IMG/VR virus record: IMGVR_UViG_3300045970_000272 | Coordinates: 1-50,884 of that record | Source: a virus | Reading direction: 5' to 3' (one strand) | DNA length: 50,884 bases | In this document: piece after piece, positions 1 through 50,884 of the stretch | Position numbering within the stretch: the stretch's first letter is position 1 | How the letters are laid out: each line of letters begins with the position of its first letter | Made by a program: the position numbers and the translations under genes | The notes under the pieces: model-generated | Told to the model about the DNA's origin: nothing | Database searches by the model: none | The model's input: only the letters and a program-made list of their open reading frames with translations

Positions 1-84
1 GTAAGGGTTGGTAGCGAGGGCAAGACCGTGCGCCGATCGTGGCGTGAGCGTGACGCGATGCTCCGAGATGCGGAGGCAAGATGA
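1..84 (+). CDS. C-terminal part of a small acidic protein (complete copy at 50641-50841)
   Basis: This is the 3' end of the 66-residue gene described at 50641-50841, seen a second time because the window overlaps itself. It ends in TGA, overlapping the next ATG as ATGA. It should not be counted as a separate gene. Confidence 0.85.
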   Translation, partial: VRVGSEGKTVRRSWRERDAMLRDAEAR

Positions 85-127
85 AGGCATTTGGTAACTT
101 TATGGCAAGTTTGCTGTGGATGTTCAA
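1..127. repeat. Direct repeat marking the circular junction (left copy)
   Basis: Bases 1-127 are identical to bases 50758-50884. The repeat is exactly 127 bases, a maximum k-mer length commonly used by short-read assemblers, and it cuts through two genes. It is therefore best read as the overlap of a circular (or circularly permuted) assembly, not as a biological terminal repeat. Genes crossing it should be read on the closed circle. Confidence 0.95.
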
Positions 128-239
128 CCTCATCTATGGCTTCATGTACCTGCCGACGTCGGGACTAAAGTTCCTAAACATCTTCGTGCCGTTTGCCGTC
201 GTTTATGACTTGGTGTTGAAAATAGGGAGGCTCAGATGA
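81..239 (+). CDS. Small hydrophobic membrane protein, 52 aa
   Basis: An ATG at 81 overlaps the stop of the preceding gene as ATGA, and its own stop overlaps the next ATG (236) in the same way, so it sits in a translationally coupled chain. The product is almost entirely apolar: one stretch at residues 3-24 rich in Phe, Met and Leu, and a second at residues 29-47. Short basic ends suggest one or two membrane segments. Upstream GGAGGCAAG serves as ribosome site. No family is recognised. It lies between the two halves of the large terminase and is not obviously related to packaging. Confidence 0.7.
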   Translation: MKAFGNFMASLLWMFNLIYGFMYLPTSGLKFLNIFVPFAVVYDLVLKIGRLR

Positions 240-427
240 AGAAGCCAAGCGAACTGTTTGAGGACGCGCGCTCTTGTGTTCAGTGCGGTGCTGCGATGGA
301 CGTGGGGCTGACCGACTTGATGAGGTTCTGCACCGATCCCAAGTGTCCTAACTACGGGTTAATTCAAATAGGAATTGAGCGCATGAAACGCATCAAGGAC
401 GCATATGACAATAGTGATATCAATTAA
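236..427 (+). CDS. Small zinc-ribbon-like protein, 63 aa
   Basis: The protein carries a CVQC pair near residue 14 and a second pair, C-x4-C, at about residues 32-37, the usual spacing for a treble-clef or zinc-ribbon structural site. The start overlaps the upstream stop (ATGA) and GGGAGG lies just before it. Its 3' end overlaps the next small gene by 23 bases. The function is unknown. It is the first of several cysteine-pair proteins packed between the terminase halves. Confidence 0.7.
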   Translation: MKKPSELFEDARSCVQCGAAMDVGLTDLMRFCTDPKCPNYGLIQIGIERMKRIKDAYDNSDIN

Positions 428-584
428 TAAACACAAATGGAAGTGGTTGCTGTACCACCTCGGCTGGTCGGACGATTATTGCCTAAAGCATGACATCGAC
501 AAGATGGGTCACGGTTACCACAACGATCGCTTCACTTGCCCCGAATGTGATAAGGAGGAACGTGAGAAACTGGATACAAAGTAG
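405..584 (+). CDS. Small protein with a CxxC pair, 59 aa
   Basis: The reading frame opens at ATG 405, inside the end of the upstream gene, and closes at TAG 582-584. The N-terminal part is rich in Lys, Trp and His, followed by a single Cys near residue 26 and a CPEC pair near residue 45, so a small metal-binding knuckle is possible. There is no strong ribosome site, so translation is probably coupled to the overlapping gene before it. The function is unknown. Confidence 0.6.
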   Translation: MTIVISINKHKWKWLLYHLGWSDDYCLKHDIDKMGHGYHNDRFTCPECDKEEREKLDTK

Positions 585-705
585 AGCGATGGAACTGTTC
601 ATTTGGTGGGGTCACAAGATGCTTGGCTACAACGCCGTAACGCTTCACTTGAACCGTCGTACCAAGAAGTATGTGGTAGGCATTACCTTTGGGAAGACGC
701 GGTGA
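562..705 (+). CDS. Hypothetical basic protein, 47 aa (GTG start)
   Basis: The start is placed at GTG 562 because AAGGAGG lies just upstream at about 552-558. An ATG at 490 in the same frame lies deep in the previous gene without a ribosome site, and ATG 589 also lacks one. The product is basic and Trp/Lys/Arg-rich and ends in a strand-like segment. The stop (TGA) overlaps the next gene's GTG. No family is recognised. Confidence 0.55.
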   Translation: MRNWIQSRAMELFIWWGHKMLGYNAVTLHLNRRTKKYVVGITFGKTR

Positions 706-1043
706 GGTTCTGCTGCTGGTGCGGTAAGGTTGAGGACACAGAGTTCTGTGAGTCCGAGAGCCTTGACCGCGCCGTCAAATACCATATCGCTCAGCTTGCC
801 AAACGGTACAACTGGGCGATTGCAGACAATGGTGTAAAAGGATATGATGCACTAAATATAGGAAAGGAAACTATGGTAGACAAAGTAACTCAGCAAGACA
901 AATTGATGCACGTTCTTGAGTGGTTATACACGATGGACGGCGAGTACGACACCAAAGGTGAGTGGCGCGACGACCTAGTGTCCCACCTCTATTGGTTAGC
1001 TGGCGTTGAACAGCCAGAAATGGTGGAGGACGACGATGCGTAG
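702..1043 (+). CDS. Hypothetical protein with N-terminal cysteine cluster, 113 aa; possible internal start
   Basis: GTG 702 overlaps the preceding stop (GTGA) and gives a protein that begins with a C-C-x-C cluster and a further Cys near residue 16, probably a metal knuckle. The rest is helical and acidic at the C-terminus (EDDDA). An in-frame ATG at 873 has GGAAAGG upstream and could make a separate 56-residue product from the second half. The function is unknown. It overlaps the next gene by 8 bases. Confidence 0.6.
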   Translation: MRFCCWCGKVEDTEFCESESLDRAVKYHIAQLAKRYNWAIADNGVKGYDALNIGKETMVDKVTQQDKLMHVLEWLYTMDGEYDTKGEWRDDLVSHLYWLAGVEQPEMVEDDDA

Positions 1044-1470
1044 CCAATCGTGGACGTGCGAGCGATGCGGCGCACAGACCGATTCATTGGAGGACTACAA
1101 AGCGCACCGCGTGTTGCACAACACGGGTGATATCCCTGACAAATCTATCAACCAAATCTACGAAGAGGAACGTTTGGCGGGAATGCCCCCAGATGCGGAG
1201 GTAGTAGCAACCGTAACTCACGCAGACGAGCCGATTCAGCCCCAAAACACCGCCCCCACCCCGAGTAAGAAGCCTGCAAAACCAGCCCCGTGGCGCGCGG
1301 AAGGTGGAATTCACCTCGAATACAAGTACGTGGGGTACTGTTCGTGCGGATTTGAAATAGACACGCTCACGTTGGACGAGGTTGTGGACGATAAAAAGGT
1401 CGTGGTCGTAGTGGCGTGGTGCAATCAGTGCAAGAAGAAGTGGGAGCAACGCAAAGTGGCGAAGTTATGA
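1036..1470 (+). CDS. Zinc-finger protein, 144 aa
   Basis: ATG 1036 follows GGAGGA with good spacing and is preferred to the in-frame ATG at 1006. Residues 7-28 form a C2H2-like finger (CERC, then two histidines spaced HRVLH). A Pro/Thr/Lys linker spans about residues 75-100. The C-terminal domain has further pairs (CSC and CNQC) ending in a Lys-rich tail. Such two-domain zinc proteins may bind nucleic acid, but no specific family is recognised. It overlaps the next gene by an ATGA. Confidence 0.7.
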   Translation: MRSQSWTCERCGAQTDSLEDYKAHRVLHNTGDIPDKSINQIYEEERLAGMPPDAEVVATVTHADEPIQPQNTAPTPSKKPAKPAPWRAEGGIHLEYKYVGYCSCGFEIDTLTLDEVVDDKKVVVVVAWCNQCKKKWEQRKVAKL

Positions 1471-1649
1471 TTTGTGAAAAGTGTAAGAAACACATCGCTG
1501 CTTCGTGGGACGACCCAATGGTGCTGATTTGTGACGGTAAACGTTGCAGGTGGATGTGCGGCAGGTGCGCGGAAGCCCCTGTTAAGCATTTATTTACAAA
1601 GAAAGGAGCTTCCCGTGTTAACAAGAAGACTGCGAGCGACCAACTTTGA
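1467..1649 (+). CDS. Zinc-ribbon protein, 60 aa
   Basis: The ATG at 1467 overlaps the upstream stop. The short protein contains CEKC at residues 3-6, then Cys residues in an ICDGKRC stretch and an MCGRC stretch, i.e. two or three metal-ligand pairs in 60 residues. The C-terminus is basic. No function can be assigned. It continues the cysteine-rich series in this interval, and the last 35 bases overlap the next gene. Confidence 0.65.
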   Translation: MICEKCKKHIAASWDDPMVLICDGKRCRWMCGRCAEAPVKHLFTKKGASRVNKKTASDQL

Positions 1650-1863
1650 CGTTCAGGTGCAAGACGACCCGCCGGTCCATACTTACATCGTAACGTCCGA
1701 GGGACGCACCGCCTCGTTCAAACTCAACGGGGTATGGTTTGGGGAGCTGCATGGCAACATTCAACAGAATTATGTGGCAAACGTCCGTAAAGAGATGCTT
1801 TTACACGGCTGTAAGCTGCACGGACCAACGCTCACGCACTACTTGAAACAAGTGGGGAGATAA
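1615..1863 (+). CDS. Hypothetical protein, 82 aa (GTG start)
   Basis: GTG 1615 has AAAGGAGC upstream. In-frame codons further upstream overlap the zinc-ribbon gene and lack a ribosome site. The product looks like a small alpha/beta protein, with strands around residues 20-45 followed by a helix ending in a HYLKQ stretch. Its TAA (1861-1863) touches the ATG of the terminase nuclease gene, so the two are probably co-translated. No homology is recognised; whether it helps join the terminase halves cannot be told from sequence. Confidence 0.6.
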   Translation: MLTRRLRATNFDVQVQDDPPVHTYIVTSEGRTASFKLNGVWFGELHGNIQQNYVANVRKEMLLHGCKLHGPTLTHYLKQVGR

Positions 1864-2772
1864 ATGCTTCTACCTGTCACGCGCAATCCGCGCAATAGAT
1901 TCACGGTGGCTACCGTTCATTACTCGGCTGATCCTGACAAGGCTTCCGAGGAGTGGATCAAGATGGCTATGCAGGGTATGCCCGAGCGCGGTTGGATGCG
2001 TGAGTACGAGATTGATTACACGATCTTTGAGGGCAAGACGTTCTTTGCCGAGTTCAAACAATTCAACGTGGAGAACTGCGCCTACATTCCAAAGGAAACC
2101 ATCTACCGTGGGTGGGACTACGGCTACCACCGCCCAGCCTGCCTGATTACCAAACTCAACAAGGACGGTCAGTGGTGCTGGTTGGAGGCGATCATGGGTA
2201 AGGACGAGGGCGTGCTGGAGTTCGGTCGGCGTATGCGCACGCACTGTATCTCGCACTACCCTGGCGCGGATTACGTTGATGTGGGCGACCCTGCTGGTGA
2301 GCAGATGTCCGACAAGGGTGAAAAGACTTCCGTGCAGATTTTGGAAACCGTTGGTATCTACATTCACTCACGCAAACAACCTGTAAAGCAGGGGTCAGAG
2401 ATTATCCGACAGAAGCTTGGTATGCGGGTGGACGGTAAGCCTGGGTTGATCGTCGACCCATCGCAACAGCTCGTCATTGATGGCTTCCGAGGTGGGTTGC
2501 ACTTCCCCGACGTCAAAGAGGGTCAACCACAACGGGAGCATTACGAGAAGGACGGTTACTACGAACACGTCTTTGACTGCGCGCGCTACCTTGCCACGGA
2601 TATGTTTACGGTGATTGGTCAGGTGCAAATGCCGAACCGCCTGTCGTCGTTCTCCGAGGAGGAGAAGTACCGCATGGGACGTCCCGTGGACGATGACTCC
2701 AACAACGACCTATCCAGTTTGGCGCACGACCTAAACTCTGATACAACTGACTTAGGAGATTACTTTGGATGA
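1864..2772 (+). CDS. terL: Terminase large subunit, C-terminal nuclease half
   Basis: This 302-residue protein corresponds to the nuclease half of phage large terminases, which cleaves concatemeric DNA during packaging. It begins with the post-ATPase segment typical of the family (NRFTVATVHYSADPDK). An RNase H-like fold follows, with acidic residues in the expected order: Asp85 in RGWDYGYH, Asp139/Asp142 in DVGDPAGE and Asp237 in HVFDCARYL. No Walker motifs are present; these are in the separate ATPase half at 48918-49658. An in-frame TAA lies directly before the ATG, so this is a separate start and not a readthrough product. GGGGAG lies just upstream. About 3 kb with the C5 methyltransferase and small genes separates the halves on the circle. 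Confidence 0.85.
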   Translation: MLLPVTRNPRNRFTVATVHYSADPDKASEEWIKMAMQGMPERGWMREYEIDYTIFEGKTFFAEFKQFNVENCAYIPKETIYRGWDYGYHRPACLITKLNKDGQWCWLEAIMGKDEGVLEFGRRMRTHCISHYPGADYVDVGDPAGEQMSDKGEKTSVQILETVGIYIHSRKQPVKQGSEIIRQKLGMRVDGKPGLIVDPSQQLVIDGFRGGLHFPDVKEGQPQREHYEKDGYYEHVFDCARYLATDMFTVIGQVQMPNRLSSFSEEEKYRMGRPVDDDSNNDLSSLAHDLNSDTTDLGDYFG

Positions 2773-3005
2773 TTTCATTCGACCACAAGAACTTACTCCA
2801 ATTCCTCAAAGAGCAGTACCCACACCTGTACGACGTGCAATCGCAGGTCGATAGGATTTGTGAAATCTCGGGGTTTGGTGACGTTTCGATGGTGCTGCAC
2901 ATCAGCAAGCGTCTGGTGACCAACGGAGAGATCCTGGGTGCTGCCAAGCGGTCGTACTTCAAGCAAATATCCGATGGCACGATGGTAAAGACGCGGTTGG
3001 ATTGA
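2769..3005 (+). CDS. Hypothetical protein, 78 aa
   Basis: The start overlaps the terminase stop (ATGA), so the gene is coupled to packaging. The product is helical and mixed-charge, with no Cys cluster apart from one residue. It might be a small packaging or head-completion factor from its position, but nothing in the sequence identifies it. A hairpin follows 60 bases after the stop. Confidence 0.65.
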   Translation: MISFDHKNLLQFLKEQYPHLYDVQSQVDRICEISGFGDVSMVLHISKRLVTNGEILGAAKRSYFKQISDGTMVKTRLD

Positions 3006-3064
3006 CGCGCGTAATTGGAACGTGCTATAAAGAAAGCGGCCTTACTATTGGCTATAAAAGGAAG

Positions 3065-3087
3065 AACTCCCACCACTGATGGGAGTT
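3065..3087 (+). terminator. Hairpin between packaging and portal genes, terminator-like
   Basis: AACTCCCA (3065-3072) pairs perfectly with TGGGAGTT (3080-3087) around a 7-base loop, followed by a T-rich TATTGGTTT. The U tract is imperfect, so termination may be partial. The right arm also carries the GGGAG that could serve as ribosome site for the next gene, so the hairpin might affect translation as well. Confidence 0.45.
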
Positions 3088-3096
3088 TATTGGTTT

Positions 3097-3408
3097 ATGG
3101 ACACCAACGAGACAGATTTACTCAAACTGATCCAAGAAGCCACCGACGCTGAGGACTATGACGCTGTCAAGGCGCACATGGCTCACTTAATAGAACATCA
3201 AAGCACACTCCCCCAGACCAATTTGACCAATGAAGACCTGGTTGAAAAGGGGTTCGACATTCTCCTCATTCAAAAGGAGCGCGCGCTGCGCGACTCCATC
3301 AACCAACTCAACCAAGACGGTGACTTTGCCACCGCCACTCAGAAGATGCGCGAGTTACGCCAGCTACAACGATTACAACCAAAGTACACAGGAGTAAAAC
3401 TAAGATGA
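3097..3408 (+). CDS. Hypothetical helical protein, 103 aa
   Basis: ATG 3097 is preferred; an in-frame ATG at 3079 lies within the hairpin arm. The protein is almost wholly helical, with alternating acidic and Leu/Gln-rich segments (for example MRELRQLQRLQ near the end), suggesting a short coiled coil. It is coupled by ATGA to the next gene. From its place immediately before the portal it may act in packaging or head assembly, which is inference only. Confidence 0.6.
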   Translation: MDTNETDLLKLIQEATDAEDYDAVKAHMAHLIEHQSTLPQTNLTNEDLVEKGFDILLIQKERALRDSINQLNQDGDFATATQKMRELRQLQRLQPKYTGVKLR

Positions 3409-3659
3409 GTGCCAACGTAGACAAAGTCCTCGAGTACGTTTTGAAGAACACCAAGGAACTACCTGCCGATAAGATACAGGCTCTTGCCAGCGTGATCAAA
3501 GCTCTCGGCACAGAGATCCCCGAGGCTCCCAACTCCGTGGACGACACCCCCGATACAACCTTTGCAGACGAACAATCCCCCCTAGACCTGACCAAGATCA
3601 CTGAGGTCATGATTGATGGGCGCAAGCAGAAAATTAATATCGTTGGTAATACCAATTAG
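3405..3659 (+). CDS. Hypothetical protein, 84 aa
   Basis: The start overlaps the upstream stop as ATGA. The N-terminal half is helical (residues 5-32), the middle is acidic and rich in Asp/Thr/Pro, and the C-terminus has a basic strand (DGRKQKINIVG). It precedes the portal gene by 12 bases, which include the portal's GAAAGG ribosome site. No family is recognised. Confidence 0.65.
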   Translation: MSANVDKVLEYVLKNTKELPADKIQALASVIKALGTEIPEAPNSVDDTPDTTFADEQSPLDLTKITEVMIDGRKQKINIVGNTN

Positions 3660-3671
3660 AAAGGTAATGCT

Positions 3672-5888
3672 ATGGCTGATGTACCCAAACCTAAAGACGA
3701 AACATCTCAAGCCGACACAATGGACTTAGCAAAGATTGCTATCCAGCGTGAAGAGCGTCAGAAGGCTGAGCTGCTGTTTACGTCAGCCTCCGATTCCCGC
3801 AAGAGATACGACTGGGAGTGGTTGAACCGCGACCTGTTCCGCAGAGGATATCAATTTTCAAACAGCAATCCTAATAACAACACGGTGGTGTTGCAGTCAC
3901 GCTCCAACGCGCGCATTCCCATTAACATCGTCCACGCTCAAATGCGAACGATTAAGAACCAGGTCACCTCTATCCGACCCAAGTGGGAGGTTACTCCCCG
4001 TGGGCTGTCCGACGAGGCTGTCAAGAACGCGCGTTACTCAGGTAAATTGCTGGACAATTACTACGACTATTTGGGTCTGCGCCGATTGCTCAAGGACGTG
4101 GTCATTCAGGGGTTGGAATACTCCGTGGGTGGTCCCTGGCAGATAGGTTACGACCCGTACGGCGGAACTGACGGCACAGGTGACGCGTTCATCTGGTTGG
4201 TCGACCCCTTTGATTTCTACATCGACTCATCGGCAACCACTCCAAACAACGCCGAGTTTGTCATCAAAGCGGTGCGTACACCTCTCAACAAGGTGCGCTC
4301 CAACCCCGATTACAACTGGTCAACTGACAAGTACGAGATACAAGGCGACCAACGATTAGCTGCGTCCGAGTACAAACAGTTCTTGCTGCAAGCCATGAGG
4401 CGCAACCAGAACCAAAACAAGAGCGAGGAAGAGTCGGGCGTCATCTTGAAGGAAGCCTGGATCAAAGTTCACCTGGACGATCGCAACATGGAGGAGATGA
4501 AGACTGAACTCGAGGAGAACAACGAGGACACTGAGAACCTGCGCATGGGTGAAATCATCATGCGGTACGTGGTTTACATTGACTCGTTGCAAGACCCGCT
4601 CCAATGCAAACTACTCCGCGAGAGCGAGTTCCCATTCTCACTGTTCCAAGCCGACGTAAACCCGATGGAGGTGTACGGCGAGTCCTGGATCAAGCACGTC
4701 ATTCCAATGAACCGCGCGCTGAACGCTTTGGAGTCGTCCATCTTCCGTTACAACTACAAATACGCCATAGGGCGCATCATCATCGACAAGAACTCTGGTG
4801 TCCGAATGTTCTCCAACGAACACGGCGACATCATCGAGAAGAACGCTGGGTCAGAGGTGTCGTCAATGGCACTCCAACCGTTACCCAGCTCGTACCAGCA
4901 ACAGATTTCCAACATGAGAATGTACATCGAGGACATCGGTGGTGCGCACGAGGTTTCAATGGGTCGTGTCCCAGCAGGGGTTAAGTCAGGCATCGGTATT
5001 GCCGAGCTTAAGGCTGCAGACGCGGTCAACCAACAGGACTTGATTGATGGTTTGGAGGACTTCTTGGTGGACGCGGGTAAGAAACTGCTCAAGGTTATCG
5101 CCAAGAACTTCGACGTACCCAAGGTTATCAAGGCTCTCGGTAAGGGTGGCAAGCCCGAACACTTCGCCATCATTGGTGAGAACGCTGCGTCATTCCGCGA
5201 GAACCTCTCCACAGTTAAGATCGGCACGGACACCTTTGACCTATCGGTGATTGGTGCTGACAACGAGGTGAAAGTATCGGTCGGATCGTGGCTCGCCTAC
5301 ACCAAGGGCGCACGTCTTGAAATGTTGAAGGAATGGTTTGGTGCAGGGTTAATTGACCAAAAGACGTTCCTTGAACACGCTGAGTTTGCCGACATCTCGG
5401 GTATCGTTGACCGCACGCGCCAAGAGGAACTCTTGAAGCGCAACCAAGGTGCTGAGTCTGCAACCGACCCAGGTGTTACGGACGAGGAGATCGCCAAGTC
5501 TGAGAACGCATTGATGACAGAAGATGGGCGCGACGACGTCAAGGCTATGCCTGAGGACAGACACCAGGTTCACCTGGCTATCCATCAGGAGGCACTTGGT
5601 ACAAAGGGCGACCCAATCGTAGAGGCGCACATGGCAGAACACGAGGATTTCATTAGGCAGGGAGTCAGAACTCCTGCACGACCAGAGGCGCAACTTGCAC
5701 CTCCTCAGGCTCCAATGCCTCAAGGTATGGGTCAACCTCAACCTGCTATGGCTCCCCAAACGGTAGCTCCACAAGCGGGTCCCGTTGCACCTCCACAAGC
5801 CCCGATGCCTGGTCAGGGCGGACAACCAATGAGTCCAGAAGAACAGGCACTTCTGCAAAGCCTCACGGAGATAACGGGAGGTAGGTAA
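3672..5888 (+). CDS. Portal protein
   Basis: This 738-residue protein would form the dodecameric portal ring at one vertex of the capsid, through which DNA is packaged and ejected. Its length matches P22-type podovirus portals (about 725 residues). Supporting features are the N-terminal region with repeated Asn/Arg motifs around residues 40-80, the clip/stem-type middle with NQVTSIRPKWEVTPRG near residue 98, and the long helical segment in the second half. Residues about 660-735 are a low-complexity tail rich in Pro, Gln and Met, typical of flexible portal C-termini. It lies directly downstream of packaging genes and upstream of scaffold and capsid, as expected. Confidence 0.85.
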   Translation: MADVPKPKDETSQADTMDLAKIAIQREERQKAELLFTSASDSRKRYDWEWLNRDLFRRGYQFSNSNPNNNTVVLQSRSNARIPINIVHAQMRTIKNQVTSIRPKWEVTPRGLSDEAVKNARYSGKLLDNYYDYLGLRRLLKDVVIQGLEYSVGGPWQIGYDPYGGTDGTGDAFIWLVDPFDFYIDSSATTPNNAEFVIKAVRTPLNKVRSNPDYNWSTDKYEIQGDQRLAASEYKQFLLQAMRRNQNQNKSEEESGVILKEAWIKVHLDDRNMEEMKTELEENNEDTENLRMGEIIMRYVVYIDSLQDPLQCKLLRESEFPFSLFQADVNPMEVYGESWIKHVIPMNRALNALESSIFRYNYKYAIGRIIIDKNSGVRMFSNEHGDIIEKNAGSEVSSMALQPLPSSYQQQISNMRMYIEDIGGAHEVSMGRVPAGVKSGIGIAELKAADAVNQQDLIDGLEDFLVDAGKKLLKVIAKNFDVPKVIKALGKGGKPEHFAIIGENAASFRENLSTVKIGTDTFDLSVIGADNEVKVSVGSWLAYTKGARLEMLKEWFGAGLIDQKTFLEHAEFADISGIVDRTRQEELLKRNQGAESATDPGVTDEEIAKSENALMTEDGRDDVKAMPEDRHQVHLAIHQEALGTKGDPIVEAHMAEHEDFIRQGVRTPARPEAQLAPPQAPMPQGMGQPQPAMAPQTVAPQAGPVAPPQAPMPGQGGQPMSPEEQALLQSLTEITGGR

Positions 5889-5891
5889 ATC

Positions 5892-6638
5892 ATGCCGTTC
5901 GATCGCAAGAAACTAATAGCCTTGAGAAACAACGTTCAAGCCATGATTGGTAAAATTGAACGTGAGGACAAGCTCGGCAACTTAGACAACATCATTAGTG
6001 AGAACACTAACGGTGCGATCACGGCGGCGTTTGCGCAGATGGAGTCACGCATGGAGCAGGCGATGTCCGCTCGTGGTGGTGGCGATTTGGAGGAGGTTAT
6101 TGAGAAGCTTGGTCGGCGCATCACGTCGGCGTACTCCAGTGCCTCCCCTAAGGACAGGACGGACGAGGTTATCACCGCCATCTCAAACATACGGTTCCCA
6201 GAGGTCAACTTCCCCAACACGGTATCTATCGACAACTTCCCTCCCCAAAAGATACCCAACCCCGTCACGAACATCAAAGCGACCATCGTGGGCGACACCA
6301 CAGGGTTGCTCGGTGGCGACACCGTCCACAAGTTCGGTGAGCAGACGGTGGCGGCAGGCAACACGGTCGCGTTGGCAACGTACACCGTCCCCGTCGACTT
6401 ATCTTTATTGGTGAAGGGCGTTTATGCGGAGGGGATAGACGACGGCTTATTCGCCCTCTACATTGACAGTACGAAGGTGTGGCAGGCGCGCAACTCATGG
6501 ACGCAGCGCAACGTGGAGTCCGACATTCAATTCAATTCAGTGGCGACAGGCTTGGTAGTCGAGCTGAGAGTGACCAATCTTAAAAATCTATCCAAGCAGT
6601 ATTCAGGAGGTTTCTATGGCATCAGAGTTAACCCGTAA
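5892..6638 (+). CDS. Virion-associated protein with coiled-coil N-terminus and beta-rich C-terminus
   Basis: The first 60 residues form a predicted helix beginning with a KKLIALRNNV motif that also opens the small protein at 9733-9936. Residues about 95-130 are Pro/Asn-rich, and residues 145-248 are strand-rich with alternating polar/apolar residues, compatible with a jelly-roll-like decoration or fibre domain. It follows the portal by 3 bases. The C-terminal layout resembles that of the 6847-7521 protein (a V-A-A-G-N-T type opening then repeated strands). The function is inferred from context: likely head decoration or fibre attachment. Confidence 0.6.
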   Translation: MPFDRKKLIALRNNVQAMIGKIEREDKLGNLDNIISENTNGAITAAFAQMESRMEQAMSARGGGDLEEVIEKLGRRITSAYSSASPKDRTDEVITAISNIRFPEVNFPNTVSIDNFPPQKIPNPVTNIKATIVGDTTGLLGGDTVHKFGEQTVAAGNTVALATYTVPVDLSLLVKGVYAEGIDDGLFALYIDSTKVWQARNSWTQRNVESDIQFNSVATGLVVELRVTNLKNLSKQYSGGFYGIRVNP

Positions 6639-6828
6639 ACAACAGATCACCTTAATGGAGCTGGAGGACAAGGTTCCTATGCTCAAACTTAAACGCCGAC
6701 AAATCCAAATGGAGATGATGCGGCTGGAAGATAAAATCAACGACTACAAACAGTCACTCGAAGATAGTGACGCCGCCATAACCAAAGCGGAAGCGGAGTT
6801 CGCTGATTACAAATTAAGCCTTAAATAA
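6616..6828 (+). CDS. Short coiled-coil protein, 70 aa
   Basis: The gene overlaps the previous one by 23 bases and has an excellent AGGAGG ribosome site at about 6605. The product is an uninterrupted heptad-rich helix with alternating Lys/Glu and Leu/Met positions, so it probably forms a dimeric or trimeric coiled coil. It could be a virion spacer, a scaffold helper or a fibre trimerisation peptide; nothing identifies it further. Confidence 0.65.
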   Translation: MASELTRKQQITLMELEDKVPMLKLKRRQIQMEMMRLEDKINDYKQSLEDSDAAITKAEAEFADYKLSLK

Positions 6829-6846
6829 GGGAGGTGAAATAGACAA

Positions 6847-7521
6847 ATGGCAGATTACAATTCAAGTTTACCCGTAAGAACAGAAGCTGACGGTGACTTA
6901 GGTGCGCGTATCGTTGGTGCAACACCCGCGAACGTCTGGGTCATTGATGCAAGTGGTATCGGTCAGGTAAATCTCAATGACGGTACTAACGCATTGGCGA
7001 TTAATGCGGCTGGTGGTATCGGCGTTACTTTGGCAACAGGATCAGAAGTCAAGATCACTGATGGCACAGACACGCTCGCTATTACTTCGGCTGGATCAAT
7101 CACATCGCTTATTTCTGATGGTACCGACACTTTGGCTGTTAATACTGACGGCTCACTTAATGTGAACGTGGTCACCAGCACCGCTGGAGATCAAGTTCAT
7201 TCCTACGCAACCAGTGCTTCGTTAGCAGCAGGCGCAACAGCAACCGTGGTCAGTTACACCGTTACAACCGCAAAGACACTCTTACTCGCTTTGGCTCATG
7301 CTTCGGCATCAGGTAAAGCTAAGGTGGAAGTGTTAAGTGGAGTATCAGGTTCAGAAACCGTCAAGGCTGTATTCTTTATCAGCACCTCTAATGGATTCGG
7401 TACCGCTGAGTTCCCCAACAGGATCGAAGTGGCTGCAGGAGACAAAGTCCTCGTAAAGATGACCAACCGCGACAACCAGAGCCAAGATGTGTACGCATAC
7501 ATCAATGGTGTTGAAGTTTAA
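6847..7521 (+). CDS. Structural protein with tandem beta repeats, 224 aa
   Basis: Residues about 30-115 contain three to four repeats of roughly 22 residues with the pattern DGT-(N/D)-(A/T)-LA-(I/V)-N/T, the sort of short beta repeat found in phage decoration and fibre shafts. The C-terminal 100 residues form a separate strand-rich domain. It has a strong GGGAGGTG ribosome site and is followed by a GC-rich hairpin. It is probably surface-exposed on the head or a fibre. No enzyme motif is present. Confidence 0.65.
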   Translation: MADYNSSLPVRTEADGDLGARIVGATPANVWVIDASGIGQVNLNDGTNALAINAAGGIGVTLATGSEVKITDGTDTLAITSAGSITSLISDGTDTLAVNTDGSLNVNVVTSTAGDQVHSYATSASLAAGATATVVSYTVTTAKTLLLALAHASASGKAKVEVLSGVSGSETVKAVFFISTSNGFGTAEFPNRIEVAAGDKVLVKMTNRDNQSQDVYAYINGVEV

Positions 7522-7543
7522 TAAGCGTACGCCCCAACGTGGT

Positions 7544-7567
7544 GGTGGGTGGAGCAGTCTACCCACC
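7544..7567 (+). terminator. GC-rich hairpin, terminator-like
   Basis: GGTGGGT (7544-7550) pairs with ACCCACC (7561-7567) around a 10-base loop, and the following bases are C-rich and then TTAGGTTT. There is no clean U run, so it could be a weak terminator, an RNA processing or stability element, or both. It resembles hairpins after the capsid gene and in other gene gaps of this genome. Confidence 0.45.
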
Positions 7568-7596
7568 CCCCGTTAGGTTTATGATAGGATCAAAAT

Positions 7597-9306
7597 ATGG
7601 CAGATATATTGGCACCAACATCAGATGTTTCAATCTTTGATAACGACTCTAGCGTCTACGCTACGGTCAATGCCAGCCATGAATTATTGACCAAAGACAC
7701 CACCGCCGATAACTCCTTGGCGGGTATCAAAACTCAAACCGACAAACTCACCTTTACGGGTTCAAACCTTAACACCAACGCAACGGTTGCAGCGGTATCA
7801 ACGGGCGGTGACCAACCCAACGCCGAGGTTGCTCTCAACCCAGGCGACACTTCCCCCCTACTGCTTGATGGTAGCGGCAACCTCCAAACGCGCGCGCTTA
7901 TCCTGACGGACGAGGGTTCTATCTCTGAACCGTTTGCAGGCACTTCTCTCCCAGCAGGGTGGACATCGGTGGTTGGTACAGGCGGTTCAGTGAGTGTCGC
8001 CAATTCAATCTTGACGATAGCCTCTGGCACGACAGCCAATTCAGAAACGTATGTGACTTTCCCGATTGATTATTTGCCAATCAGAATTGATTTGATTGCC
8101 CAGGTTTCCCAGCGAATAGCTAATCAGGATATTTACATTGGGGTGTCCGACACTGTTAACCCAGCGACAGAAACCCAGTACGCTCGGTTGCGTTTCAATG
8201 GAACGAATAACTTGGCGGTTCTTTGTGAAACCGCAGCCCACACTGGCACAGGTGGTCAGGAGAGTGACGCGAGTGTTTTGAACAACAGCTCGGCACTCTA
8301 CCAGAGCTACAACATCAGTTTATTGCAAGAGCTGGTAAGTTTTGAGGCGGGTCTCACTCGTATCGAGCGCGAAGTTTTGCAGGCAGACGAAACCCAAATC
8401 CCCTCACCATACACCCCCCTTTTTATCAGGTTCCGTATCAAGAATGGGGCGGTGGCTCCAGCGTCCTCCACTGCTTTGAAAATTGATACCGTTCGTGTTT
8501 TGAACATGAACCGTGTGGATATTGCTCAAAAGGACACCCAGGATAGTGCGGTGGTTTCGATTGTTGGCTACGACACATACAGTCAGGTAAACAGACGAGT
8601 GAACGTGGACACCGCTGGACGGTTGCTCATTTCCCAGGAGAACCCCGCCTCTCAATTGATGACGTTTCGATACGAGGCGGTGGTTAACTTTGCAGGGGCA
8701 TTGGTTGGTCAATGGTGGGAGGCGATTGAATACATTGTCCCAGCGGGGTACAAATACAACATCACCAACGTCATGTTCTCGTCCCTTGATACAAAAATGA
8801 CTGGTCGATTATCGAAATACATTAGGGGCGGGACGTGGAATATCGCCACCAATGCTTTCACACCTACGGGATTTTCTTACCCAGCACCATACTTTGCAGA
8901 CTACTTGGAGCTTGAGCTTGACACTACGGTTGGAAATGCTGACGTAACCGTGACGGTGACTTACACCAATCAAGATGGAGTGGCTGGGAAACACGCAACA
9001 GCGGTAGTTCCCAAGAATACTGTGGCAGGTTTCAAAATCCCAATGACGCTTGAAACTGGCGACACGGGCGTGAGGGCAATCTCCGCGGTGAGTGATAATT
9101 CCAACGTTGCAGGGACATTGACCCTCAATATGGGTGTGACCATCTATCAACAGACTTGTACGATTGTAAATGAAACCTATCGAATACTCCCTCCAAAAGA
9201 CATCGTGGTTTACCCAGGAGAATTGGTTGTGGCGGATATAACGGTCAACGGCTCATCCAACGTCAATAGAATGATTAACATTACAGGTAAGATGGAGAAA
9301 CTATAA
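7597..9306 (+). CDS. Large beta-rich virion protein, 569 aa (probable fibre or decoration)
   Basis: The protein is rich in Thr, Ser, Asn and Val with few Lys and Cys, as in phage fibres and surface proteins. Residues about 1-100 contain short degenerate repeats, 105-290 look like a jelly-roll or lectin-like domain (it begins FAGTSLPAGWTSV), and the C-terminal 200 residues are strand-rich. The same FxxxxLPxGW type of opening is common in carbohydrate-binding or LamG-like modules. No catalytic motif is visible. It sits between two hairpin terminators with the small genes that follow it, apparently as a unit. Confidence 0.6.
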   Translation: MADILAPTSDVSIFDNDSSVYATVNASHELLTKDTTADNSLAGIKTQTDKLTFTGSNLNTNATVAAVSTGGDQPNAEVALNPGDTSPLLLDGSGNLQTRALILTDEGSISEPFAGTSLPAGWTSVVGTGGSVSVANSILTIASGTTANSETYVTFPIDYLPIRIDLIAQVSQRIANQDIYIGVSDTVNPATETQYARLRFNGTNNLAVLCETAAHTGTGGQESDASVLNNSSALYQSYNISLLQELVSFEAGLTRIEREVLQADETQIPSPYTPLFIRFRIKNGAVAPASSTALKIDTVRVLNMNRVDIAQKDTQDSAVVSIVGYDTYSQVNRRVNVDTAGRLLISQENPASQLMTFRYEAVVNFAGALVGQWWEAIEYIVPAGYKYNITNVMFSSLDTKMTGRLSKYIRGGTWNIATNAFTPTGFSYPAPYFADYLELELDTTVGNADVTVTVTYTNQDGVAGKHATAVVPKNTVAGFKIPMTLETGDTGVRAISAVSDNSNVAGTLTLNMGVTIYQQTCTIVNETYRILPPKDIVVYPGELVVADITVNGSSNVNRMINITGKMEKL

Positions 9307-9566
9307 TGAACTACCTTTACCTTTCAACAATTCAGCGATACACCGACAGCGTTCAAGACCAAGCAGAGGTTACTGACTTTGAGGCGTTGAAAAGTGGCAC
9401 GGTTTTGGTGAGCAACATTTTCTTGGCAGAGAACACTTTTATCATTGAAGAGCCGTACGACACTTTCAAAACCCACATTGTTGCACCGATTGCTTGGGGT
9501 GACGTGCGTAGAACCGAGCTTGGTAAGGAATACAAAATGTACCTAATAACAGGGGAGGCATTGTAA
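9306..9566 (+). CDS. Hypothetical protein, 86 aa
   Basis: The ATG shares a base with the stop of the large beta-rich protein (TAATG), so translation is coupled. The product is acidic, with a mixed strand/helix pattern and a Tyr-rich start. It may be an accessory or chaperone of the upstream structural protein, but that rests only on coupling. Confidence 0.6.
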   Translation: MNYLYLSTIQRYTDSVQDQAEVTDFEALKSGTVLVSNIFLAENTFIIEEPYDTFKTHIVAPIAWGDVRRTELGKEYKMYLITGEAL

Positions 9567-9736
9567 TGGCAGCCAAGTACAAATCAAACGTTCTGACAGT
9601 AACCCCATCATGGACGAACGCTCAACTGACCACCGCATTGGACACCCAGCTCGCATTGGGGTGGGAACTCAAGCAGGTGGTGACGATTACCGCCACCAAC
9701 GTCAAGGCATTATTTATCAAAAAGGTATCAGAATGA
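9566..9736 (+). CDS. Hypothetical protein, 56 aa
   Basis: A TAATG junction joins it to the upstream gene, with AGGGGAGG as ribosome site. The product has an N-terminal basic strand, a central helix (ALDTQLALGWELKQV) and a final strand, suggesting a compact alpha/beta fold. No family is recognised. The stop overlaps the next start as ATGA. Confidence 0.6.
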   Translation: MAAKYKSNVLTVTPSWTNAQLTTALDTQLALGWELKQVVTITATNVKALFIKKVSE

Positions 9737-9936
9737 GTTACGACGTAAACAAGCTCCGCGCGTTGCGCGACAACATAGACGGGTATCTGTCTCAAGCCAA
9801 CAAGGACGACGCCCACATCTACGAGGCGTTGGAGCAGTCCATCAGCCAGTCGGTAGCGCAGGCGATGAAGCCTTTGGTGGATGAGTTCGGCAAGCACGTC
9901 GACCGTCTTATCGAAGCTAATAAAACAAGTAAATAG
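9733..9936 (+). CDS. Small helical protein, 67 aa, N-terminus similar to the 5892-6638 protein
   Basis: ATG 9733 (ATGA overlap) is chosen over the in-frame upstream ATG. The opening V-N-K-L-R-A-L-R-D-N-I resembles the start of the post-portal protein at 5892 (K-K-L-I-A-L-R-N-N-V), and both continue as long amphipathic helices. It could be a free copy of the same oligomerisation or docking helix. It is the last gene before two hairpins. Confidence 0.6.
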   Translation: MSYDVNKLRALRDNIDGYLSQANKDDAHIYEALEQSISQSVAQAMKPLVDEFGKHVDRLIEANKTSK

Positions 9937-9940
9937 TTTG

Positions 9941-9958
9941 ACACGCCCATCGGCGTGT
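9941..9958 (+). terminator. Short perfect hairpin after the 9733 gene
   Basis: ACACGCC (9941-9947) pairs with GGCGTGT (9952-9958) around a 4-base loop, 5 bases after the stop codon. It lacks a U run, but a proper terminator follows at 9982. Confidence 0.45.
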
Positions 9959-9981
9959 GTTACAAATAATTAAAGAGAGAA

Positions 9982-10014
9982 CCTCACAGCCGTTTGGCGT
10001 GGGGCTTTTTGTTT
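9982..10014 (+). terminator. Rho-independent terminator
   Basis: CCTCAC and GCC (9982-9991) pair with GGCGTGGGG (9996-10004) with one bulged A and a GTTT loop, followed by CTTTTTGTTT. This is a standard intrinsic terminator and the best one in the rightward arm. It separates the first fibre-like block from the scaffold and capsid block. Confidence 0.75.
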
Positions 10015-10028
10015 ATAAGGAGGCTTTT

Positions 10029-10286
10029 ATGAAACAACCCAAAACTCCCGCTCAGATCCAGGGTCCCGAGTTAATCACCGACCGACCCGATAAATATCAG
10101 GTAAAGGTTGACCCCAATTCGTCCGTGTCCGCGCCAAGTCAGGACAGTGAGTGGTCTGAGAAGGTACCCGTTGACCTCAACTACGCCTTCGTCCCAACTG
10201 AGTTAACTCAAAAAGACAAGGAATCACCAGACAACCTCCAGAAAACGTTGGATACAACGATGGAGCGGTTTGGTCTTAAATATTAA
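10029..10286 (+). CDS. Hypothetical hydrophilic protein, 85 aa
   Basis: ATG 10029 has a strong AAGGAGG at about 10017-10023. In-frame codons upstream fall in the terminator hairpin. The product is Pro-, Lys-, Asp- and Ser-rich and probably largely disordered. It may be a minor head or scaffold-associated protein, judging only from its position before the scaffold gene. Confidence 0.6.
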   Translation: MKQPKTPAQIQGPELITDRPDKYQVKVDPNSSVSAPSQDSEWSEKVPVDLNYAFVPTELTQKDKESPDNLQKTLDTTMERFGLKY

Positions 10287-10300
10287 ATAGGAGAACTTTT

Positions 10301-10528
10301 ATGGATGCTGTAGCACAACAGAACGACAAAGCCATGAGTGCCGCCGAGGAAGCATTATGCTGCGAAACCTCAAGCGGTGAGGGTGGTCATTTTATTTCCA
10401 AATCGTCCTATCGTGGCGATATGCACGTTGGCGTACCCGCGACCGCTTCGGTTGTCGGCAACCAACCTGAACAAAGCTCATCTGATATTAACTTTACTGG
10501 GAAACCAGCAATACCAGGTGGAGAGTAA
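10301..10528 (+). CDS. Hypothetical protein, 75 aa
   Basis: The ribosome site AGGAG lies just upstream. The N-terminal half is an Ala/Glu-rich helix with adjacent cysteines (CC) near residue 21; the rest is Gly/Ser-rich and probably disordered. No family is recognised. About 100 bases without a gene follow, in which only the ribosome site of the next gene was seen. Confidence 0.55.
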   Translation: MDAVAQQNDKAMSAAEEALCCETSSGEGGHFISKSSYRGDMHVGVPATASVVGNQPEQSSSDINFTGKPAIPGGE

Positions 10529-10630
10529 TTTAACAATCCTATCGAACTGAACCCCATCGAGTCACGATCGTAATCGTTGTAGGGGCGAGGAGAGACGAAC
10601 CATTCGCGTTAAGAATGATAAGGAGGCAGT

Positions 10631-11401
10631 ATGGCAGACACGCCAGAGGTCAATGATCAACTGACCAACGCATCGCCAGCGGGAACAAGTGATCCAGAGA
10701 ATCATGATGATTCTGGAAATAGCGTAACTGAGAATTCGACCACTCAGCCAGACCAAAACGACTCTGTCGGAAGCGCAGCTCAAAGTCGCATCCGTAAGCT
10801 GTCCGCTACTGTAAAGCAAGCGGCACAGGAGGCTTCTTACTGGCGAGATGTCGCACGTAGGTATGCCGAAGCTGATAGAAATGCGATAGCGAGTGGTACG
10901 ACCGCTCCTGCTAACCGCGCGCCTCAAAACGCACCTGGTTATCAGACAGAGGAAGTACAACGGGCGTTCAGTACATTAAAAGCCGAGGGCATGGCAACCC
11001 AGGATGACCTAAAGGAAGCTCTTTTGAGAGTCCAATGGGATCGTCAGCACGATAGAAACGAGAACGATATCAACAAGAGAGGTTCTAATATGCCGCACTA
11101 CGACCGCGAGGAAGTGGAGCAGTATGCTAGAAGTCGAAGTATCCCCGACCCAATGGTCGCGTACCGAGAACTCTACTTTGATGAGATCGTTGACGCAGCT
11201 CGTCGTGGTGACGTCAAACCTCAGGGTAGTCGAATCACAACCCAGAAGCCGACCAAAGCTCCAGATGTAAGTCGAGAGCCGATGTCAGTCGAGTCATTTC
11301 GATCAAAGCTTGCTGGTCCAGAGGGGAAGGCATTTTACGATAAGTTAATGCAAAATCCCGCGGAGTTCGACAGGCTCATGCGAACTTGGAACGACGAATA
11401 G
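10631..11401 (+). CDS. Probable capsid scaffolding protein, 256 aa
   Basis: Position directly upstream of the capsid gene, overall acidity, an N-terminal disordered region (residues 1-50, Asn/Ser/Asp/Glu-rich) and a helical middle (about residues 52-90) fit a scaffolding protein that guides procapsid assembly and is then released or degraded. The C-terminal 50 residues end with an amphipathic helix of the kind that contacts coat protein in other phages. AAGGAGG precedes the ATG. No protease motif is present. Identity rests on synteny and composition, not on a recognised domain. Confidence 0.65.
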   Translation: MADTPEVNDQLTNASPAGTSDPENHDDSGNSVTENSTTQPDQNDSVGSAAQSRIRKLSATVKQAAQEASYWRDVARRYAEADRNAIASGTTAPANRAPQNAPGYQTEEVQRAFSTLKAEGMATQDDLKEALLRVQWDRQHDRNENDINKRGSNMPHYDREEVEQYARSRSIPDPMVAYRELYFDEIVDAARRGDVKPQGSRITTQKPTKAPDVSREPMSVESFRSKLAGPEGKAFYDKLMQNPAEFDRLMRTWNDE

Positions 11402-11457
11402 CCTTGCTGAAGAGTTTAATAAATTAGTGACATACCAAGACGCTTAACAGCGCAAGG
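11402..11457 (+). promoter_or_regulatory. Possible 5'-leader stem over the capsid ribosome site
   Basis: CCTTGC (11402-11407) can pair with GCAAGG (11452-11457), which forms part of the capsid gene's ribosome site. A TG/CA extension adds to the stem. The pairing would partly cover the site before translation. It is a short pairing and could be chance. Confidence 0.25.
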
Positions 11458-11462
11458 AAGAT

Positions 11463-12323
11463 ATGGCAAATTTTACAACCACAACTTCTGCGGTGTTCAT
11501 CCCTGAGGTATGGTCTGTTGAAACTTTGCGAGCAGCCGAACGATCACTCGTTATGGCTCCTCTCGTAAAGCGGTATGACTCGTTGGTCAAACAACGCGGC
11601 GATACCATTCACATTCCACACATCTCGAACTTGACCGCCAACGATAAAACTCAGAACAACGAAGTCACCCTTCAAACGGTGAGTGAGACTGAGACAACCA
11701 TTTCCATCAACAAGTGGAAAGAGGTTTCATTTGAGATTGAAGACATCGTCAAGGTGCAATCTCAGTACGATTTACGAAGTGAATACACCGCCAAGGCTGG
11801 TTATGCTATCGCTCAACGAGTAGATAGTGACCTTTTGGCTTTGTACGCTTCCCTCGCTTCAACTGACGTTGGAACCTATGGTTCTGACATCACTGATGCA
11901 ACAATCGTAGCTGGGCTGCAGGCTCTTGATGAGGTCGACGCTCCTTTGGAAGATCGTTACTTCGTAATCGCTCCTTCTCAAAAAGCTGCGATCATGAAGC
12001 TCGACAAGTTCGTCAAAGCTGACTTCTTAGGTCAGTATGACCAACCAACTCCAGTCAAGCGTGGTCCCAACTCAAGATATTTATGGGGTGATATTTATGG
12101 AATCCCAACCTACTACACCAACCAGGTTCCAACCACGGCGGGTACTCCCCTCCAAACCCATAACATCTTATTCCACAAAGAAGCATTCGCTCTTGCGATG
12201 CAATTGAGTCCACGTACTCAAGCTTCTTATTGGCAGAAAGATTTGTCTTGGCTAATCACGGCAGACACTTTATATGGCGTAGCTGTTATCCGCGATACCT
12301 TTGGTGTCGAGGTAAGAAGCTAA
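11463..12323 (+). CDS. Major capsid protein
   Basis: At 286 residues this has the size and pattern of small HK97-fold coat proteins, which build the icosahedral shell. The N-terminal stretch with VFIPEVWSVETLRAAERSLV, the E-loop region with GDTIHIPHI, and the spine helix (residues about 115-140) are typical of the coat families of podoviruses and related phages. The A-domain and P-loop segments include IYGIPTYYTNQVP. It follows the scaffold gene and is followed by a strong GC hairpin, consistent with high expression of a discrete message. AGGAAG precedes the ATG. Confidence 0.88.
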   Translation: MANFTTTTSAVFIPEVWSVETLRAAERSLVMAPLVKRYDSLVKQRGDTIHIPHISNLTANDKTQNNEVTLQTVSETETTISINKWKEVSFEIEDIVKVQSQYDLRSEYTAKAGYAIAQRVDSDLLALYASLASTDVGTYGSDITDATIVAGLQALDEVDAPLEDRYFVIAPSQKAAIMKLDKFVKADFLGQYDQPTPVKRGPNSRYLWGDIYGIPTYYTNQVPTTAGTPLQTHNILFHKEAFALAMQLSPRTQASYWQKDLSWLITADTLYGVAVIRDTFGVEVRS

Positions 12324-12337
12324 CGAAAGGTCAACTC

Positions 12338-12364
12338 GGTGGGGGGGGCTGTCCTCCCCCCACC
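12338..12364 (+). terminator. Very stable GC hairpin after the capsid gene
   Basis: GGTGGGGGG (12338-12346) pairs with CCCCCCACC (12356-12364) around a 9-base loop. The U run is absent (ACCCGACCTC follows), so it may cause partial termination or protect the 3' end of the capsid message. Confidence 0.55.
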
Positions 12365-12390
12365 ACCCGACCTCTATTTGAAAGGACAAC

Positions 12391-12591
12391 ATGGTTACTG
12401 ATCAGGAATACAACCAAGGCGGATACGCCAAGGTAGGCGTAAAGAGAGAATACTTAGAAGAAGTGAAAACTCGCACCACCGATGACTCAGGAAAGGTCTA
12501 TCGGGGTGAAGCTGGCAAACAGCTACTCAGGCGCAAGCTTGAAAGACAAGCCTATTATGATAGAAACAACAAGCAGTCAAACGACCATTAA
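12391..12591 (+). CDS. Hypothetical basic protein, 66 aa
   Basis: AAAGGACAAC precedes ATG 12391. The product is highly charged, Lys/Arg-, Tyr- and Gln-rich, with a helical second half (LLRRKLERQAYYDR). It overlaps the glycosyltransferase gene by 35 bases. The function is unknown; a small nucleic-acid- or head-binding peptide is possible. Confidence 0.6.
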   Translation: MVTDQEYNQGGYAKVGVKREYLEEVKTRTTDDSGKVYRGEAGKQLLRRKLERQAYYDRNNKQSNDH

Positions 12592-13204
12592 GATTGTTGC
12601 AGGACTCCCTACGAGGGGGTTTATCTTTGCGCAGTCACTCATCTCCCTCCAGAGAAATGGCGTCACCGACGTTTGTTATGTCACAGGATTAACCATTCCC
12701 GACTGTCACAACGAAGCTACTAAGCAAGCCCTCGCAAAGGGCGCAACGCACGTTCTCTTGTACGAAGAGGACATGGAAATGCCCGATGGCACGATCGAGA
12801 AGATGCTCGAGGTCAACGGGAACATTGTCGTGGTGGACTACGCCATCGGCGATCAAGGTAAATGGCACTGCACTTACAAGAAGGACGGCAAGATCCTCTT
12901 TGGAGGCACAGGCTGTATGCTCGTGCGCCGAGAGGTGTTTGAGCGTATGCCGTACCCGTGGTTTGAGAACGACAAGACGTTCGACATCAAGACCTGGGAA
13001 CCGCTCGATGTTCAGTGCGAGTACGGCGGACAAGACGTATATTTCTGTTACAAGGCGCGCAAGATGGGCATTGAAATCCAGGAAGTACCCGACTGGCACT
13101 GCAAACATTGGAGGTGCAAGAACCTCGAGCGAGTCAACTCCAACGACGGACGGTACACCTTCTTTGAAATCGATTATGTAGACGTAAAGCAAGTAGGAAA
13201 GTAG
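12557..13204 (+). CDS. Glycosyltransferase family 2-like (GT-A fold)
   Basis: This 215-residue protein has the GT-A layout of a nucleotide-sugar-dependent glycosyltransferase. An N-terminal beta strand and helix (residues 10-45, AGLPTRGFIFAQSL) are followed by an acidic metal-binding motif in LLYEEDMEMPDG (Asp72/Glu74, equivalent to DxD). Next come a GGTGCMLVRREVFE segment and a GGQDVYFCYKARKMG segment with the Gln-Asp that often acts as base. ATG 12557 is chosen because in-frame upstream codons lie in the preceding gene. It sits in the capsid operon, so it might glycosylate a virion protein, the phage DNA or host cell-surface sugars; the substrate is not visible from sequence. Confidence 0.7.
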   Translation: MIETTSSQTTIKIVAGLPTRGFIFAQSLISLQRNGVTDVCYVTGLTIPDCHNEATKQALAKGATHVLLYEEDMEMPDGTIEKMLEVNGNIVVVDYAIGDQGKWHCTYKKDGKILFGGTGCMLVRREVFERMPYPWFENDKTFDIKTWEPLDVQCEYGGQDVYFCYKARKMGIEIQEVPDWHCKHWRCKNLERVNSNDGRYTFFEIDYVDVKQVGK

Positions 13205-13211
13205 GAAAATC

Positions 13212-13649
13212 ATGCCATTACCATCACCTCAAGTGTTACAAATGCGCCAACAAGCCATGACTGCTCCAAAGACGAGCGGTGGTGGGCTGCTTACCGACGA
13301 GGAAGTGCAACGAATCGTCCAAGAAGAGATGCAGGCGGCAGGAATTGACCCCAGAAAGCAGGCTGAGGACGCGCTGCGTGCGCAGATCCGCCAACAACTC
13401 GCCAAACAGCGCGGTGGTGCAAAACCGATGGGCAACGCACAGGGATCAAACCCCATGCAACCTGGTCAACCACCTAGAATGCAGGCTCAATCTCCCCAAC
13501 CCTTGAATGCTGGTAGGACTGTTCCACCCCGACCAGGTATCCCAACCCCCCGACCCAACGCAGGACTTGACGACTTTATGGCTAAGTTCGGCGGAATGAA
13601 CGGCACACCCTCGCCCAGAATACCAAGTGGAACATTTAATAATAAATAG
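13212..13649 (+). CDS. Pro/Gln-rich hypothetical protein, 145 aa
   Basis: Residues 25-65 form a helix (EEVQRIVQEEMQAAG and following), and the C-terminal 75 residues are rich in Pro, Gln, Asn and Gly and probably disordered. It follows the glycosyltransferase by 7 bases. The composition resembles the portal's C-terminal tail, so it may be another virion protein with a flexible extension. No domain is recognised. Confidence 0.6.
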   Translation: MPLPSPQVLQMRQQAMTAPKTSGGGLLTDEEVQRIVQEEMQAAGIDPRKQAEDALRAQIRQQLAKQRGGAKPMGNAQGSNPMQPGQPPRMQAQSPQPLNAGRTVPPRPGIPTPRPNAGLDDFMAKFGGMNGTPSPRIPSGTFNNK

Positions 13650-13657
13650 GAGGTCTT

Positions 13658-13936
13658 ATGGCAATCGTTGGAAAGACAGTAGAGAGCATCGCCCTTGCTT
13701 TCACCACCAGTGCTTCCGCTCAAGCTAACTTCAAAACAGCCACGGCGGGTTTAATTAGAGCGTGCGTGTTGGCGACAGACGCAGACGTTTACATCAACTT
13801 TGATGCTGCTGCGGACGACACCAATTTCATTCTGCAACCAGGAGTTCCGTTGCACATTCACGACATACAATTTACTACATTAGCCGTCAAAGGCGTTAAT
13901 GATGCTGGCACCATGTACGTGCTGGCAATGAGATAA
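13658..13936 (+). CDS. Small beta-rich virion protein, 92 aa
   Basis: AGGAGG precedes the ATG. The strand-rich sequence, with apolar residues alternating every second position and very few charges, fits a decoration protein, minor head protein or fibre domain. It opens a run of three similarly sized proteins before the giant adhesin, the next two being clear paralogues of each other. No specific family is recognised. Confidence 0.6.
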   Translation: MAIVGKTVESIALAFTTSASAQANFKTATAGLIRACVLATDADVYINFDAAADDTNFILQPGVPLHIHDIQFTTLAVKGVNDAGTMYVLAMR

Positions 13937-13946
13937 GGAGAACAAT

Positions 13947-14273
13947 ATGCCAGGTTTCTATCCAATTGGAGCTGTAGATTTCAACTCCAGCACAACCACC
14001 GCCGATGCCACGACTGGCATGACCGTCAAAGCTGGGGTGGCAAATAAAGTCATCTACGTCACCGACATGATGATTAGCACCGACACCGCGATGGACATTG
14101 AATTGCACGACACAGACAACACCGTTATTTTTGAGCATATGTACTTCCCCTCGAAGAGCATCTGGTCAAAGACGTGGTCAACTCCAATCGCCATCACACT
14201 CGGTAAAGGTTTGAAAGTCGTGTCCTCGGTCGCAGGCAACGTCACCTCAACAATTACTGGGTTTACCAAGTAG
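13947..14273 (+). CDS. Beta-rich structural protein, 108 aa (paralogue A)
   Basis: Together with the next gene this forms a tandem duplicated pair. Both have a TTADAT(T/S)G opening near residue 17, a (V/I)(Y/F)(V/I)TD strand near residue 38, a central acidic stretch, an aromatic FPxxxxW-x-x-T-W segment near residue 72 and a final ITG(F/Y)-type strand. The fold is probably a single jelly roll. It may trimerise as decoration or fibre knob. AGGAG precedes the start. Confidence 0.65.
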   Translation: MPGFYPIGAVDFNSSTTTADATTGMTVKAGVANKVIYVTDMMISTDTAMDIELHDTDNTVIFEHMYFPSKSIWSKTWSTPIAITLGKGLKVVSSVAGNVTSTITGFTK

Positions 14274-14282
14274 GAGTAAATT

Positions 14283-14603
14283 ATGCCCGACATTCCAGAG
14301 GGGGCGACCCCATTCAGTGATGTTGTAACCACAGCAGACGCTACGAGCGGGGTGGTTCTCAAAGCTGGCGAAGTGGGTAAGCAAATCTTTATTACCGATT
14401 TGGTGATGGAAGATTCCGACAAGGACGGTCTGGTGTTGCGCGACGACACGGGGGACATTGTTTACAAGATGTTCTTCCCAGCCACGCAAACCTGGCAGAA
14501 TACTTGGGAGTTTCCAATCACGGTGGCGATCGATTCAGGTGTCAGGTTGTTTTCTGATAATGTAAACAATATGTCAATTACAATTAGCGGTTATGTCATC
14601 TAG
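14283..14603 (+). CDS. Beta-rich structural protein, 106 aa (paralogue B)
   Basis: This is the duplicate of the preceding gene, diverged at most positions but keeping the order of motifs (TTADATSG, FITD, FFPATQTWQNTW, ITISGY). It lacks a few N-terminal residues of its partner and is more acidic. The pair may form a heteromer or serve on different virion positions. It is 8 bases upstream of the large adhesin, whose ribosome site GGGGG lies in the gap. Confidence 0.65.
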   Translation: MPDIPEGATPFSDVVTTADATSGVVLKAGEVGKQIFITDLVMEDSDKDGLVLRDDTGDIVYKMFFPATQTWQNTWEFPITVAIDSGVRLFSDNVNNMSITISGYVI

Positions 14604-14611
14604 GGGGTTCT

Positions 14612-17600
14612 ATGCTATCTGGTTGGACTAAATACCTTCAAGTAAAAATCCCCGCATCAAAAGTAACCGCCGTGCTGACGGACTTCCCTGTTTACGTGGA
14701 CGTTTCCACTCTTCCCTGGGCGTTCTCCGCAGGCATTAACCAGGTAGATGGGCGCGACATCCGCGTCACTCTTGCCGATGGTACGACCGAAGTACCTCGA
14801 GAACTGGTCGCCATGAACCCAGCAGGTCGCACGGGCGCGATCTACTTCAAAGCAACCTTAAGCAACGTCACCGACAACATCTTCCAAATCCAGTACGGCA
14901 ACGCCGCCGCCACCGAGCCTGCCAAGACCGCTACTTACGGGTCAGGCAACGTTTGGAACACCAGCTACCAGGCGGTTTACCATTTTGGTGATTTGGCAAT
15001 TCCAACCCTTTCAACTAGCTTTAGTGATAATTTCACCGCTCCCAACGGAACTTACCTAATCAATTACAACTCGTCAGTCTACGTTCTCGACCCATTTGGG
15101 ACTCAATACTTAATCATTCAATCCAACCGAATCAATCGTGGTGGAAGTGCCTCATGCAACCACGTTATTAAGCACGACCCTGGCGTAAATGACTACTACT
15201 ATGAGGGTCAGGTTTCGATGGGCGATGTTGACACTACCGCCTCAATTCAGCTTTTCATTCGTAGTAACTCAGCCACCACCTATTCTACCCAAGCGTATGG
15301 AGGTATCTGGGACTGGTTGAACCGCACGGTCAAACTTTACAGAAACGGCGTCCAGATTGGCGCGACGTACTCTTACACCGCTGGAACCACAGGAGTCATC
15401 GGATTCACCTACACCTACAAGGTGGAGGCTTTGGGGAATGAAATCAAAGTCTATATTGATGGAGTAGTGGTTTGCTCTTACACAGATCCCTCTCCTCTTA
15501 CGGGTCGATACGGCGGAATCAACTTCGCTGGTCGATTGAACTCGGGCGGGTCATTTGACAACTTCGTCATTGGTAAATACTCGTCCTCCACCACCACCAC
15601 AACCGATAGTACCAAGAACAACCGTAACGCCACCGCGTACGGCGCATTGATCGCTGGTCAAAGCGTAACGGGCAAGATGGATAAGGCTCTCAGTCTTGAC
15701 GGCATAAACGACGCATTGACTGTCCCCTGGGGCGGAGTCAACGGCGCGGTAACCGTGCAAGGGTGGGTTAGAACTCGCACCGTAACTGGGGCGCGCACCT
15801 TCATCGACATGGGGTCAGACAGTGATCCCGTAGGTTCAGGCGGCTGGGGTTTGAGTATGTACCAAAACCCTACCAACTGGGGTGGGTCAATCATCGCAGA
15901 ACCTCCCACAACTCAATTCGGCGTAACGGGTTCGGTTGTCACCATGAACACCTGGAAACTGCTCCACACCACCTGGGTATCAGGCTCCCTCAAATACTTC
16001 GAGGACGGCGCGCAGGTTGGATCAACAGTCACCACCGTGGGGACTATCCGCAAGAGTGCAACCGTGTCCTCAATGGGAGGGTTCTACAACAAGCCTACTT
16101 TCTCAAACTTTGTGGACGGTTTAATTGACGAGGTGCGCTACGTTAGCACCAACTTGTCTACCAACTGGATCGCTGCAGAGTATTCCAACCAAAACTCTCC
16201 CAGCACCTTTTACGAGGCAACCTTCCCCGAGTACAAACTGACTGACTATTCTGGTAACACCAACACGCTGAGTGCTGCAAACGCAGGAGATGGGTCGGTA
16301 GTGCTGTACACCAACAACTTCTCGTCCACAGGATTGGGCGCAGACTGGACGGTCAACGCGGGCGTACTCTCATTGTCTGGTGGCTATCTGACCAACACCG
16401 ACGCAGGTGCAAACGCCCTGTTCTATTACAACCCATCAATGGGAAGTGCCAACCAATCAATCGAGGCGGTACTCAACCCGACCACGGGCGATGGGTTCTT
16501 GCAGTTCGTCTTGAGGGCATCTGGAATAGACACATTGCGCGCAGCCGAAGGCTATTACGCTTACGCTCAATACAACGGAGGGGTGTCGTACACCTTCCAA
16601 ATCTTAGAGAACCACGGCGGGACACTCAACACGGTGCTTGCCTCAGTTACCCAAAACTCAACCGTCCCTGTGACGGTAAAGTTCACAGCCGTAGGCTCCC
16701 TCTTAACTCTGTATGTAAACGGAGTGTCTACTTTGACTGCAACCAACGCCGACATCACTCAGATCGGCACGGTCGTCGTAAGATTAGGATACAACGGCAA
16801 CCAGATGGACGACCTCACAGTCAAGAAGTTCGTCACCAGAAACTCCACCCAACCATCATCGTTAGTGCCTTATTCTGGATTAGACTTCTCTACCCAGCTT
16901 GCAACCTCTCCCTCTTACCTATCAGCCCTGGACAGCGCGTCGCTCTCCATTACTGGTCCAATCACTCTCGAGGGCTGGTTCTACATCAACACCCTCCCCT
17001 CCGAGGTTTCCCACCGCGTAGTGTTGGCGTCAAAGACGTCCACAACCGCCGCAGGACTGTCCTACTACTGGATTATCGAGCCAAACAACCCAAGCAATCC
17101 GATGTGGTTCTACTATTGGGACGCCTCAAGCAACTCGAGTAATTGGCACGCAACCTCATGGGTTCCCACCAAGAATGTGTGGACTCACCTCGCCGTGGTG
17201 TGCGACACGCCAACCGCTACTGCAACTTTCTACGTCAATGGCTCGCCAATCGCCACCACCAGGGACAACCCATCTGCAACGTCAATTAACAACTCTGCCG
17301 ATGAATTATGGTTTGGAGCGGGTGACGCATCTACTCAATTAGACGCATACATCGCTGAATTACGCTTATGGAACAAGGCTCGAAGTGCGGCTCAAATCGC
17401 CTACTACTACAACCGCCGTATCGCTAACACCACCCCAGGCTTGGCTGCGTACTATCCATTCTCGAACGGCACGGTTCCCGCCAATCCTGTTCCTACCACC
17501 ACGCTCAATTCACCGTTTAGTGGGGCGTTAATCCCAGGCAACATCGTCCCACCGCTCATCTTTACAGGCGTCACGCTCGGTGAAGAGGACATCACCTACC

Positions 17601-17893
17601 GACTCCAACTAGATGTGGTCAACACCTTCGACGGAACAGGTTTGGTCGATGTTTACTCCGCCACCAACCCAGGGTTCTCGGCAACCGCCGACACCGACCC
17701 ATTCAGCACAGGCAATCAGGTCACGTACACAATCCAAACCGCCCTGCTTCCCTCCACCACCTACTACTGGCGCGTGATGGGCAAGAACACTGGCACGGGT
17801 GCATGGGGATCATGGACTGCTGCAAACAGCTTTATAACAGGCGTCGCTGGCGGAGACTTCCGCGTATTTGGCGATGAAGGATTAGTAGCATAG
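14612..17893 (+). CDS. Giant modular adhesin/tail fibre with LamG-type domains, 1093 aa
   Basis: The first 110 residues resemble DUF2341 (SGWTKYLQVKI, later FQIQYGN), a domain often paired with LamG. Residues about 130-330 form another beta-sandwich inserted before the first LamG/concanavalin-like module (about 345-540, GAVTVQGWVRTR to GLIDEVRY). A further lectin-like segment (about 565-755) precedes a second LamG (about 770-955, PITLEGWFYINT to YIAELRLWNKARS). The end is fibronectin III-like (about 970-1085, TTYYWRVMGKNTG). Such arrays bind glycans, so this is probably the receptor-binding or surface-adhesion protein. It is the longest entry apart from the polyvalent protein and has no obvious depolymerase motif. 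Confidence 0.75.
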   Translation: MLSGWTKYLQVKIPASKVTAVLTDFPVYVDVSTLPWAFSAGINQVDGRDIRVTLADGTTEVPRELVAMNPAGRTGAIYFKATLSNVTDNIFQIQYGNAAATEPAKTATYGSGNVWNTSYQAVYHFGDLAIPTLSTSFSDNFTAPNGTYLINYNSSVYVLDPFGTQYLIIQSNRINRGGSASCNHVIKHDPGVNDYYYEGQVSMGDVDTTASIQLFIRSNSATTYSTQAYGGIWDWLNRTVKLYRNGVQIGATYSYTAGTTGVIGFTYTYKVEALGNEIKVYIDGVVVCSYTDPSPLTGRYGGINFAGRLNSGGSFDNFVIGKYSSSTTTTTDSTKNNRNATAYGALIAGQSVTGKMDKALSLDGINDALTVPWGGVNGAVTVQGWVRTRTVTGARTFIDMGSDSDPVGSGGWGLSMYQNPTNWGGSIIAEPPTTQFGVTGSVVTMNTWKLLHTTWVSGSLKYFEDGAQVGSTVTTVGTIRKSATVSSMGGFYNKPTFSNFVDGLIDEVRYVSTNLSTNWIAAEYSNQNSPSTFYEATFPEYKLTDYSGNTNTLSAANAGDGSVVLYTNNFSSTGLGADWTVNAGVLSLSGGYLTNTDAGANALFYYNPSMGSANQSIEAVLNPTTGDGFLQFVLRASGIDTLRAAEGYYAYAQYNGGVSYTFQILENHGGTLNTVLASVTQNSTVPVTVKFTAVGSLLTLYVNGVSTLTATNADITQIGTVVVRLGYNGNQMDDLTVKKFVTRNSTQPSSLVPYSGLDFSTQLATSPSYLSALDSASLSITGPITLEGWFYINTLPSEVSHRVVLASKTSTTAAGLSYYWIIEPNNPSNPMWFYYWDASSNSSNWHATSWVPTKNVWTHLAVVCDTPTATATFYVNGSPIATTRDNPSATSINNSADELWFGAGDASTQLDAYIAELRLWNKARSAAQIAYYYNRRIANTTPGLAAYYPFSNGTVPANPVPTTTLNSPFSGALIPGNIVPPLIFTGVTLGEEDITYRLQLDVVNTFDGTGLVDVYSATNPGFSATADTDPFSTGNQVTYTIQTALLPSTTYYWRVMGKNTGTGAWGSWTAANSFITGVAGGDFRVFGDEGLVA

Positions 17894-17902
17894 GAGACAA
17901 TT

Positions 17903-18622
17903 ATGGCGAAAGACTTGGCTTACTTACGAGCGCAAACACGAACCTATCTCGATGAGGCGGCGTCCGCTGACTGGTCAGACGGAGAGGTTGACCGTGAGAT
18001 AAATGCTGGTTACCAGGAAGTCGTCACCGCCGTGATAGGCGCGTACGAGGACTTTTACGTGACCTCCGCACTGTTCAACACCGTCGCCAATAAACAGGAA
18101 TATGGTCCAACTGACGGTTTACCCGCCAAGGTGTACAAGTTCCGTCGAGTGGAACTCAACTACTCGCCCTCTCAATCCACCCGCATGATTAAGGTGCGCG
18201 CCACTACCATCGACCACGTTATGAGCGACCTCGGCAACTCCGTGTTCTCAATCAACATGAGAAATGAACCTGTCTACTACGTTTTGGGCGGCGGTTCACC
18301 CGACTACAAGATCGGCTTCCTACCCATTCCAATCGAGTCTGGAACTAACGTCGGCAAGATTTGGTATGTGCAGGAAGTGGACGAGCTGGTGGACTCCACC
18401 GACACGGTAAACATTCCCTACCCAGACCGATTTGCACCCCTCATCAGCAGGTACGCTGCATCGGTGCTTTTGAACAAAGGTCAGCAAGAGGACAAGTCTG
18501 CGCTCACGTATATGCAGTTATTTCAAACAGGGTTACTCAAGATGGAACAACAATTACGGGATAGAACCGCTGACGGCGCACGCACAGTCGTGGACACCGT
18601 CGGCGCGGATTTAATGTTCTAA
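17903..18622 (+). CDS. Head-to-tail adaptor protein (SU10/P22 gp4-like)
   Basis: This 239-residue protein starts with the adaptor-type helical motif (LRAQTRTYLDEA, then WSDGEVDREINAGYQEV), which matches the N-terminus of podovirus adaptors that bind below the portal. A beta-rich middle (residues 55-160) and a helical C-terminus (YPDRFAPLISRYAASVLL onward) complete the pattern seen in the SU10-type adaptor family. It lies directly before the nozzle gene, the usual order. It would form the first ring of the short tail. Confidence 0.75.
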   Translation: MAKDLAYLRAQTRTYLDEAASADWSDGEVDREINAGYQEVVTAVIGAYEDFYVTSALFNTVANKQEYGPTDGLPAKVYKFRRVELNYSPSQSTRMIKVRATTIDHVMSDLGNSVFSINMRNEPVYYVLGGGSPDYKIGFLPIPIESGTNVGKIWYVQEVDELVDSTDTVNIPYPDRFAPLISRYAASVLLNKGQQEDKSALTYMQLFQTGLLKMEQQLRDRTADGARTVVDTVGADLMF

Positions 18623-18623
18623 T

Positions 18624-20165
18624 ATGGCACAAGCACTACAAAGAATAATTGAGTCCAACTTCATCTTGGGTTACAACGACCGAGATAAGCCTGAGGATTT
18701 GCGCAACACCACAACGGGTGTGATTTTCATGTCAATGATTAAGAACGCCTTTGTGGAGCAGAACAAGATCATCAAGTGGCAGGGCTATCAGCACGTAGGC
18801 GACCACCTCGTATCAAAAATGATCCTTGGTCAAGACCGCCACGAACCGTACGGTGGGTCAAAGTACATTCTCCGCGCAATTGACAACGCTCTCGGGACTA
18901 ACTCTCAGATTGAGGGTTGGTCTGGCTCTGGTAACTGGACGGCACTCACGGGGGCAACCGCTCAAACCGCAGGCGCACGCACCAGCTTTGTAGTCGCCAA
19001 CAACTCCACCTACATCTTTAATGAAGCCAACGACGTGGTACTCAAGACTGCCAACGGAACCACCGCAACCACGGTCGCGGGTATTCCCAAGGGGTCAAAC
19101 GCCATCTGGTTCCACAACTTCCTATTTGTATGGGGCGTGAACACTGACCCGACCACACTTTTCATTTCAAACGTAAACGACCCAGAAACATTCAACCCGA
19201 CGACAGGGTTGTTACCCGTAAACAAGGGTGACAACGAACCCATCATCACCTGCCAGGTACTCGGTAATGAACTGTTCATTATCAAGAACAGCCGTGTATG
19301 GGCTTTGACGGGATTCGGTACTACCGACTTCACGTTGGACGACCTGGGTGCGCGAGTCACATCGGTGGGTTGTCCAGCCCCCCGAGGTGCGGTGTCCTCT
19401 GGGAATGATGTGTATTACATTTCATACAGGGGGTCAACACCTCATGTGCGCTCGATCAAACGCACCACTCAAGGAGCGGTTGTCGATGGAGGAATCCTGT
19501 CAGACGCCATCACGGGTACGATGAACCGCATCAACGTCAACCAAATCCACAAGGTTGTGGCAGAGTTTGATGGTCGCCGACTGTGGTTTGCCGTCCCTAT
19601 GGACTCCGCTACGGAGTGCAACGAGATCCTCGTCATGGACGTTATCAACAATGCTTGGACTCGGATTACAGGCGTGTACGTGGCAGATATGCACATTTCT
19701 ACAATCAGCGGTGCAGTTAAGCTCTACATCGGCGACTCACGCGCAAACGGTAAATCCCACTTGCTCAACAGCGGTAAATCCAACGACGGCGACCCGATCG
19801 ACTTCCAGGTCTTGTCACCGTTCTACAACCCCCAACCAGGCTACCAATCACGCTACAAATATATGTATTTGACCGCCGACACCGACCAGGACGTAACCTT
19901 GACGGTGGAATACTCGGTGGACGGTTTCACTTTCAATCCTCTGGCTACTCTCGACCTAACAGGACTTGGGTTTGCGTTCGGATTTGGAATGTTCGGTACG
20001 CATAAGTTTGGGGCAACAACGACTGTCAAACACCGCATGGATTGGGCGGGTGGCACTGCCTACTATATGCAATACCTCTTCGCCAATAACGCGGCCAACG
20101 AAGATGTAACATTAAGAGAGTGGGAAATCTTTTACCAAAATAGAGGCTTGCGAGCGACTAAATAA
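18624..20165 (+). CDS. Tail nozzle/hub protein (beta-propeller, P22 gp10/T7 gp12-like role)
   Basis: The 513-residue sequence shows repeated blade-like units (NNSTYIFNEANDVVLK, GNELFIIKNSRVWALTG, GNDVYYISYRG, DGRRLWFAVPMD) as in the beta-propeller nozzle of podovirus tails. The C-terminal 130 residues form a separate beta domain ending in WEIFYQNRGLRATK. It starts one base after the adaptor stop. The protein would close the tail channel and anchor fibres. Family assignment is from pattern and gene order. Confidence 0.72.
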   Translation: MAQALQRIIESNFILGYNDRDKPEDLRNTTTGVIFMSMIKNAFVEQNKIIKWQGYQHVGDHLVSKMILGQDRHEPYGGSKYILRAIDNALGTNSQIEGWSGSGNWTALTGATAQTAGARTSFVVANNSTYIFNEANDVVLKTANGTTATTVAGIPKGSNAIWFHNFLFVWGVNTDPTTLFISNVNDPETFNPTTGLLPVNKGDNEPIITCQVLGNELFIIKNSRVWALTGFGTTDFTLDDLGARVTSVGCPAPRGAVSSGNDVYYISYRGSTPHVRSIKRTTQGAVVDGGILSDAITGTMNRINVNQIHKVVAEFDGRRLWFAVPMDSATECNEILVMDVINNAWTRITGVYVADMHISTISGAVKLYIGDSRANGKSHLLNSGKSNDGDPIDFQVLSPFYNPQPGYQSRYKYMYLTADTDQDVTLTVEYSVDGFTFNPLATLDLTGLGFAFGFGMFGTHKFGATTTVKHRMDWAGGTAYYMQYLFANNAANEDVTLREWEIFYQNRGLRATK

Positions 20166-20175
20166 GGAGGCATTT

Positions 20176-20784
20176 ATGGCATCAATAACCCAACAGTATG
20201 TCGCAGTAACAGGTGACACGCTCACGGCTGCGATCTGGAACACCGAGTTCCAAAACATCATCAACACTTTCAATGGAGGCATTTCCAACTCAAACATTCA
20301 GGTTGCTGCAGGCATCGCCTACAGTAAGCTCGCCTTGACTGGCGCAATCTTGAACGCTGATTTGGCAGGCTCAATCGCCGCCACCAAGGTGTCCGACACG
20401 GCTGTCACTCTGACCGCCACCCAGACTGTAAACAACAAGACTCTGCAAAACATCACAGTCAACGGCTCGTTGCACCCAATGGAAACCGTCACCTACAACT
20501 CCTCGCTGGTGTTTGACTTCAACCTGGTTACGTTCAAACCCAACCATAAATACTGCGTGTTAGGCGGTTCACCCATCATCACGTTCAGCAACATGGCAGA
20601 CGGTCAACTTGGAATTATTCATCTTGACCAGGGCGCAGGTGGGTTTACGGTTACCTGGCCCGCAGTTCGATGGGCTGGCGGAACAACTCCAGCTCTCAGT
20701 ACAGGCGCAAACAAGGTCGATACGTTCGGATTTATTAAGCATGGTACAGACGTATTCGGTTACGTCATAGGTAAGGGCATCTAA
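20176..20784 (+). CDS. Short tail fibre/spike protein, 202 aa
   Basis: The N-terminal TGDTLTAAIWNTEFQNIINTFN is a motif common in tail-fibre and structural proteins of aquatic podoviruses. A repetitive middle (AATKVSDTAVTL and similar) follows, then a compact C-terminal strand-rich domain with GAGGFTVTWP, which resembles phage receptor-binding tips. GGAGG precedes the ATG. The next gene begins immediately after its TAA. Confidence 0.65.
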   Translation: MASITQQYVAVTGDTLTAAIWNTEFQNIINTFNGGISNSNIQVAAGIAYSKLALTGAILNADLAGSIAATKVSDTAVTLTATQTVNNKTLQNITVNGSLHPMETVTYNSSLVFDFNLVTFKPNHKYCVLGGSPIITFSNMADGQLGIIHLDQGAGGFTVTWPAVRWAGGTTPALSTGANKVDTFGFIKHGTDVFGYVIGKGI

Positions 20785-22092
20785 ATGGCTGTTAATCAAA
20801 AAGTGGGTGAGTTCCAGCTAAGAACCTCACCAGGAACACAGAGCATCACAGGATTGGGTTTCCAACCCAAGGTCGTGCTGTTCTTCCACACTCCCGACAC
20901 GGTCGACATCGCCTCTCAAACCGCCAACTACAACATGAGCATCGGCGCGGACGACGGCACTTCCAAAGGTGCAATCTGTGAGTTCGCTCCCAACGGCAAC
21001 TCTGGAGCAGAAACCAACTACGTCGCTCAATGCTACGGCTGGTCGATAGTGGGGTCGGTTGACGCCTCCTCCATTTGGAGAGCGGGTATCAGCTCAATGG
21101 ACGCGGACGGCTTCACCATCACGGTGGCGGCTGCACCAACTCTGGGTTACCGAGTCGGTTACATGGCGATGGGCGGTGTGGGAATGACAGGCGTAAAAGT
21201 CGGTTACTTCCCCATGACCACAGGCGTGCAAACAATCTCAGGATTAGGCTTTCAACCCACAGGTTTGATCGCGTTCAGCGCAGGTTTGACCTCCCTCCCT
21301 CTCGACCCAGCGTTCGGCGGAAGCCACGCAAGCTCGGTAGGAATTGGCTTTAGTGACGGTGCTTTGATGCGCGGACACGGTGAGTGGCATCGCGCCTCTG
21401 GTGTGAGTGTCAAAGTCCGTGCCAGAACCGACCGCAACGACAATATGCTGGCGGCACCACTCTCCTCAACAGGATATGCGTACGCTTTCTCCTTTGGGGC
21501 GTTCAACGCCGACGGGTTTACTATCTCAAACAACGTGAACGGCGGAAGCGCGTACGCCTTTTATGTCGCCTTCAACGGCGCAACGGTTAGTGTCGGCAAC
21601 ATCACCTCCCCAGCAGTCACGGGCGCGTTCTCGATTACAGGGCTTTCATTCAACCCCAACGCAGTCTTAATGGCTTCCTCCTGGCAACCCACCTACAACT
21701 CAATCATAGGGGGTGGAACGACACCGAATGGCCCGGGATCAATGTTGTCCTTGGGTTTTGGGACGGCTTCCACCGAACAGTTAACAATGGGCGCGACCGC
21801 CATCGACTTTACCGTTACATCGGTAGAAGCGCACCACTCCGACAGCACCAAATTAATGAAGCGGTACTCGACCAATCCGTTCACCACGCTCGAGATGGAT
21901 TTTGCACTCGCCAACTTCGGTACGGGTCAGATAGACTTAATGTGTACCACGGCAAGTGCCACCACCAGCGTCATCTCCTATATGGCTATCCAGGGAGATG
22001 CAATCACGCCACCAACACCACCAACCGATCCAACAGGGGGAAGCGGGGGTCCCGATAGTCCCGATAGCATATTTTTGATGAATTTTGTCTAA
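20785..22092 (+). CDS. Tail fibre/receptor-binding protein with three tandem domains, 435 aa
   Basis: Three copies of a domain of roughly 130 residues are visible, beginning near residues 6, 137 and 272, each opening with a (V)-G-x-F/I and then SITGLGFQPKVVLFF or a variant (TISGLGFQPTGLIAF, SITGLSFNPNAVLMA). Each copy also contains a later DGFTI-type strand or an equivalent. A Pro/Gly/Asp tail (residues 400-430) ends in a hydrophobic FLMNFV. The repeated domain is common in phage fibres and probably binds host surface components. No enzymatic residues are seen. Confidence 0.65.
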   Translation: MAVNQKVGEFQLRTSPGTQSITGLGFQPKVVLFFHTPDTVDIASQTANYNMSIGADDGTSKGAICEFAPNGNSGAETNYVAQCYGWSIVGSVDASSIWRAGISSMDADGFTITVAAAPTLGYRVGYMAMGGVGMTGVKVGYFPMTTGVQTISGLGFQPTGLIAFSAGLTSLPLDPAFGGSHASSVGIGFSDGALMRGHGEWHRASGVSVKVRARTDRNDNMLAAPLSSTGYAYAFSFGAFNADGFTISNNVNGGSAYAFYVAFNGATVSVGNITSPAVTGAFSITGLSFNPNAVLMASSWQPTYNSIIGGGTTPNGPGSMLSLGFGTASTEQLTMGATAIDFTVTSVEAHHSDSTKLMKRYSTNPFTTLEMDFALANFGTGQIDLMCTTASATTSVISYMAIQGDAITPPTPPTDPTGGSGGPDSPDSIFLMNFV

Positions 22093-22101
22093 GGAGGAAC
22101 A

Positions 22102-23187
22102 ATGAGGTCTGTAAACATCTTCGGCTTACAATTGGACGTACCAGAAAGCGTCAACGATGTGGCGACTCTTGCACAGCGCGCACCATCAAACATGAACTTC
22201 AACGCTCCGTCTGCCATCATTCAGACGCTTGGTGCTAACAAGAACCTGCAAACGGCTAACGCTGTGGCGCGTATGCAGCCCGCAGTCGCTCCATTTGTAC
22301 CAACTTTGTCAAATGGTCAGCCGATGAACGTACCAGTCAACACCACCAGCACTACAAACACGACCTACAACACTCCTGGGACGATCACATCTGGTGGGGC
22401 TACAACACTTTCCCAGGAAATACCCAATGTTAAGCCTTTCTCGTACGATTGGACGGGTGAGGAGAACAAAGCGTACACAAGTTTGGAAGCTTTTTACAAC
22501 AAGTTACTGGATTTCTCGGGCGGCAAGCTGGATCTCGCCAAACGTATCCTTGAATACACCTACCAACAGGGCTTGCGTGAAACCAAAGACACCTACGACA
22601 GCCAAAAGGGTGAGTACGAGCGGTTGTTCCCACAGGAGAACGCGCAGCTTTCCACCAATCTTAATAAGAGAGGGGTGTTGGACTCAGGGTTTGGTAAAAG
22701 TGACGTCGGTGTACTAAAAGCTGGTCAGGACGCGCGTATGTTGGCGGTAGAGAACGCCAAAGCCAACAAGGAGAGCCGATTATCCGCACAACGAGGGTTT
22801 GATTTGGAAACCAATGCTAAAACGTCCGAGGAGGAGAAGTTCAACTTAGAGCGACAACGCCGACAAGAGGCTCAACAGATGGCGTCCAGAACTTACGGAA
22901 TTAAGGGCGATCAGTACAACAGCCAACTCCAAGTCGCTCAACAGGCGGAAGCACGCCGAGTGCAGGGGCTAACCAACAACGCTACTCAGGGGATAATTGG
23001 GGGCGCAACCACAGGAGCGTCCGCCACTTCCTCAGGCTCAAGACCGTCTGGTTATGGCGTAGGCGATGACGAATTCAAACGATTTATGCAGTCTACAGGG
23101 AAACAGGCTGAACTCGATAAAGCGACATCAGGCTCAACCCAACAAGGCGCGCAATATTATGCAATGAAGAGAAGTTACGGATTCTAA
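22102..23187 (+). CDS. Probable internal virion protein, 361 aa
   Basis: The protein has a disordered Asn/Thr/Pro-rich region (residues 45-110) and a long charged helical region (residues 115-290). The helical part contains LNKRGVLDSGFGKSDVGVL, a motif often seen in helical virion proteins following tail genes. The C-terminus is Gly/Ser-rich. In podoviruses this position, after the tail genes and before lysis, is held by proteins ejected with the DNA. AAGGAGG precedes the start. Confidence 0.55.
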   Translation: MRSVNIFGLQLDVPESVNDVATLAQRAPSNMNFNAPSAIIQTLGANKNLQTANAVARMQPAVAPFVPTLSNGQPMNVPVNTTSTTNTTYNTPGTITSGGATTLSQEIPNVKPFSYDWTGEENKAYTSLEAFYNKLLDFSGGKLDLAKRILEYTYQQGLRETKDTYDSQKGEYERLFPQENAQLSTNLNKRGVLDSGFGKSDVGVLKAGQDARMLAVENAKANKESRLSAQRGFDLETNAKTSEEEKFNLERQRRQEAQQMASRTYGIKGDQYNSQLQVAQQAEARRVQGLTNNATQGIIGGATTGASATSSGSRPSGYGVGDDEFKRFMQSTGKQAELDKATSGSTQQGAQYYAMKRSYGF

Positions 23188-23196
23188 AGGAGGATT

Positions 23197-24645
23197 ATGG
23201 CAGACAACCCTATTCTTGATGCACAAGGCACGATGGCTAACAACAACCCGAGCATCATTTCTGATACCTACACGGGTGCAAAAGCTCCCGAGAACACCAC
23301 CATTCCTTTGCAGGCTGCACCGCCAGCTCCAGCTCCAACCATGCCCTCGGTGTCGCCGAGCATGACTCAAGCCAATGACGTTATAAGCAACCTTTCAAGC
23401 CAACTTTACAGCGGTGGTCCCGTAGCGGGCATGGAGAACCAGCGCGCAGCCATGCTGGGCGAACTGGCTGGTTACGACTCCCAACTCGGTCAGGTGTACG
23501 GCGGACAATCACCGTTCCCAACCGTCCCTGGTTATGTGGACAACCCGAACGACTTAATGGGCGGATTGTCGTCCATCTCTGGCATGACCGCAGGAAACAT
23601 CGGCAGAACCACAGGAGCTATCGACACCACCGAGCGCGCGTATCAACTCGCCACCTCCACGGTAATGAGTCAATTCATGGACTTTATGAAGCAACAGAGT
23701 GCCGACAGGTTCAACGAACAGCAACTCCAAATTGAAAAGGAGAAGCTTCAACTTGAACGCGAGAAGGCTGGTGCTGGTTCCCAAAACAATATGCTCAAGA
23801 TACTGGCTGCCTGGTCGGGCGTATCGCTTGACGATGCGGGCGGATTATCTCTGGACAAGGTTAGTAAAGAGCTTCAAACAATGACTCCCGAACAGAAGCA
23901 GGCGCGCAAACTGTCCGCTATGGCATACGCCAAAGACCCCGCGGAAGCAAAACAACTCAACGACTTATTTGACACCTACTCCAAGGGCGGAACGGCAGGC
24001 ATGGTATCTCCAGAAGATCGTGTGGCGGTGTCCAGCTTGAGGAAAGAGTTCCAAACTTCTACCTCAGACTTTGATGCGGTGCGCACGTCCTACGTGAACG
24101 CCAAGGCTGCAACCGACTCTCCAATGGGTGACGAAACGCTTGCGCAAGCCTACTTGGTATCGTTGAACCCACGGTCTTTCACCACGGGTACGGCGTCAAA
24201 GCTTGACCTGTTCAAGAACGCTGAGTCGTTACCTGGCAAGATGGGTGACGCTTACAGGAAGATTGTCCTGGGACGTAGCTTAAGTGCCGACCAACGCCAA
24301 GAGATGATTCAAAACATCGAGAACAAGTTCAAAGAGTATGAAAAGCAATACAAAACGATCGTCGGCAATTACAAGCAACTCTCCGAGTCGTACGGACTTG
24401 ATCCTCAAACCATCATCGACAATCCTTATGGCAATGGCTACGGGCTTGCAATTTTGAACAGAAACCTGGACAGTGAATATGCGGGGATAACAACTCCCCA
24501 GGGTTATTTAGCACCCACGCAAGCACCCGAGATTGACGTCAACCAGTATATCAAAGGGAATGAAATCACCTACCCCTCTGGCAACCCAATCAAAGATTTA
24601 TTAACACCAAAGAAATACCCCGTTGAACCAAATTACGGTGGATAG
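23197..24645 (+). CDS. Probable internal (ejection) protein with coiled coil, 482 aa
   Basis: Residues 25-50 are Pro/Ala-rich, and residues about 160-200 are a strong coiled coil (QQLQIEKEKLQLEREKAG). Long helices make up most of the rest, ending in a Pro-rich tail. AAGGAGG precedes the ATG. It lies in the four-gene block of large helical proteins that matches podovirus ejection proteins in order and size. No enzymatic motif is visible. Confidence 0.55.
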   Translation: MADNPILDAQGTMANNNPSIISDTYTGAKAPENTTIPLQAAPPAPAPTMPSVSPSMTQANDVISNLSSQLYSGGPVAGMENQRAAMLGELAGYDSQLGQVYGGQSPFPTVPGYVDNPNDLMGGLSSISGMTAGNIGRTTGAIDTTERAYQLATSTVMSQFMDFMKQQSADRFNEQQLQIEKEKLQLEREKAGAGSQNNMLKILAAWSGVSLDDAGGLSLDKVSKELQTMTPEQKQARKLSAMAYAKDPAEAKQLNDLFDTYSKGGTAGMVSPEDRVAVSSLRKEFQTSTSDFDAVRTSYVNAKAATDSPMGDETLAQAYLVSLNPRSFTTGTASKLDLFKNAESLPGKMGDAYRKIVLGRSLSADQRQEMIQNIENKFKEYEKQYKTIVGNYKQLSESYGLDPQTIIDNPYGNGYGLAILNRNLDSEYAGITTPQGYLAPTQAPEIDVNQYIKGNEITYPSGNPIKDLLTPKKYPVEPNYGG

Positions 24646-24655
24646 CAGGAGGAAT

Positions 24656-26302
24656 ATGGCAGAACTCGATGTCGACAAACTAAAGATTGATCACCCCTAC
24701 CTGGACGATGCGCAGATTGATGCATTGGCGGCAAAGGCTAATTTGACCAGAAGCGATCGCACCTTTATGGGGCGATTAGCTGGCGGTGCAAAGGCGGTCA
24801 CCGATGTTCTGTTCCCCACAGCTAAAGATTACGTTGGTCGTGCGTGGTCTGACCCACAATCTTTCAAAAGCACTCAAATGGAAAATGTGGCTCACCAACA
24901 GGTAAAGAACGGTGATTGGGCTTCGGCAGTTAAGGGTTTACCAGCCTATTTGGGTCAATCATTCTCTGAACAGATTGCCCCTGCGGGCGAGGTCGCTCCC
25001 TGGCTTATGCCACCTGCAAAAGCGTTCGGTATGGCGTCCCCCGTGGCGCGTATCGCCAACATGGGATTAACAGGCATGAGTGGTGGAGCCGTCCGAGGAT
25101 TTACCGCCCCTGCTGCAACCGCCGAGAAACGGATTGAAACTGGAGTGATGTCGTCTTTAGCAGGTCTTGGCACAGGTTTGGCATTTGGTGCGGGATCAGA
25201 GAAGATCTCCTCATTAAGAAACGCCGCGAACTTGCGCAAACTCCAAGAGCAACAGGCTGCCAACGTGGGAAACATTGACACCATCGCCTCTTTACCCCCA
25301 GACGTTGTCCCGGACCAAATTAACCTCGATAACATCCTGACTCCCAGAAAGACCTACGCCCCCACTCAGGGCGAGCAGATGATTTTGGAGCAGTTCAAGG
25401 TGGGGTCACGCGCAGCGCAACGCTCCCTCCGACTTCCTCAAACCATTAAGAATATCAATGAATACGGCTTATTAAGCTCTGACTTCAATAAAATGGGTCA
25501 ACAGGCTGAACAGGCTGGTAGGTTGGTCGACCATGTGGTCAACTACTCGTTACCTCCAGTCCCTGTCAACGTCGATGAGGCAATGTCTGCTGCAAAACAG
25601 GCGTCAACTTACGCCGTTGGCGTAACCGACCGAGATGTAAACGCTGTCATGCAAAAGATCGCTGACACCACCAAGTACGGCGACACCATCGGTTTCCAAA
25701 ACGCTGACGTAGCGATGGATACCTACCGCAAGATTAGAAACTTTGGAATGATCCAGGCAAGCAAGGCTGTGCGCGGCGGAGAGGCTGGTCAATTCAGCCA
25801 AATGTCCGACCCTGCTGCAGAGAGTTTGGCAGACATTTATTTTGCTTTCTCCGACAAATTGCTCGCCAATATCAACCGAGATGTTGGTGGTGCGCCCGTA
25901 GCGGCTGCTAAAACACCTCAAGTAATGGCGGTTGCAGAGAAGATCAGTCCGCTCTTGGCGCAGAAGCTTAATGCAGCAACAACCGTGGGTGAAATCAACA
26001 GGATTGGTGCAGACTTTTGGAGATTATTGGGTGGAATCAACATGACCAACGACGCAGCAACGTCCCCCATTTACAACGCCATGCTTAAGTCGGGTGGGAT
26101 GATCCCTGCTATAGCGCGCGCTACCATTCAAAGCCGTCCCGTTGCGATTGAGGGGGGTAAGGCTCTCATCAACGCCACCAACTCACTCACCAACCCCGCG
26201 CTGATGCCTGTTTACGACAAAGTTCAGTCATTAGTGAAGCCTGCGATGAGGGTTCTGACACCATTCATTACGGGTTCCACGGTTAAGCAGGTTAACCAAT
26301 AA
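24656..26302 (+). CDS. Probable internal (ejection) protein, 548 aa
   Basis: ATG 24656 has GCAGGAGG upstream and is chosen over the in-frame ATG at 24623, which lies within the preceding gene. The N-terminal YLDDAQIDALAAKANL is a small helical motif. Residues about 115-190 are Ala/Gly-rich and apolar, suggesting a membrane-active segment as in ejection proteins that cross the inner membrane. The remainder is helical. It precedes the giant polyvalent protein by 75 bases, a gap in which only the next ribosome site was seen. Confidence 0.55.
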   Translation: MAELDVDKLKIDHPYLDDAQIDALAAKANLTRSDRTFMGRLAGGAKAVTDVLFPTAKDYVGRAWSDPQSFKSTQMENVAHQQVKNGDWASAVKGLPAYLGQSFSEQIAPAGEVAPWLMPPAKAFGMASPVARIANMGLTGMSGGAVRGFTAPAATAEKRIETGVMSSLAGLGTGLAFGAGSEKISSLRNAANLRKLQEQQAANVGNIDTIASLPPDVVPDQINLDNILTPRKTYAPTQGEQMILEQFKVGSRAAQRSLRLPQTIKNINEYGLLSSDFNKMGQQAEQAGRLVDHVVNYSLPPVPVNVDEAMSAAKQASTYAVGVTDRDVNAVMQKIADTTKYGDTIGFQNADVAMDTYRKIRNFGMIQASKAVRGGEAGQFSQMSDPAAESLADIYFAFSDKLLANINRDVGGAPVAAAKTPQVMAVAEKISPLLAQKLNAATTVGEINRIGADFWRLLGGINMTNDAATSPIYNAMLKSGGMIPAIARATIQSRPVAIEGGKALINATNSLTNPALMPVYDKVQSLVKPAMRVLTPFITGSTVKQVNQ

Positions 26303-26377
26303 CAGTCTAACTACAGGAGTGCCAATTAAAAAGTAACACAGAATAGGTTGATATAGCGCAATATAAAGGAGCCGTTT

Positions 26378-29300
26378 ATGCCCATAACAAACCAAAGAAT
26401 ACCAAAACCTCTCAATGATTTCACCAACGGACTCAAAACCGCAGGCAGAAACGTGGCGATGGCTATCCCATCACTTCCCGAACTACGACAGGGAGTCAAA
26501 GACTTCCCTAAATCGTTCGGTGAGTTCACCAAAGCAATTCCTGAGGGCATGGGTTTGGCGATGCGCGCTGCCGATCCAGTATCCGCGTTAGGTGGAGAGC
26601 TTTTGGGTCAGGAATCACCCGACCCCACCAGAACTTTGCAACGTAACGGTCCCGACGAGGGGTTAGCCTCACGAACTGCCAAAGCAATCTATGAGGGTAA
26701 GAGTTTGTACGGCGGGTTACGCCAAAAGGGTGTTCACCCTGCGTTAGCGTTTGGTGCAGAAATGCTCACTCCTTCAATGTGGAACCTGACCGCTATTGGT
26801 CAAGCTGCGAAGAACTTCTCAGGTGGTGTTAAGATTAACAAGGCGTCCCCCACGGCTGTTTTGAAGGCTGTCGGTGACTTCGCCAAAGAGTCTGGCACGT
26901 CCCTTTCCACCCCCCAAATGGCGGGTATCGCTGCAGGGTTCCAACCTGAGTTTGACGAGAACGGCAACTTCAAAGGTATGGGTTACAACGAGAAGCGCGC
27001 AGGTGCGGCACTCCTTATACTCAACCTCGGCTTACCCGTTGCAGGCATGATTGCAGGTAAAGCTGCTAAGGGCTTCAAAGATGGCAACCAATTCAACCGT
27101 ATCGCTGACGGTGCGGAGGGCGCGACCAAGTTTGAAATCCCCGACGTCGACGCAAAGATTAACCTAAACGACGAGAGCATGAAGGGCTTAATCCGCTCGG
27201 GCGGAGAAGTCACCTACAAGCTGGGCGACGTACTCGATCACAAGGGATTATTTGAGGGCTACCCTGAACTCAAGGACGTGGACGTGACGATTGCGCGCAA
27301 TAACGACGCTTTCACCAACAAGACCGCGTTGGCAGAGTCCAACACCGACACCAACGGCATCACAATCCGACCCGTGGGTAACGTCGACCAATTCCGACGC
27401 AACCTGCTCCATGAAATAGAACACTTCGTTCAAAACATTGAGGGGTTCCAAACTGGCACACTCCCCGAGAAGATGGACATTGACCCCCAATTGGCTATCC
27501 AGCGCAACGTGCTGATGCAGGCGCGTGTCGCCACCGAACTCAAGGAGAAACTTGGGTCTTGGGAGGCTGCGTCCACTCAAATGGCAAACGACATCAACCC
27601 AGAAATAGCCAAATCCGCCGTCAGTGCTGCCAAACAGTACGATGGGTTGGAGGACATCAAACTTGCTCAACAGAACATTAAGAGCGCAATAGAACTTGAT
27701 ACCTGGGAGAAGTACAACAATATGCCTGGTGAGTCCGAGGCGGGTGCGGTTGAAACGCGCGCCAGTATGACCCCAGAACAGCTCGCCAGCACCGACCCGT
27801 ACGCAGCTCCAAAACTTGCTAATTCGGGGGAAATGGGTAATATACCCAAGCCTATGTCAAACATCCGCCCAGAGGACGCTGATTGGATTAAGCGTTCCGT
27901 AGACGACGTTGAATTAATGCCAAATCAGTTCCGTAACAACCTCGAGGACGCTGGGGTTGACCCCGCTATCACCGACAGACTTGTTAATATCAAAAATGAT
28001 GTGGCGCGATACAAGAACGACCCAGAAACGTTGCAAACCATCAAACAAGACTTGGAAAGCGTAATAGGATACCGTGGCAGAGGCGCAGTTCCCCCATCAA
28101 CTCTTGATGTACGAGCAGAAGCCAAAGCTGGTCTTGAACGTTACAACGGCACGAACGCAGGCGATGGGTACGACTATCCTGGCGTTGCTGGCAAAGTCCC
28201 CCAACCTGCCGATGACTCCGCCTGGGTCAAAGACCAGCTCGTAAATGACGATATGTCCTCCGATGAGGAGATGTACAAGCTGTTCGTCGACAACGGCATC
28301 AATCCCGCGCAAGCCAAAGAGGTAATTAAGCTCCGACAGTCGGTAATGACCGACCCCTACGCTGGAATGAACGGTAGTCCCCAAATGAACGCCGTTGAGA
28401 AGATCATGGGCGTAACCCCCAGCGAGAGCGCCGTTCCTGGCGTGTCGCAAGCCGACCTTGTCGCAGCCATGAAGAAGACCGCTGGCAAAGTCCCTGCACC
28501 GACTGGAGATGTGGGATCTAATTCCCTTCCGTACAAGCGAGCGTTCTCTTCACAACAAGAATACATTGATAACGTCAATTATCTAAGAAAATTGAAAGTG
28601 CCTGAATCAGAAATTGCCAGGATTGTCCCAACTGTCCAAGACCCCAGCACCTACAACGAGACGGTCACGGGCGGTAAATATGTTCCTCAAAAATTAAACG
28701 CCATAAGCTCTAGAGAGGGCATACTGAATGGAACTATCAAAGACCTTGAGAGTCAAATCCAGGCTGAAATATCTAGTGGCGCGCAACCATACCAGTACCG
28801 ACAGATCCAGGACGAATTGACCAAGGCTAATAACGATCTTTATGACCTGCAGCAATATAAATCTGGGGTGTCTGGCAAGGTTCCTTCTCCAGAATTACAA
28901 ACCAAATTAGACCAAAACAAAGCAATACAACAGGAAATTCAGGATCACCTGGACGATCCAATGGTCAACCCAAACGACCCAGATACATTGGAATACAAAC
29001 GAGAATTAAATAAACTCGCCCTAGAGGAAACTAAATTGTGGGAAGCCATTCATGGGGACGACCTCAAAGTGGCTGGCAAGGTTCCCCAACCTGACGACTA
29101 CACGGAGTGGACATTCACAGGTAAAGATGGAACTAAGACTACTGTGAATGGACTACGGCTAAAAGAAATGGGGATGGATATTGCCGACTATATTACCCAG
29201 GAGGGTGGTCAACCGTTTGATGTAAAAGTAAATGAAAACCCCGTTTATGGTGGCGACACGAATTACGATACCACCAAACCAGACTCTCTATTTGACTCGA

Positions 29301-31189
29301 TGACTGGTAGGGGTGCTTGGTCAAAGACATCTGGTAAGATCCCCCAACCCAACCCCGACCAACTCTCAATCTTCAACAAGAACGTCCCCTCGTACCACAC
29401 CGCCAAGGTGACAAACTCCACCGATGGTTCGGTCACACAGATGAACCTGCGCGACGTTAACCAGAATGCCGGTCCGTTCAGAACGGCAAGTAACCTGGGT
29501 TCGGACGTGGCTGGGAAGGTGCCAGCCCCATTCAACTACCAGCATGAACTGACCAATAAATCCATGATGAAGTCCCGAGGGATTATGTCGCTATTTGAGC
29601 CTTACATGGACAAGCAGGTTGGCAGGTTTGAAACGGCAACAGAGCAAGATGACTTTGTAGGCAAGATGTTCAACGAGATTGAAACCAAGATTGCCTCTGG
29701 TAAAGAACTAACCTTGGCGGATATAAAGTCAAACCTTAGAAATAACTTCCCCATGTTTGAGGGCAACCCCGAAGGGTTGAACCGTGCTGCGCGCGATATC
29801 CACAGCAATATGAAGTCATTTGGTGTGGCAGGCAAGGTTCCCTCTCCAAAAGAGATGGCTGACATGGAGTCATTCCTGCGCCAATCGGGTTCGACAGAGT
29901 CCGACATTAAGAGCGTGATGGAGCAGTACGCCAAAGCGGACGCCATCGCCCCCAACGCGCGCGGTAACGCCTTCACGGAAGCCAACCGAACGGACATCAA
30001 CACGGCGGGAAAGATACCCCAACCAACCAGCGTAGAACAGGACATTAAAGAGATAGCGCGCGCCTCTGAAGATTCGTTCGTGAAATACAAAATGCAAGAT
30101 TTGGTTAGGAATATGGGGGGAATGAGTAAAGACCAGATAGCTGCTGAACTTACCAAGCTATCAACATCAGACACCCTTGACAGCTTTGATAGGGAGAACC
30201 TGTCAAGCTTGTCCAATAAGCTCAACGGCGGCACCTACTCCAGCGCAAACGGTCGGTACGATATTGCTGGCAAGATTCCCAAACCTGCCGACGACGCCAT
30301 CGACATGATGCCCTGGTTGAAGAAGCAATCCAAAGAGGTACAAGACTTGGTATTTGGTGAGATTGCTGGTCAAGAAAATATGAGCGGTGACTTCTCCAAA
30401 GACTTCACCCAAGATGGACAGAACGCCTGGAACATTGAGATGCGCAAAGAGGCTCAAAAGTTTATGTTTGAACCCAAGAAAGTAGATCGAATTCATGCCC
30501 TGATCAACTCCCAATTCGGTCGAATGAACTTTGAGGATTACTACGATCCTATGGTCAAAGACCTCCAAAAGCTCGCGCAAAGCAAAACCCCCGTAGGTGA
30601 GGAGCAGGTGCAGGGAGTTCTTAAAAAGTACATCGGTGAACAGAACAACCAAGCTGGGACAATATTCTCTGAGGGAATGGAAATGATCCGTACAGGCAAG
30701 CTCCCCACCGTGAGCAAGGTGTCTGGAAAGATCCCCCAACCCATGAGCGCGGCCGACATGAAAGCGTTCGGTGGCAGGGACTACGGGTACGACCCAAATG
30801 AGACAAAGATACCTCAACAGCCCGTGCCAGTTCCCAAGCAAACTTTGGATATACCTCTCGATGAGGTTCAAGCAGAGATTGATGACGCGCCAGGTGACTA
30901 CACCAAGAACGCTGCACCAATGCTCAAAAAGGTGTGGGACGCAGGGCTTAGCCCTGACCAACTCAAAGTCGCCAGGGACGGCACAGTTACATTCCGACAG
31001 AGCTACTACTACAAGATGGGCAAGTCGCCTGAATTGTTAGCCAAACAGATTCAAAGCGCACTACCTGACGCGCAAATTGTCAGCACCAACGACGAGTTTG
31101 CACAGTGGCCCAAATCCAGCTACTTCGCGGTGAAGTTCAAAGTGCCAAAGGCAACTTCTGGAAAGATCCCGCTCATCCCAAAACGGTAG
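26378..31189 (+). CDS. Giant polyvalent-type virion protein with metallopeptidase domain and GK(V/I)P repeats, 1603 aa
   Basis: Polyvalent proteins are large phage products, thought to be injected with the DNA, that string together several effector domains. Residues about 275-375 resemble their zinc-metallopeptidase domain: LGDVLDHKGLFEGYPELKDV, then HEIEH at 345-349 followed by VQNIEGFQTG, and a later GESEAGAVETR segment. Eleven copies of (A/S)GK(V/I)P follow at residues 604, 702, 832, 899, 985, 1045, 1151, 1210, 1297, 1449 and 1594, with weaker IPKP at 8-11 and 489-492. The copies use different synonymous codons, so selection is on the peptide. Segments between them are mostly helical and acidic; several begin with a D/E-D-x-x-W helix. 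A hydrophobic stretch lies near residues 210-230. AAAGGAG precedes the ATG. The stop is overlapped by a likely -1 frameshift site. Confidence 0.75.
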   Translation: MPITNQRIPKPLNDFTNGLKTAGRNVAMAIPSLPELRQGVKDFPKSFGEFTKAIPEGMGLAMRAADPVSALGGELLGQESPDPTRTLQRNGPDEGLASRTAKAIYEGKSLYGGLRQKGVHPALAFGAEMLTPSMWNLTAIGQAAKNFSGGVKINKASPTAVLKAVGDFAKESGTSLSTPQMAGIAAGFQPEFDENGNFKGMGYNEKRAGAALLILNLGLPVAGMIAGKAAKGFKDGNQFNRIADGAEGATKFEIPDVDAKINLNDESMKGLIRSGGEVTYKLGDVLDHKGLFEGYPELKDVDVTIARNNDAFTNKTALAESNTDTNGITIRPVGNVDQFRRNLLHEIEHFVQNIEGFQTGTLPEKMDIDPQLAIQRNVLMQARVATELKEKLGSWEAASTQMANDINPEIAKSAVSAAKQYDGLEDIKLAQQNIKSAIELDTWEKYNNMPGESEAGAVETRASMTPEQLASTDPYAAPKLANSGEMGNIPKPMSNIRPEDADWIKRSVDDVELMPNQFRNNLEDAGVDPAITDRLVNIKNDVARYKNDPETLQTIKQDLESVIGYRGRGAVPPSTLDVRAEAKAGLERYNGTNAGDGYDYPGVAGKVPQPADDSAWVKDQLVNDDMSSDEEMYKLFVDNGINPAQAKEVIKLRQSVMTDPYAGMNGSPQMNAVEKIMGVTPSESAVPGVSQADLVAAMKKTAGKVPAPTGDVGSNSLPYKRAFSSQQEYIDNVNYLRKLKVPESEIARIVPTVQDPSTYNETVTGGKYVPQKLNAISSREGILNGTIKDLESQIQAEISSGAQPYQYRQIQDELTKANNDLYDLQQYKSGVSGKVPSPELQTKLDQNKAIQQEIQDHLDDPMVNPNDPDTLEYKRELNKLALEETKLWEAIHGDDLKVAGKVPQPDDYTEWTFTGKDGTKTTVNGLRLKEMGMDIADYITQEGGQPFDVKVNENPVYGGDTNYDTTKPDSLFDSMTGRGAWSKTSGKIPQPNPDQLSIFNKNVPSYHTAKVTNSTDGSVTQMNLRDVNQNAGPFRTASNLGSDVAGKVPAPFNYQHELTNKSMMKSRGIMSLFEPYMDKQVGRFETATEQDDFVGKMFNEIETKIASGKELTLADIKSNLRNNFPMFEGNPEGLNRAARDIHSNMKSFGVAGKVPSPKEMADMESFLRQSGSTESDIKSVMEQYAKADAIAPNARGNAFTEANRTDINTAGKIPQPTSVEQDIKEIARASEDSFVKYKMQDLVRNMGGMSKDQIAAELTKLSTSDTLDSFDRENLSSLSNKLNGGTYSSANGRYDIAGKIPKPADDAIDMMPWLKKQSKEVQDLVFGEIAGQENMSGDFSKDFTQDGQNAWNIEMRKEAQKFMFEPKKVDRIHALINSQFGRMNFEDYYDPMVKDLQKLAQSKTPVGEEQVQGVLKKYIGEQNNQAGTIFSEGMEMIRTGKLPTVSKVSGKIPQPMSAADMKAFGGRDYGYDPNETKIPQQPVPVPKQTLDIPLDEVQAEIDDAPGDYTKNAAPMLKKVWDAGLSPDQLKVARDGTVTFRQSYYYKMGKSPELLAKQIQSALPDAQIVSTNDEFAQWPKSSYFAVKFKVPKATSGKIPLIPKR

Positions 31190-31210
31190 CCCCCACCCCC
31201 GTTGGTGGGG
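31177..31210 (+). promoter_or_regulatory. Candidate -1 programmed ribosomal frameshift site
   Basis: The heptamer CCCAAAA (31177-31183) is read C-CCA-AAA in the zero frame, the X-XXY-YYZ form needed for tandem -1 slippage, two codons before the TAG at 31187. Seven bases later CCCCACC (31191-31197) pairs with GGTGGGG (31204-31210) around a 6-base loop. The loop CCC could pair with the G run at 31215-31220 to make a pseudoknot. Shifting puts ribosomes in the frame of the next coding region, which lacks a ribosome site. Alternatives are a one-base deletion in the A run, or a terminator hairpin. Confidence 0.55.
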
Positions 31211-31917
31211 AAGTGGGGGGAGAAATACCAGGAGGAGTGGCGGGAAAGATACCTAAACCCCTCATGGTGAACGAACAGGTCGCCCCCACGGATGTGGGTA
31301 AAGTCCGAGAAGATATTGGGGCTTTATTGAGTAAGAAATATAAAACCACGCTGGATGCATCGTTGGAAGACGAGCAGTTTAATCAAATAAAGAACGCCAG
31401 TCCTGGTGAGATAGAAAAGAGAATGGGATTTGTCTCCAATTTACTAGACACCGAACTGGCGAAGCGATGGAAGACAATCGACACCTACGAGTTAATAGCA
31501 AATAAAGCTGTACCAGACAAAGCCAAAGACAAGCTGATTGATGATGCCATCAAAGATTTGGAGGACGTTACTAAGTTCGCCGTGGTTAAGGTGGCTGGAG
31601 CAGACGGTAGAGAGGGTGAAGGGCTTGGCGCATTATCTGACTTCTTTAGTGAGGTGTACAAGGCGACTGGTAAAGATAAAGTCATCGCATTTGATAAGCT
31701 CATCAACATGATTCACTCCAACGATGGATCGGTACTGGCGGCCAACCTTGATATGAAGGTGGGTACGCCCGTGGCGAAGGCATTTAGCGAGATTGTTCTC
31801 GACAAACTCGATTCGTTGGCAGGAGGTATTCCAAAATCCTACTACCGCACCGAGTTTGGCAAATCTAGATACATACCAAAGTTTAGAGAATTACCAAAAC
31901 CAAAAGGAGTACGATGA
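31183..31917 (+). CDS. C-terminal extension of the polyvalent protein, reached by -1 frameshift
   Basis: Read from the slippage point, this frame adds 244 residues and gives a fusion of about 1846. It carries a further copy of the repeat (VAGKIPKP, near fusion residue 1622) soon after the shift, in the correct frame, and ends with IPKF and LPKPKG. The rest is helical. The only upstream start in frame (GTG 31105) lies inside the preceding gene, and neither it nor ATG 31264 has a ribosome site. In this genome nearly every late gene has GGAGG or an overlapping start, so independent initiation looks unlikely. If not a programmed shift, it is a broken 3' end of the large gene. Confidence 0.6.
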   Translation, partial: TVAPTPVGGEVGGEIPGGVAGKIPKPLMVNEQVAPTDVGKVREDIGALLSKKYKTTLDASLEDEQFNQIKNASPGEIEKRMGFVSNLLDTELAKRWKTIDTYELIANKAVPDKAKDKLIDDAIKDLEDVTKFAVVKVAGADGREGEGLGALSDFFSEVYKATGKDKVIAFDKLINMIHSNDGSVLAANLDMKVGTPVAKAFSEIVLDKLDSLAGGIPKSYYRTEFGKSRYIPKFRELPKPKGVR

Positions 31918-32132
31918 ACGAGTCCGCACTACAAAACATCCTCGAAAGCGGACTACTGGGAGCGATGCTTGTCATCGCGCTTGGGGTAATCGCTTTCCTT
32001 TATCGAGAGCTTTCAAAAGAGAAACAGGATCGGCTCGACGATCTTAAAGAGGTCTGGAAAGGTGACCTCGTATTCCGCGAGCAGATTAAGCAAACCCTAG
32101 AAAATATAACCGAACTGCTAAGGGGGAAATAA
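31914..32132 (+). CDS. Single-span membrane protein, holin-like (BhlA/UviB type)
   Basis: Residues 10-29 form one transmembrane helix (LESGLLGAMLVIALGVIAFLY), followed by a charged amphipathic helix rich in Lys, Glu and Asp. This layout matches small single-span holin-like proteins of the BhlA/UviB group. AAAGGAG precedes the ATG, which overlaps the previous stop. It starts a four- or five-gene lysis set with another membrane protein and a cysteine peptidase. It may instead be a regulator of the multi-span protein at 32341. Confidence 0.6.
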   Translation: MNESALQNILESGLLGAMLVIALGVIAFLYRELSKEKQDRLDDLKEVWKGDLVFREQIKQTLENITELLRGK

Positions 32133-32344
32133 TGTGCCAAGAACATAAACACAATTTCATTAATCATCTGCTCGGTCGGTGCAAGCATCAGGAACGTATC
32201 CAAGAGCTACACCAACAGATCGCTGAGACACGGCAGATTACCAGCGATGAACTCGAGGAGTTCAATCAACGACTAAACATAATAATTAAAGATGAGAACG
32301 TGAGGATTACCCTCAAGAACATCAAGAAAGTGAGCGGCAAATGA
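32132..32344 (+). CDS. Hypothetical helical protein in the lysis operon, 70 aa
   Basis: The ATG shares its first base with the upstream stop (TAATG). The product begins with a His/Cys-rich segment (CQEHKH and then CKHQ), possibly metal-binding, followed by a coiled-coil-like helix. It has no membrane span. Its place between two membrane proteins suggests a role in lysis timing, but no family is recognised. Confidence 0.55.
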   Translation: MCQEHKHNFINHLLGRCKHQERIQELHQQIAETRQITSDELEEFNQRLNIIIKDENVRITLKNIKKVSGK

Positions 32345-32685
32345 CACTCGACCTATTCCTGAACATCATTTTGTTCGCTGCGCGCGTGCTGACTGCAATC
32401 TTTACATTCATATTGGCGTTCAACTTGCTGGCGGAGTGGAGAGGTGCGACTGAAGAGTCCAGCGGGCTTCAAGATACTCGTGTCACGATGGTCATATTGA
32501 TCGTTTCCCTGTTGCTGGAGAACTTCTTGTACACCTTGGCGTACATTCACGGCGGGTTCGATACCTTGAAACTTAACCAATGGATCACCGATGTTAAGCC
32601 CCTTTTTATCCTGTCCCGATGGGGGATATTTGTGGCGGTGCTTAGATTATTTCTGTTATTTTACCGTAAGCACAAGGAGGAATGA
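32341..32685 (+). CDS. Multi-span membrane protein, candidate holin, 114 aa
   Basis: Hydrophobic segments at about residues 5-30, 48-70 and 87-107 predict three membrane spans, with a basic/acidic C-terminal tail (RKHKEE). Size, topology and position immediately before the peptidase gene fit a holin that opens the inner membrane at lysis. It overlaps its neighbours by four bases on each side (ATGA junctions). It is not assigned to a named holin family. Confidence 0.6.
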   Translation: MTLDLFLNIILFAARVLTAIFTFILAFNLLAEWRGATEESSGLQDTRVTMVILIVSLLLENFLYTLAYIHGGFDTLKLNQWITDVKPLFILSRWGIFVAVLRLFLLFYRKHKEE

Positions 32686-33167
32686 TGTTAATCGTTGCGC
32701 CTTTGAGCCAAAGAGACCCGCGCTGGGCTAAGACCAAACTGGGCTTCTCCCCGTACACTATCGGTTCCGACGGTTGCACCGTCACCGCGTTCACCATGCT
32801 TGTAAACTTTGTGTACCGAACAAGCTATCGAGTCGATGAGGTCAATGAAAAGCTTAAATCAGTCGATGCGTTCGCCAAGAATACGGCTGGGTACAAATGT
32901 TTACTCATTTGGTCGGCGGCGTGCAAAGCGTACCCCCGATTGAAGTTCACTTGGAGAGCTTATAACTACGACAATCCGAAGACCTGGTGGTCTATCAATA
33001 TCCTCAAAATGCCCGTGATGGTGGAGGTAAATGCTGCGTCGATTGGCGCGTATCGTCATTGGGTGCTTTATCTGGGCGACCAGAAGTGCGTTGACCCCTG
33101 GGTGGGTCAGCTTGTTTCAACTGCAAAATACCCTGCTACTGGCTGTGCTTTTTACCAGTTAAGTTAA
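32682..33167 (+). CDS. C39-like cysteine peptidase, probable endolysin
   Basis: The 161-residue protein has the peptidase C39-like arrangement: LSQRDPRWA at residues 8-16, TIGSDGCTVTAFTML with nucleophile Cys32, His126 in AYRHWVLY and Asp138 in CVDPW. No signal peptide or wall-binding domain is visible, so export would depend on a holin. Its location directly after a three-span membrane protein supports a role in cutting peptidoglycan cross-bridges at lysis. Related C39-like domains can also act on other peptides, so substrate identity is inferred. Confidence 0.72.
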   Translation: MMLIVAPLSQRDPRWAKTKLGFSPYTIGSDGCTVTAFTMLVNFVYRTSYRVDEVNEKLKSVDAFAKNTAGYKCLLIWSAACKAYPRLKFTWRAYNYDNPKTWWSINILKMPVMVEVNAASIGAYRHWVLYLGDQKCVDPWVGQLVSTAKYPATGCAFYQLS

Positions 33168-33179
33168 GCTAGAAAGAGG

Positions 33180-33383
33180 GTGATTACTATTATCGAGTTC
33201 CTGATCACGCTATTACTCATAGCGGTGGTGATTTATGTTGTCAATTTGATCATCGGAATGTTGAACCTACCTCCCCAAGTGAAAACGATAGCCTTTTTGA
33301 TTATTGGCTTGGTGTTTCTCTTTTGGTTGCTGAACTTCTTCGGCATCTACAGTGGTGGCATCAACAAGCCAATGATCCGATAA
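33180..33383 (+). CDS. Small two-span membrane protein, lysis-associated, 67 aa (GTG start)
   Basis: GTG 33180 follows AAAGAGG closely. Residues 3-27 and 38-55 are strongly hydrophobic and are joined by a short LNLPPQVK turn, predicting a hairpin of two membrane helices. Such proteins are common beside phage lysins and may be holin, antiholin or a membrane-depolarising accessory. The 83 bases after it hold no clear gene. Confidence 0.6.
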   Translation: MITIIEFLITLLLIAVVIYVVNLIIGMLNLPPQVKTIAFLIIGLVFLFWLLNFFGIYSGGINKPMIR

Positions 33384-33466
33384 CTTCGGGTATTCTGCTT
33401 CTTGCGCGTAGGGGTATTCATCGTGGTAAAAAAATAGGGAAGGGATTAATTAAATGACATCTGCCC

Positions 33467-34006
33467 ATGTCTCATGAGTTTCTGCAACAGTTACCTGAAG
33501 TGTTTAGATGGGGAGCATTAGGACTCCCCTTTTTATTAGCCCTTACCTCCAAGCAAAGACGAGAAATAATCGAACGAGATGACGGACAGTCTCAAATGCG
33601 CCACTACTCCGAGGAGCAGGGGTGGCACACGCTCCCGCCGTGCGAACCCGATGGCTGCAAACTCCAGGTACACCACATTCAACTGCAACGCGATGGCGGG
33701 CAAGATGTCCCCGATAACCTAATCACCCTGGCACAGTGCGAACACACAGGCAAGCGGTGTGACGGCACGATGGTCGACCCCACTCAAGACTTCGTGGTTC
33801 ACCCAGACGTGATTGACGCGGTCAACGCATACAGGGGGGGAGTAAAGAACGCGTTTGAGCTGATGGCACAGGCGCGTAACGAGGTTCTAGGACAGGGTGA
33901 GATTTACCACAACCCCGACCACGACGCGGAGATGGCAGAAACCGCCCTGGAGCGCACACTAAATGCGGTGGCTGCAGGCTGGAGATTTACCTTCGGCAAA
34001 CGATAA
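33467..34006 (+). CDS. HNH endonuclease, 179 aa
   Basis: The HNH core runs from LTSKQRREIIERDDGQSQ (about residues 26-43) through CEPDGC, VHHIQLQRDGG and a DNLITL segment (residues about 58-88), followed by C-x5-C. This is the usual order of metal ligands and catalytic His in free-standing HNH nucleases, which nick or cut DNA in packaging or homing. The ATG at 33467 lacks a good ribosome site. A perfect intrinsic terminator lies inside codons 15-23, so full-length transcripts may be limited. It closes the rightward arm, convergent with MazG. Confidence 0.72.
   Translation: MSHEFLQQLPEVFRWGALGLPFLLALTSKQRREIIERDDGQSQMRHYSEEQGWHTLPPCEPDGCKLQVHHIQLQRDGGQDVPDNLITLAQCEHTGKRCDGTMVDPTQDFVVHPDVIDAVNAYRGGVKNAFELMAQARNEVLGQGEIYHNPDHDAEMAETALERTLNAVAAGWRFTFGKR
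33510..33534 (+). terminator. Rho-independent terminator inside the HNH gene's 5' end
   Basis: GGGGAG (33510-33515) pairs with CTCCCC (33524-33529) around an 8-base loop, followed by TTTTT. It is a standard intrinsic terminator for the lysis/late operon, placed about 45 bases into the HNH reading frame. Confidence 0.7.
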
Positions 34007-34108
34007 TCCACTCGGGGTGTTGGCATTGTAATGCCCGTGTTGATCCACGTCTTTTGCAATTCCCGAGAGATGGCTACCACGCGCCACCAACGATATTCAA
34101 AGCCGAAT

Positions 34109-34558
34109 TTATCCGTTCGGAATTGGCGCAGGTGGGGAATCTGCGGGCGGTTCGCCTATCGTGGATTGCAAATACCAATGGTAAAAGGCTGAGTCGCCTC
34201 CCAAATGATTCCACAGCTCCTTGCTCGCAACGCGCGCCGTGTCGTAATCCCACCCGTTGTTCAATAGGGCATCGGGATACTTGGCTGCGTTTCTCATCAA
34301 CTTCAATTCCACCACCTGCGCGGGGTCTAATCCGAGGTCGTTGCACATTTTCAACGCCAAATACAGCACGTCGCCCAGCTCGGACGCCACCTCAAACACT
34401 CCATTGGGTAAAAGATCAAAGTTCTCTACGGAAGTTACCAGCTCGTCAGACTCTTCGCGGATTTGCTTTGCCAGCGACGACGGGTCGTCGTGTTCCGACC
34501 ACGTTTGACGGTTTTGGTTCTGGCGCGCTATCTGCTTTTGGAGTGATTCGAGTGACAT
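34109..34558 (-). CDS. mazG: MazG-like nucleotide pyrophosphohydrolase
   Basis: The 149-residue protein shows the MazG metal-binding pattern EExxE (Glu35, Glu36, Glu39) followed after 20 residues by ExxD (Glu60, Asp63, within ELGDVLYLAL). These enzymes hydrolyse NTPs/dNTPs or (p)ppGpp-type nucleotides, and phages use them to adjust nucleotide pools or starvation signals during infection. It is the last gene of the leftward arm. Its first 113 bases overlap the end of the preceding gene in another frame. A Pro-rich tail ends the protein. Confidence 0.8.
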   Translation of the reverse strand: MSLESLQKQIARQNQNRQTWSEHDDPSSLAKQIREESDELVTSVENFDLLPNGVFEVASELGDVLYLALKMCNDLGLDPAQVVELKLMRNAAKYPDALLNNGWDYDTARVASKELWNHLGGDSAFYHWYLQSTIGEPPADSPPAPIPNG

Positions 34559-34805
34559 TGGTTTCTAAATTATCACTTTTTGGCTCGGGTTTGAATAAGA
34601 CCGTGTGGGCGTCCTCGTCGTGATCCTCCAAATACTGATTCTTCACCGCTCCAGGGGGCGCAGTTTGGTGCGTACCCAACGCGAGCAGTTTGGCGGCTTT
34701 CAAAACGTCCACCTCCATCACGCGACCACGAGAGTTTACGACTAATGTTGTAGGCATAGGCTCTACCTCAACTTTCTTCTGGGGTTGTTCCCAAATCAGT
34801 GACAT
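34446..34805 (-). CDS. Hypothetical protein, 119 aa
   Basis: AAGGTGG precedes the ATG at a good distance. Residues 1-60 look folded (strand-helix with MPTTLVVNSRGRVMEV); the rest is Pro/Lys/Glu-rich and probably disordered. The disordered tail coincides with the overlap with mazG, so the tail may be constrained by the other frame. It overlaps the end of the RusA gene by 38 bases. The function is unknown. Confidence 0.55.
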   Translation of the reverse strand: MSLIWEQPQKKVEVEPMPTTLVVNSRGRVMEVDVLKAAKLLALGTHQTAPPGAVKNQYLEDHDEDAHTVLFKPEPKSDNLETNVTRITPKADSAPEPKPSNVVGTRRPVVAGKANPRRV

Positions 34806-35151
34806 AAATGACCACCTTGTCTAATTTATCTTGATAACGCTTGGCTTCTAACCACACAATCAACCCGTCGTTCTTGTAAACGCGCGCCGTTTGCAGGACG
34901 TCAAACAGGAGCTTAAACGAGCTGTCGATGTCGCGCTTGTAGGTGACGTGCAGCTCTACGCTCACCTTGCACGGTCCCGTAATCATGGGTTGTTGCTTTT
35001 TGGCGTTTTGAATTACCACCCAGGCGTCCCTTTGCCACGCTTTCGCTGTAGAAGTCTTGTAGGGGTACGGACGTCCCTCACGCGAACTGGTTGATCGGTA
35101 CGCGTGGTTGAGTGTGGGTGGGAGTGGTAGTTCAATTTTCAATTCGGTCAT
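34768..35151 (-). CDS. rusA: RusA-like Holliday junction resolvase, 127 aa
   Basis: The sequence follows the RusA pattern: an N-terminal PLPPTLNHAYR strand, a helix with TAKAWQRDAW, then KRDIDSSFKLLFDVLQ with Asp74/Asp76, and VYKNDGLI with Asp95. These acidic residues coordinate metal for cutting Holliday junctions. The length fits the family (about 120). ATG 35151 is used because the upstream gene ends at 35157. It probably resolves branched DNA before packaging. Confidence 0.82.
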   Translation of the reverse strand: MTELKIELPLPPTLNHAYRSTSSREGRPYPYKTSTAKAWQRDAWVVIQNAKKQQPMITGPCKVSVELHVTYKRDIDSSFKLLFDVLQTARVYKNDGLIVWLEAKRYQDKLDKVVIYVTDLGTTPEES

Positions 35152-35156
35152 AGTAA

Positions 35157-35594
35157 CTATGCTGCGTGCAAATCGTAAGCCGACACCTTTACGTCGACTG
35201 CTGGTTTCATAAGAGCAGTATATGCCTTCCACTCAGCGTTGTACTTTTTGGTATCCTCATCGACCGACATTCCAAACATCATCATGGTTCCGATGGCGTG
35301 CCATTTACCTTCAAGGTCAATGAACGCGTACGGCTTGCTGACTTGATTGAATATAATGTCCTCGATAAGTGCTTCATCACAGCGTCCTTTTGGGTAGGCT
35401 GGGTTGTCGAGCAGAGTCGAGGGATCGCCCTGCTTGCCGACAGACCCCTTTCGCAATTTGAAGTAGGCATACCAGCGTCCGCCGAGCTTGTACCAATCCC
35501 ATTTTGGATCGGGACCGTCCGCGCGGAACTGGTGCAGAATATCCTTAGGATTTTCATTTTTACGACTAAACACAACACACGCAAAATGGCTCAT
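35157..35594 (-). CDS. Conserved-looking phage protein with WDWYxxGGRW motif, 145 aa
   Basis: ATG 35594 has AAAGGAAAT upstream and is preferred to an earlier in-frame ATG at 35630 that lies in a hairpin. The protein contains WDWYKLGGRWYAYF near residue 32, a signature I associate with unnamed phage proteins. The rest is alpha/beta with a Met-rich patch (TMMMFGM). No function is established. It lies upstream of RusA in the replication and recombination cluster. Confidence 0.6.
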   Translation of the reverse strand: MSHFACVVFSRKNENPKDILHQFRADGPDPKWDWYKLGGRWYAYFKLRKGSVGKQGDPSTLLDNPAYPKGRCDEALIEDIIFNQVSKPYAFIDLEGKWHAIGTMMMFGMSVDEDTKKYNAEWKAYTALMKPAVDVKVSAYDLHAA

Positions 35595-35612
35595 ATTTCC
35601 TTTGTGGCTTTT

Positions 35613-35636
35613 GGGGGGCTGGTTTCCCAACCCCCC
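35613..35636 (-). promoter_or_regulatory. Stable RNA hairpin with GAAA loop in the leftward leader
   Basis: Read on the minus strand, six Gs and TTGG pair with CCAG and six Cs around a GAAA tetraloop, a 10-bp stem containing one G-U pair that would be a C-A mismatch in the opposite RNA. AAAA follows, so it is not a terminator for leftward transcription. It lies 19 bases before the 35594 start codon, and may act as an RNA processing, stability or protein-binding element. Confidence 0.5.
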
Positions 35637-35677
35637 ATTAACCTTCTAGCTAGACTGTTAAGCGTTGGCAAAGCCAA

Positions 35678-35827
35678 CTAAATAGGTTGCTCTCGGTTAT
35701 CATCAACTAGCTGTTGGTTGTCCTCCAGCTTCTTAACTCGAGCGTCTAGTATTACAACCAGACCCAAAACTTCCTTCACCATTGAGTGCAAATCTTTGAT
35801 GACTTGTAGTAATTTTGGGTTGGTCAT
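35678..35827 (-). CDS. Small helical protein, 49 aa
   Basis: ATG 35827 overlaps the stop region of the ParB-like gene (TAATATGA), so translation is likely coupled. The product is one long amphipathic helix with heptad-like Leu/Val spacing and an acidic C-terminus. It may be a dimerising partner of the ParB-like protein. No family is recognised. Confidence 0.5.
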   Translation of the reverse strand: MTNPKLLQVIKDLHSMVKEVLGLVVILDARVKKLEDNQQLVDDNREQPI

Positions 35828-35828
35828 A

Positions 35829-36566
35829 TTAGTACAAACGAACTCTACTTTTCTTGGCGTTGAAATTGTAAACAGTTTCAATCGCCTTAAGGTACTCCTC
35901 TCGGGTTACCTGTTTACCAAAGGTTGTACCAGTCAGCTCCAATTTTGCAATCAAAGTTTCATGGCTCAACTCAAATCGGTAGTAGAAAAGGTGCATCGCT
36001 TGAATGAACATTCTGTTCTGCCAGACGTTCCCGATCGTGTACCTGGATAGCTCCTTGAGTCTGGCTACAAACTCTTCAGAGGCTTCCATGTCAGTCACTT
36101 CAAACTTGCCCTCTCTGAACACTTTGCCGTGCATTACTACGGTTTGTGTCCTACCTGCAAACAAGATGGCGATCGCGTTGGCGATGGACAGTCCATGCTC
36201 GTTTGCGAATGGGTGGATCTTCTCGTACTCCTTATTCCCATTCTTGACGTGAGATTGCAGGTAATCTTCGGTCGTCCACATTTTGGATCGGGAGTTAAGC
36301 GTTATAACGTCGCTCAGCTTGAGTCCCTTACCGATAATGTAGAACACTTCAACTTGGAGGCGTTTGGCGGCTTCCAAGCGGTGTTGTCCGTCGATGATCT
36401 GCATATTCTCGTTTACGAGGATTGGTTGGTATTGCAGAAGGTTGTTGGCGCGTACTGCGGCGATAAGGTTTGCGAGATGCCCTCTGTCAATTAATCGGTT
36501 CCCCGTAACTGTGTCAAAGATGCTGTACTTCGAGGTGTTTTGTATTGTTAAGTTCAATTTAATCAC
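35829..36566 (-). CDS. ParB-like domain protein, 245 aa
   Basis: Residues about 20-90 match a ParB/sulfiredoxin-like domain: NLIAAVRANNLLQYQPILV, then IIDGQHRLEAAKRL. The rest is helical with no second recognised domain. In phages such proteins may be DNA-binding or nuclease-like factors in replication or modification. No ParA partner is present, so plasmid-type partitioning is unlikely. The start is GTG 36566, 17 bases after a TATAGT -10 element, with a G-rich ribosome site close to it. Confidence 0.68.
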   Translation of the reverse strand: MIKLNLTIQNTSKYSIFDTVTGNRLIDRGHLANLIAAVRANNLLQYQPILVNENMQIIDGQHRLEAAKRLQVEVFYIIGKGLKLSDVITLNSRSKMWTTEDYLQSHVKNGNKEYEKIHPFANEHGLSIANAIAILFAGRTQTVVMHGKVFREGKFEVTDMEASEEFVARLKELSRYTIGNVWQNRMFIQAMHLFYYRFELSHETLIAKLELTGTTFGKQVTREEYLKAIETVYNFNAKKSRVRLY

Positions 36567-36583
36567 CCCCCTTCTTGAGGTCT

Positions 36584-36623
36584 ACTATACCTCTAAGATG
36601 GGGGAAATGCCACCTTTACACCA
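36584..36623 (-). promoter_or_regulatory. Leftward promoter with operator-like site (site B)
   Basis: On the minus strand GTGGCA (36613-36608) and TATAGT (36589-36584) are spaced by 18 bases. The + strand sequence AAATGCCACCTTTACACCA (36605-36623) overlaps the -35 element and matches sites near 37714, 40103, 40251 and 45584. Promoter and site together resemble the 45564 promoter, including a shared AGAGGTA before the -10. It drives the ParB-like gene. Confidence 0.6.
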
Positions 36624-37034
36624 TTATGCTTTGCGCATGGGTGCTGGGCGGTAATACACCTCAAAGTTCTTATACTCGGACGCTTTGTCTTTGGTTTCCT
36701 TCATTCCCGCGTACTCAATCCGCACCTCGTTACCGACCGCAATTTTCACCGAGCCGTCGTCGTTGAAGAACTTGCCGTCAATCACGGTTGATCCCCAAAC
36801 GCCGTAGGTATTGCCGGTCCCAGGTTGCTGGATTATGTAAAGGTTTGACTTGTGTTTGCCGATGTCGTGGCGCACTTCCAGCAACAGACCTTCGATGGCT
36901 GCGCCGTTCTTGGCAAAGTCCCAAATCTCCTCTTCGCCACCGCCAACCTTAGTCCAGCCGTTGTCGCCAGGGGGAAAGGTGTCGTTGAGTGCCATTGATA
37001 AATCCGCCGTACTCATCTTGTCTACCGTAACCAT
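36624..37034 (-). CDS. Probable OB-fold-like nucleic-acid-binding protein, 136 aa
   Basis: Residues 45-130 form a five-strand pattern with (E)GLLLEVRHDIG, YGVWGSTVIDG and GNEVRIEYAGM, typical of OB-fold single-strand-binding-like proteins in phage replication clusters. The N-terminus is acidic and Gly-rich. It lies between the PD-(D/E)XK nuclease and the ParB-like gene, which supports a replication or recombination role. Family assignment is by pattern only. AGGAGATAACC precedes the start. Confidence 0.55.
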   Translation of the reverse strand: MVTVDKMSTADLSMALNDTFPPGDNGWTKVGGGEEEIWDFAKNGAAIEGLLLEVRHDIGKHKSNLYIIQQPGTGNTYGVWGSTVIDGKFFNDDGSVKIAVGNEVRIEYAGMKETKDKASEYKNFEVYYRPAPMRKA

Positions 37035-37038
37035 AAGG

Positions 37039-37707
37039 TTATCTCCTGTAATAATTAACTTTTGCTAACATATCCTTGTTCGACCATTCCCAGAGCTTTT
37101 TGGCTGCCAGGAACGCTTCAAAGTCGTCCTCCATCCATTGGAACTTGTACACACCCTCGGGCATCAAAAGCAAGACGCCGATGCGCTTGATGTCCATGCC
37201 GTCACAGTGCTTGTAGGCGGACAATTGAAGCCCCGATTCCATGTAAATATCCTTCCCCGTTTTCACATCAATAATGCAATCGTCCCCTCCAACTTTGAGG
37301 TGAAGGTCCAATGTCCCGCCGTAGCCCTCTTTCTCGTTTACGACAGTCTTTTCATGCTCCAAGATAACAGCCTGGTACTCTTTGACCCAGGTGTCGAACG
37401 CCGTGGCGTACCCCTGGTACTCAGCGTTCTCTGGAGTGAGGACGCGCCCTGTTTCTTTGAAAGATTCAACGATTGAATGGACGGTTGTACCGCGATTCTT
37501 CGCCTTACCTGACACCGACCAGGGTGCTGCTAAGGCTTCCTTTTCACCGATGCCTGGGGTGCGGACTGTCGCCCAGTAAACTTCACGACCAAACCAGAAC
37601 CGAAGTGCTGGCTTGTCTATGATTTGCAAAATGCCTGTCACCGATGCGTAGGGTAATCCGTTGTGGAAATAAAACCCACCGCGCTTGTTTGATTTTTGAT
37701 TTGCCAT
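37039..37707 (-). CDS. PD-(D/E)XK nuclease (Cas4/RecB-like), 222 aa
   Basis: Motifs appear in the usual order: His77 in GTTVHSIVESF, Asp134 in GGTLDLHL, Asp147 and Lys149 in IIDVKTGK, and Gln161 in GLQLSAYKHC. This is the RecB/Cas4-like nuclease core, here without a helicase or iron-sulfur cysteines, so it is probably a phage exonuclease for recombination or host DNA breakdown. The ATG has no ribosome site and sits exactly 6 bases after a predicted -10 element, suggesting a leaderless message. Confidence 0.8.
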   Translation of the reverse strand: MANQKSNKRGGFYFHNGLPYASVTGILQIIDKPALRFWFGREVYWATVRTPGIGEKEALAAPWSVSGKAKNRGTTVHSIVESFKETGRVLTPENAEYQGYATAFDTWVKEYQAVILEHEKTVVNEKEGYGGTLDLHLKVGGDDCIIDVKTGKDIYMESGLQLSAYKHCDGMDIKRIGVLLLMPEGVYKFQWMEDDFEAFLAAKKLWEWSNKDMLAKVNYYRR

Positions 37708-37742
37708 AGGTACAAATTACCACATTACACCTTTGATAACAA
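37708..37742 (-). promoter_or_regulatory. Leaderless-type leftward promoter with operator-like site (site C)
   Basis: On the minus strand TTGTTA (37742-37737), a 17-base spacer and TAATTT (37719-37714) are followed by six bases and the ATG at 37707, placing the expected start site on the start codon. The + strand AAATTACCACATTACACCT (37714-37732) covers the -10 and half the spacer, as a repressor site would. It lies within the end of the upstream gene. Confidence 0.6.
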
Positions 37743-38033
37743 GAGGATCCTATCTGCACGGATTGACTGGAACAGCTCCACGTAGTCCAACGCAAGCTGC
37801 TTCATTTCTGGGAGTTTTGCTTCCCCCGAGGTGCGCGCAAACATCTCCACGGCGTCGTCGCAAAACCCGACCACAAAGTCCTCGCCAGGGTACTCGTCGT
37901 GCTTCAAAATCTCGGGCCACGATTCGGGCGGAGGGTCTTTGTGAAGTGGGTACGCTTGCAAGAACTTCACAATCTGCCACATACTGCTCTCGTCTTTTAT
38001 ATCTTTTGCTTCTTGGTTAGGTAGACTCCCCAC
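37725..38033 (-). CDS. Hypothetical protein, 102 aa (GTG start)
   Basis: GTG 38033 has a strong AAGGAGG about five bases upstream, inside the helicase gene, and overlaps its end by 37 bases. An in-frame ATG at 37982 is the alternative. The product is helical and acidic with one Cys. No family is recognised; it lies in the replication operon. Confidence 0.6.
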   Translation of the reverse strand: MGSLPNQEAKDIKDESSMWQIVKFLQAYPLHKDPPPESWPEILKHDEYPGEDFVVGFCDDAVEMFARTSGEAKLPEMKQLALDYVELFQSIRADRILLLSKV

Positions 38034-39295
38034 ATATCCTCCTTCATATTTTCTATCTTCCCGTAGGAATAATCGGTTAATACATAACTCGTTGCAAGTC
38101 GCCCACTACGGTTCTTGGCGAGTACGAGCTTTCTCCGCTCGTCCTCGTGGTTCTTTGGGTCGCCAAATTGGTAGATGAGCGCGCAGTCCGCAGCATTTTC
38201 AAGATTGCCTGACCCCTTGAAACCAAACACTCCGCTGTTCTCGAACTGCTCGGTCTTTTGGGAGTCGCGGTTCATTTGGGAGAAGGCAACCACAAAGACG
38301 TTCTTTTCCACCGCGAGGTGTTGGAGCTGGCGCACCACCATGTTCATGCCGTCGTACTCGCTCTTCTCGTTGGTGGAAATGTTTTGGAGGTAATCAACCA
38401 CGATGCACTTCACGTCGTGGGCGTAAATCTGGTACAGGATCTCAAACATGGCGCGATCCCAATCGTGGACGTAATCCACGCAGTAAAGCGGTTCGTGCTG
38501 GAACGCCTCCAAAGCTGCGTCAAACGCGTCCTGCTTCTCTTGTGGCGCGGAACCGTGTTCGATGTCGTCAAGGGTTATGGTGGAGTCCTCCATGCGCTGG
38601 ATCAGGGTGCGCCAAAGCAACTTCTCTCGGCTCATTTCAAAGGAAACCCAGAGGACGGGGACGCCCTCCTTGAGAAATGCGTTGACCATTTTGGTCGCAA
38701 CCCAAGTCTTTCCCACGGACGTCTGCCCTCCAATGAGCCACATTTCCTGGGGGCGCATACCGTAAGTCACAAAGTCTATGGCACTAAACCCCGTGGGAAT
38801 ACCTTTACCTCCAGCCTCGCGCGTGCGCTTCCACTGCTCTCGCAGCTTGCGTACCCCCTCAATGTTGGAGGCGTCCTCCCCATCAAAGCGCACCTGGTTG
38901 AGGTCTTGCATCATGCGTACCGCCAACTCGTCAGGTTTGGTTTTGGTTAATTCGCACTCCTTGAGGGCTTTCTCCAGGGTAATCTTCAAATTGGCAAGCT
39001 GGGTACGGGATTTGATTTGCTTGATGGGATCTTCAAGCTGCGTGGCGTAGTAGTAGCTCGACCAATAATTCAGGATCATGTCCTTGTCGATGCCGTCCTC
39101 CTCGAGTTTGGCGTAAACCATGCGGTTGTCGACGTTGGATTTGGAGGAGAGTTCCTTCAAAGCAACGAAGGCTCTTTTGCAAAGGGGATCACTAAAGTCA
39201 TATTCCGTCAGGCTGTGCAGCAAAATTGGCAGAGTTTCCTTTGGGTAGAGTATTGCCGTGCGGATTACCCGCCCCTCGTAGTTAACCTTGCCCAT
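37997..39295 (-). CDS. dnaB: DnaB-like replicative helicase
   Basis: The 432-residue protein has the DnaB/RecA-like motor: Walker A GGQTSVGKT (residues 189-197), Walker B CIVVDYLQ with Asp301, then AFSQMNRDS, GSGNLENAADCALIY and LAKNRSGR. The N-terminal 100 residues match the helical N-domain that forms the hexamer collar. It unwinds DNA at the phage fork. It overlaps the upstream replisome-organiser-like gene by 14 bases, consistent with a loader-helicase pair. Confidence 0.9.
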   Translation of the reverse strand: MGKVNYEGRVIRTAILYPKETLPILLHSLTEYDFSDPLCKRAFVALKELSSKSNVDNRMVYAKLEEDGIDKDMILNYWSSYYYATQLEDPIKQIKSRTQLANLKITLEKALKECELTKTKPDELAVRMMQDLNQVRFDGEDASNIEGVRKLREQWKRTREAGGKGIPTGFSAIDFVTYGMRPQEMWLIGGQTSVGKTWVATKMVNAFLKEGVPVLWVSFEMSREKLLWRTLIQRMEDSTITLDDIEHGSAPQEKQDAFDAALEAFQHEPLYCVDYVHDWDRAMFEILYQIYAHDVKCIVVDYLQNISTNEKSEYDGMNMVVRQLQHLAVEKNVFVVAFSQMNRDSQKTEQFENSGVFGFKGSGNLENAADCALIYQFGDPKNHEDERRKLVLAKNRSGRLATSYVLTDYSYGKIENMKEDMWGVYLTKKQKI

Positions 39296-40070
39296 GTTCT
39301 TCTAACCTTTCCTTTTCAAACCTGATGTGCGCGTCACGGTGTATTTGATCACGTTCCATATTTCCCTCTTTACCTCGCCTTTCGCAAGCGGCAAGTCGAT
39401 CCCACTCCTCATCGGTAAAAGGGGAAGCCTGCTTAACACGAGGTTTTGGAATAAACACGGGTTCACCCCGTGGCTCGTTTGCACTCCGCACCCACGGAGT
39501 TTCGCTCGTTACTGGTTTGGGTGGGGGGGGCGCGTTAAGCGCACCCACCCCGTCACTGTTTTGGTTATCAGATATCTTTTTATGGAAAGTAAAGGAAATT
39601 TCATTTCCTTTCCTTTCCTTTAGGGGGCGACGCGTCCCCTGCGCGGGACGACTCGTTACGGATGAGTTACGGTTAGCCTGGTTCTGCTGCACCATTGAGT
39701 ACAAATCGGTCTTTTCTTTATCTAAATACGCTTTGAGCTTCGTTGTGTAGTGGTGGTCTACGTGTTTGAGAACTTGTGGGATATACAGTCTGCCGTCGGT
39801 TGACTGATAGGTGAGTCCAATCTCGTCCATTACTGCCAAAATCTCTCTAAGACGGTCGGGGGTTACGTTGCATTCAATTGCAAGGGACTCCGCGTCGTGC
39901 GAGGGGTCGACCTTGCCCCAATCTTCAAACGGGATGCTTGCCCCCAATGTTTCCTGAGCAATTTCACAAAGATCCCACCATACCGCCTTTCCCTCGTTAC
40001 CGCATCGATCTACCAGTTTCTTTATTTTGGGGTCACGCCTAGAGTTCGTTTCATGACCAAAATACTTCAT
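39282..40070 (-). CDS. Replication initiator/replisome organiser-like protein, 262 aa
   Basis: The N-terminus (YFGHETNSRRDPKIKKLVD, then GNEGKAVWWDLCEIAQE) matches the winged-helix domain found in phage replisome organisers of the Lin1244/DnaD-related type. Residues about 150-215 are a Pro/Ser/Asn-rich linker, and the C-terminus is a charged helix that could contact the helicase. ATG 40070 has AAAGGAG upstream and follows a predicted promoter. It probably binds the origin and loads the downstream helicase. A GC-rich inverted sequence near 39525-39545 lies within the linker codons. Confidence 0.75.
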   Translation of the reverse strand: MKYFGHETNSRRDPKIKKLVDRCGNEGKAVWWDLCEIAQETLGASIPFEDWGKVDPSHDAESLAIECNVTPDRLREILAVMDEIGLTYQSTDGRLYIPQVLKHVDHHYTTKLKAYLDKEKTDLYSMVQQNQANRNSSVTSRPAQGTRRPLKERKGNEISFTFHKKISDNQNSDGVGALNAPPPPKPVTSETPWVRSANEPRGEPVFIPKPRVKQASPFTDEEWDRLAACERRGKEGNMERDQIHRDAHIRFEKERLEEHGQG

Positions 40071-40102
40071 TGGGACTCCTTTGCTAATTGTGTTGTGTGG
40101 TC

Positions 40103-40131
40103 AACTTACCACTTTGCACCAGATACGGCAA
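40103..40131 (-). promoter_or_regulatory. Leftward replication promoter with operator-like site (site D)
   Basis: On the minus strand TTGCCG (40131-40126), 17 bases and TAAGTT (40108-40103) form a sigma70-like promoter with a leader of about 26 bases. The + strand AACTTACCACTTTGCACCA (40103-40121) overlaps the -10 and spacer, like site C. It is placed to control the replication genes and lies about 150 bases from the regulator's own promoter. Confidence 0.55.
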
Positions 40132-40173
40132 GCAAAAGAAAAGCCCCACTCTTGAGCATGGCGAGGGGGCTTT
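40132..40173 (-). terminator. Rho-independent terminator for leftward transcription
   Basis: AAAGCCCC (40140-40147) pairs with GGGGCTTT (40166-40173), extended by CTC/GAG across a bulged A, and on the minus strand the stem is followed by TCTTTT. It would stop leftward transcripts coming from beyond the 40269 cassette before the replication promoter. Confidence 0.65.
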
Positions 40174-40233
40174 CAAAACCTCCCAGTGGGGGATTATGTC
40201 CCAGACCACGAGGCGTACCCATATTTGTACCAT

Positions 40234-40268
40234 TTGTCATCGCTTGTTGCAAATGCTACACTTGCACC
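40234..40268 (+). promoter_or_regulatory. Leaderless-type rightward promoter with operator-like site (site E)
   Basis: TTGTCA (40234-40239), 17 bases and TACACT (40257-40262) are followed by six bases and ATG 40269. Initiation would fall on the A of the start codon, and no ribosome site is present. AAATGCTACACTTGCACCA (40251-40269) covers the -10 and start site and matches the sites at the leftward promoters. Confidence 0.65.
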
Positions 40269-40421
40269 ATGAAAAAGAAAATCCGCGTGACATTTTATAT
40301 CGAGGAAGATATGTATCTCCTCCTGCGATCTCAATTAATTATTAAGAAAATGACGGTGTCGTCTTGGCTGAGGGAGCGTGTGAGTCGGTTTGTCGACAAC
40401 CATCTCAAAGGCGATAAATGA
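40269..40421 (+). CDS. Ribbon-helix-helix transcription regulator, 50 aa
   Basis: The protein has the Arc/CopG-type layout: a basic N-terminal strand (KKKIRVTFYI, residues 2-11), helix A (EDMYLLLRSQLII), a turn with KKMT and helix B (VSSWLRERVSRFVDNHL). Dimers of this fold insert the strand in the major groove. Position beside a shared operator-like sequence suggests it represses its own promoter and the leftward early promoters, which is inference. The start is ATG 40269 in a leaderless context. It is coupled by ATGA to the next gene. Confidence 0.75.
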   Translation: MKKKIRVTFYIEEDMYLLLRSQLIIKKMTVSSWLRERVSRFVDNHLKGDK

Positions 40422-40600
40422 GCGAACCAGTAATGGGTCGGTGGCATAAAATGAAAATGCGCTGCGAGAAGTGCGGGCGCGTGCGCGACGAGGTTTACGT
40501 CGTATCCGACCCCCCAGTCACAGGCAAGTTTTGCAGTGCTTTCTGTTATCAAGCAGCTCGAAAGGAAGTAGAAAATGGCAAGCCAGACAAAGAAGTATAG
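40418..40600 (+). CDS. Small zinc-ribbon protein, 60 aa
   Basis: The start overlaps the regulator's stop. CEKC at residues 16-19 and C-x3-C near residues 39-43 form a probable zinc ribbon, followed by a charged helix. It may act with the regulator or as a separate nucleic-acid-binding protein. The function is not known. The next gene overlaps its last 26 bases. Confidence 0.6.
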   Translation: MSEPVMGRWHKMKMRCEKCGRVRDEVYVVSDPPVTGKFCSAFCYQAARKEVENGKPDKEV

Positions 40601-40838
40601 TTTCACCGAGGACGAGTTCCTCTACATCTCCGAACACCGCAGCATGGTCGAGTGGCATCGCTCCTTGATCAACCGCTACATCCAACTCAAGGTATACAAG
40701 CGTTGCGCAGTAAACCCAGAGGGCATGGAAATCGTGATGAATGCAGGCGGCGACGGTATCGAGGTTACTCCTGTACCAAAGACAGCTCCAACTGAGCCTG
40801 TCGCGGACGCAGCTCCAGCCGAATCACCCACTAAATAG
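40575..40838 (+). CDS. Hypothetical protein, 87 aa
   Basis: GAAAGGAAG precedes the ATG. The first 45 residues form helices (TEDEFLYISEHRSMVEWHRSLI), the middle is a short strand region, and the C-terminal 25 residues are Ala/Pro/Thr-rich. The last 15 bases overlap the end of the convergent HNH gene. No family is recognised. It completes the three-gene rightward cassette. Confidence 0.6.
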   Translation: MASQTKKYSFTEDEFLYISEHRSMVEWHRSLINRYIQLKVYKRCAVNPEGMEIVMNAGGDGIEVTPVPKTAPTEPVADAAPAESPTK

Positions 40839-41078
40839 TTTCTGGGTCGCCTCTTTATCAAATTCAATCTTGGTATGACATTCAATGCAAAGCAGTCGCC
40901 ATTGGGAACGATCCCAAAGCAACTCGTCGGGTTTGTCGTAGTACCACACCCGCTTGTGTAGGTGCGCAAAGGTAAGCCCGAACGTACCACCACATTTCTC
41001 GCAGTACATTAGGTCGTGGTCGATGCACCAACGCTTCATCTCCTCATTGGCTTTCTTGTTGATTTTGGTGCGGTTCAC
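40824..41078 (-). CDS. HNH endonuclease-like protein, 84 aa
   Basis: CEKCGG at about residue 26 is followed by FAHLHKR (His pair near residues 39-41), a WDRSQWRLLCIECHTKIE segment with CxxCH, and a Lys-rich end. This is the compact ligand arrangement of small phage HNH nucleases. Such proteins can act in packaging or in degrading host DNA. It is the last gene of the leftward group from 42931 and overlaps its upstream neighbour by ATGA. Confidence 0.68.
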   Translation of the reverse strand: MNRTKINKKANEEMKRWCIDHDLMYCEKCGGTFGLTFAHLHKRVWYYDKPDELLWDRSQWRLLCIECHTKIEFDKEATQKLFSG

Positions 41079-41371
41079 TGCTTGTTGGCTTTGTTCTTGC
41101 GCGTAACCGTGATAACCACCAGACCTTCCTTGCCCTTATTCCATTTCTTTACGCAGGTGAAAAGTATGTCCGTCTTGTGATCGTAGAGGTAGATGTCGTT
41201 TACAATCGACATTCCCAACGCTTCAAACTTAAACCCCCACAGCTCCTTGGGGAGTTCGGAGAGGGTGGAGTCGCGCCAAGCTTGCAACATCTCGGGCATC
41301 TTGATGCTGTAAAAGTCCGCCCGCTCCAACGCATGAGTCGTCCACACCGCCCGCTTGTTCTGTAGTGACAT
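41075..41371 (-). CDS. Hypothetical protein, 98 aa
   Basis: ATG 41371 has GGAGG five bases upstream and is chosen over an in-frame ATG at 41407. THALERADFYSIKMPEMLQAW near residue 12 and strands with YLYDHKTDILFTCVKK then LVVITVTRKNK give a small alpha/beta fold with the look of DUF4258/BrnT-type proteins, some of which are RNases. This resemblance is weak, and the function is not assigned. Confidence 0.55.
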   Translation of the reverse strand: MSLQNKRAVWTTHALERADFYSIKMPEMLQAWRDSTLSELPKELWGFKFEALGMSIVNDIYLYDHKTDILFTCVKKWNKGKEGLVVITVTRKNKANKQ

Positions 41372-41495
41372 TAGCCTCCATGATTGCAAACTTGTAGATG
41401 AAGTCATTGTATCCAGGCGTCACTAATCGGCGGTCGTCGCCAGACGCCAAGATTTCACCATTACCAAAATATCCTACTTTTATCCATTCGTTCAT
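41229..41495 (-). CDS. Hypothetical protein, 88 aa, with a long antiphase overlap
   Basis: The first 42 residues (opening MNEWIKVGYFGNGEILASGDD) look like a genuine protein, and the start overlaps the upstream stop (ATGA). The remaining part overlaps the next gene by 143 bases in another frame and has an unusual Gly/Ala/His composition that suggests it is a passenger of the other frame. It may be a fusion broken by a frameshift or a truncated gene. The tail is doubtful. Confidence 0.4.
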   Translation of the reverse strand: MNEWIKVGYFGNGEILASGDDRRLVTPGYNDFIYKFAIMEANVTTEQAGGVDDSCVGAGGLLQHQDARDVASLARLHPLRTPQGAVGV

Positions 41496-41743
41496 ATCTT
41501 GTTTATAACCTTATCACTTGGCACCAATTTGCCATCGACTAACTTCAAAATGGGGAATCGCGTGATGTCCCTTTTAATGATCCCGAGCCAGCGATCTAGT
41601 TCCTCAAGTGTTTCTGTGACCAAAATGGGAGAGTCCGCGTACGAGAGTTTGCCATTGTCGTCAAAGACTTCAAAAATACCGTAGTTATTGCCGATAGCTT
41701 TATCGGGATACTCAAGTTCAATGATTTGATAGTGCCATGTCAT
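41492..41743 (-). CDS. Hypothetical protein, 83 aa
   Basis: The product is a small alpha/beta protein opening MTWHYQIIELEYPDK, with a strand-rich first half (GIFEVFDDNGK) and a helix (ETLEELDRWLGIIKRDI). Both ends overlap neighbours by ATGA. The order resembles small phage accessory proteins, but no family is recognised. Confidence 0.6.
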   Translation of the reverse strand: MTWHYQIIELEYPDKAIGNNYGIFEVFDDNGKLSYADSPILVTETLEELDRWLGIIKRDITRFPILKLVDGKLVPSDKVINKI

Positions 41744-41943
41744 ATTAAATCCTGGACTTCATCGTCCTCTTTCAATTTTTTACTGCTGTAAATACCAAAG
41801 TCATGTGGCGCGGACGCGCACGCGGTGTTTTGGCGACCACAAATGTCGCAGGTGTCGGTCCACACGCCGAAGTAACGCTTGTGTTTGGTGTCCCGTTGGC
41901 GACCACAATCCAAACAGACGGTCAGAATGTCATCTACGCCCAT
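41740..41943 (-). CDS. Zinc-ribbon protein, 67 aa
   Basis: CLDCGR near residue 10 and CDICGR near residue 32 form a four-cysteine zinc ribbon, followed by an acidic helix. Similar two-knuckle proteins in phages may bind DNA or RNA polymerase. No specific function is assigned. It is tightly coupled to both neighbours. Confidence 0.65.
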   Translation of the reverse strand: MGVDDILTVCLDCGRQRDTKHKRYFGVWTDTCDICGRQNTACASAPHDFGIYSSKKLKEDDEVQDLI

Positions 41944-42494
41944 TCAGCCTCCTCGGAGTCCACTCCAAAGTGTTCGTCCACCATGCGCGTGAGCCGTTCT
42001 ACATCGGCAAACACAGCTTCGTATTCCTCTTTGGTCACGCTGGTCGACATTCGATAGGCGAGGCATTTGCGCTGGATCTCAAGGGCAAGCGTGCCGATCT
42101 CCGTACCTTGGAACACCTTGGGTATGTTGAAATTGAACAGGTGGTCGCCTGCGCCGTTGAACCAGATCGCGATGGCGTGGTTTTGGTCGAGGTCGCACTT
42201 CTTATAATCGTCCATCATCCTGGTCACGCGCTCGGCGTGCTTTGCAAACAGTATGAGGTTGTAAATGAACCCCGTACCAAACTCCGACTTGTCGGCGGTC
42301 GTGTTGCGTTTCATATGATCCTTTTCTTGAGTTAATTGATTTTCTTTAATTGCTCGACGGATACATCCTGCAGCGATATTGAGACGCCAACGTAGCACGC
42401 GAAGGTGTTCATCATCGTGCGGTTGATCTATCGCTTGGGTTATGTGGGTGAGTGCCTGATTAAGGACGATTTTGGTTATTAATTTTGATTTCAT
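41934..42494 (-). CDS. Hypothetical protein, 186 aa, with a probable internal start
   Basis: The full frame starts at 42494 with an ATGA overlap and gives a helical protein. An in-frame ATG at 42314 (residue 61) has GAAAAGGATC upstream and would make a 126-residue shorter form beginning MKRNTTADKSEF. The part after residue 75 contains a mixed helix/strand region (NHAIAIWFNGAGDHLFNF). The N-terminal 60 residues may be a separate helical domain or a second gene's product. No family is recognised. Confidence 0.55.
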   Translation of the reverse strand: MKSKLITKIVLNQALTHITQAIDQPHDDEHLRVLRWRLNIAAGCIRRAIKENQLTQEKDHMKRNTTADKSEFGTGFIYNLILFAKHAERVTRMMDDYKKCDLDQNHAIAIWFNGAGDHLFNFNIPKVFQGTEIGTLALEIQRKCLAYRMSTSVTKEEYEAVFADVERLTRMVDEHFGVDSEEAEWA

Positions 42495-42931
42495 ATCGTT
42501 TCTTTTACTTTGGCGACTAAATCTGTATTTATTATTCCAGACAGTTCGTTGTAAGTGTCATACTTTCCCTGCCACAACTCAAGCTCATTCAACGCCCGCG
42601 TGAGGATTTGCGCAAGCATATCTTTGTCGGAGAGTATTCTGTAGGTGGAATAGTAACCGCGAACGGGGCGGTCATCTATTCTCACCGTACAGTTTTGAAA
42701 GGCTTGCACCTTCCTGTGGTCGATAACAACGCGGACGCTGTTGATTATTTGGCGCGCCTCGTGAATTCTCCAGTTATCGGACGCAACGCCGTCGTCCCAA
42801 GTGAACTCGTTGTGAAGTGGGTGGAGTGACGAAGAAGCCTCCGCCACTAATACCTCTGGTTGGATACTCCCGTCCCGTTTCTCAATCTCAGAGAGTATCT
42901 GAACTTTAATTTCATTATTAGCTTTATTCAT
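42491..42931 (-). CDS. Hypothetical phage protein, 146 aa
   Basis: The central HPLHNEFTWDDGVASDNWRI and RQIINSVRVVI segments match a pattern I associate with unnamed phage early proteins. The C-terminus is helical. AATGGAGG precedes the start. It is the first gene left of the G-poor repeat region, so its promoter may lie within or at the edge of that region, but no clear promoter was seen. Confidence 0.6.
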   Translation of the reverse strand: MNKANNEIKVQILSEIEKRDGSIQPEVLVAEASSSLHPLHNEFTWDDGVASDNWRIHEARQIINSVRVVIDHRKVQAFQNCTVRIDDRPVRGYYSTYRILSDKDMLAQILTRALNELELWQGKYDTYNELSGIINTDLVAKVKETI

Positions 42932-43006
42932 AAAGCCTCCATTAATTATTATTTCAACACACCTCGCCTTGCCATATATTGACTTAACAATACTGACCGC
43001 GACTCA

Positions 43007-43736
43007 CCATAACTGCCACGTCATACCGCCCTATCCTCAACCCAACTCGACTCACCATTACTGCCACACCCTACCTGTCCATGTCCTCCACTACTCGACC
43101 CGACCCTCCCCAACTGCCAGACCATGACGCGCCACAATACACCGTGACTCACCCCTCCTTACCTCTGCGCACCACTACTGCCCTACCGCACCTCACATTT
43201 CCCCACCGAACAATCCGTACCATAACTCGACTCACCACTACTGCCGGTCCGTGCCTAACCAAGACTCACCCCGCACCCCTTACGTTGCGCCACCGCTCCT
43301 CACCGCTACAGCCTCAACGCTCCTATCCATGACTCAACTTTCCCCATCGTACCTTTCCATTACTGCCTAACCATAACTTACCGCTCTCAGACCTACCCCG
43401 ACATTCCATACCGACCAGTACACTCCTAACCTTTACTGCCATCCGTACCGCACAGACCTCGGCTCTCCATAACAACCGCGACACTCCACTACTGCCAAAC
43501 CAATCAAAACCAATCCCGTGCGGACCCCAACATAACATTCCTTTACTGCCGTCCCCGACGTTCCAGAACTATCCCACCTGTCCATAACAACCATAACTCA
43601 CCGTTACAGCCAAACCGTGACAACCTAATCAGACCTCGCCTCCCTCTCCATTACTGCCAAACCGAGACCCACCTGACCTCTCCCCACCTGACCAAATTAC
43701 ACCAAAACATTACGCGCCCTCCGGACCATTACTGCC
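43007..43736. repeat. Array of degenerate CCATTACTGCC repeats in an 837-base non-coding region
   Basis: Twelve copies of CC-N-N-TAC-(T/A)-GCC or close variants start at 43007, 43055, 43172, 43235, 43303, 43357, 43430, 43486, 43540, 43601, 43648 and 43726, with a partial one near 43109. Steps are mostly 47-78 bases. Further CCATAAC(A/T) units lie between. The + strand is very poor in G; read on the minus strand it shows GG at intervals of about 5 or 9 bases. ACTCGACTCACC precedes two copies. The gap spans 42932-43768 between two leftward genes and holds no believable gene. It may be a replication origin, a binding array or a structured leftward RNA. Confidence 0.7.
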
Positions 43737-43741
43737 ACGAA

Positions 43742-43763
43742 GGAGGGGTGGGCAGCCCCCTCC
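43742..43763 (-). terminator. GC-rich hairpin after the 43769 gene
   Basis: GGAGGGG (43742-43748) pairs with CCCCTCC (43757-43763) around an 8-base loop, five bases past the stop of the leftward gene. There is no U run on the minus strand (TTCGTGG follows), so termination may be partial. It separates the gene from the repeat region. Confidence 0.45.
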
Positions 43764-43768
43764 ACAAT

Positions 43769-44440
43769 TTATGAGGATTTCACCTCAAACGTACCCGAAT
43801 CTCCATCTCTCTCAGGTCGCCATTCGCCGAGTCCTTGTGAGAAACCCGCCGTTTGAATCAGATTTGCAATCTGTTCTGGTGAGAATAAGTCTGCATTGAA
43901 ACGGATAACTAGAGCCATGCTCCAATTACGAACCGCTCCACGGTAGCGCAAGTCTGCGCTTCCCATGCCGACCCGAACCATGTCCTCCCGAAGGATAACT
44001 TGGCTGGTTTTGGGGTCGTATGCGAACACGTTTTCACCCTTTTCACCATTCGCCATTTCTGGCTTCTTAGCTGGTTTGAACGGTTTGCCGTCAATTAAGA
44101 CGCGCACCAAGCCGTCTTGATCTCCTTTGATGAAGATCGCGCCACGGATCATGGTCATTTTCAAACCTTCTATCGACCGAGCTGCTCCAACTACCGCCTG
44201 TTTGATTGCCAAAGCTGGGAAGCAGATGTAGCCTTCTTGGTCGTAGTAGAAACTAGCCAAGTATTCTTCAATGGGGTTACGCACGCCGTGGGGTTGTTTG
44301 ACCCTTTTAGCTTGCTTGGCTCGGATCATTTCCTTTGCTTTCTCTGACCACTTGTGAAAGATGATCGGACTGACACTGGCGATTTCGAGCTGCATTGTTT
44401 GAATATTTGGTGCTGGAATTACTATGTTTGTTTCTGGCAT
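43769..44440 (-). CDS. Conserved-looking phage protein with GEWRPE-type end, 223 aa
   Basis: The order SPIIFHKWSEKAKEMI near residue 25, FPALAIKQAVVGAA near residue 75, VRVGMGSADLRYRG near residue 150 and GEWRPERDGDSGTF near the C-terminus matches a family of early phage proteins of unnamed function. The strand/helix order and glycine-rich ends recall RRM/RAMP-like RNA-binding folds, but that is only an impression. It is probably produced early with the other leftward genes. Confidence 0.6.
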   Translation of the reverse strand: MPETNIVIPAPNIQTMQLEIASVSPIIFHKWSEKAKEMIRAKQAKRVKQPHGVRNPIEEYLASFYYDQEGYICFPALAIKQAVVGAARSIEGLKMTMIRGAIFIKGDQDGLVRVLIDGKPFKPAKKPEMANGEKGENVFAYDPKTSQVILREDMVRVGMGSADLRYRGAVRNWSMALVIRFNADLFSPEQIANLIQTAGFSQGLGEWRPERDGDSGTFEVKSS

Positions 44441-44478
44441 AAATTGTTAATTCACCACCTTTCAATTGATCGGTTCAT

Positions 44479-44766
44479 TTATGATTCCGATTTATCTGTG
44501 AGTGCCTTTTGGTGTAGGTGGCAGTGCCGTGTGGCGATCACCTCGAGGTCTTTGAGTATTTCCATGATGGGCGGAATGATGTCGTTTGGAAGTTCAAACT
44601 TGGCGTCCTCGCGCCAACCGTCCGTGCTGATGGAGTATGTGGTAATTGTTTGACCGCCGTCTGTCATGAGGGCGATGGACGCCTCTACTTCGGGCTTGTC
44701 CTCGTTCAACTTCACCCCAAACGACACGATGCGCGCGTTGGTGATGTTTATGTTAATCTTTCTCAT
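44479..44766 (-). CDS. Hypothetical protein, 95 aa
   Basis: ATG 44766 has AAGGGG upstream and is preferred to the in-frame codon at 44802. The protein is strand-rich (MRKININITNARIVSFGV) with a later helix (IIPPIMEILKDLEVIATRH). No family is recognised. It lies between two larger leftward genes with 38-44 base gaps. Confidence 0.6.
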   Translation of the reverse strand: MRKININITNARIVSFGVKLNEDKPEVEASIALMTDGGQTITTYSISTDGWREDAKFELPNDIIPPIMEILKDLEVIATRHCHLHQKALTDKSES

Positions 44767-44810
44767 AGTCCCCTTAATTGATAAAGCTGGTGGGGCAGTC
44801 ACCAGTTTAA

Positions 44811-45275
44811 TTAATCTTCGTCGTTTTGTTCTTCGCGTGCAGCAAGTTCCTCTCGAACTTGTTTGCCGATCTCGGCTTTGTTAGCCTGGAACATAAACTC
44901 GCAAATCATTCGTATGCCAGATGAGGTCATTCTGAGATCGCTCTCCATGTAACCCATCTCAATCATTGCGATAACGTCTGCGTCTAAGAACTTCTTCTGT
45001 AGATTTGATGCCATGTTTTCTTTCACCTCCGTTCCTATTGGTTTCAAGTTATTGAATAAATCGTTGATTTCTGCATGGAAAGGAAAGGGGTACGATTGGC
45101 GCGCAGTGAAGGCTCCTGCGGAGTATTGGCGCAACTTCTCACGGGTGATGTACTCCTCTTTCTTGCGCCGTAGGGCGTCGTCGTAAAGTTTGGTGATGCG
45201 CGCAGCGCACTGCTCGCTCGTAGGTCCACCCTCGCTGTAACCCAGGGTCGAATTAAACTCGTCACTTAATGCCAT
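44811..45275 (-). CDS. Hypothetical protein, 154 aa, with a strong internal ribosome site
   Basis: The frame starts at 45275 with AAGGAG upstream and gives a helical protein. An internal in-frame ATG at 45014 (residue 88) is preceded by GGAGGTGA, a near-perfect ribosome site, and would give a 67-residue form (MASNLQKKFLDADVIAMIEMG and on). Both forms may be made. The C-terminal tail is acidic (EEQNDED). No family is recognised. Confidence 0.55.
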   Translation of the reverse strand: MALSDEFNSTLGYSEGGPTSEQCAARITKLYDDALRRKKEEYITREKLRQYSAGAFTARQSYPFPFHAEINDLFNNLKPIGTEVKENMASNLQKKFLDADVIAMIEMGYMESDLRMTSSGIRMICEFMFQANKAEIGKQVREELAAREEQNDED

Positions 45276-45537
45276 CTTTGACTCCTTGTGTGATAATTTT
45301 TGATGCTCTCCACGTTATATCCTTGATGTAGGTGTCGCCAAACTCCCAGCGACCGTCCGTGAGGGGGGACTTGGCTGCAACGAACCAGCGTGCGTAGGGG
45401 TTGTTGGCTTCACCGCGCGGTCCTTGGTACTTTTTGAGGACGCGCCACTCCCAACCGTTTACCTCATCGACCCAAATCTCGTAGGGGTCGTCGACTTTGC
45501 GTGTCTTACCGCAGAGGTTCTTTTCATGCTTGCCCAT
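45262..45537 (-). CDS. Hypothetical protein, 91 aa
   Basis: ATG 45537 has GGAAGGG upstream and is chosen over an in-frame ATG at 45552, which lies close to the predicted transcription start. The product is basic and Trp-rich (VNGWEWRVLKKYQGP, ARWFVAAKSP), with a mixed strand pattern. It is the first gene after a promoter with an operator-like site. The function is unknown. Confidence 0.6.
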   Translation of the reverse strand: MGKHEKNLCGKTRKVDDPYEIWVDEVNGWEWRVLKKYQGPRGEANNPYARWFVAAKSPLTDGRWEFGDTYIKDITWRASKIITQGVKDGIK

Positions 45538-45563
45538 TTTTATCCCTTCCATTCATTTTCTGG

Positions 45564-45601
45564 AGTGTACCTCTTTATGGGGTAAATGTCCACTTTACCC
45601 A
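45564..45601 (-). promoter_or_regulatory. Leftward promoter with operator-like site (site A)
   Basis: On the minus strand TGGACA (45592-45587), 17 bases and TACACT (45569-45564) form a good sigma70-like promoter. AAATGTCCACTTTACCCA (45584-45601, + strand) overlaps the -35 and is the fifth copy of the shared site, with one base missing. GGGTAAA and TTTACCC flank it as an inverted repeat. Confidence 0.65.
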
Positions 45602-45607
45602 CAAGAA

Positions 45608-45625
45608 AGCCCCCAAGTGGGGGCT
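45608..45625 (-). terminator. Rho-independent terminator (leftward)
   Basis: AGCCCCC (45608-45614) pairs with GGGGGCT (45619-45625) around a 4-base loop, and on the minus strand TTTCTTGT follows. It ends the short transcript carrying the two genes at 45632-46146, just before the next promoter. Confidence 0.75.
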
Positions 45626-45631
45626 GTCTGG

Positions 45632-45913
45632 TTATTTCATTCTAAATCGTAAGGATTTATGCGTCTTTTTGGTCGCAACACCGTCGGCTTGTTCTTGTAG
45701 CTTGATCTCGGCGAGGTCAGCTTCGAGTTTTGCAACTCGCTCAGAATAGACGTATGCAACGCTATCTGCTAGGTAGAACGTACCGTACTCTTTCCTTACT
45801 GGTTCCTCGTGGCGCGCAACGTACGCTTCCAGTCGGGGTTTCAACAACTCCTGGGCGTGCTTTGCTGCCTTCTCGGCGCGGTATAACTTGTTGTATTGAG
45901 CGTAGATGTCCAT
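45632..45913 (-). CDS. Coiled-coil protein, 93 aa
   Basis: Most of the protein is predicted helix with heptad-like spacing (residues 5-35 and 55-75), Lys/Glu/Ala-rich, with a short basic C-terminal tail. A central YGTFYLADSVAYVY segment may be strand. It follows the upstream gene by two bases. It is an early leftward gene of unknown role. Confidence 0.6.
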   Translation of the reverse strand: MDIYAQYNKLYRAEKAAKHAQELLKPRLEAYVARHEEPVRKEYGTFYLADSVAYVYSERVAKLEADLAEIKLQEQADGVATKKTHKSLRFRMK

Positions 45914-45915
45914 AT

Positions 45916-46146
45916 TTACTCCAATTGTACCCAGGGTTCACCGCTGGGGTAAAAAATAATGCCTCTCACGATTCGGTTGGACGGTCGTTTTGGTCTGTTT
46001 GGTAGGGTTAATGTCCCTACTCCGCAGTCAACCAGTTCAACGTGGTGGAGAGAGTTTCCCTCCTCGTCCGAGGACATAAAGACCTCGCAACCAGGATACT
46101 TTTTGGCGAGATTTGCTATCTCGTTGGCGTAGTATTCGAGCAACAT
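45916..46146 (-). CDS. Hypothetical protein, 76 aa
   Basis: ATG 46146 has a strong AGGAAGG upstream; a TTG at 46209 in frame lies within a palindrome and is not used here. The product starts with a helix (MLLEYYANEIANLAKKYPG) and continues with strands, a compact alpha/beta fold. It is the first leftward gene after the divergent control region. Confidence 0.6.
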   Translation of the reverse strand: MLLEYYANEIANLAKKYPGCEVFMSSDEEGNSLHHVELVDCGVGTLTLPNRPKRPSNRIVRGIIFYPSGEPWVQLE

Positions 46147-46194
46147 AAGTTTCCTTCCTAAAAGGATAGATTTTAATGGGTTGTTAATGTGCCT

Positions 46195-46378
46195 TGCTTG
46201 GCGTGCCAAGCATAGTCACGACATTACCATAACTATAGGACTAAAGTCAAGCTATTCTCCAGATGTGCCACGCAGCGCAAAGGGGTAGTTTACAGCGTAC
46301 CAAGCTAATGTTACATTTGGTTGTATGCTTGGGCTTCACAATCGGGTATAACGTAGTGGAAAGGGTTACAATTCACCT
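46195..46378. promoter_or_regulatory. Divergent control region with palindrome and promoters
   Basis: This gap separates the leftward and rightward arms. On the minus strand TTGACT, 18 bases and TAATGT form a likely early promoter. TGCTTGGC and GCCAAGCA (46195-46212) make an 8-bp-arm palindrome near the expected start of that message, a possible operator. On the + strand TATAAC (46347-46352) is a -10-like element 27 bases before the methyltransferase ATG, with only a weak -35. No gene of useful size was seen. Confidence 0.5.
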
Positions 46379-47584
46379 ATGAACAAAGATATGCGTCCGA
46401 TTAGTAGTTTGACTCTGTGGGACAAGAACCCCAGGTCAATCTCCAAAGAATCATTTGAGTCCCTCAAGAACAAAATCAAACGCTGGGGTCAGTTCAAACC
46501 GCTGTTAATGACTCCCGAGGGGATCATCATTGGTGGCAACATGAGGTTGCGCGCGTACAAGGAGCTGGGTATCAGCGAGGCGTGGGTGTCCGAGATCCAC
46601 CCCAAGGGTGAGGCTGAGATGATTGAGATTGCGTTGGCGGACAACGAACTCGCAGGTCGCTGGGACAGGGACGCTTTGGCAGAATTGGTGTACGGCTACA
46701 AAGACGAGATCAATTTGGGCGACTACCAGCTAGACTTAGGCAAGCCTGCCGACTTAAACCAACTCCTTTCACAGTACGGTCCCTCCGCCGAGGAGGACGA
46801 AGTGCCTGAGGTGTCCGATGAACCGCCCGTGTCGGTACGCGGTGAAATCTACGAACTCGGTCAGCACCGCTTAATGTGTGGCGACTCCTGTTCGTTGGAC
46901 GACGTAACCCTGTTGATGGACGGCAAGAAAGCTGACATGGTTTTCACTGACCCTCCCTACAACGTCAACTACGGCGAAACAATGAAGGACGAGCTGCGTG
47001 GCGGTAACCGCACGATCATGAACGACAACATGGGCGACGCTTTCCCTCAATTCTTAAACGATGTGTGCGTCAACTTGGTCATGTTTACCAAGGGCGCGAT
47101 TTACATTTGTATGTCCTCCTCTGAACTGACCACCCTCAAGGAAGCCTTTGTCAGCGCAGGTGGGCATTGGTCAACTTTCCTTATTTGGGTCAAGAACACA
47201 TTCACAATGGGACGCTCCGACTACCAACGCCAGTACGAGCCTATTTTGTACGGGTGGAAAGAGGGTACGGATCGTTACTGGTGCGGTGCGCGCGACCAGG
47301 GCGACATCTGGGAGGTCAACCGACCCACCAAGAATGATTTGCACCCCACCATGAAACCGTTGGAACTGTGCGAGCGCGCTATCAAGAACTCGTCCAAGAC
47401 TGAGGACATCGTGTTGGATCTATTCTTAGGCTCAGGCTCTACGCTGATCGCTGCGGAACAGACGGGGCGCGTGTGCTTTGGTATGGAACTCGATCCCAAA
47501 TACTGCGATGTGATACGTAAGCGTTATGCAAAATACATGAACAAGGAGGAAGAATGGCAGACACTAACTCCCAAACTCGCATAG
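46379..47584 (+). CDS. ParB-domain/DNA methyltransferase fusion (beta class N6-adenine or N4-cytosine)
   Basis: The first 110 residues are a ParB-like domain (KIKRWGQFKPLLMTPEGII, GGNMRLRA at 52-59). Residues about 155-390 are a methyltransferase with motif IV DPPY at 191-194 and motif I FLGSGST at about 349-355, the order of beta-class enzymes, plus the HPTMKPLEL segment. Such fusions modify phage DNA, often to escape host restriction. No restriction partner is present. It overlaps the S-adenosylmethionine synthetase gene by 31 bases, so cofactor supply and use are coupled. Confidence 0.85.
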   Translation: MNKDMRPISSLTLWDKNPRSISKESFESLKNKIKRWGQFKPLLMTPEGIIIGGNMRLRAYKELGISEAWVSEIHPKGEAEMIEIALADNELAGRWDRDALAELVYGYKDEINLGDYQLDLGKPADLNQLLSQYGPSAEEDEVPEVSDEPPVSVRGEIYELGQHRLMCGDSCSLDDVTLLMDGKKADMVFTDPPYNVNYGETMKDELRGGNRTIMNDNMGDAFPQFLNDVCVNLVMFTKGAIYICMSSSELTTLKEAFVSAGGHWSTFLIWVKNTFTMGRSDYQRQYEPILYGWKEGTDRYWCGARDQGDIWEVNRPTKNDLHPTMKPLELCERAIKNSSKTEDIVLDLFLGSGSTLIAAEQTGRVCFGMELDPKYCDVIRKRYAKYMNKEEEWQTLTPKLA

Positions 47585-48531
47585 CCGAGTCGGTTACCTA
47601 TTTGCACCCTGATAAAATCTGCGACCAAATCTCCGACGCGGTCGTTGATGCCTGTTTGAAAGTCGACCCGTACGCTCGGGTGGCGGTTGAAACAATGGGC
47701 GGTCACGGCATACTCACTCTCACGGGTGAAATCACAATGGACGAACGAATTGATGTGGCTCAGGTTGCAGGCGACGCCTACCGCGCGATGACGTACAAGG
47801 ACATCGGCGTGCAGACAAACATCGTGCAACAGTCCGACGAGATATCCAACAAGGTCGACAACGGCGGGGCTGGCGACCAGGGTGTAATGGTCGGGTACGC
47901 CTGCCAAGACAACCCAGACTTCATTCCTCAAGAGCTGCACTTGTCGCGCAAACTACTCGAGAACTTCAAGCGTGACGGTAAAAGCCAGGTGGTGTTGGAC
48001 GACGGACACCTGACCTCGGTGGTGCTGTCGGTTCAAAACGAATCCAAGGAGGGATTGGAAGCTTACGTCCGCAAAGTCCTAAAGAGTTATGGGCCAATCG
48101 ACTCGCTCTACTGCAACAACATCGGTTCATTTTCTATGGGAGGGTTTGACGCCGACACAGGGGTAACTGGTCGCAAGATCGTGGTGGACGCATACGGTCC
48201 GCGCGTACCTGTGGGGGGCGGAGCTTTCTCGGGCAAGGACGCAACCAAGGTAGACCGCTCTGCTGCGTACATGGCGCGCTGGTGTGCCTTGAAGTTACTT
48301 CACGACTCGGGTGCAGATGAGGTCACGGTACGTTTGGGTTATGTAATAGGAAGCGAGTATCCTTTACTGCAAGAAGCGTGCATTGACGGCAGGTACCAAA
48401 AGATACACGAGGACTGTCGTCCACAAGCAATTATCGAACGGTTTGATTTACGAACACCCATTTACCAAAAGACAGCACGGTACGGTGCATTTGGGAGTGG
48501 GATGTTCAAGTGGGACAGATACGATGACTGA
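47554..48531 (+). CDS. metK: S-adenosylmethionine synthetase (phage-encoded)
   Basis: The enzyme makes S-adenosylmethionine from methionine and ATP. Signatures are present: HPDK at residues 18-21, GGHGILTLTGE near 49, GAGDQG at 105-110, KSQVVLDDG near 143, and GGGAFSGKD at 221-229. The length of 325 is below the usual 380-400 of bacterial enzymes, but the characteristic end (TARYGAFGSGMFKW) is present, so it is compact and not cut short. AAGGAGG precedes the ATG. It overlaps the methyltransferase upstream and the small terminase downstream (8 bases). Confidence 0.9.
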   Translation: MADTNSQTRIAESVTYLHPDKICDQISDAVVDACLKVDPYARVAVETMGGHGILTLTGEITMDERIDVAQVAGDAYRAMTYKDIGVQTNIVQQSDEISNKVDNGGAGDQGVMVGYACQDNPDFIPQELHLSRKLLENFKRDGKSQVVLDDGHLTSVVLSVQNESKEGLEAYVRKVLKSYGPIDSLYCNNIGSFSMGGFDADTGVTGRKIVVDAYGPRVPVGGGAFSGKDATKVDRSAAYMARWCALKLLHDSGADEVTVRLGYVIGSEYPLLQEACIDGRYQKIHEDCRPQAIIERFDLRTPIYQKTARYGAFGSGMFKWDRYDD

Positions 48532-49003
48532 ACAAATGTTGGCAAAGACTAGTGGCAAGGTTCTCCCTGCCGCTGGTACTGGCAGACCGTCTGATGTAAC
48601 GGAGGAGGTTACCGCGAAACTGGACGAGGTGTTCAAGCTCGGGGTAACCGTTGAAACTGCTTGTCGGTACGCGCAAATCTCGATCGACTCATTTTATAGG
48701 GCTTGCAAACGGGACGAGGCTTTCGCAAGGAAGATGGATACAGCAAGGGAATTTGCACGTTTGGCTGCTGGACAAGTGGTCATGGACGCGATCGTCCACG
48801 ACAAGGATTTACCCACCGCCAGATGGTATTTGGAGAAGAAGCACGGCGCAGAGTTTAGTGGTCCGCCCAGATTAGAACTCAATCAAAACAATCAAATAAT
48901 TAACGTGGAAGCAAATCATGAGCAACTATCAGAAAGACTCGCTCAGCTCTTTGGCGTCACTGCCACCGCAAGTGCGGTTGAAGATGGTGAAGAGGCTGAG
49001 TAA
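48524..49003 (+). CDS. terS: Terminase small subunit
   Basis: ATG 48524 (ATGACTGA overlap with the synthetase stop) is chosen; upstream in-frame codons lie inside the synthetase gene. The 159-residue protein has a helix-turn-helix-like N-terminal segment (DEVFKLGVTVETACRYAQISIDS truncated here to its key residues: Thr, Ala and Ser around residues 40-60) and then a long helix leading to PTARWYLEKKH, a hallmark of small terminases. It recognises phage DNA and forms the packaging ring. The large-subunit ATPase half starts within its last 86 bases. Confidence 0.75.
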   Translation: MTEQMLAKTSGKVLPAAGTGRPSDVTEEVTAKLDEVFKLGVTVETACRYAQISIDSFYRACKRDEAFARKMDTAREFARLAAGQVVMDAIVHDKDLPTARWYLEKKHGAEFSGPPRLELNQNNQIINVEANHEQLSERLAQLFGVTATASAVEDGEEAE

Positions 49004-49658
49004 AGAGGAGCTGGAGGAAGTGTCGCGCCTCACGGCTGTGGCGGAGGTTGAGCGTGCAAAGAACGACCTCTTTTACTACCTGGAGAACATGGTGTGGACG
49101 ATGGACGAACACGACGAGGATCACCCCACCAAGAAGCTTCCGATGGAGAAGCGTTACTTGCAGGAACTCGCCTACCACTTCTTGAACGAGAAGCTGCTGT
49201 TGGTCGAGAAGTCCCGTCAAATGATGGTGACGTGGTTGATGGTGGCGTGTCATTTGTGGGACGCACAGTTCCACGAGGGGCGGCGCATCTTCTTCCAATC
49301 CAAGAAGGAGGCGGACGCAAATCACCTGGTTGACCGCGCCAAGTTCATCTACAACAACTACCCACCCGTGTACCGTGAGATTATCCACACCAACTACGCT
49401 GCGCGCACTCCGATGGCGTACCTTAAGCTGGAGTTTGGCAAGCTCAACTCAATCATACAAGGCACTCCCCAGGGGTCGGACGTTCTCCGCCAATACACCG
49501 CCTCACGTATCTTTATGGACGAGGCTGCGTTCCAGGAGAAGGCTGAGGAGACGTGGATTGCTGCCAAACCTACTGTGGTGGGTGGCGGGTCGGTCGTGAT
49601 GGTTTCCACTCCAAACTTTAAGAACTTCTTTTATCAAGTGAGGAGCGATTCTCTATGA
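48918..49658 (+). CDS. terL: Terminase large subunit, N-terminal ATPase half
   Basis: The 246-residue protein holds the packaging motor: a Walker A-like KSRQMMVTW at about residues 98-106, Walker B IFMDEAA with Asp201/Glu202, and coupling motif STPN at 230-233. It stops soon after this motif, so it lacks the RNase H-like nuclease, which is encoded separately at 1864-2772. The stop overlaps the methyltransferase start (ATGA). An in-frame ATG at 48984 is an alternative start with less overlap with the small subunit. Both halves keep their key residues, so they probably work together as two polypeptides. Confidence 0.85.
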   Translation: MSNYQKDSLSSLASLPPQVRLKMVKRLSKEELEEVSRLTAVAEVERAKNDLFYYLENMVWTMDEHDEDHPTKKLPMEKRYLQELAYHFLNEKLLLVEKSRQMMVTWLMVACHLWDAQFHEGRRIFFQSKKEADANHLVDRAKFIYNNYPPVYREIIHTNYAARTPMAYLKLEFGKLNSIIQGTPQGSDVLRQYTASRIFMDEAAFQEKAEETWIAAKPTVVGGGSVVMVSTPNFKNFFYQVRSDSL

Positions 49659-50644
49659 TCAAGTACATCGACCTGTTTGCAGGCGTGGGAGGGTTTCATT
49701 ATGGATTTGACAAAGCTAATAACCTTTGGTCGTTGGCTGAGGGGTTTGATTGCGTTTACTCAAACGAGTGGGACAAGTACGCCGCCAGCGTTTACAGGCG
49801 TCACTACAACGAATGTGACGAGCGGGACATACGAACCGTACCATCTCAAGACCTCCCAAGCTTCGACCTCCTCTGTGGAGGATTTCCCTGTCAACCCTTC
49901 TCGGTGGCTGGACGACATGGAGGTTTTGATGACACCAGGGGAACGCTCTTCTTTGAGATTGTTAGGATACTGTTCGATCGCCAACCCAGACTCGTACTAC
50001 TTGAAAACGTCAAAGGGCTGCTCAGTCATGACGGTGGACGCACTTTCAAAAGAATCATCTCCGCGCTTGATGAGCTGGGGTACAACGTTCAATGGGATGT
50101 GCTTAACAGCAAGGATTACGGGGTACCGCAAAACAGGGAGCGCATCATCATTGTCGGCTATCTTAGAGGAACACGTAGACTCGAAGTATTTCCTATCCGA
50201 CGCAGCAGTTCAGAAGATACTTTGGCGCGCATCGCAACCAAGGTTTACGAACCGTTCCCGCAAACCCACCGACTATCAGACGCGTTTAGAATCCGAGGAG
50301 TAGATGGTGTGAGCGCAACCCTCAAGGGGCTGGGTGGCGGCATGGGTGCAAAGACTGGACTGTACGCCGTACGCCAACCGCTCAAGTTTCTCGACCGTAA
50401 CCAGCGCAACATCGAGGGCGACTACTCGTACACCGTGGACAGTTTGAACACGGGCGGCGTTCGGATTGGTACAAAGGTGCGCCGACTGACACCCGTGGAG
50501 TGCGAACGGTTGCAGGGTTACCCAGACGACTGGACCAAGTTCGGAGAAGATGGTAAGTTAATGAGTGACAGCCAACGCTACAAGATGATGGGAAACGCTG
50601 TCACTACAAATGTTGTCACAGCCGTGGCAGAAAGGTTGGTATGA
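49655..50644 (+). CDS. C5-cytosine DNA methyltransferase
   Basis: All main motifs of the family are present in 329 residues: motif I DLFAGVGGF (6-14), motif IV GGFPCQPFS with catalytic Cys79, motif VI ENV (117-119), motif VIII QNRERI near 159, and motif X MMGNAVTTNVV near the end, with a target-recognition region between. It would methylate cytosines in phage DNA. No restriction enzyme gene is adjacent. It lies between the two halves of the large terminase, coupled to the ATPase half by ATGA. Confidence 0.92.
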   Translation: MIKYIDLFAGVGGFHYGFDKANNLWSLAEGFDCVYSNEWDKYAASVYRRHYNECDERDIRTVPSQDLPSFDLLCGGFPCQPFSVAGRHGGFDDTRGTLFFEIVRILFDRQPRLVLLENVKGLLSHDGGRTFKRIISALDELGYNVQWDVLNSKDYGVPQNRERIIIVGYLRGTRRLEVFPIRRSSSEDTLARIATKVYEPFPQTHRLSDAFRIRGVDGVSATLKGLGGGMGAKTGLYAVRQPLKFLDRNQRNIEGDYSYTVDSLNTGGVRIGTKVRRLTPVECERLQGYPDDWTKFGEDGKLMSDSQRYKMMGNAVTTNVVTAVAERLV

Positions 50645-50841
50645 GAGCAGACAAAGACATTCTTAACATTGAGCAACTGATCGACGAACACTACGACTCC
50701 ATGTTTGATTGGCTGTGCAAGGAGAGCGGCGACGACTTCCACGACTTAGTCATTGAGGTAAGGGTTGGTAGCGAGGGCAAGACCGTGCGCCGATCGTGGC
50801 GTGAGCGTGACGCGATGCTCCGAGATGCGGAGGCAAGATGA
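50641..50841 (+). CDS. Small acidic protein, 66 aa
   Basis: The start overlaps the methyltransferase stop (ATGA). The first half is helical and acidic (LIDEHYDSMFDWLCKESGDD), followed by a strand and a basic Arg-rich helix at the end. On the closed circle it runs into the membrane protein gene at 81. No family is recognised. Confidence 0.65.
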   Translation: MRADKDILNIEQLIDEHYDSMFDWLCKESGDDFHDLVIEVRVGSEGKTVRRSWRERDAMLRDAEAR

Positions 50842-50884
50842 AGGCATTTGGTAACTTTATGGCAAGTTTGCTGTGGATGTTCAA
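50758..50884. repeat. Direct repeat marking the circular junction (right copy)
   Basis: Identical to bases 1-127. The small gene that begins at 50838 here is the truncated copy of the membrane protein at 81-239. The genome closes by joining base 50757 to base 1. Confidence 0.95.

Follow-up and report, generated by a model that had tools for sequence, protein, structure and literature searches.

A repeat array beside a RAMP-fold gene in an uncultivated phage is very probably the guide array of a diverged VIPR system

The repeat region at 42,932–43,768 of the window, meaning the whole 50.9-kb virus record analysed here, is very probably the guide array of a phage-borne Viral Interference Programmable Repeat (VIPR) system. 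VIPR, described for the first time in a preprint of April 2026, has a gapped guide code and was proposed as an ancestor from which the RAMP proteins of CRISPR arose (PMC13142463). Such a system, located in phages, combines the RAMP protein Vipr with an accessory gene, vap, and with vrRNAs made of GGY/NN repeats, or YNNGG repeats, which read double-stranded DNA as NN doublets with one base skipped, mostly at codon wobble positions (PMC13142463). Seven VIPR types are distinguished, some with staggered, overlapping vrRNAs (PMC13142463). The window locus has a minimal RAMP homolog, noncoding GGY/NN repeats in a relaxed form, 9–15 units per guide interval, within the range of 9–16 repeats known for VIPR guides, and a place on a phage record. 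Judged from its sequence, it is a diverged VIPR member whose array can be read, carried by an uncultivated phage.

The composition of the region is strongly skewed, with 44% G and 11% C on the minus strand and a GC skew of -0.61 at 43,001–43,500, the most extreme value in the window. A preliminary description of this DNA had noted the extreme strand bias correctly, but its statement that G is nearly absent from the plus strand slightly overstates a G content of 11%. It had also described twelve copies of an 11-base motif at steps of 47–78 nt. On the plus strand of 42,990–43,740, CCATTACTGCC occurs 10 times with ≤1 mismatch; 1000 shuffles of the region that preserved its dinucleotides gave 0.03 copies on average and at most 2. 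This shuffle check, proposed with the original description, shows that base composition does not explain the motif count and that the array is non-random. With ≤2 mismatches, 28 copies are present across the full window compared to 11.4 expected. The relaxed pattern GGC(A/T)GT(A/T)xx on the minus strand recovers 13 copies rather than twelve, at the same steps of 47–78 nt. The regularly spaced GG doublets reported for the minus strand are also real, as the GG-GG autocorrelation is 1.80, 1.64 and 1.61 at lags of 5, 10 and 15 against 1.0 ± 0.18 in shuffled sequence, with a spectral peak of GG doublets at 4.85 nt. The true repeat unit, overlooked in the preliminary description, is the 5-nt GGYNN, and the 11-mer is a boundary element inside it. 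Two short ORFs overlap the region (43,081–43,332, plus strand; 43,323–43,538, minus strand). No Rfam family came close to threshold in a search of the region, and BLASTN of the array against phages found no match, as expected because the guides are variable. A single exact CCATTACTGCC also lies outside the array at 39,827–39,837, within a replication-initiator-like ORF.

The gene upstream of the array, vipr (43,769–44,440, minus strand; 223 aa, PHROG 4652), encodes a Cas7/Csm3-like RAMP-fold protein according to both profile comparison and an AF2 model. A profile of 69 vipr homologs retrieved one good PDB chain, 36pp, the 'SUSP1 Vipr protein' (E=2.6e-11). The AF2 model of the window Vipr has a pLDDT of 87 and its top 50 PDB fold matches are all CRISPR RAMP entries (type III, type VII, and Cas7-11), in which it resembles the Cas7/Csm3 subunits. 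No Pfam domain was found in the window Vipr, a PADLOC search with the Vipr family gave no match, and none of the genes searched around the array matched a cas family. Between the vipr stop codon and the first array element is a G+C hairpin, GGAGGGG..CCCCTCC (43,742–43,763, minus strand), with a predicted RNA folding energy of -16.9 kcal/mol that shuffled sequences also reach. A sister phage, G006, has a counterpart hairpin, GGGGCG..CGCCCC, at the same place after vipr, and a role as a processing or leader element is possible.

Downstream of the array, the gene at 42,491–42,931 (minus strand; 146 aa, PHROG 15946) is taken as a candidate vap because it is a conserved neighbour of vipr: 43 of the 68 viral loci have a homolog of it no more than 2 kb after vipr. 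Its AF2 model (pLDDT 93) found no PDB fold match at E≤0.001, with winged-helix regulators weakly alike at E ~1, and profile comparison with SUSP1 vap1 detected no homology. Scanning of viral contigs with the vap protein returned no loci. Both genes flanking the array are on the minus strand, like the array itself, and are probably parts of the same system, a link that the preliminary description did not make.

The array architecture was also examined on viral contigs that carry a homolog of vipr (PHROG 4652). On many of them a stretch of 200–1000 nt, rich in G and poor in C, follows vipr on the same strand. Using a criterion of at least two GGCAGGNNNGG motifs ≤130 nt apart in the 2 kb after vipr, arrays were found downstream on the same strand in 56/68 related viral loci with enough sequence. 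Motif pairs number 233 in 135 kb beside vipr vs 23 in 1.27 Mb elsewhere, a density ~95 times higher downstream of vipr. A logo of 319 motif-centred stretches consists of GG-Y-N-N pentamers with near-uniform NN positions plus a GGCA tetramer, which occurs once per 44–59 nt repeat. Accordingly spaced motifs, at 44, 49, 54 or 59 nt (5k+4), account for 170 of 256 pairs. Arrays most often start with GGCA (35/64) and end with GGCA plus one unit (39/64), so boundary elements enclose guides on both sides. The regular guides of relatives contain 8–16 units, these bounds being the filter limits. Equivalent arrays adjoin vipr in unrelated phages and prophages of several phyla.

In the window, the vrRNA array spans 43,009–43,736 (minus strand), where 13 GGC(A/T)GTxxx boundary elements enclose 12 guides of 9–15 units per interval. 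The guides are formed of GGYNN-type units plus some 4-nt units. The unit form is relaxed to G(G/T)(T/A/C)NN, with position 2 often T and position 3 often A, and the extra 4-nt units disrupt the register in most intervals. Several window guides may be decayed, as their units depart from GGY and the 4-nt units break register. It is tentatively suggested that a variant of the code tolerates 4-nt units. Where such units lie inside an interval, trying several gap lengths gave no convincing decoding, and the guides described below were decoded from intervals in clean 5-nt register.

Two of the five guides scanned against viral contigs have credible predicted targets. The guide at element 43,367 (43,314–43,363, minus strand) has the doublets AT AA AC GG AA GA AT TA GC GA, which read I-K-T-G-K-(D/E)-I-Y-A-E. 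A scan with the final nine of these doublets (18 letters) gave four matches, one of which lies in a PD-(D/E)XK exonuclease gene of the 49-kb phage G001 (contig L135). The tenth doublet also matches, giving 20/20 under a 1-nt skip; the doublets are in register with the codons, and the skipped bases fall at wobble positions. G001 is a distantly related phage with its own vipr, vap and arrays, and its exonuclease is 46–47% identical to that of the window. At G001:13735–14800 (L149), vipr, vap and two arrays are followed by a gene that by eye resembles thiamine-diphosphate enzymes of the acetolactate synthase kind.

The guide at element 43,182 (43,119–43,178, minus strand) has the doublets GT GC GA AA GG GA AC GT GT GC AT CT, reading V-A-(D/E)-(N/K)-G-(D/E)-T-V-V-A-I-L. 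All eight of its matches are in codon phase and four are LexA-type repressors, including a 23/24 match to the repressor gene of contig L145. LexA-type repressor genes are present on contigs L141, L143, L145 and L146, with LexA confirmed by Pfam in L141, L145 and L146; filamentous-phage genes are present on at least L145 and L146. Both of these encode a Zot/pI-type assembly ATPase (in L146 by similarity to L145 judged by eye), and L145 also encodes a G2P-type Rep and a serine recombinase, which identifies them as filamentous-phage-like elements. The repressors likely control lysogeny in elements that have the same host as the window phage.

The other three scanned guides have no credible target, and their 0, 1 and 0 matches set the background. 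The guide at element 43,550 (43,497–43,546, minus strand; AA AT AT GG CC CG TT TT TT TT) and that after 43,736 had no matches in the viral contigs, and the single match of the guide after 43,440 is interrupted by in-frame stops.

The reading rule was examined with 320 guides by varying the skip. A skip of 1 nt gave seven matches with E<0.01, or five excluding the two of the window, while a skip of 0 or 2, three permutations and a reversed order each gave 0–1. A skip of 3 gave four, the top three of which fall in the locus that the guide comes from and are taken for unmasked array. These E-values are per guide, uncorrected for the number of 320 guides, and they do not apply to the two window matches because G001 and L145 were themselves retrieved by scanning with the same guides. 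Guides of other loci were not selected by target scanning. For the window's two matches, independent support comes from the homology of the G001 site to the window's best self site, the matching of additional doublets and the clustering of matches in one repressor family. In the window, in G001 and over all loci together, the guide doublets agree with positions 1–2 of sense codons, and not with 2–3 or 3–1. Computationally, these comparisons indicate a 1-nt-skip target code at this locus with the skip at the codon wobble position.

Comparison with G006 separates conserved from variable parts of the array. This sister phage matches 54 window ORFs, overlapping frames among them, and its vipr and vap share 65% and 57% identity with those of the window, where both ORFs are intact. 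At the same position G006 has an array without a recognisable gene; relatives carrying a protein-coding gene here would have spoken against the preliminary description, and an array was found instead. The G006 array has the same irregular GGCAGT style with nearly all guides different, and the style is therefore a lineage trait. The exception is guide 43,497–43,546, whose first seven doublets are common to both phages. Across these, the NN letters are identical at 14/14 positions and the scaffold at only 14/21, with 7/21 changed (Fisher p=0.017). Relatives of the window's portal protein, which is encoded alongside other phage genes, are all distant and occur in phages of Arthrobacter, Microbacterium and Cellulosimicrobium. 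At 46,379–48,531 the window also carries a ParB-like/DNA methyltransferase gene followed by an S-adenosylmethionine synthetase gene, an order which suggests that the phage makes its own methyl donor.

Under a 1-nt skip, none of the five window guides tested has a perfect match in its own genome. The best, at 17/20, is that of guide 43,314–43,363 to the window's own exonuclease gene (37,238–37,266, minus strand), at the same codons as the G001 target. The G006 exonuclease also scores 17/20 at these codons. With three positions off the guide, the window exonuclease should escape targeting, as predicted from the sequence. Similar cases occur in relatives. A guide of a Sphingomonas soli prophage (L084, ~6040–6110) spells the Vipr motif EDMVRVGM, a stretch nearly invariant across the Vipr family, and matches 84/131 vipr genes at 16/16, that of the window included. 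The vipr of the prophage itself matches at only 13/16, its copy being EDMVRIGL with an AGG codon. Likewise, a guide of L063 against the DPPYNV motif of a methyltransferase matches L036 at 19/20 but the gene of L063 at 14/20. Together with the exonuclease these make three cases of self-sparing. It is tentatively proposed that this branch consists of compact repeat-guide-repeat arrays whose guides are aimed at highly conserved coding motifs of genes that their own genomes also carry, such as those for the exonuclease, DNA methyltransferase and Vipr, with the self copies altered at just these codons. If true, this would be a built-in self/non-self rule in RNA-guided warfare among related phages.

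Other explanations of the region account for fewer of these observations. The array could be a decayed or inactive VIPR array in which vipr and vap remain while the guide units have drifted and few guides function. The many 4-nt and non-GGY units in the window compared to relatives such as L036 and G001 would agree with this, as would the three of five scanned guides without a target. However, the vipr and vap ORFs are intact and conserved with G006, which shares the irregular style with a different guide set, the guide common to both has retained its NN letters, and two window guides match genes at 20/20 and 23/24. A decayed or inactive array is unlikely.

The candidate roles put forward in the preliminary description included an iteron-type replication origin, which might be bound by the Lin1244-like replication protein encoded at 39,282–40,070. 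Repeats in the early region, a strong skew and replication genes 3–5 kb away would suit an origin. Yet the copies and the bodies between them are variable, their spacing is irregular (47–78 nt), the NN letters obey codon statistics, and the unrelated phages and prophages mentioned above have equivalent arrays beside vipr, leaving an origin scarcely credible. It is also highly improbable that the region is a G-rich RNA, a switch-region-like R-loop region or a protein-titrating decoy RNA without guide function. A sense strand with G far above C and the GG periodicity are what such an RNA would have. Against it stand the logo of fixed GGY and hypervariable NN, codon-like doublets, skip-1 target matches in excess of controls and linkage to a Vipr gene of published guide function. 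Neither of the earlier suggestions, a decoy RNA or a structured G-rich RNA, is supported, given the scarcity of self-pairing in C-poor GGYNN strings and the target information held in the variable NN letters.

As a VIPR locus, the region would work largely in the way already published (PMC13142463). Its order is vipr (43,769–44,440), vrRNA array (43,009–43,736) and candidate vap (42,491–42,931), all leftward. The array would be transcribed leftward, in the sense of its flanking genes; the leftward RNA of the preliminary description thus pointed in the right direction, with expression predicted from sequence. The suggested binding array for a phage protein was likewise close, since the phage-encoded RAMP protein is predicted to bind the repeated RNA. 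Vipr subunits would polymerise on this RNA, about one for each 5-nt GGYNN unit. The doublets of consecutive units would pair with double-stranded DNA in the pattern NN-x-NN-x, and once bound to its target the complex would repress the gene. The GGC(A/T)-G(G/T)xxx element would act as a shared boundary, ending one guide and starting the next like a CRISPR repeat. The guides are predicted to act against competing mobile elements: against a distantly related tailed phage with a VIPR of its own, through its exonuclease gene, and against filamentous-phage-like elements, through their LexA-type repressor gene. The locus supports the VIPR code independently through its natural targets, codon-phase statistics and NN letters kept over scaffold. 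It also suggests a route of self-avoidance by substitutions at conserved codons hit by the phage's guides, and its guides predict which mobile elements compete within the same host.

Among known systems, class 1 CRISPR Cas7/Csm3 effectors share with the window the RAMP fold and a guide flanked by repeated elements. They differ in that the window has no palindromic repeats and no Cas1/2 or other cas genes were seen, and in its noncontiguous 2-of-3 reading. Assignment to class 1 CRISPR-Cas was rejected as the boundary element is merely 4–9 nt and variable, with no cas match among the searched genes around the array. TIGR-Tas, which has a Nop-domain Tas protein, was rejected on the RAMP fold of Vipr and its lack of a Pfam domain.

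Closer likenesses are found in phages. The loci of Mycobacterium phage Saal gp51 and Gordonia phage Ecliptus gp19 have a homologous gene (tblastn) beside a GGCA-punctuated GGYNN array. Their boundaries are GGCAGG, compared to GGCAGT in the window, and in Saal the array is upstream of the gene, unlike in the window. Both are cultured phages in which the arrays (Saal, L133:2559–2809; Ecliptus, L134:3616–3880) are unannotated and the vipr genes are labelled 'hypothetical protein'.

The VIPR of Escherichia phage SUSP1 (type II; PMC13142463, PDB 36pp) has, like the window, a Vipr RAMP protein, an adjacent small gene (vap1 in SUSP1, a candidate vap in the window) and a noncoding GGYNN tandem-repeat RNA read with a 1-nt skip. 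The start of one SUSP1 vrRNA tail, GGCAGTAGCC, resembles the GGCAGTARY element of the window. The vrRNAs of SUSP1 number four, lie apart from one another, are ~100 nt long and have structured tails, whereas in the window the array is continuous, long tails are absent and the guides share short boundaries of the GGCA type. Between SUSP1 vap1 and the candidate vap no homology is detectable, and the window units are looser, some being 4-nt. A SUSP1-like type II assignment was therefore rejected on the continuous array, short boundaries and absence of vap1 homology. The description of staggered VIPR arrays with overlapping vrRNAs (PMC13142463 fig. S18) would fit a continuous array whose guides share boundaries, such as that of the window.
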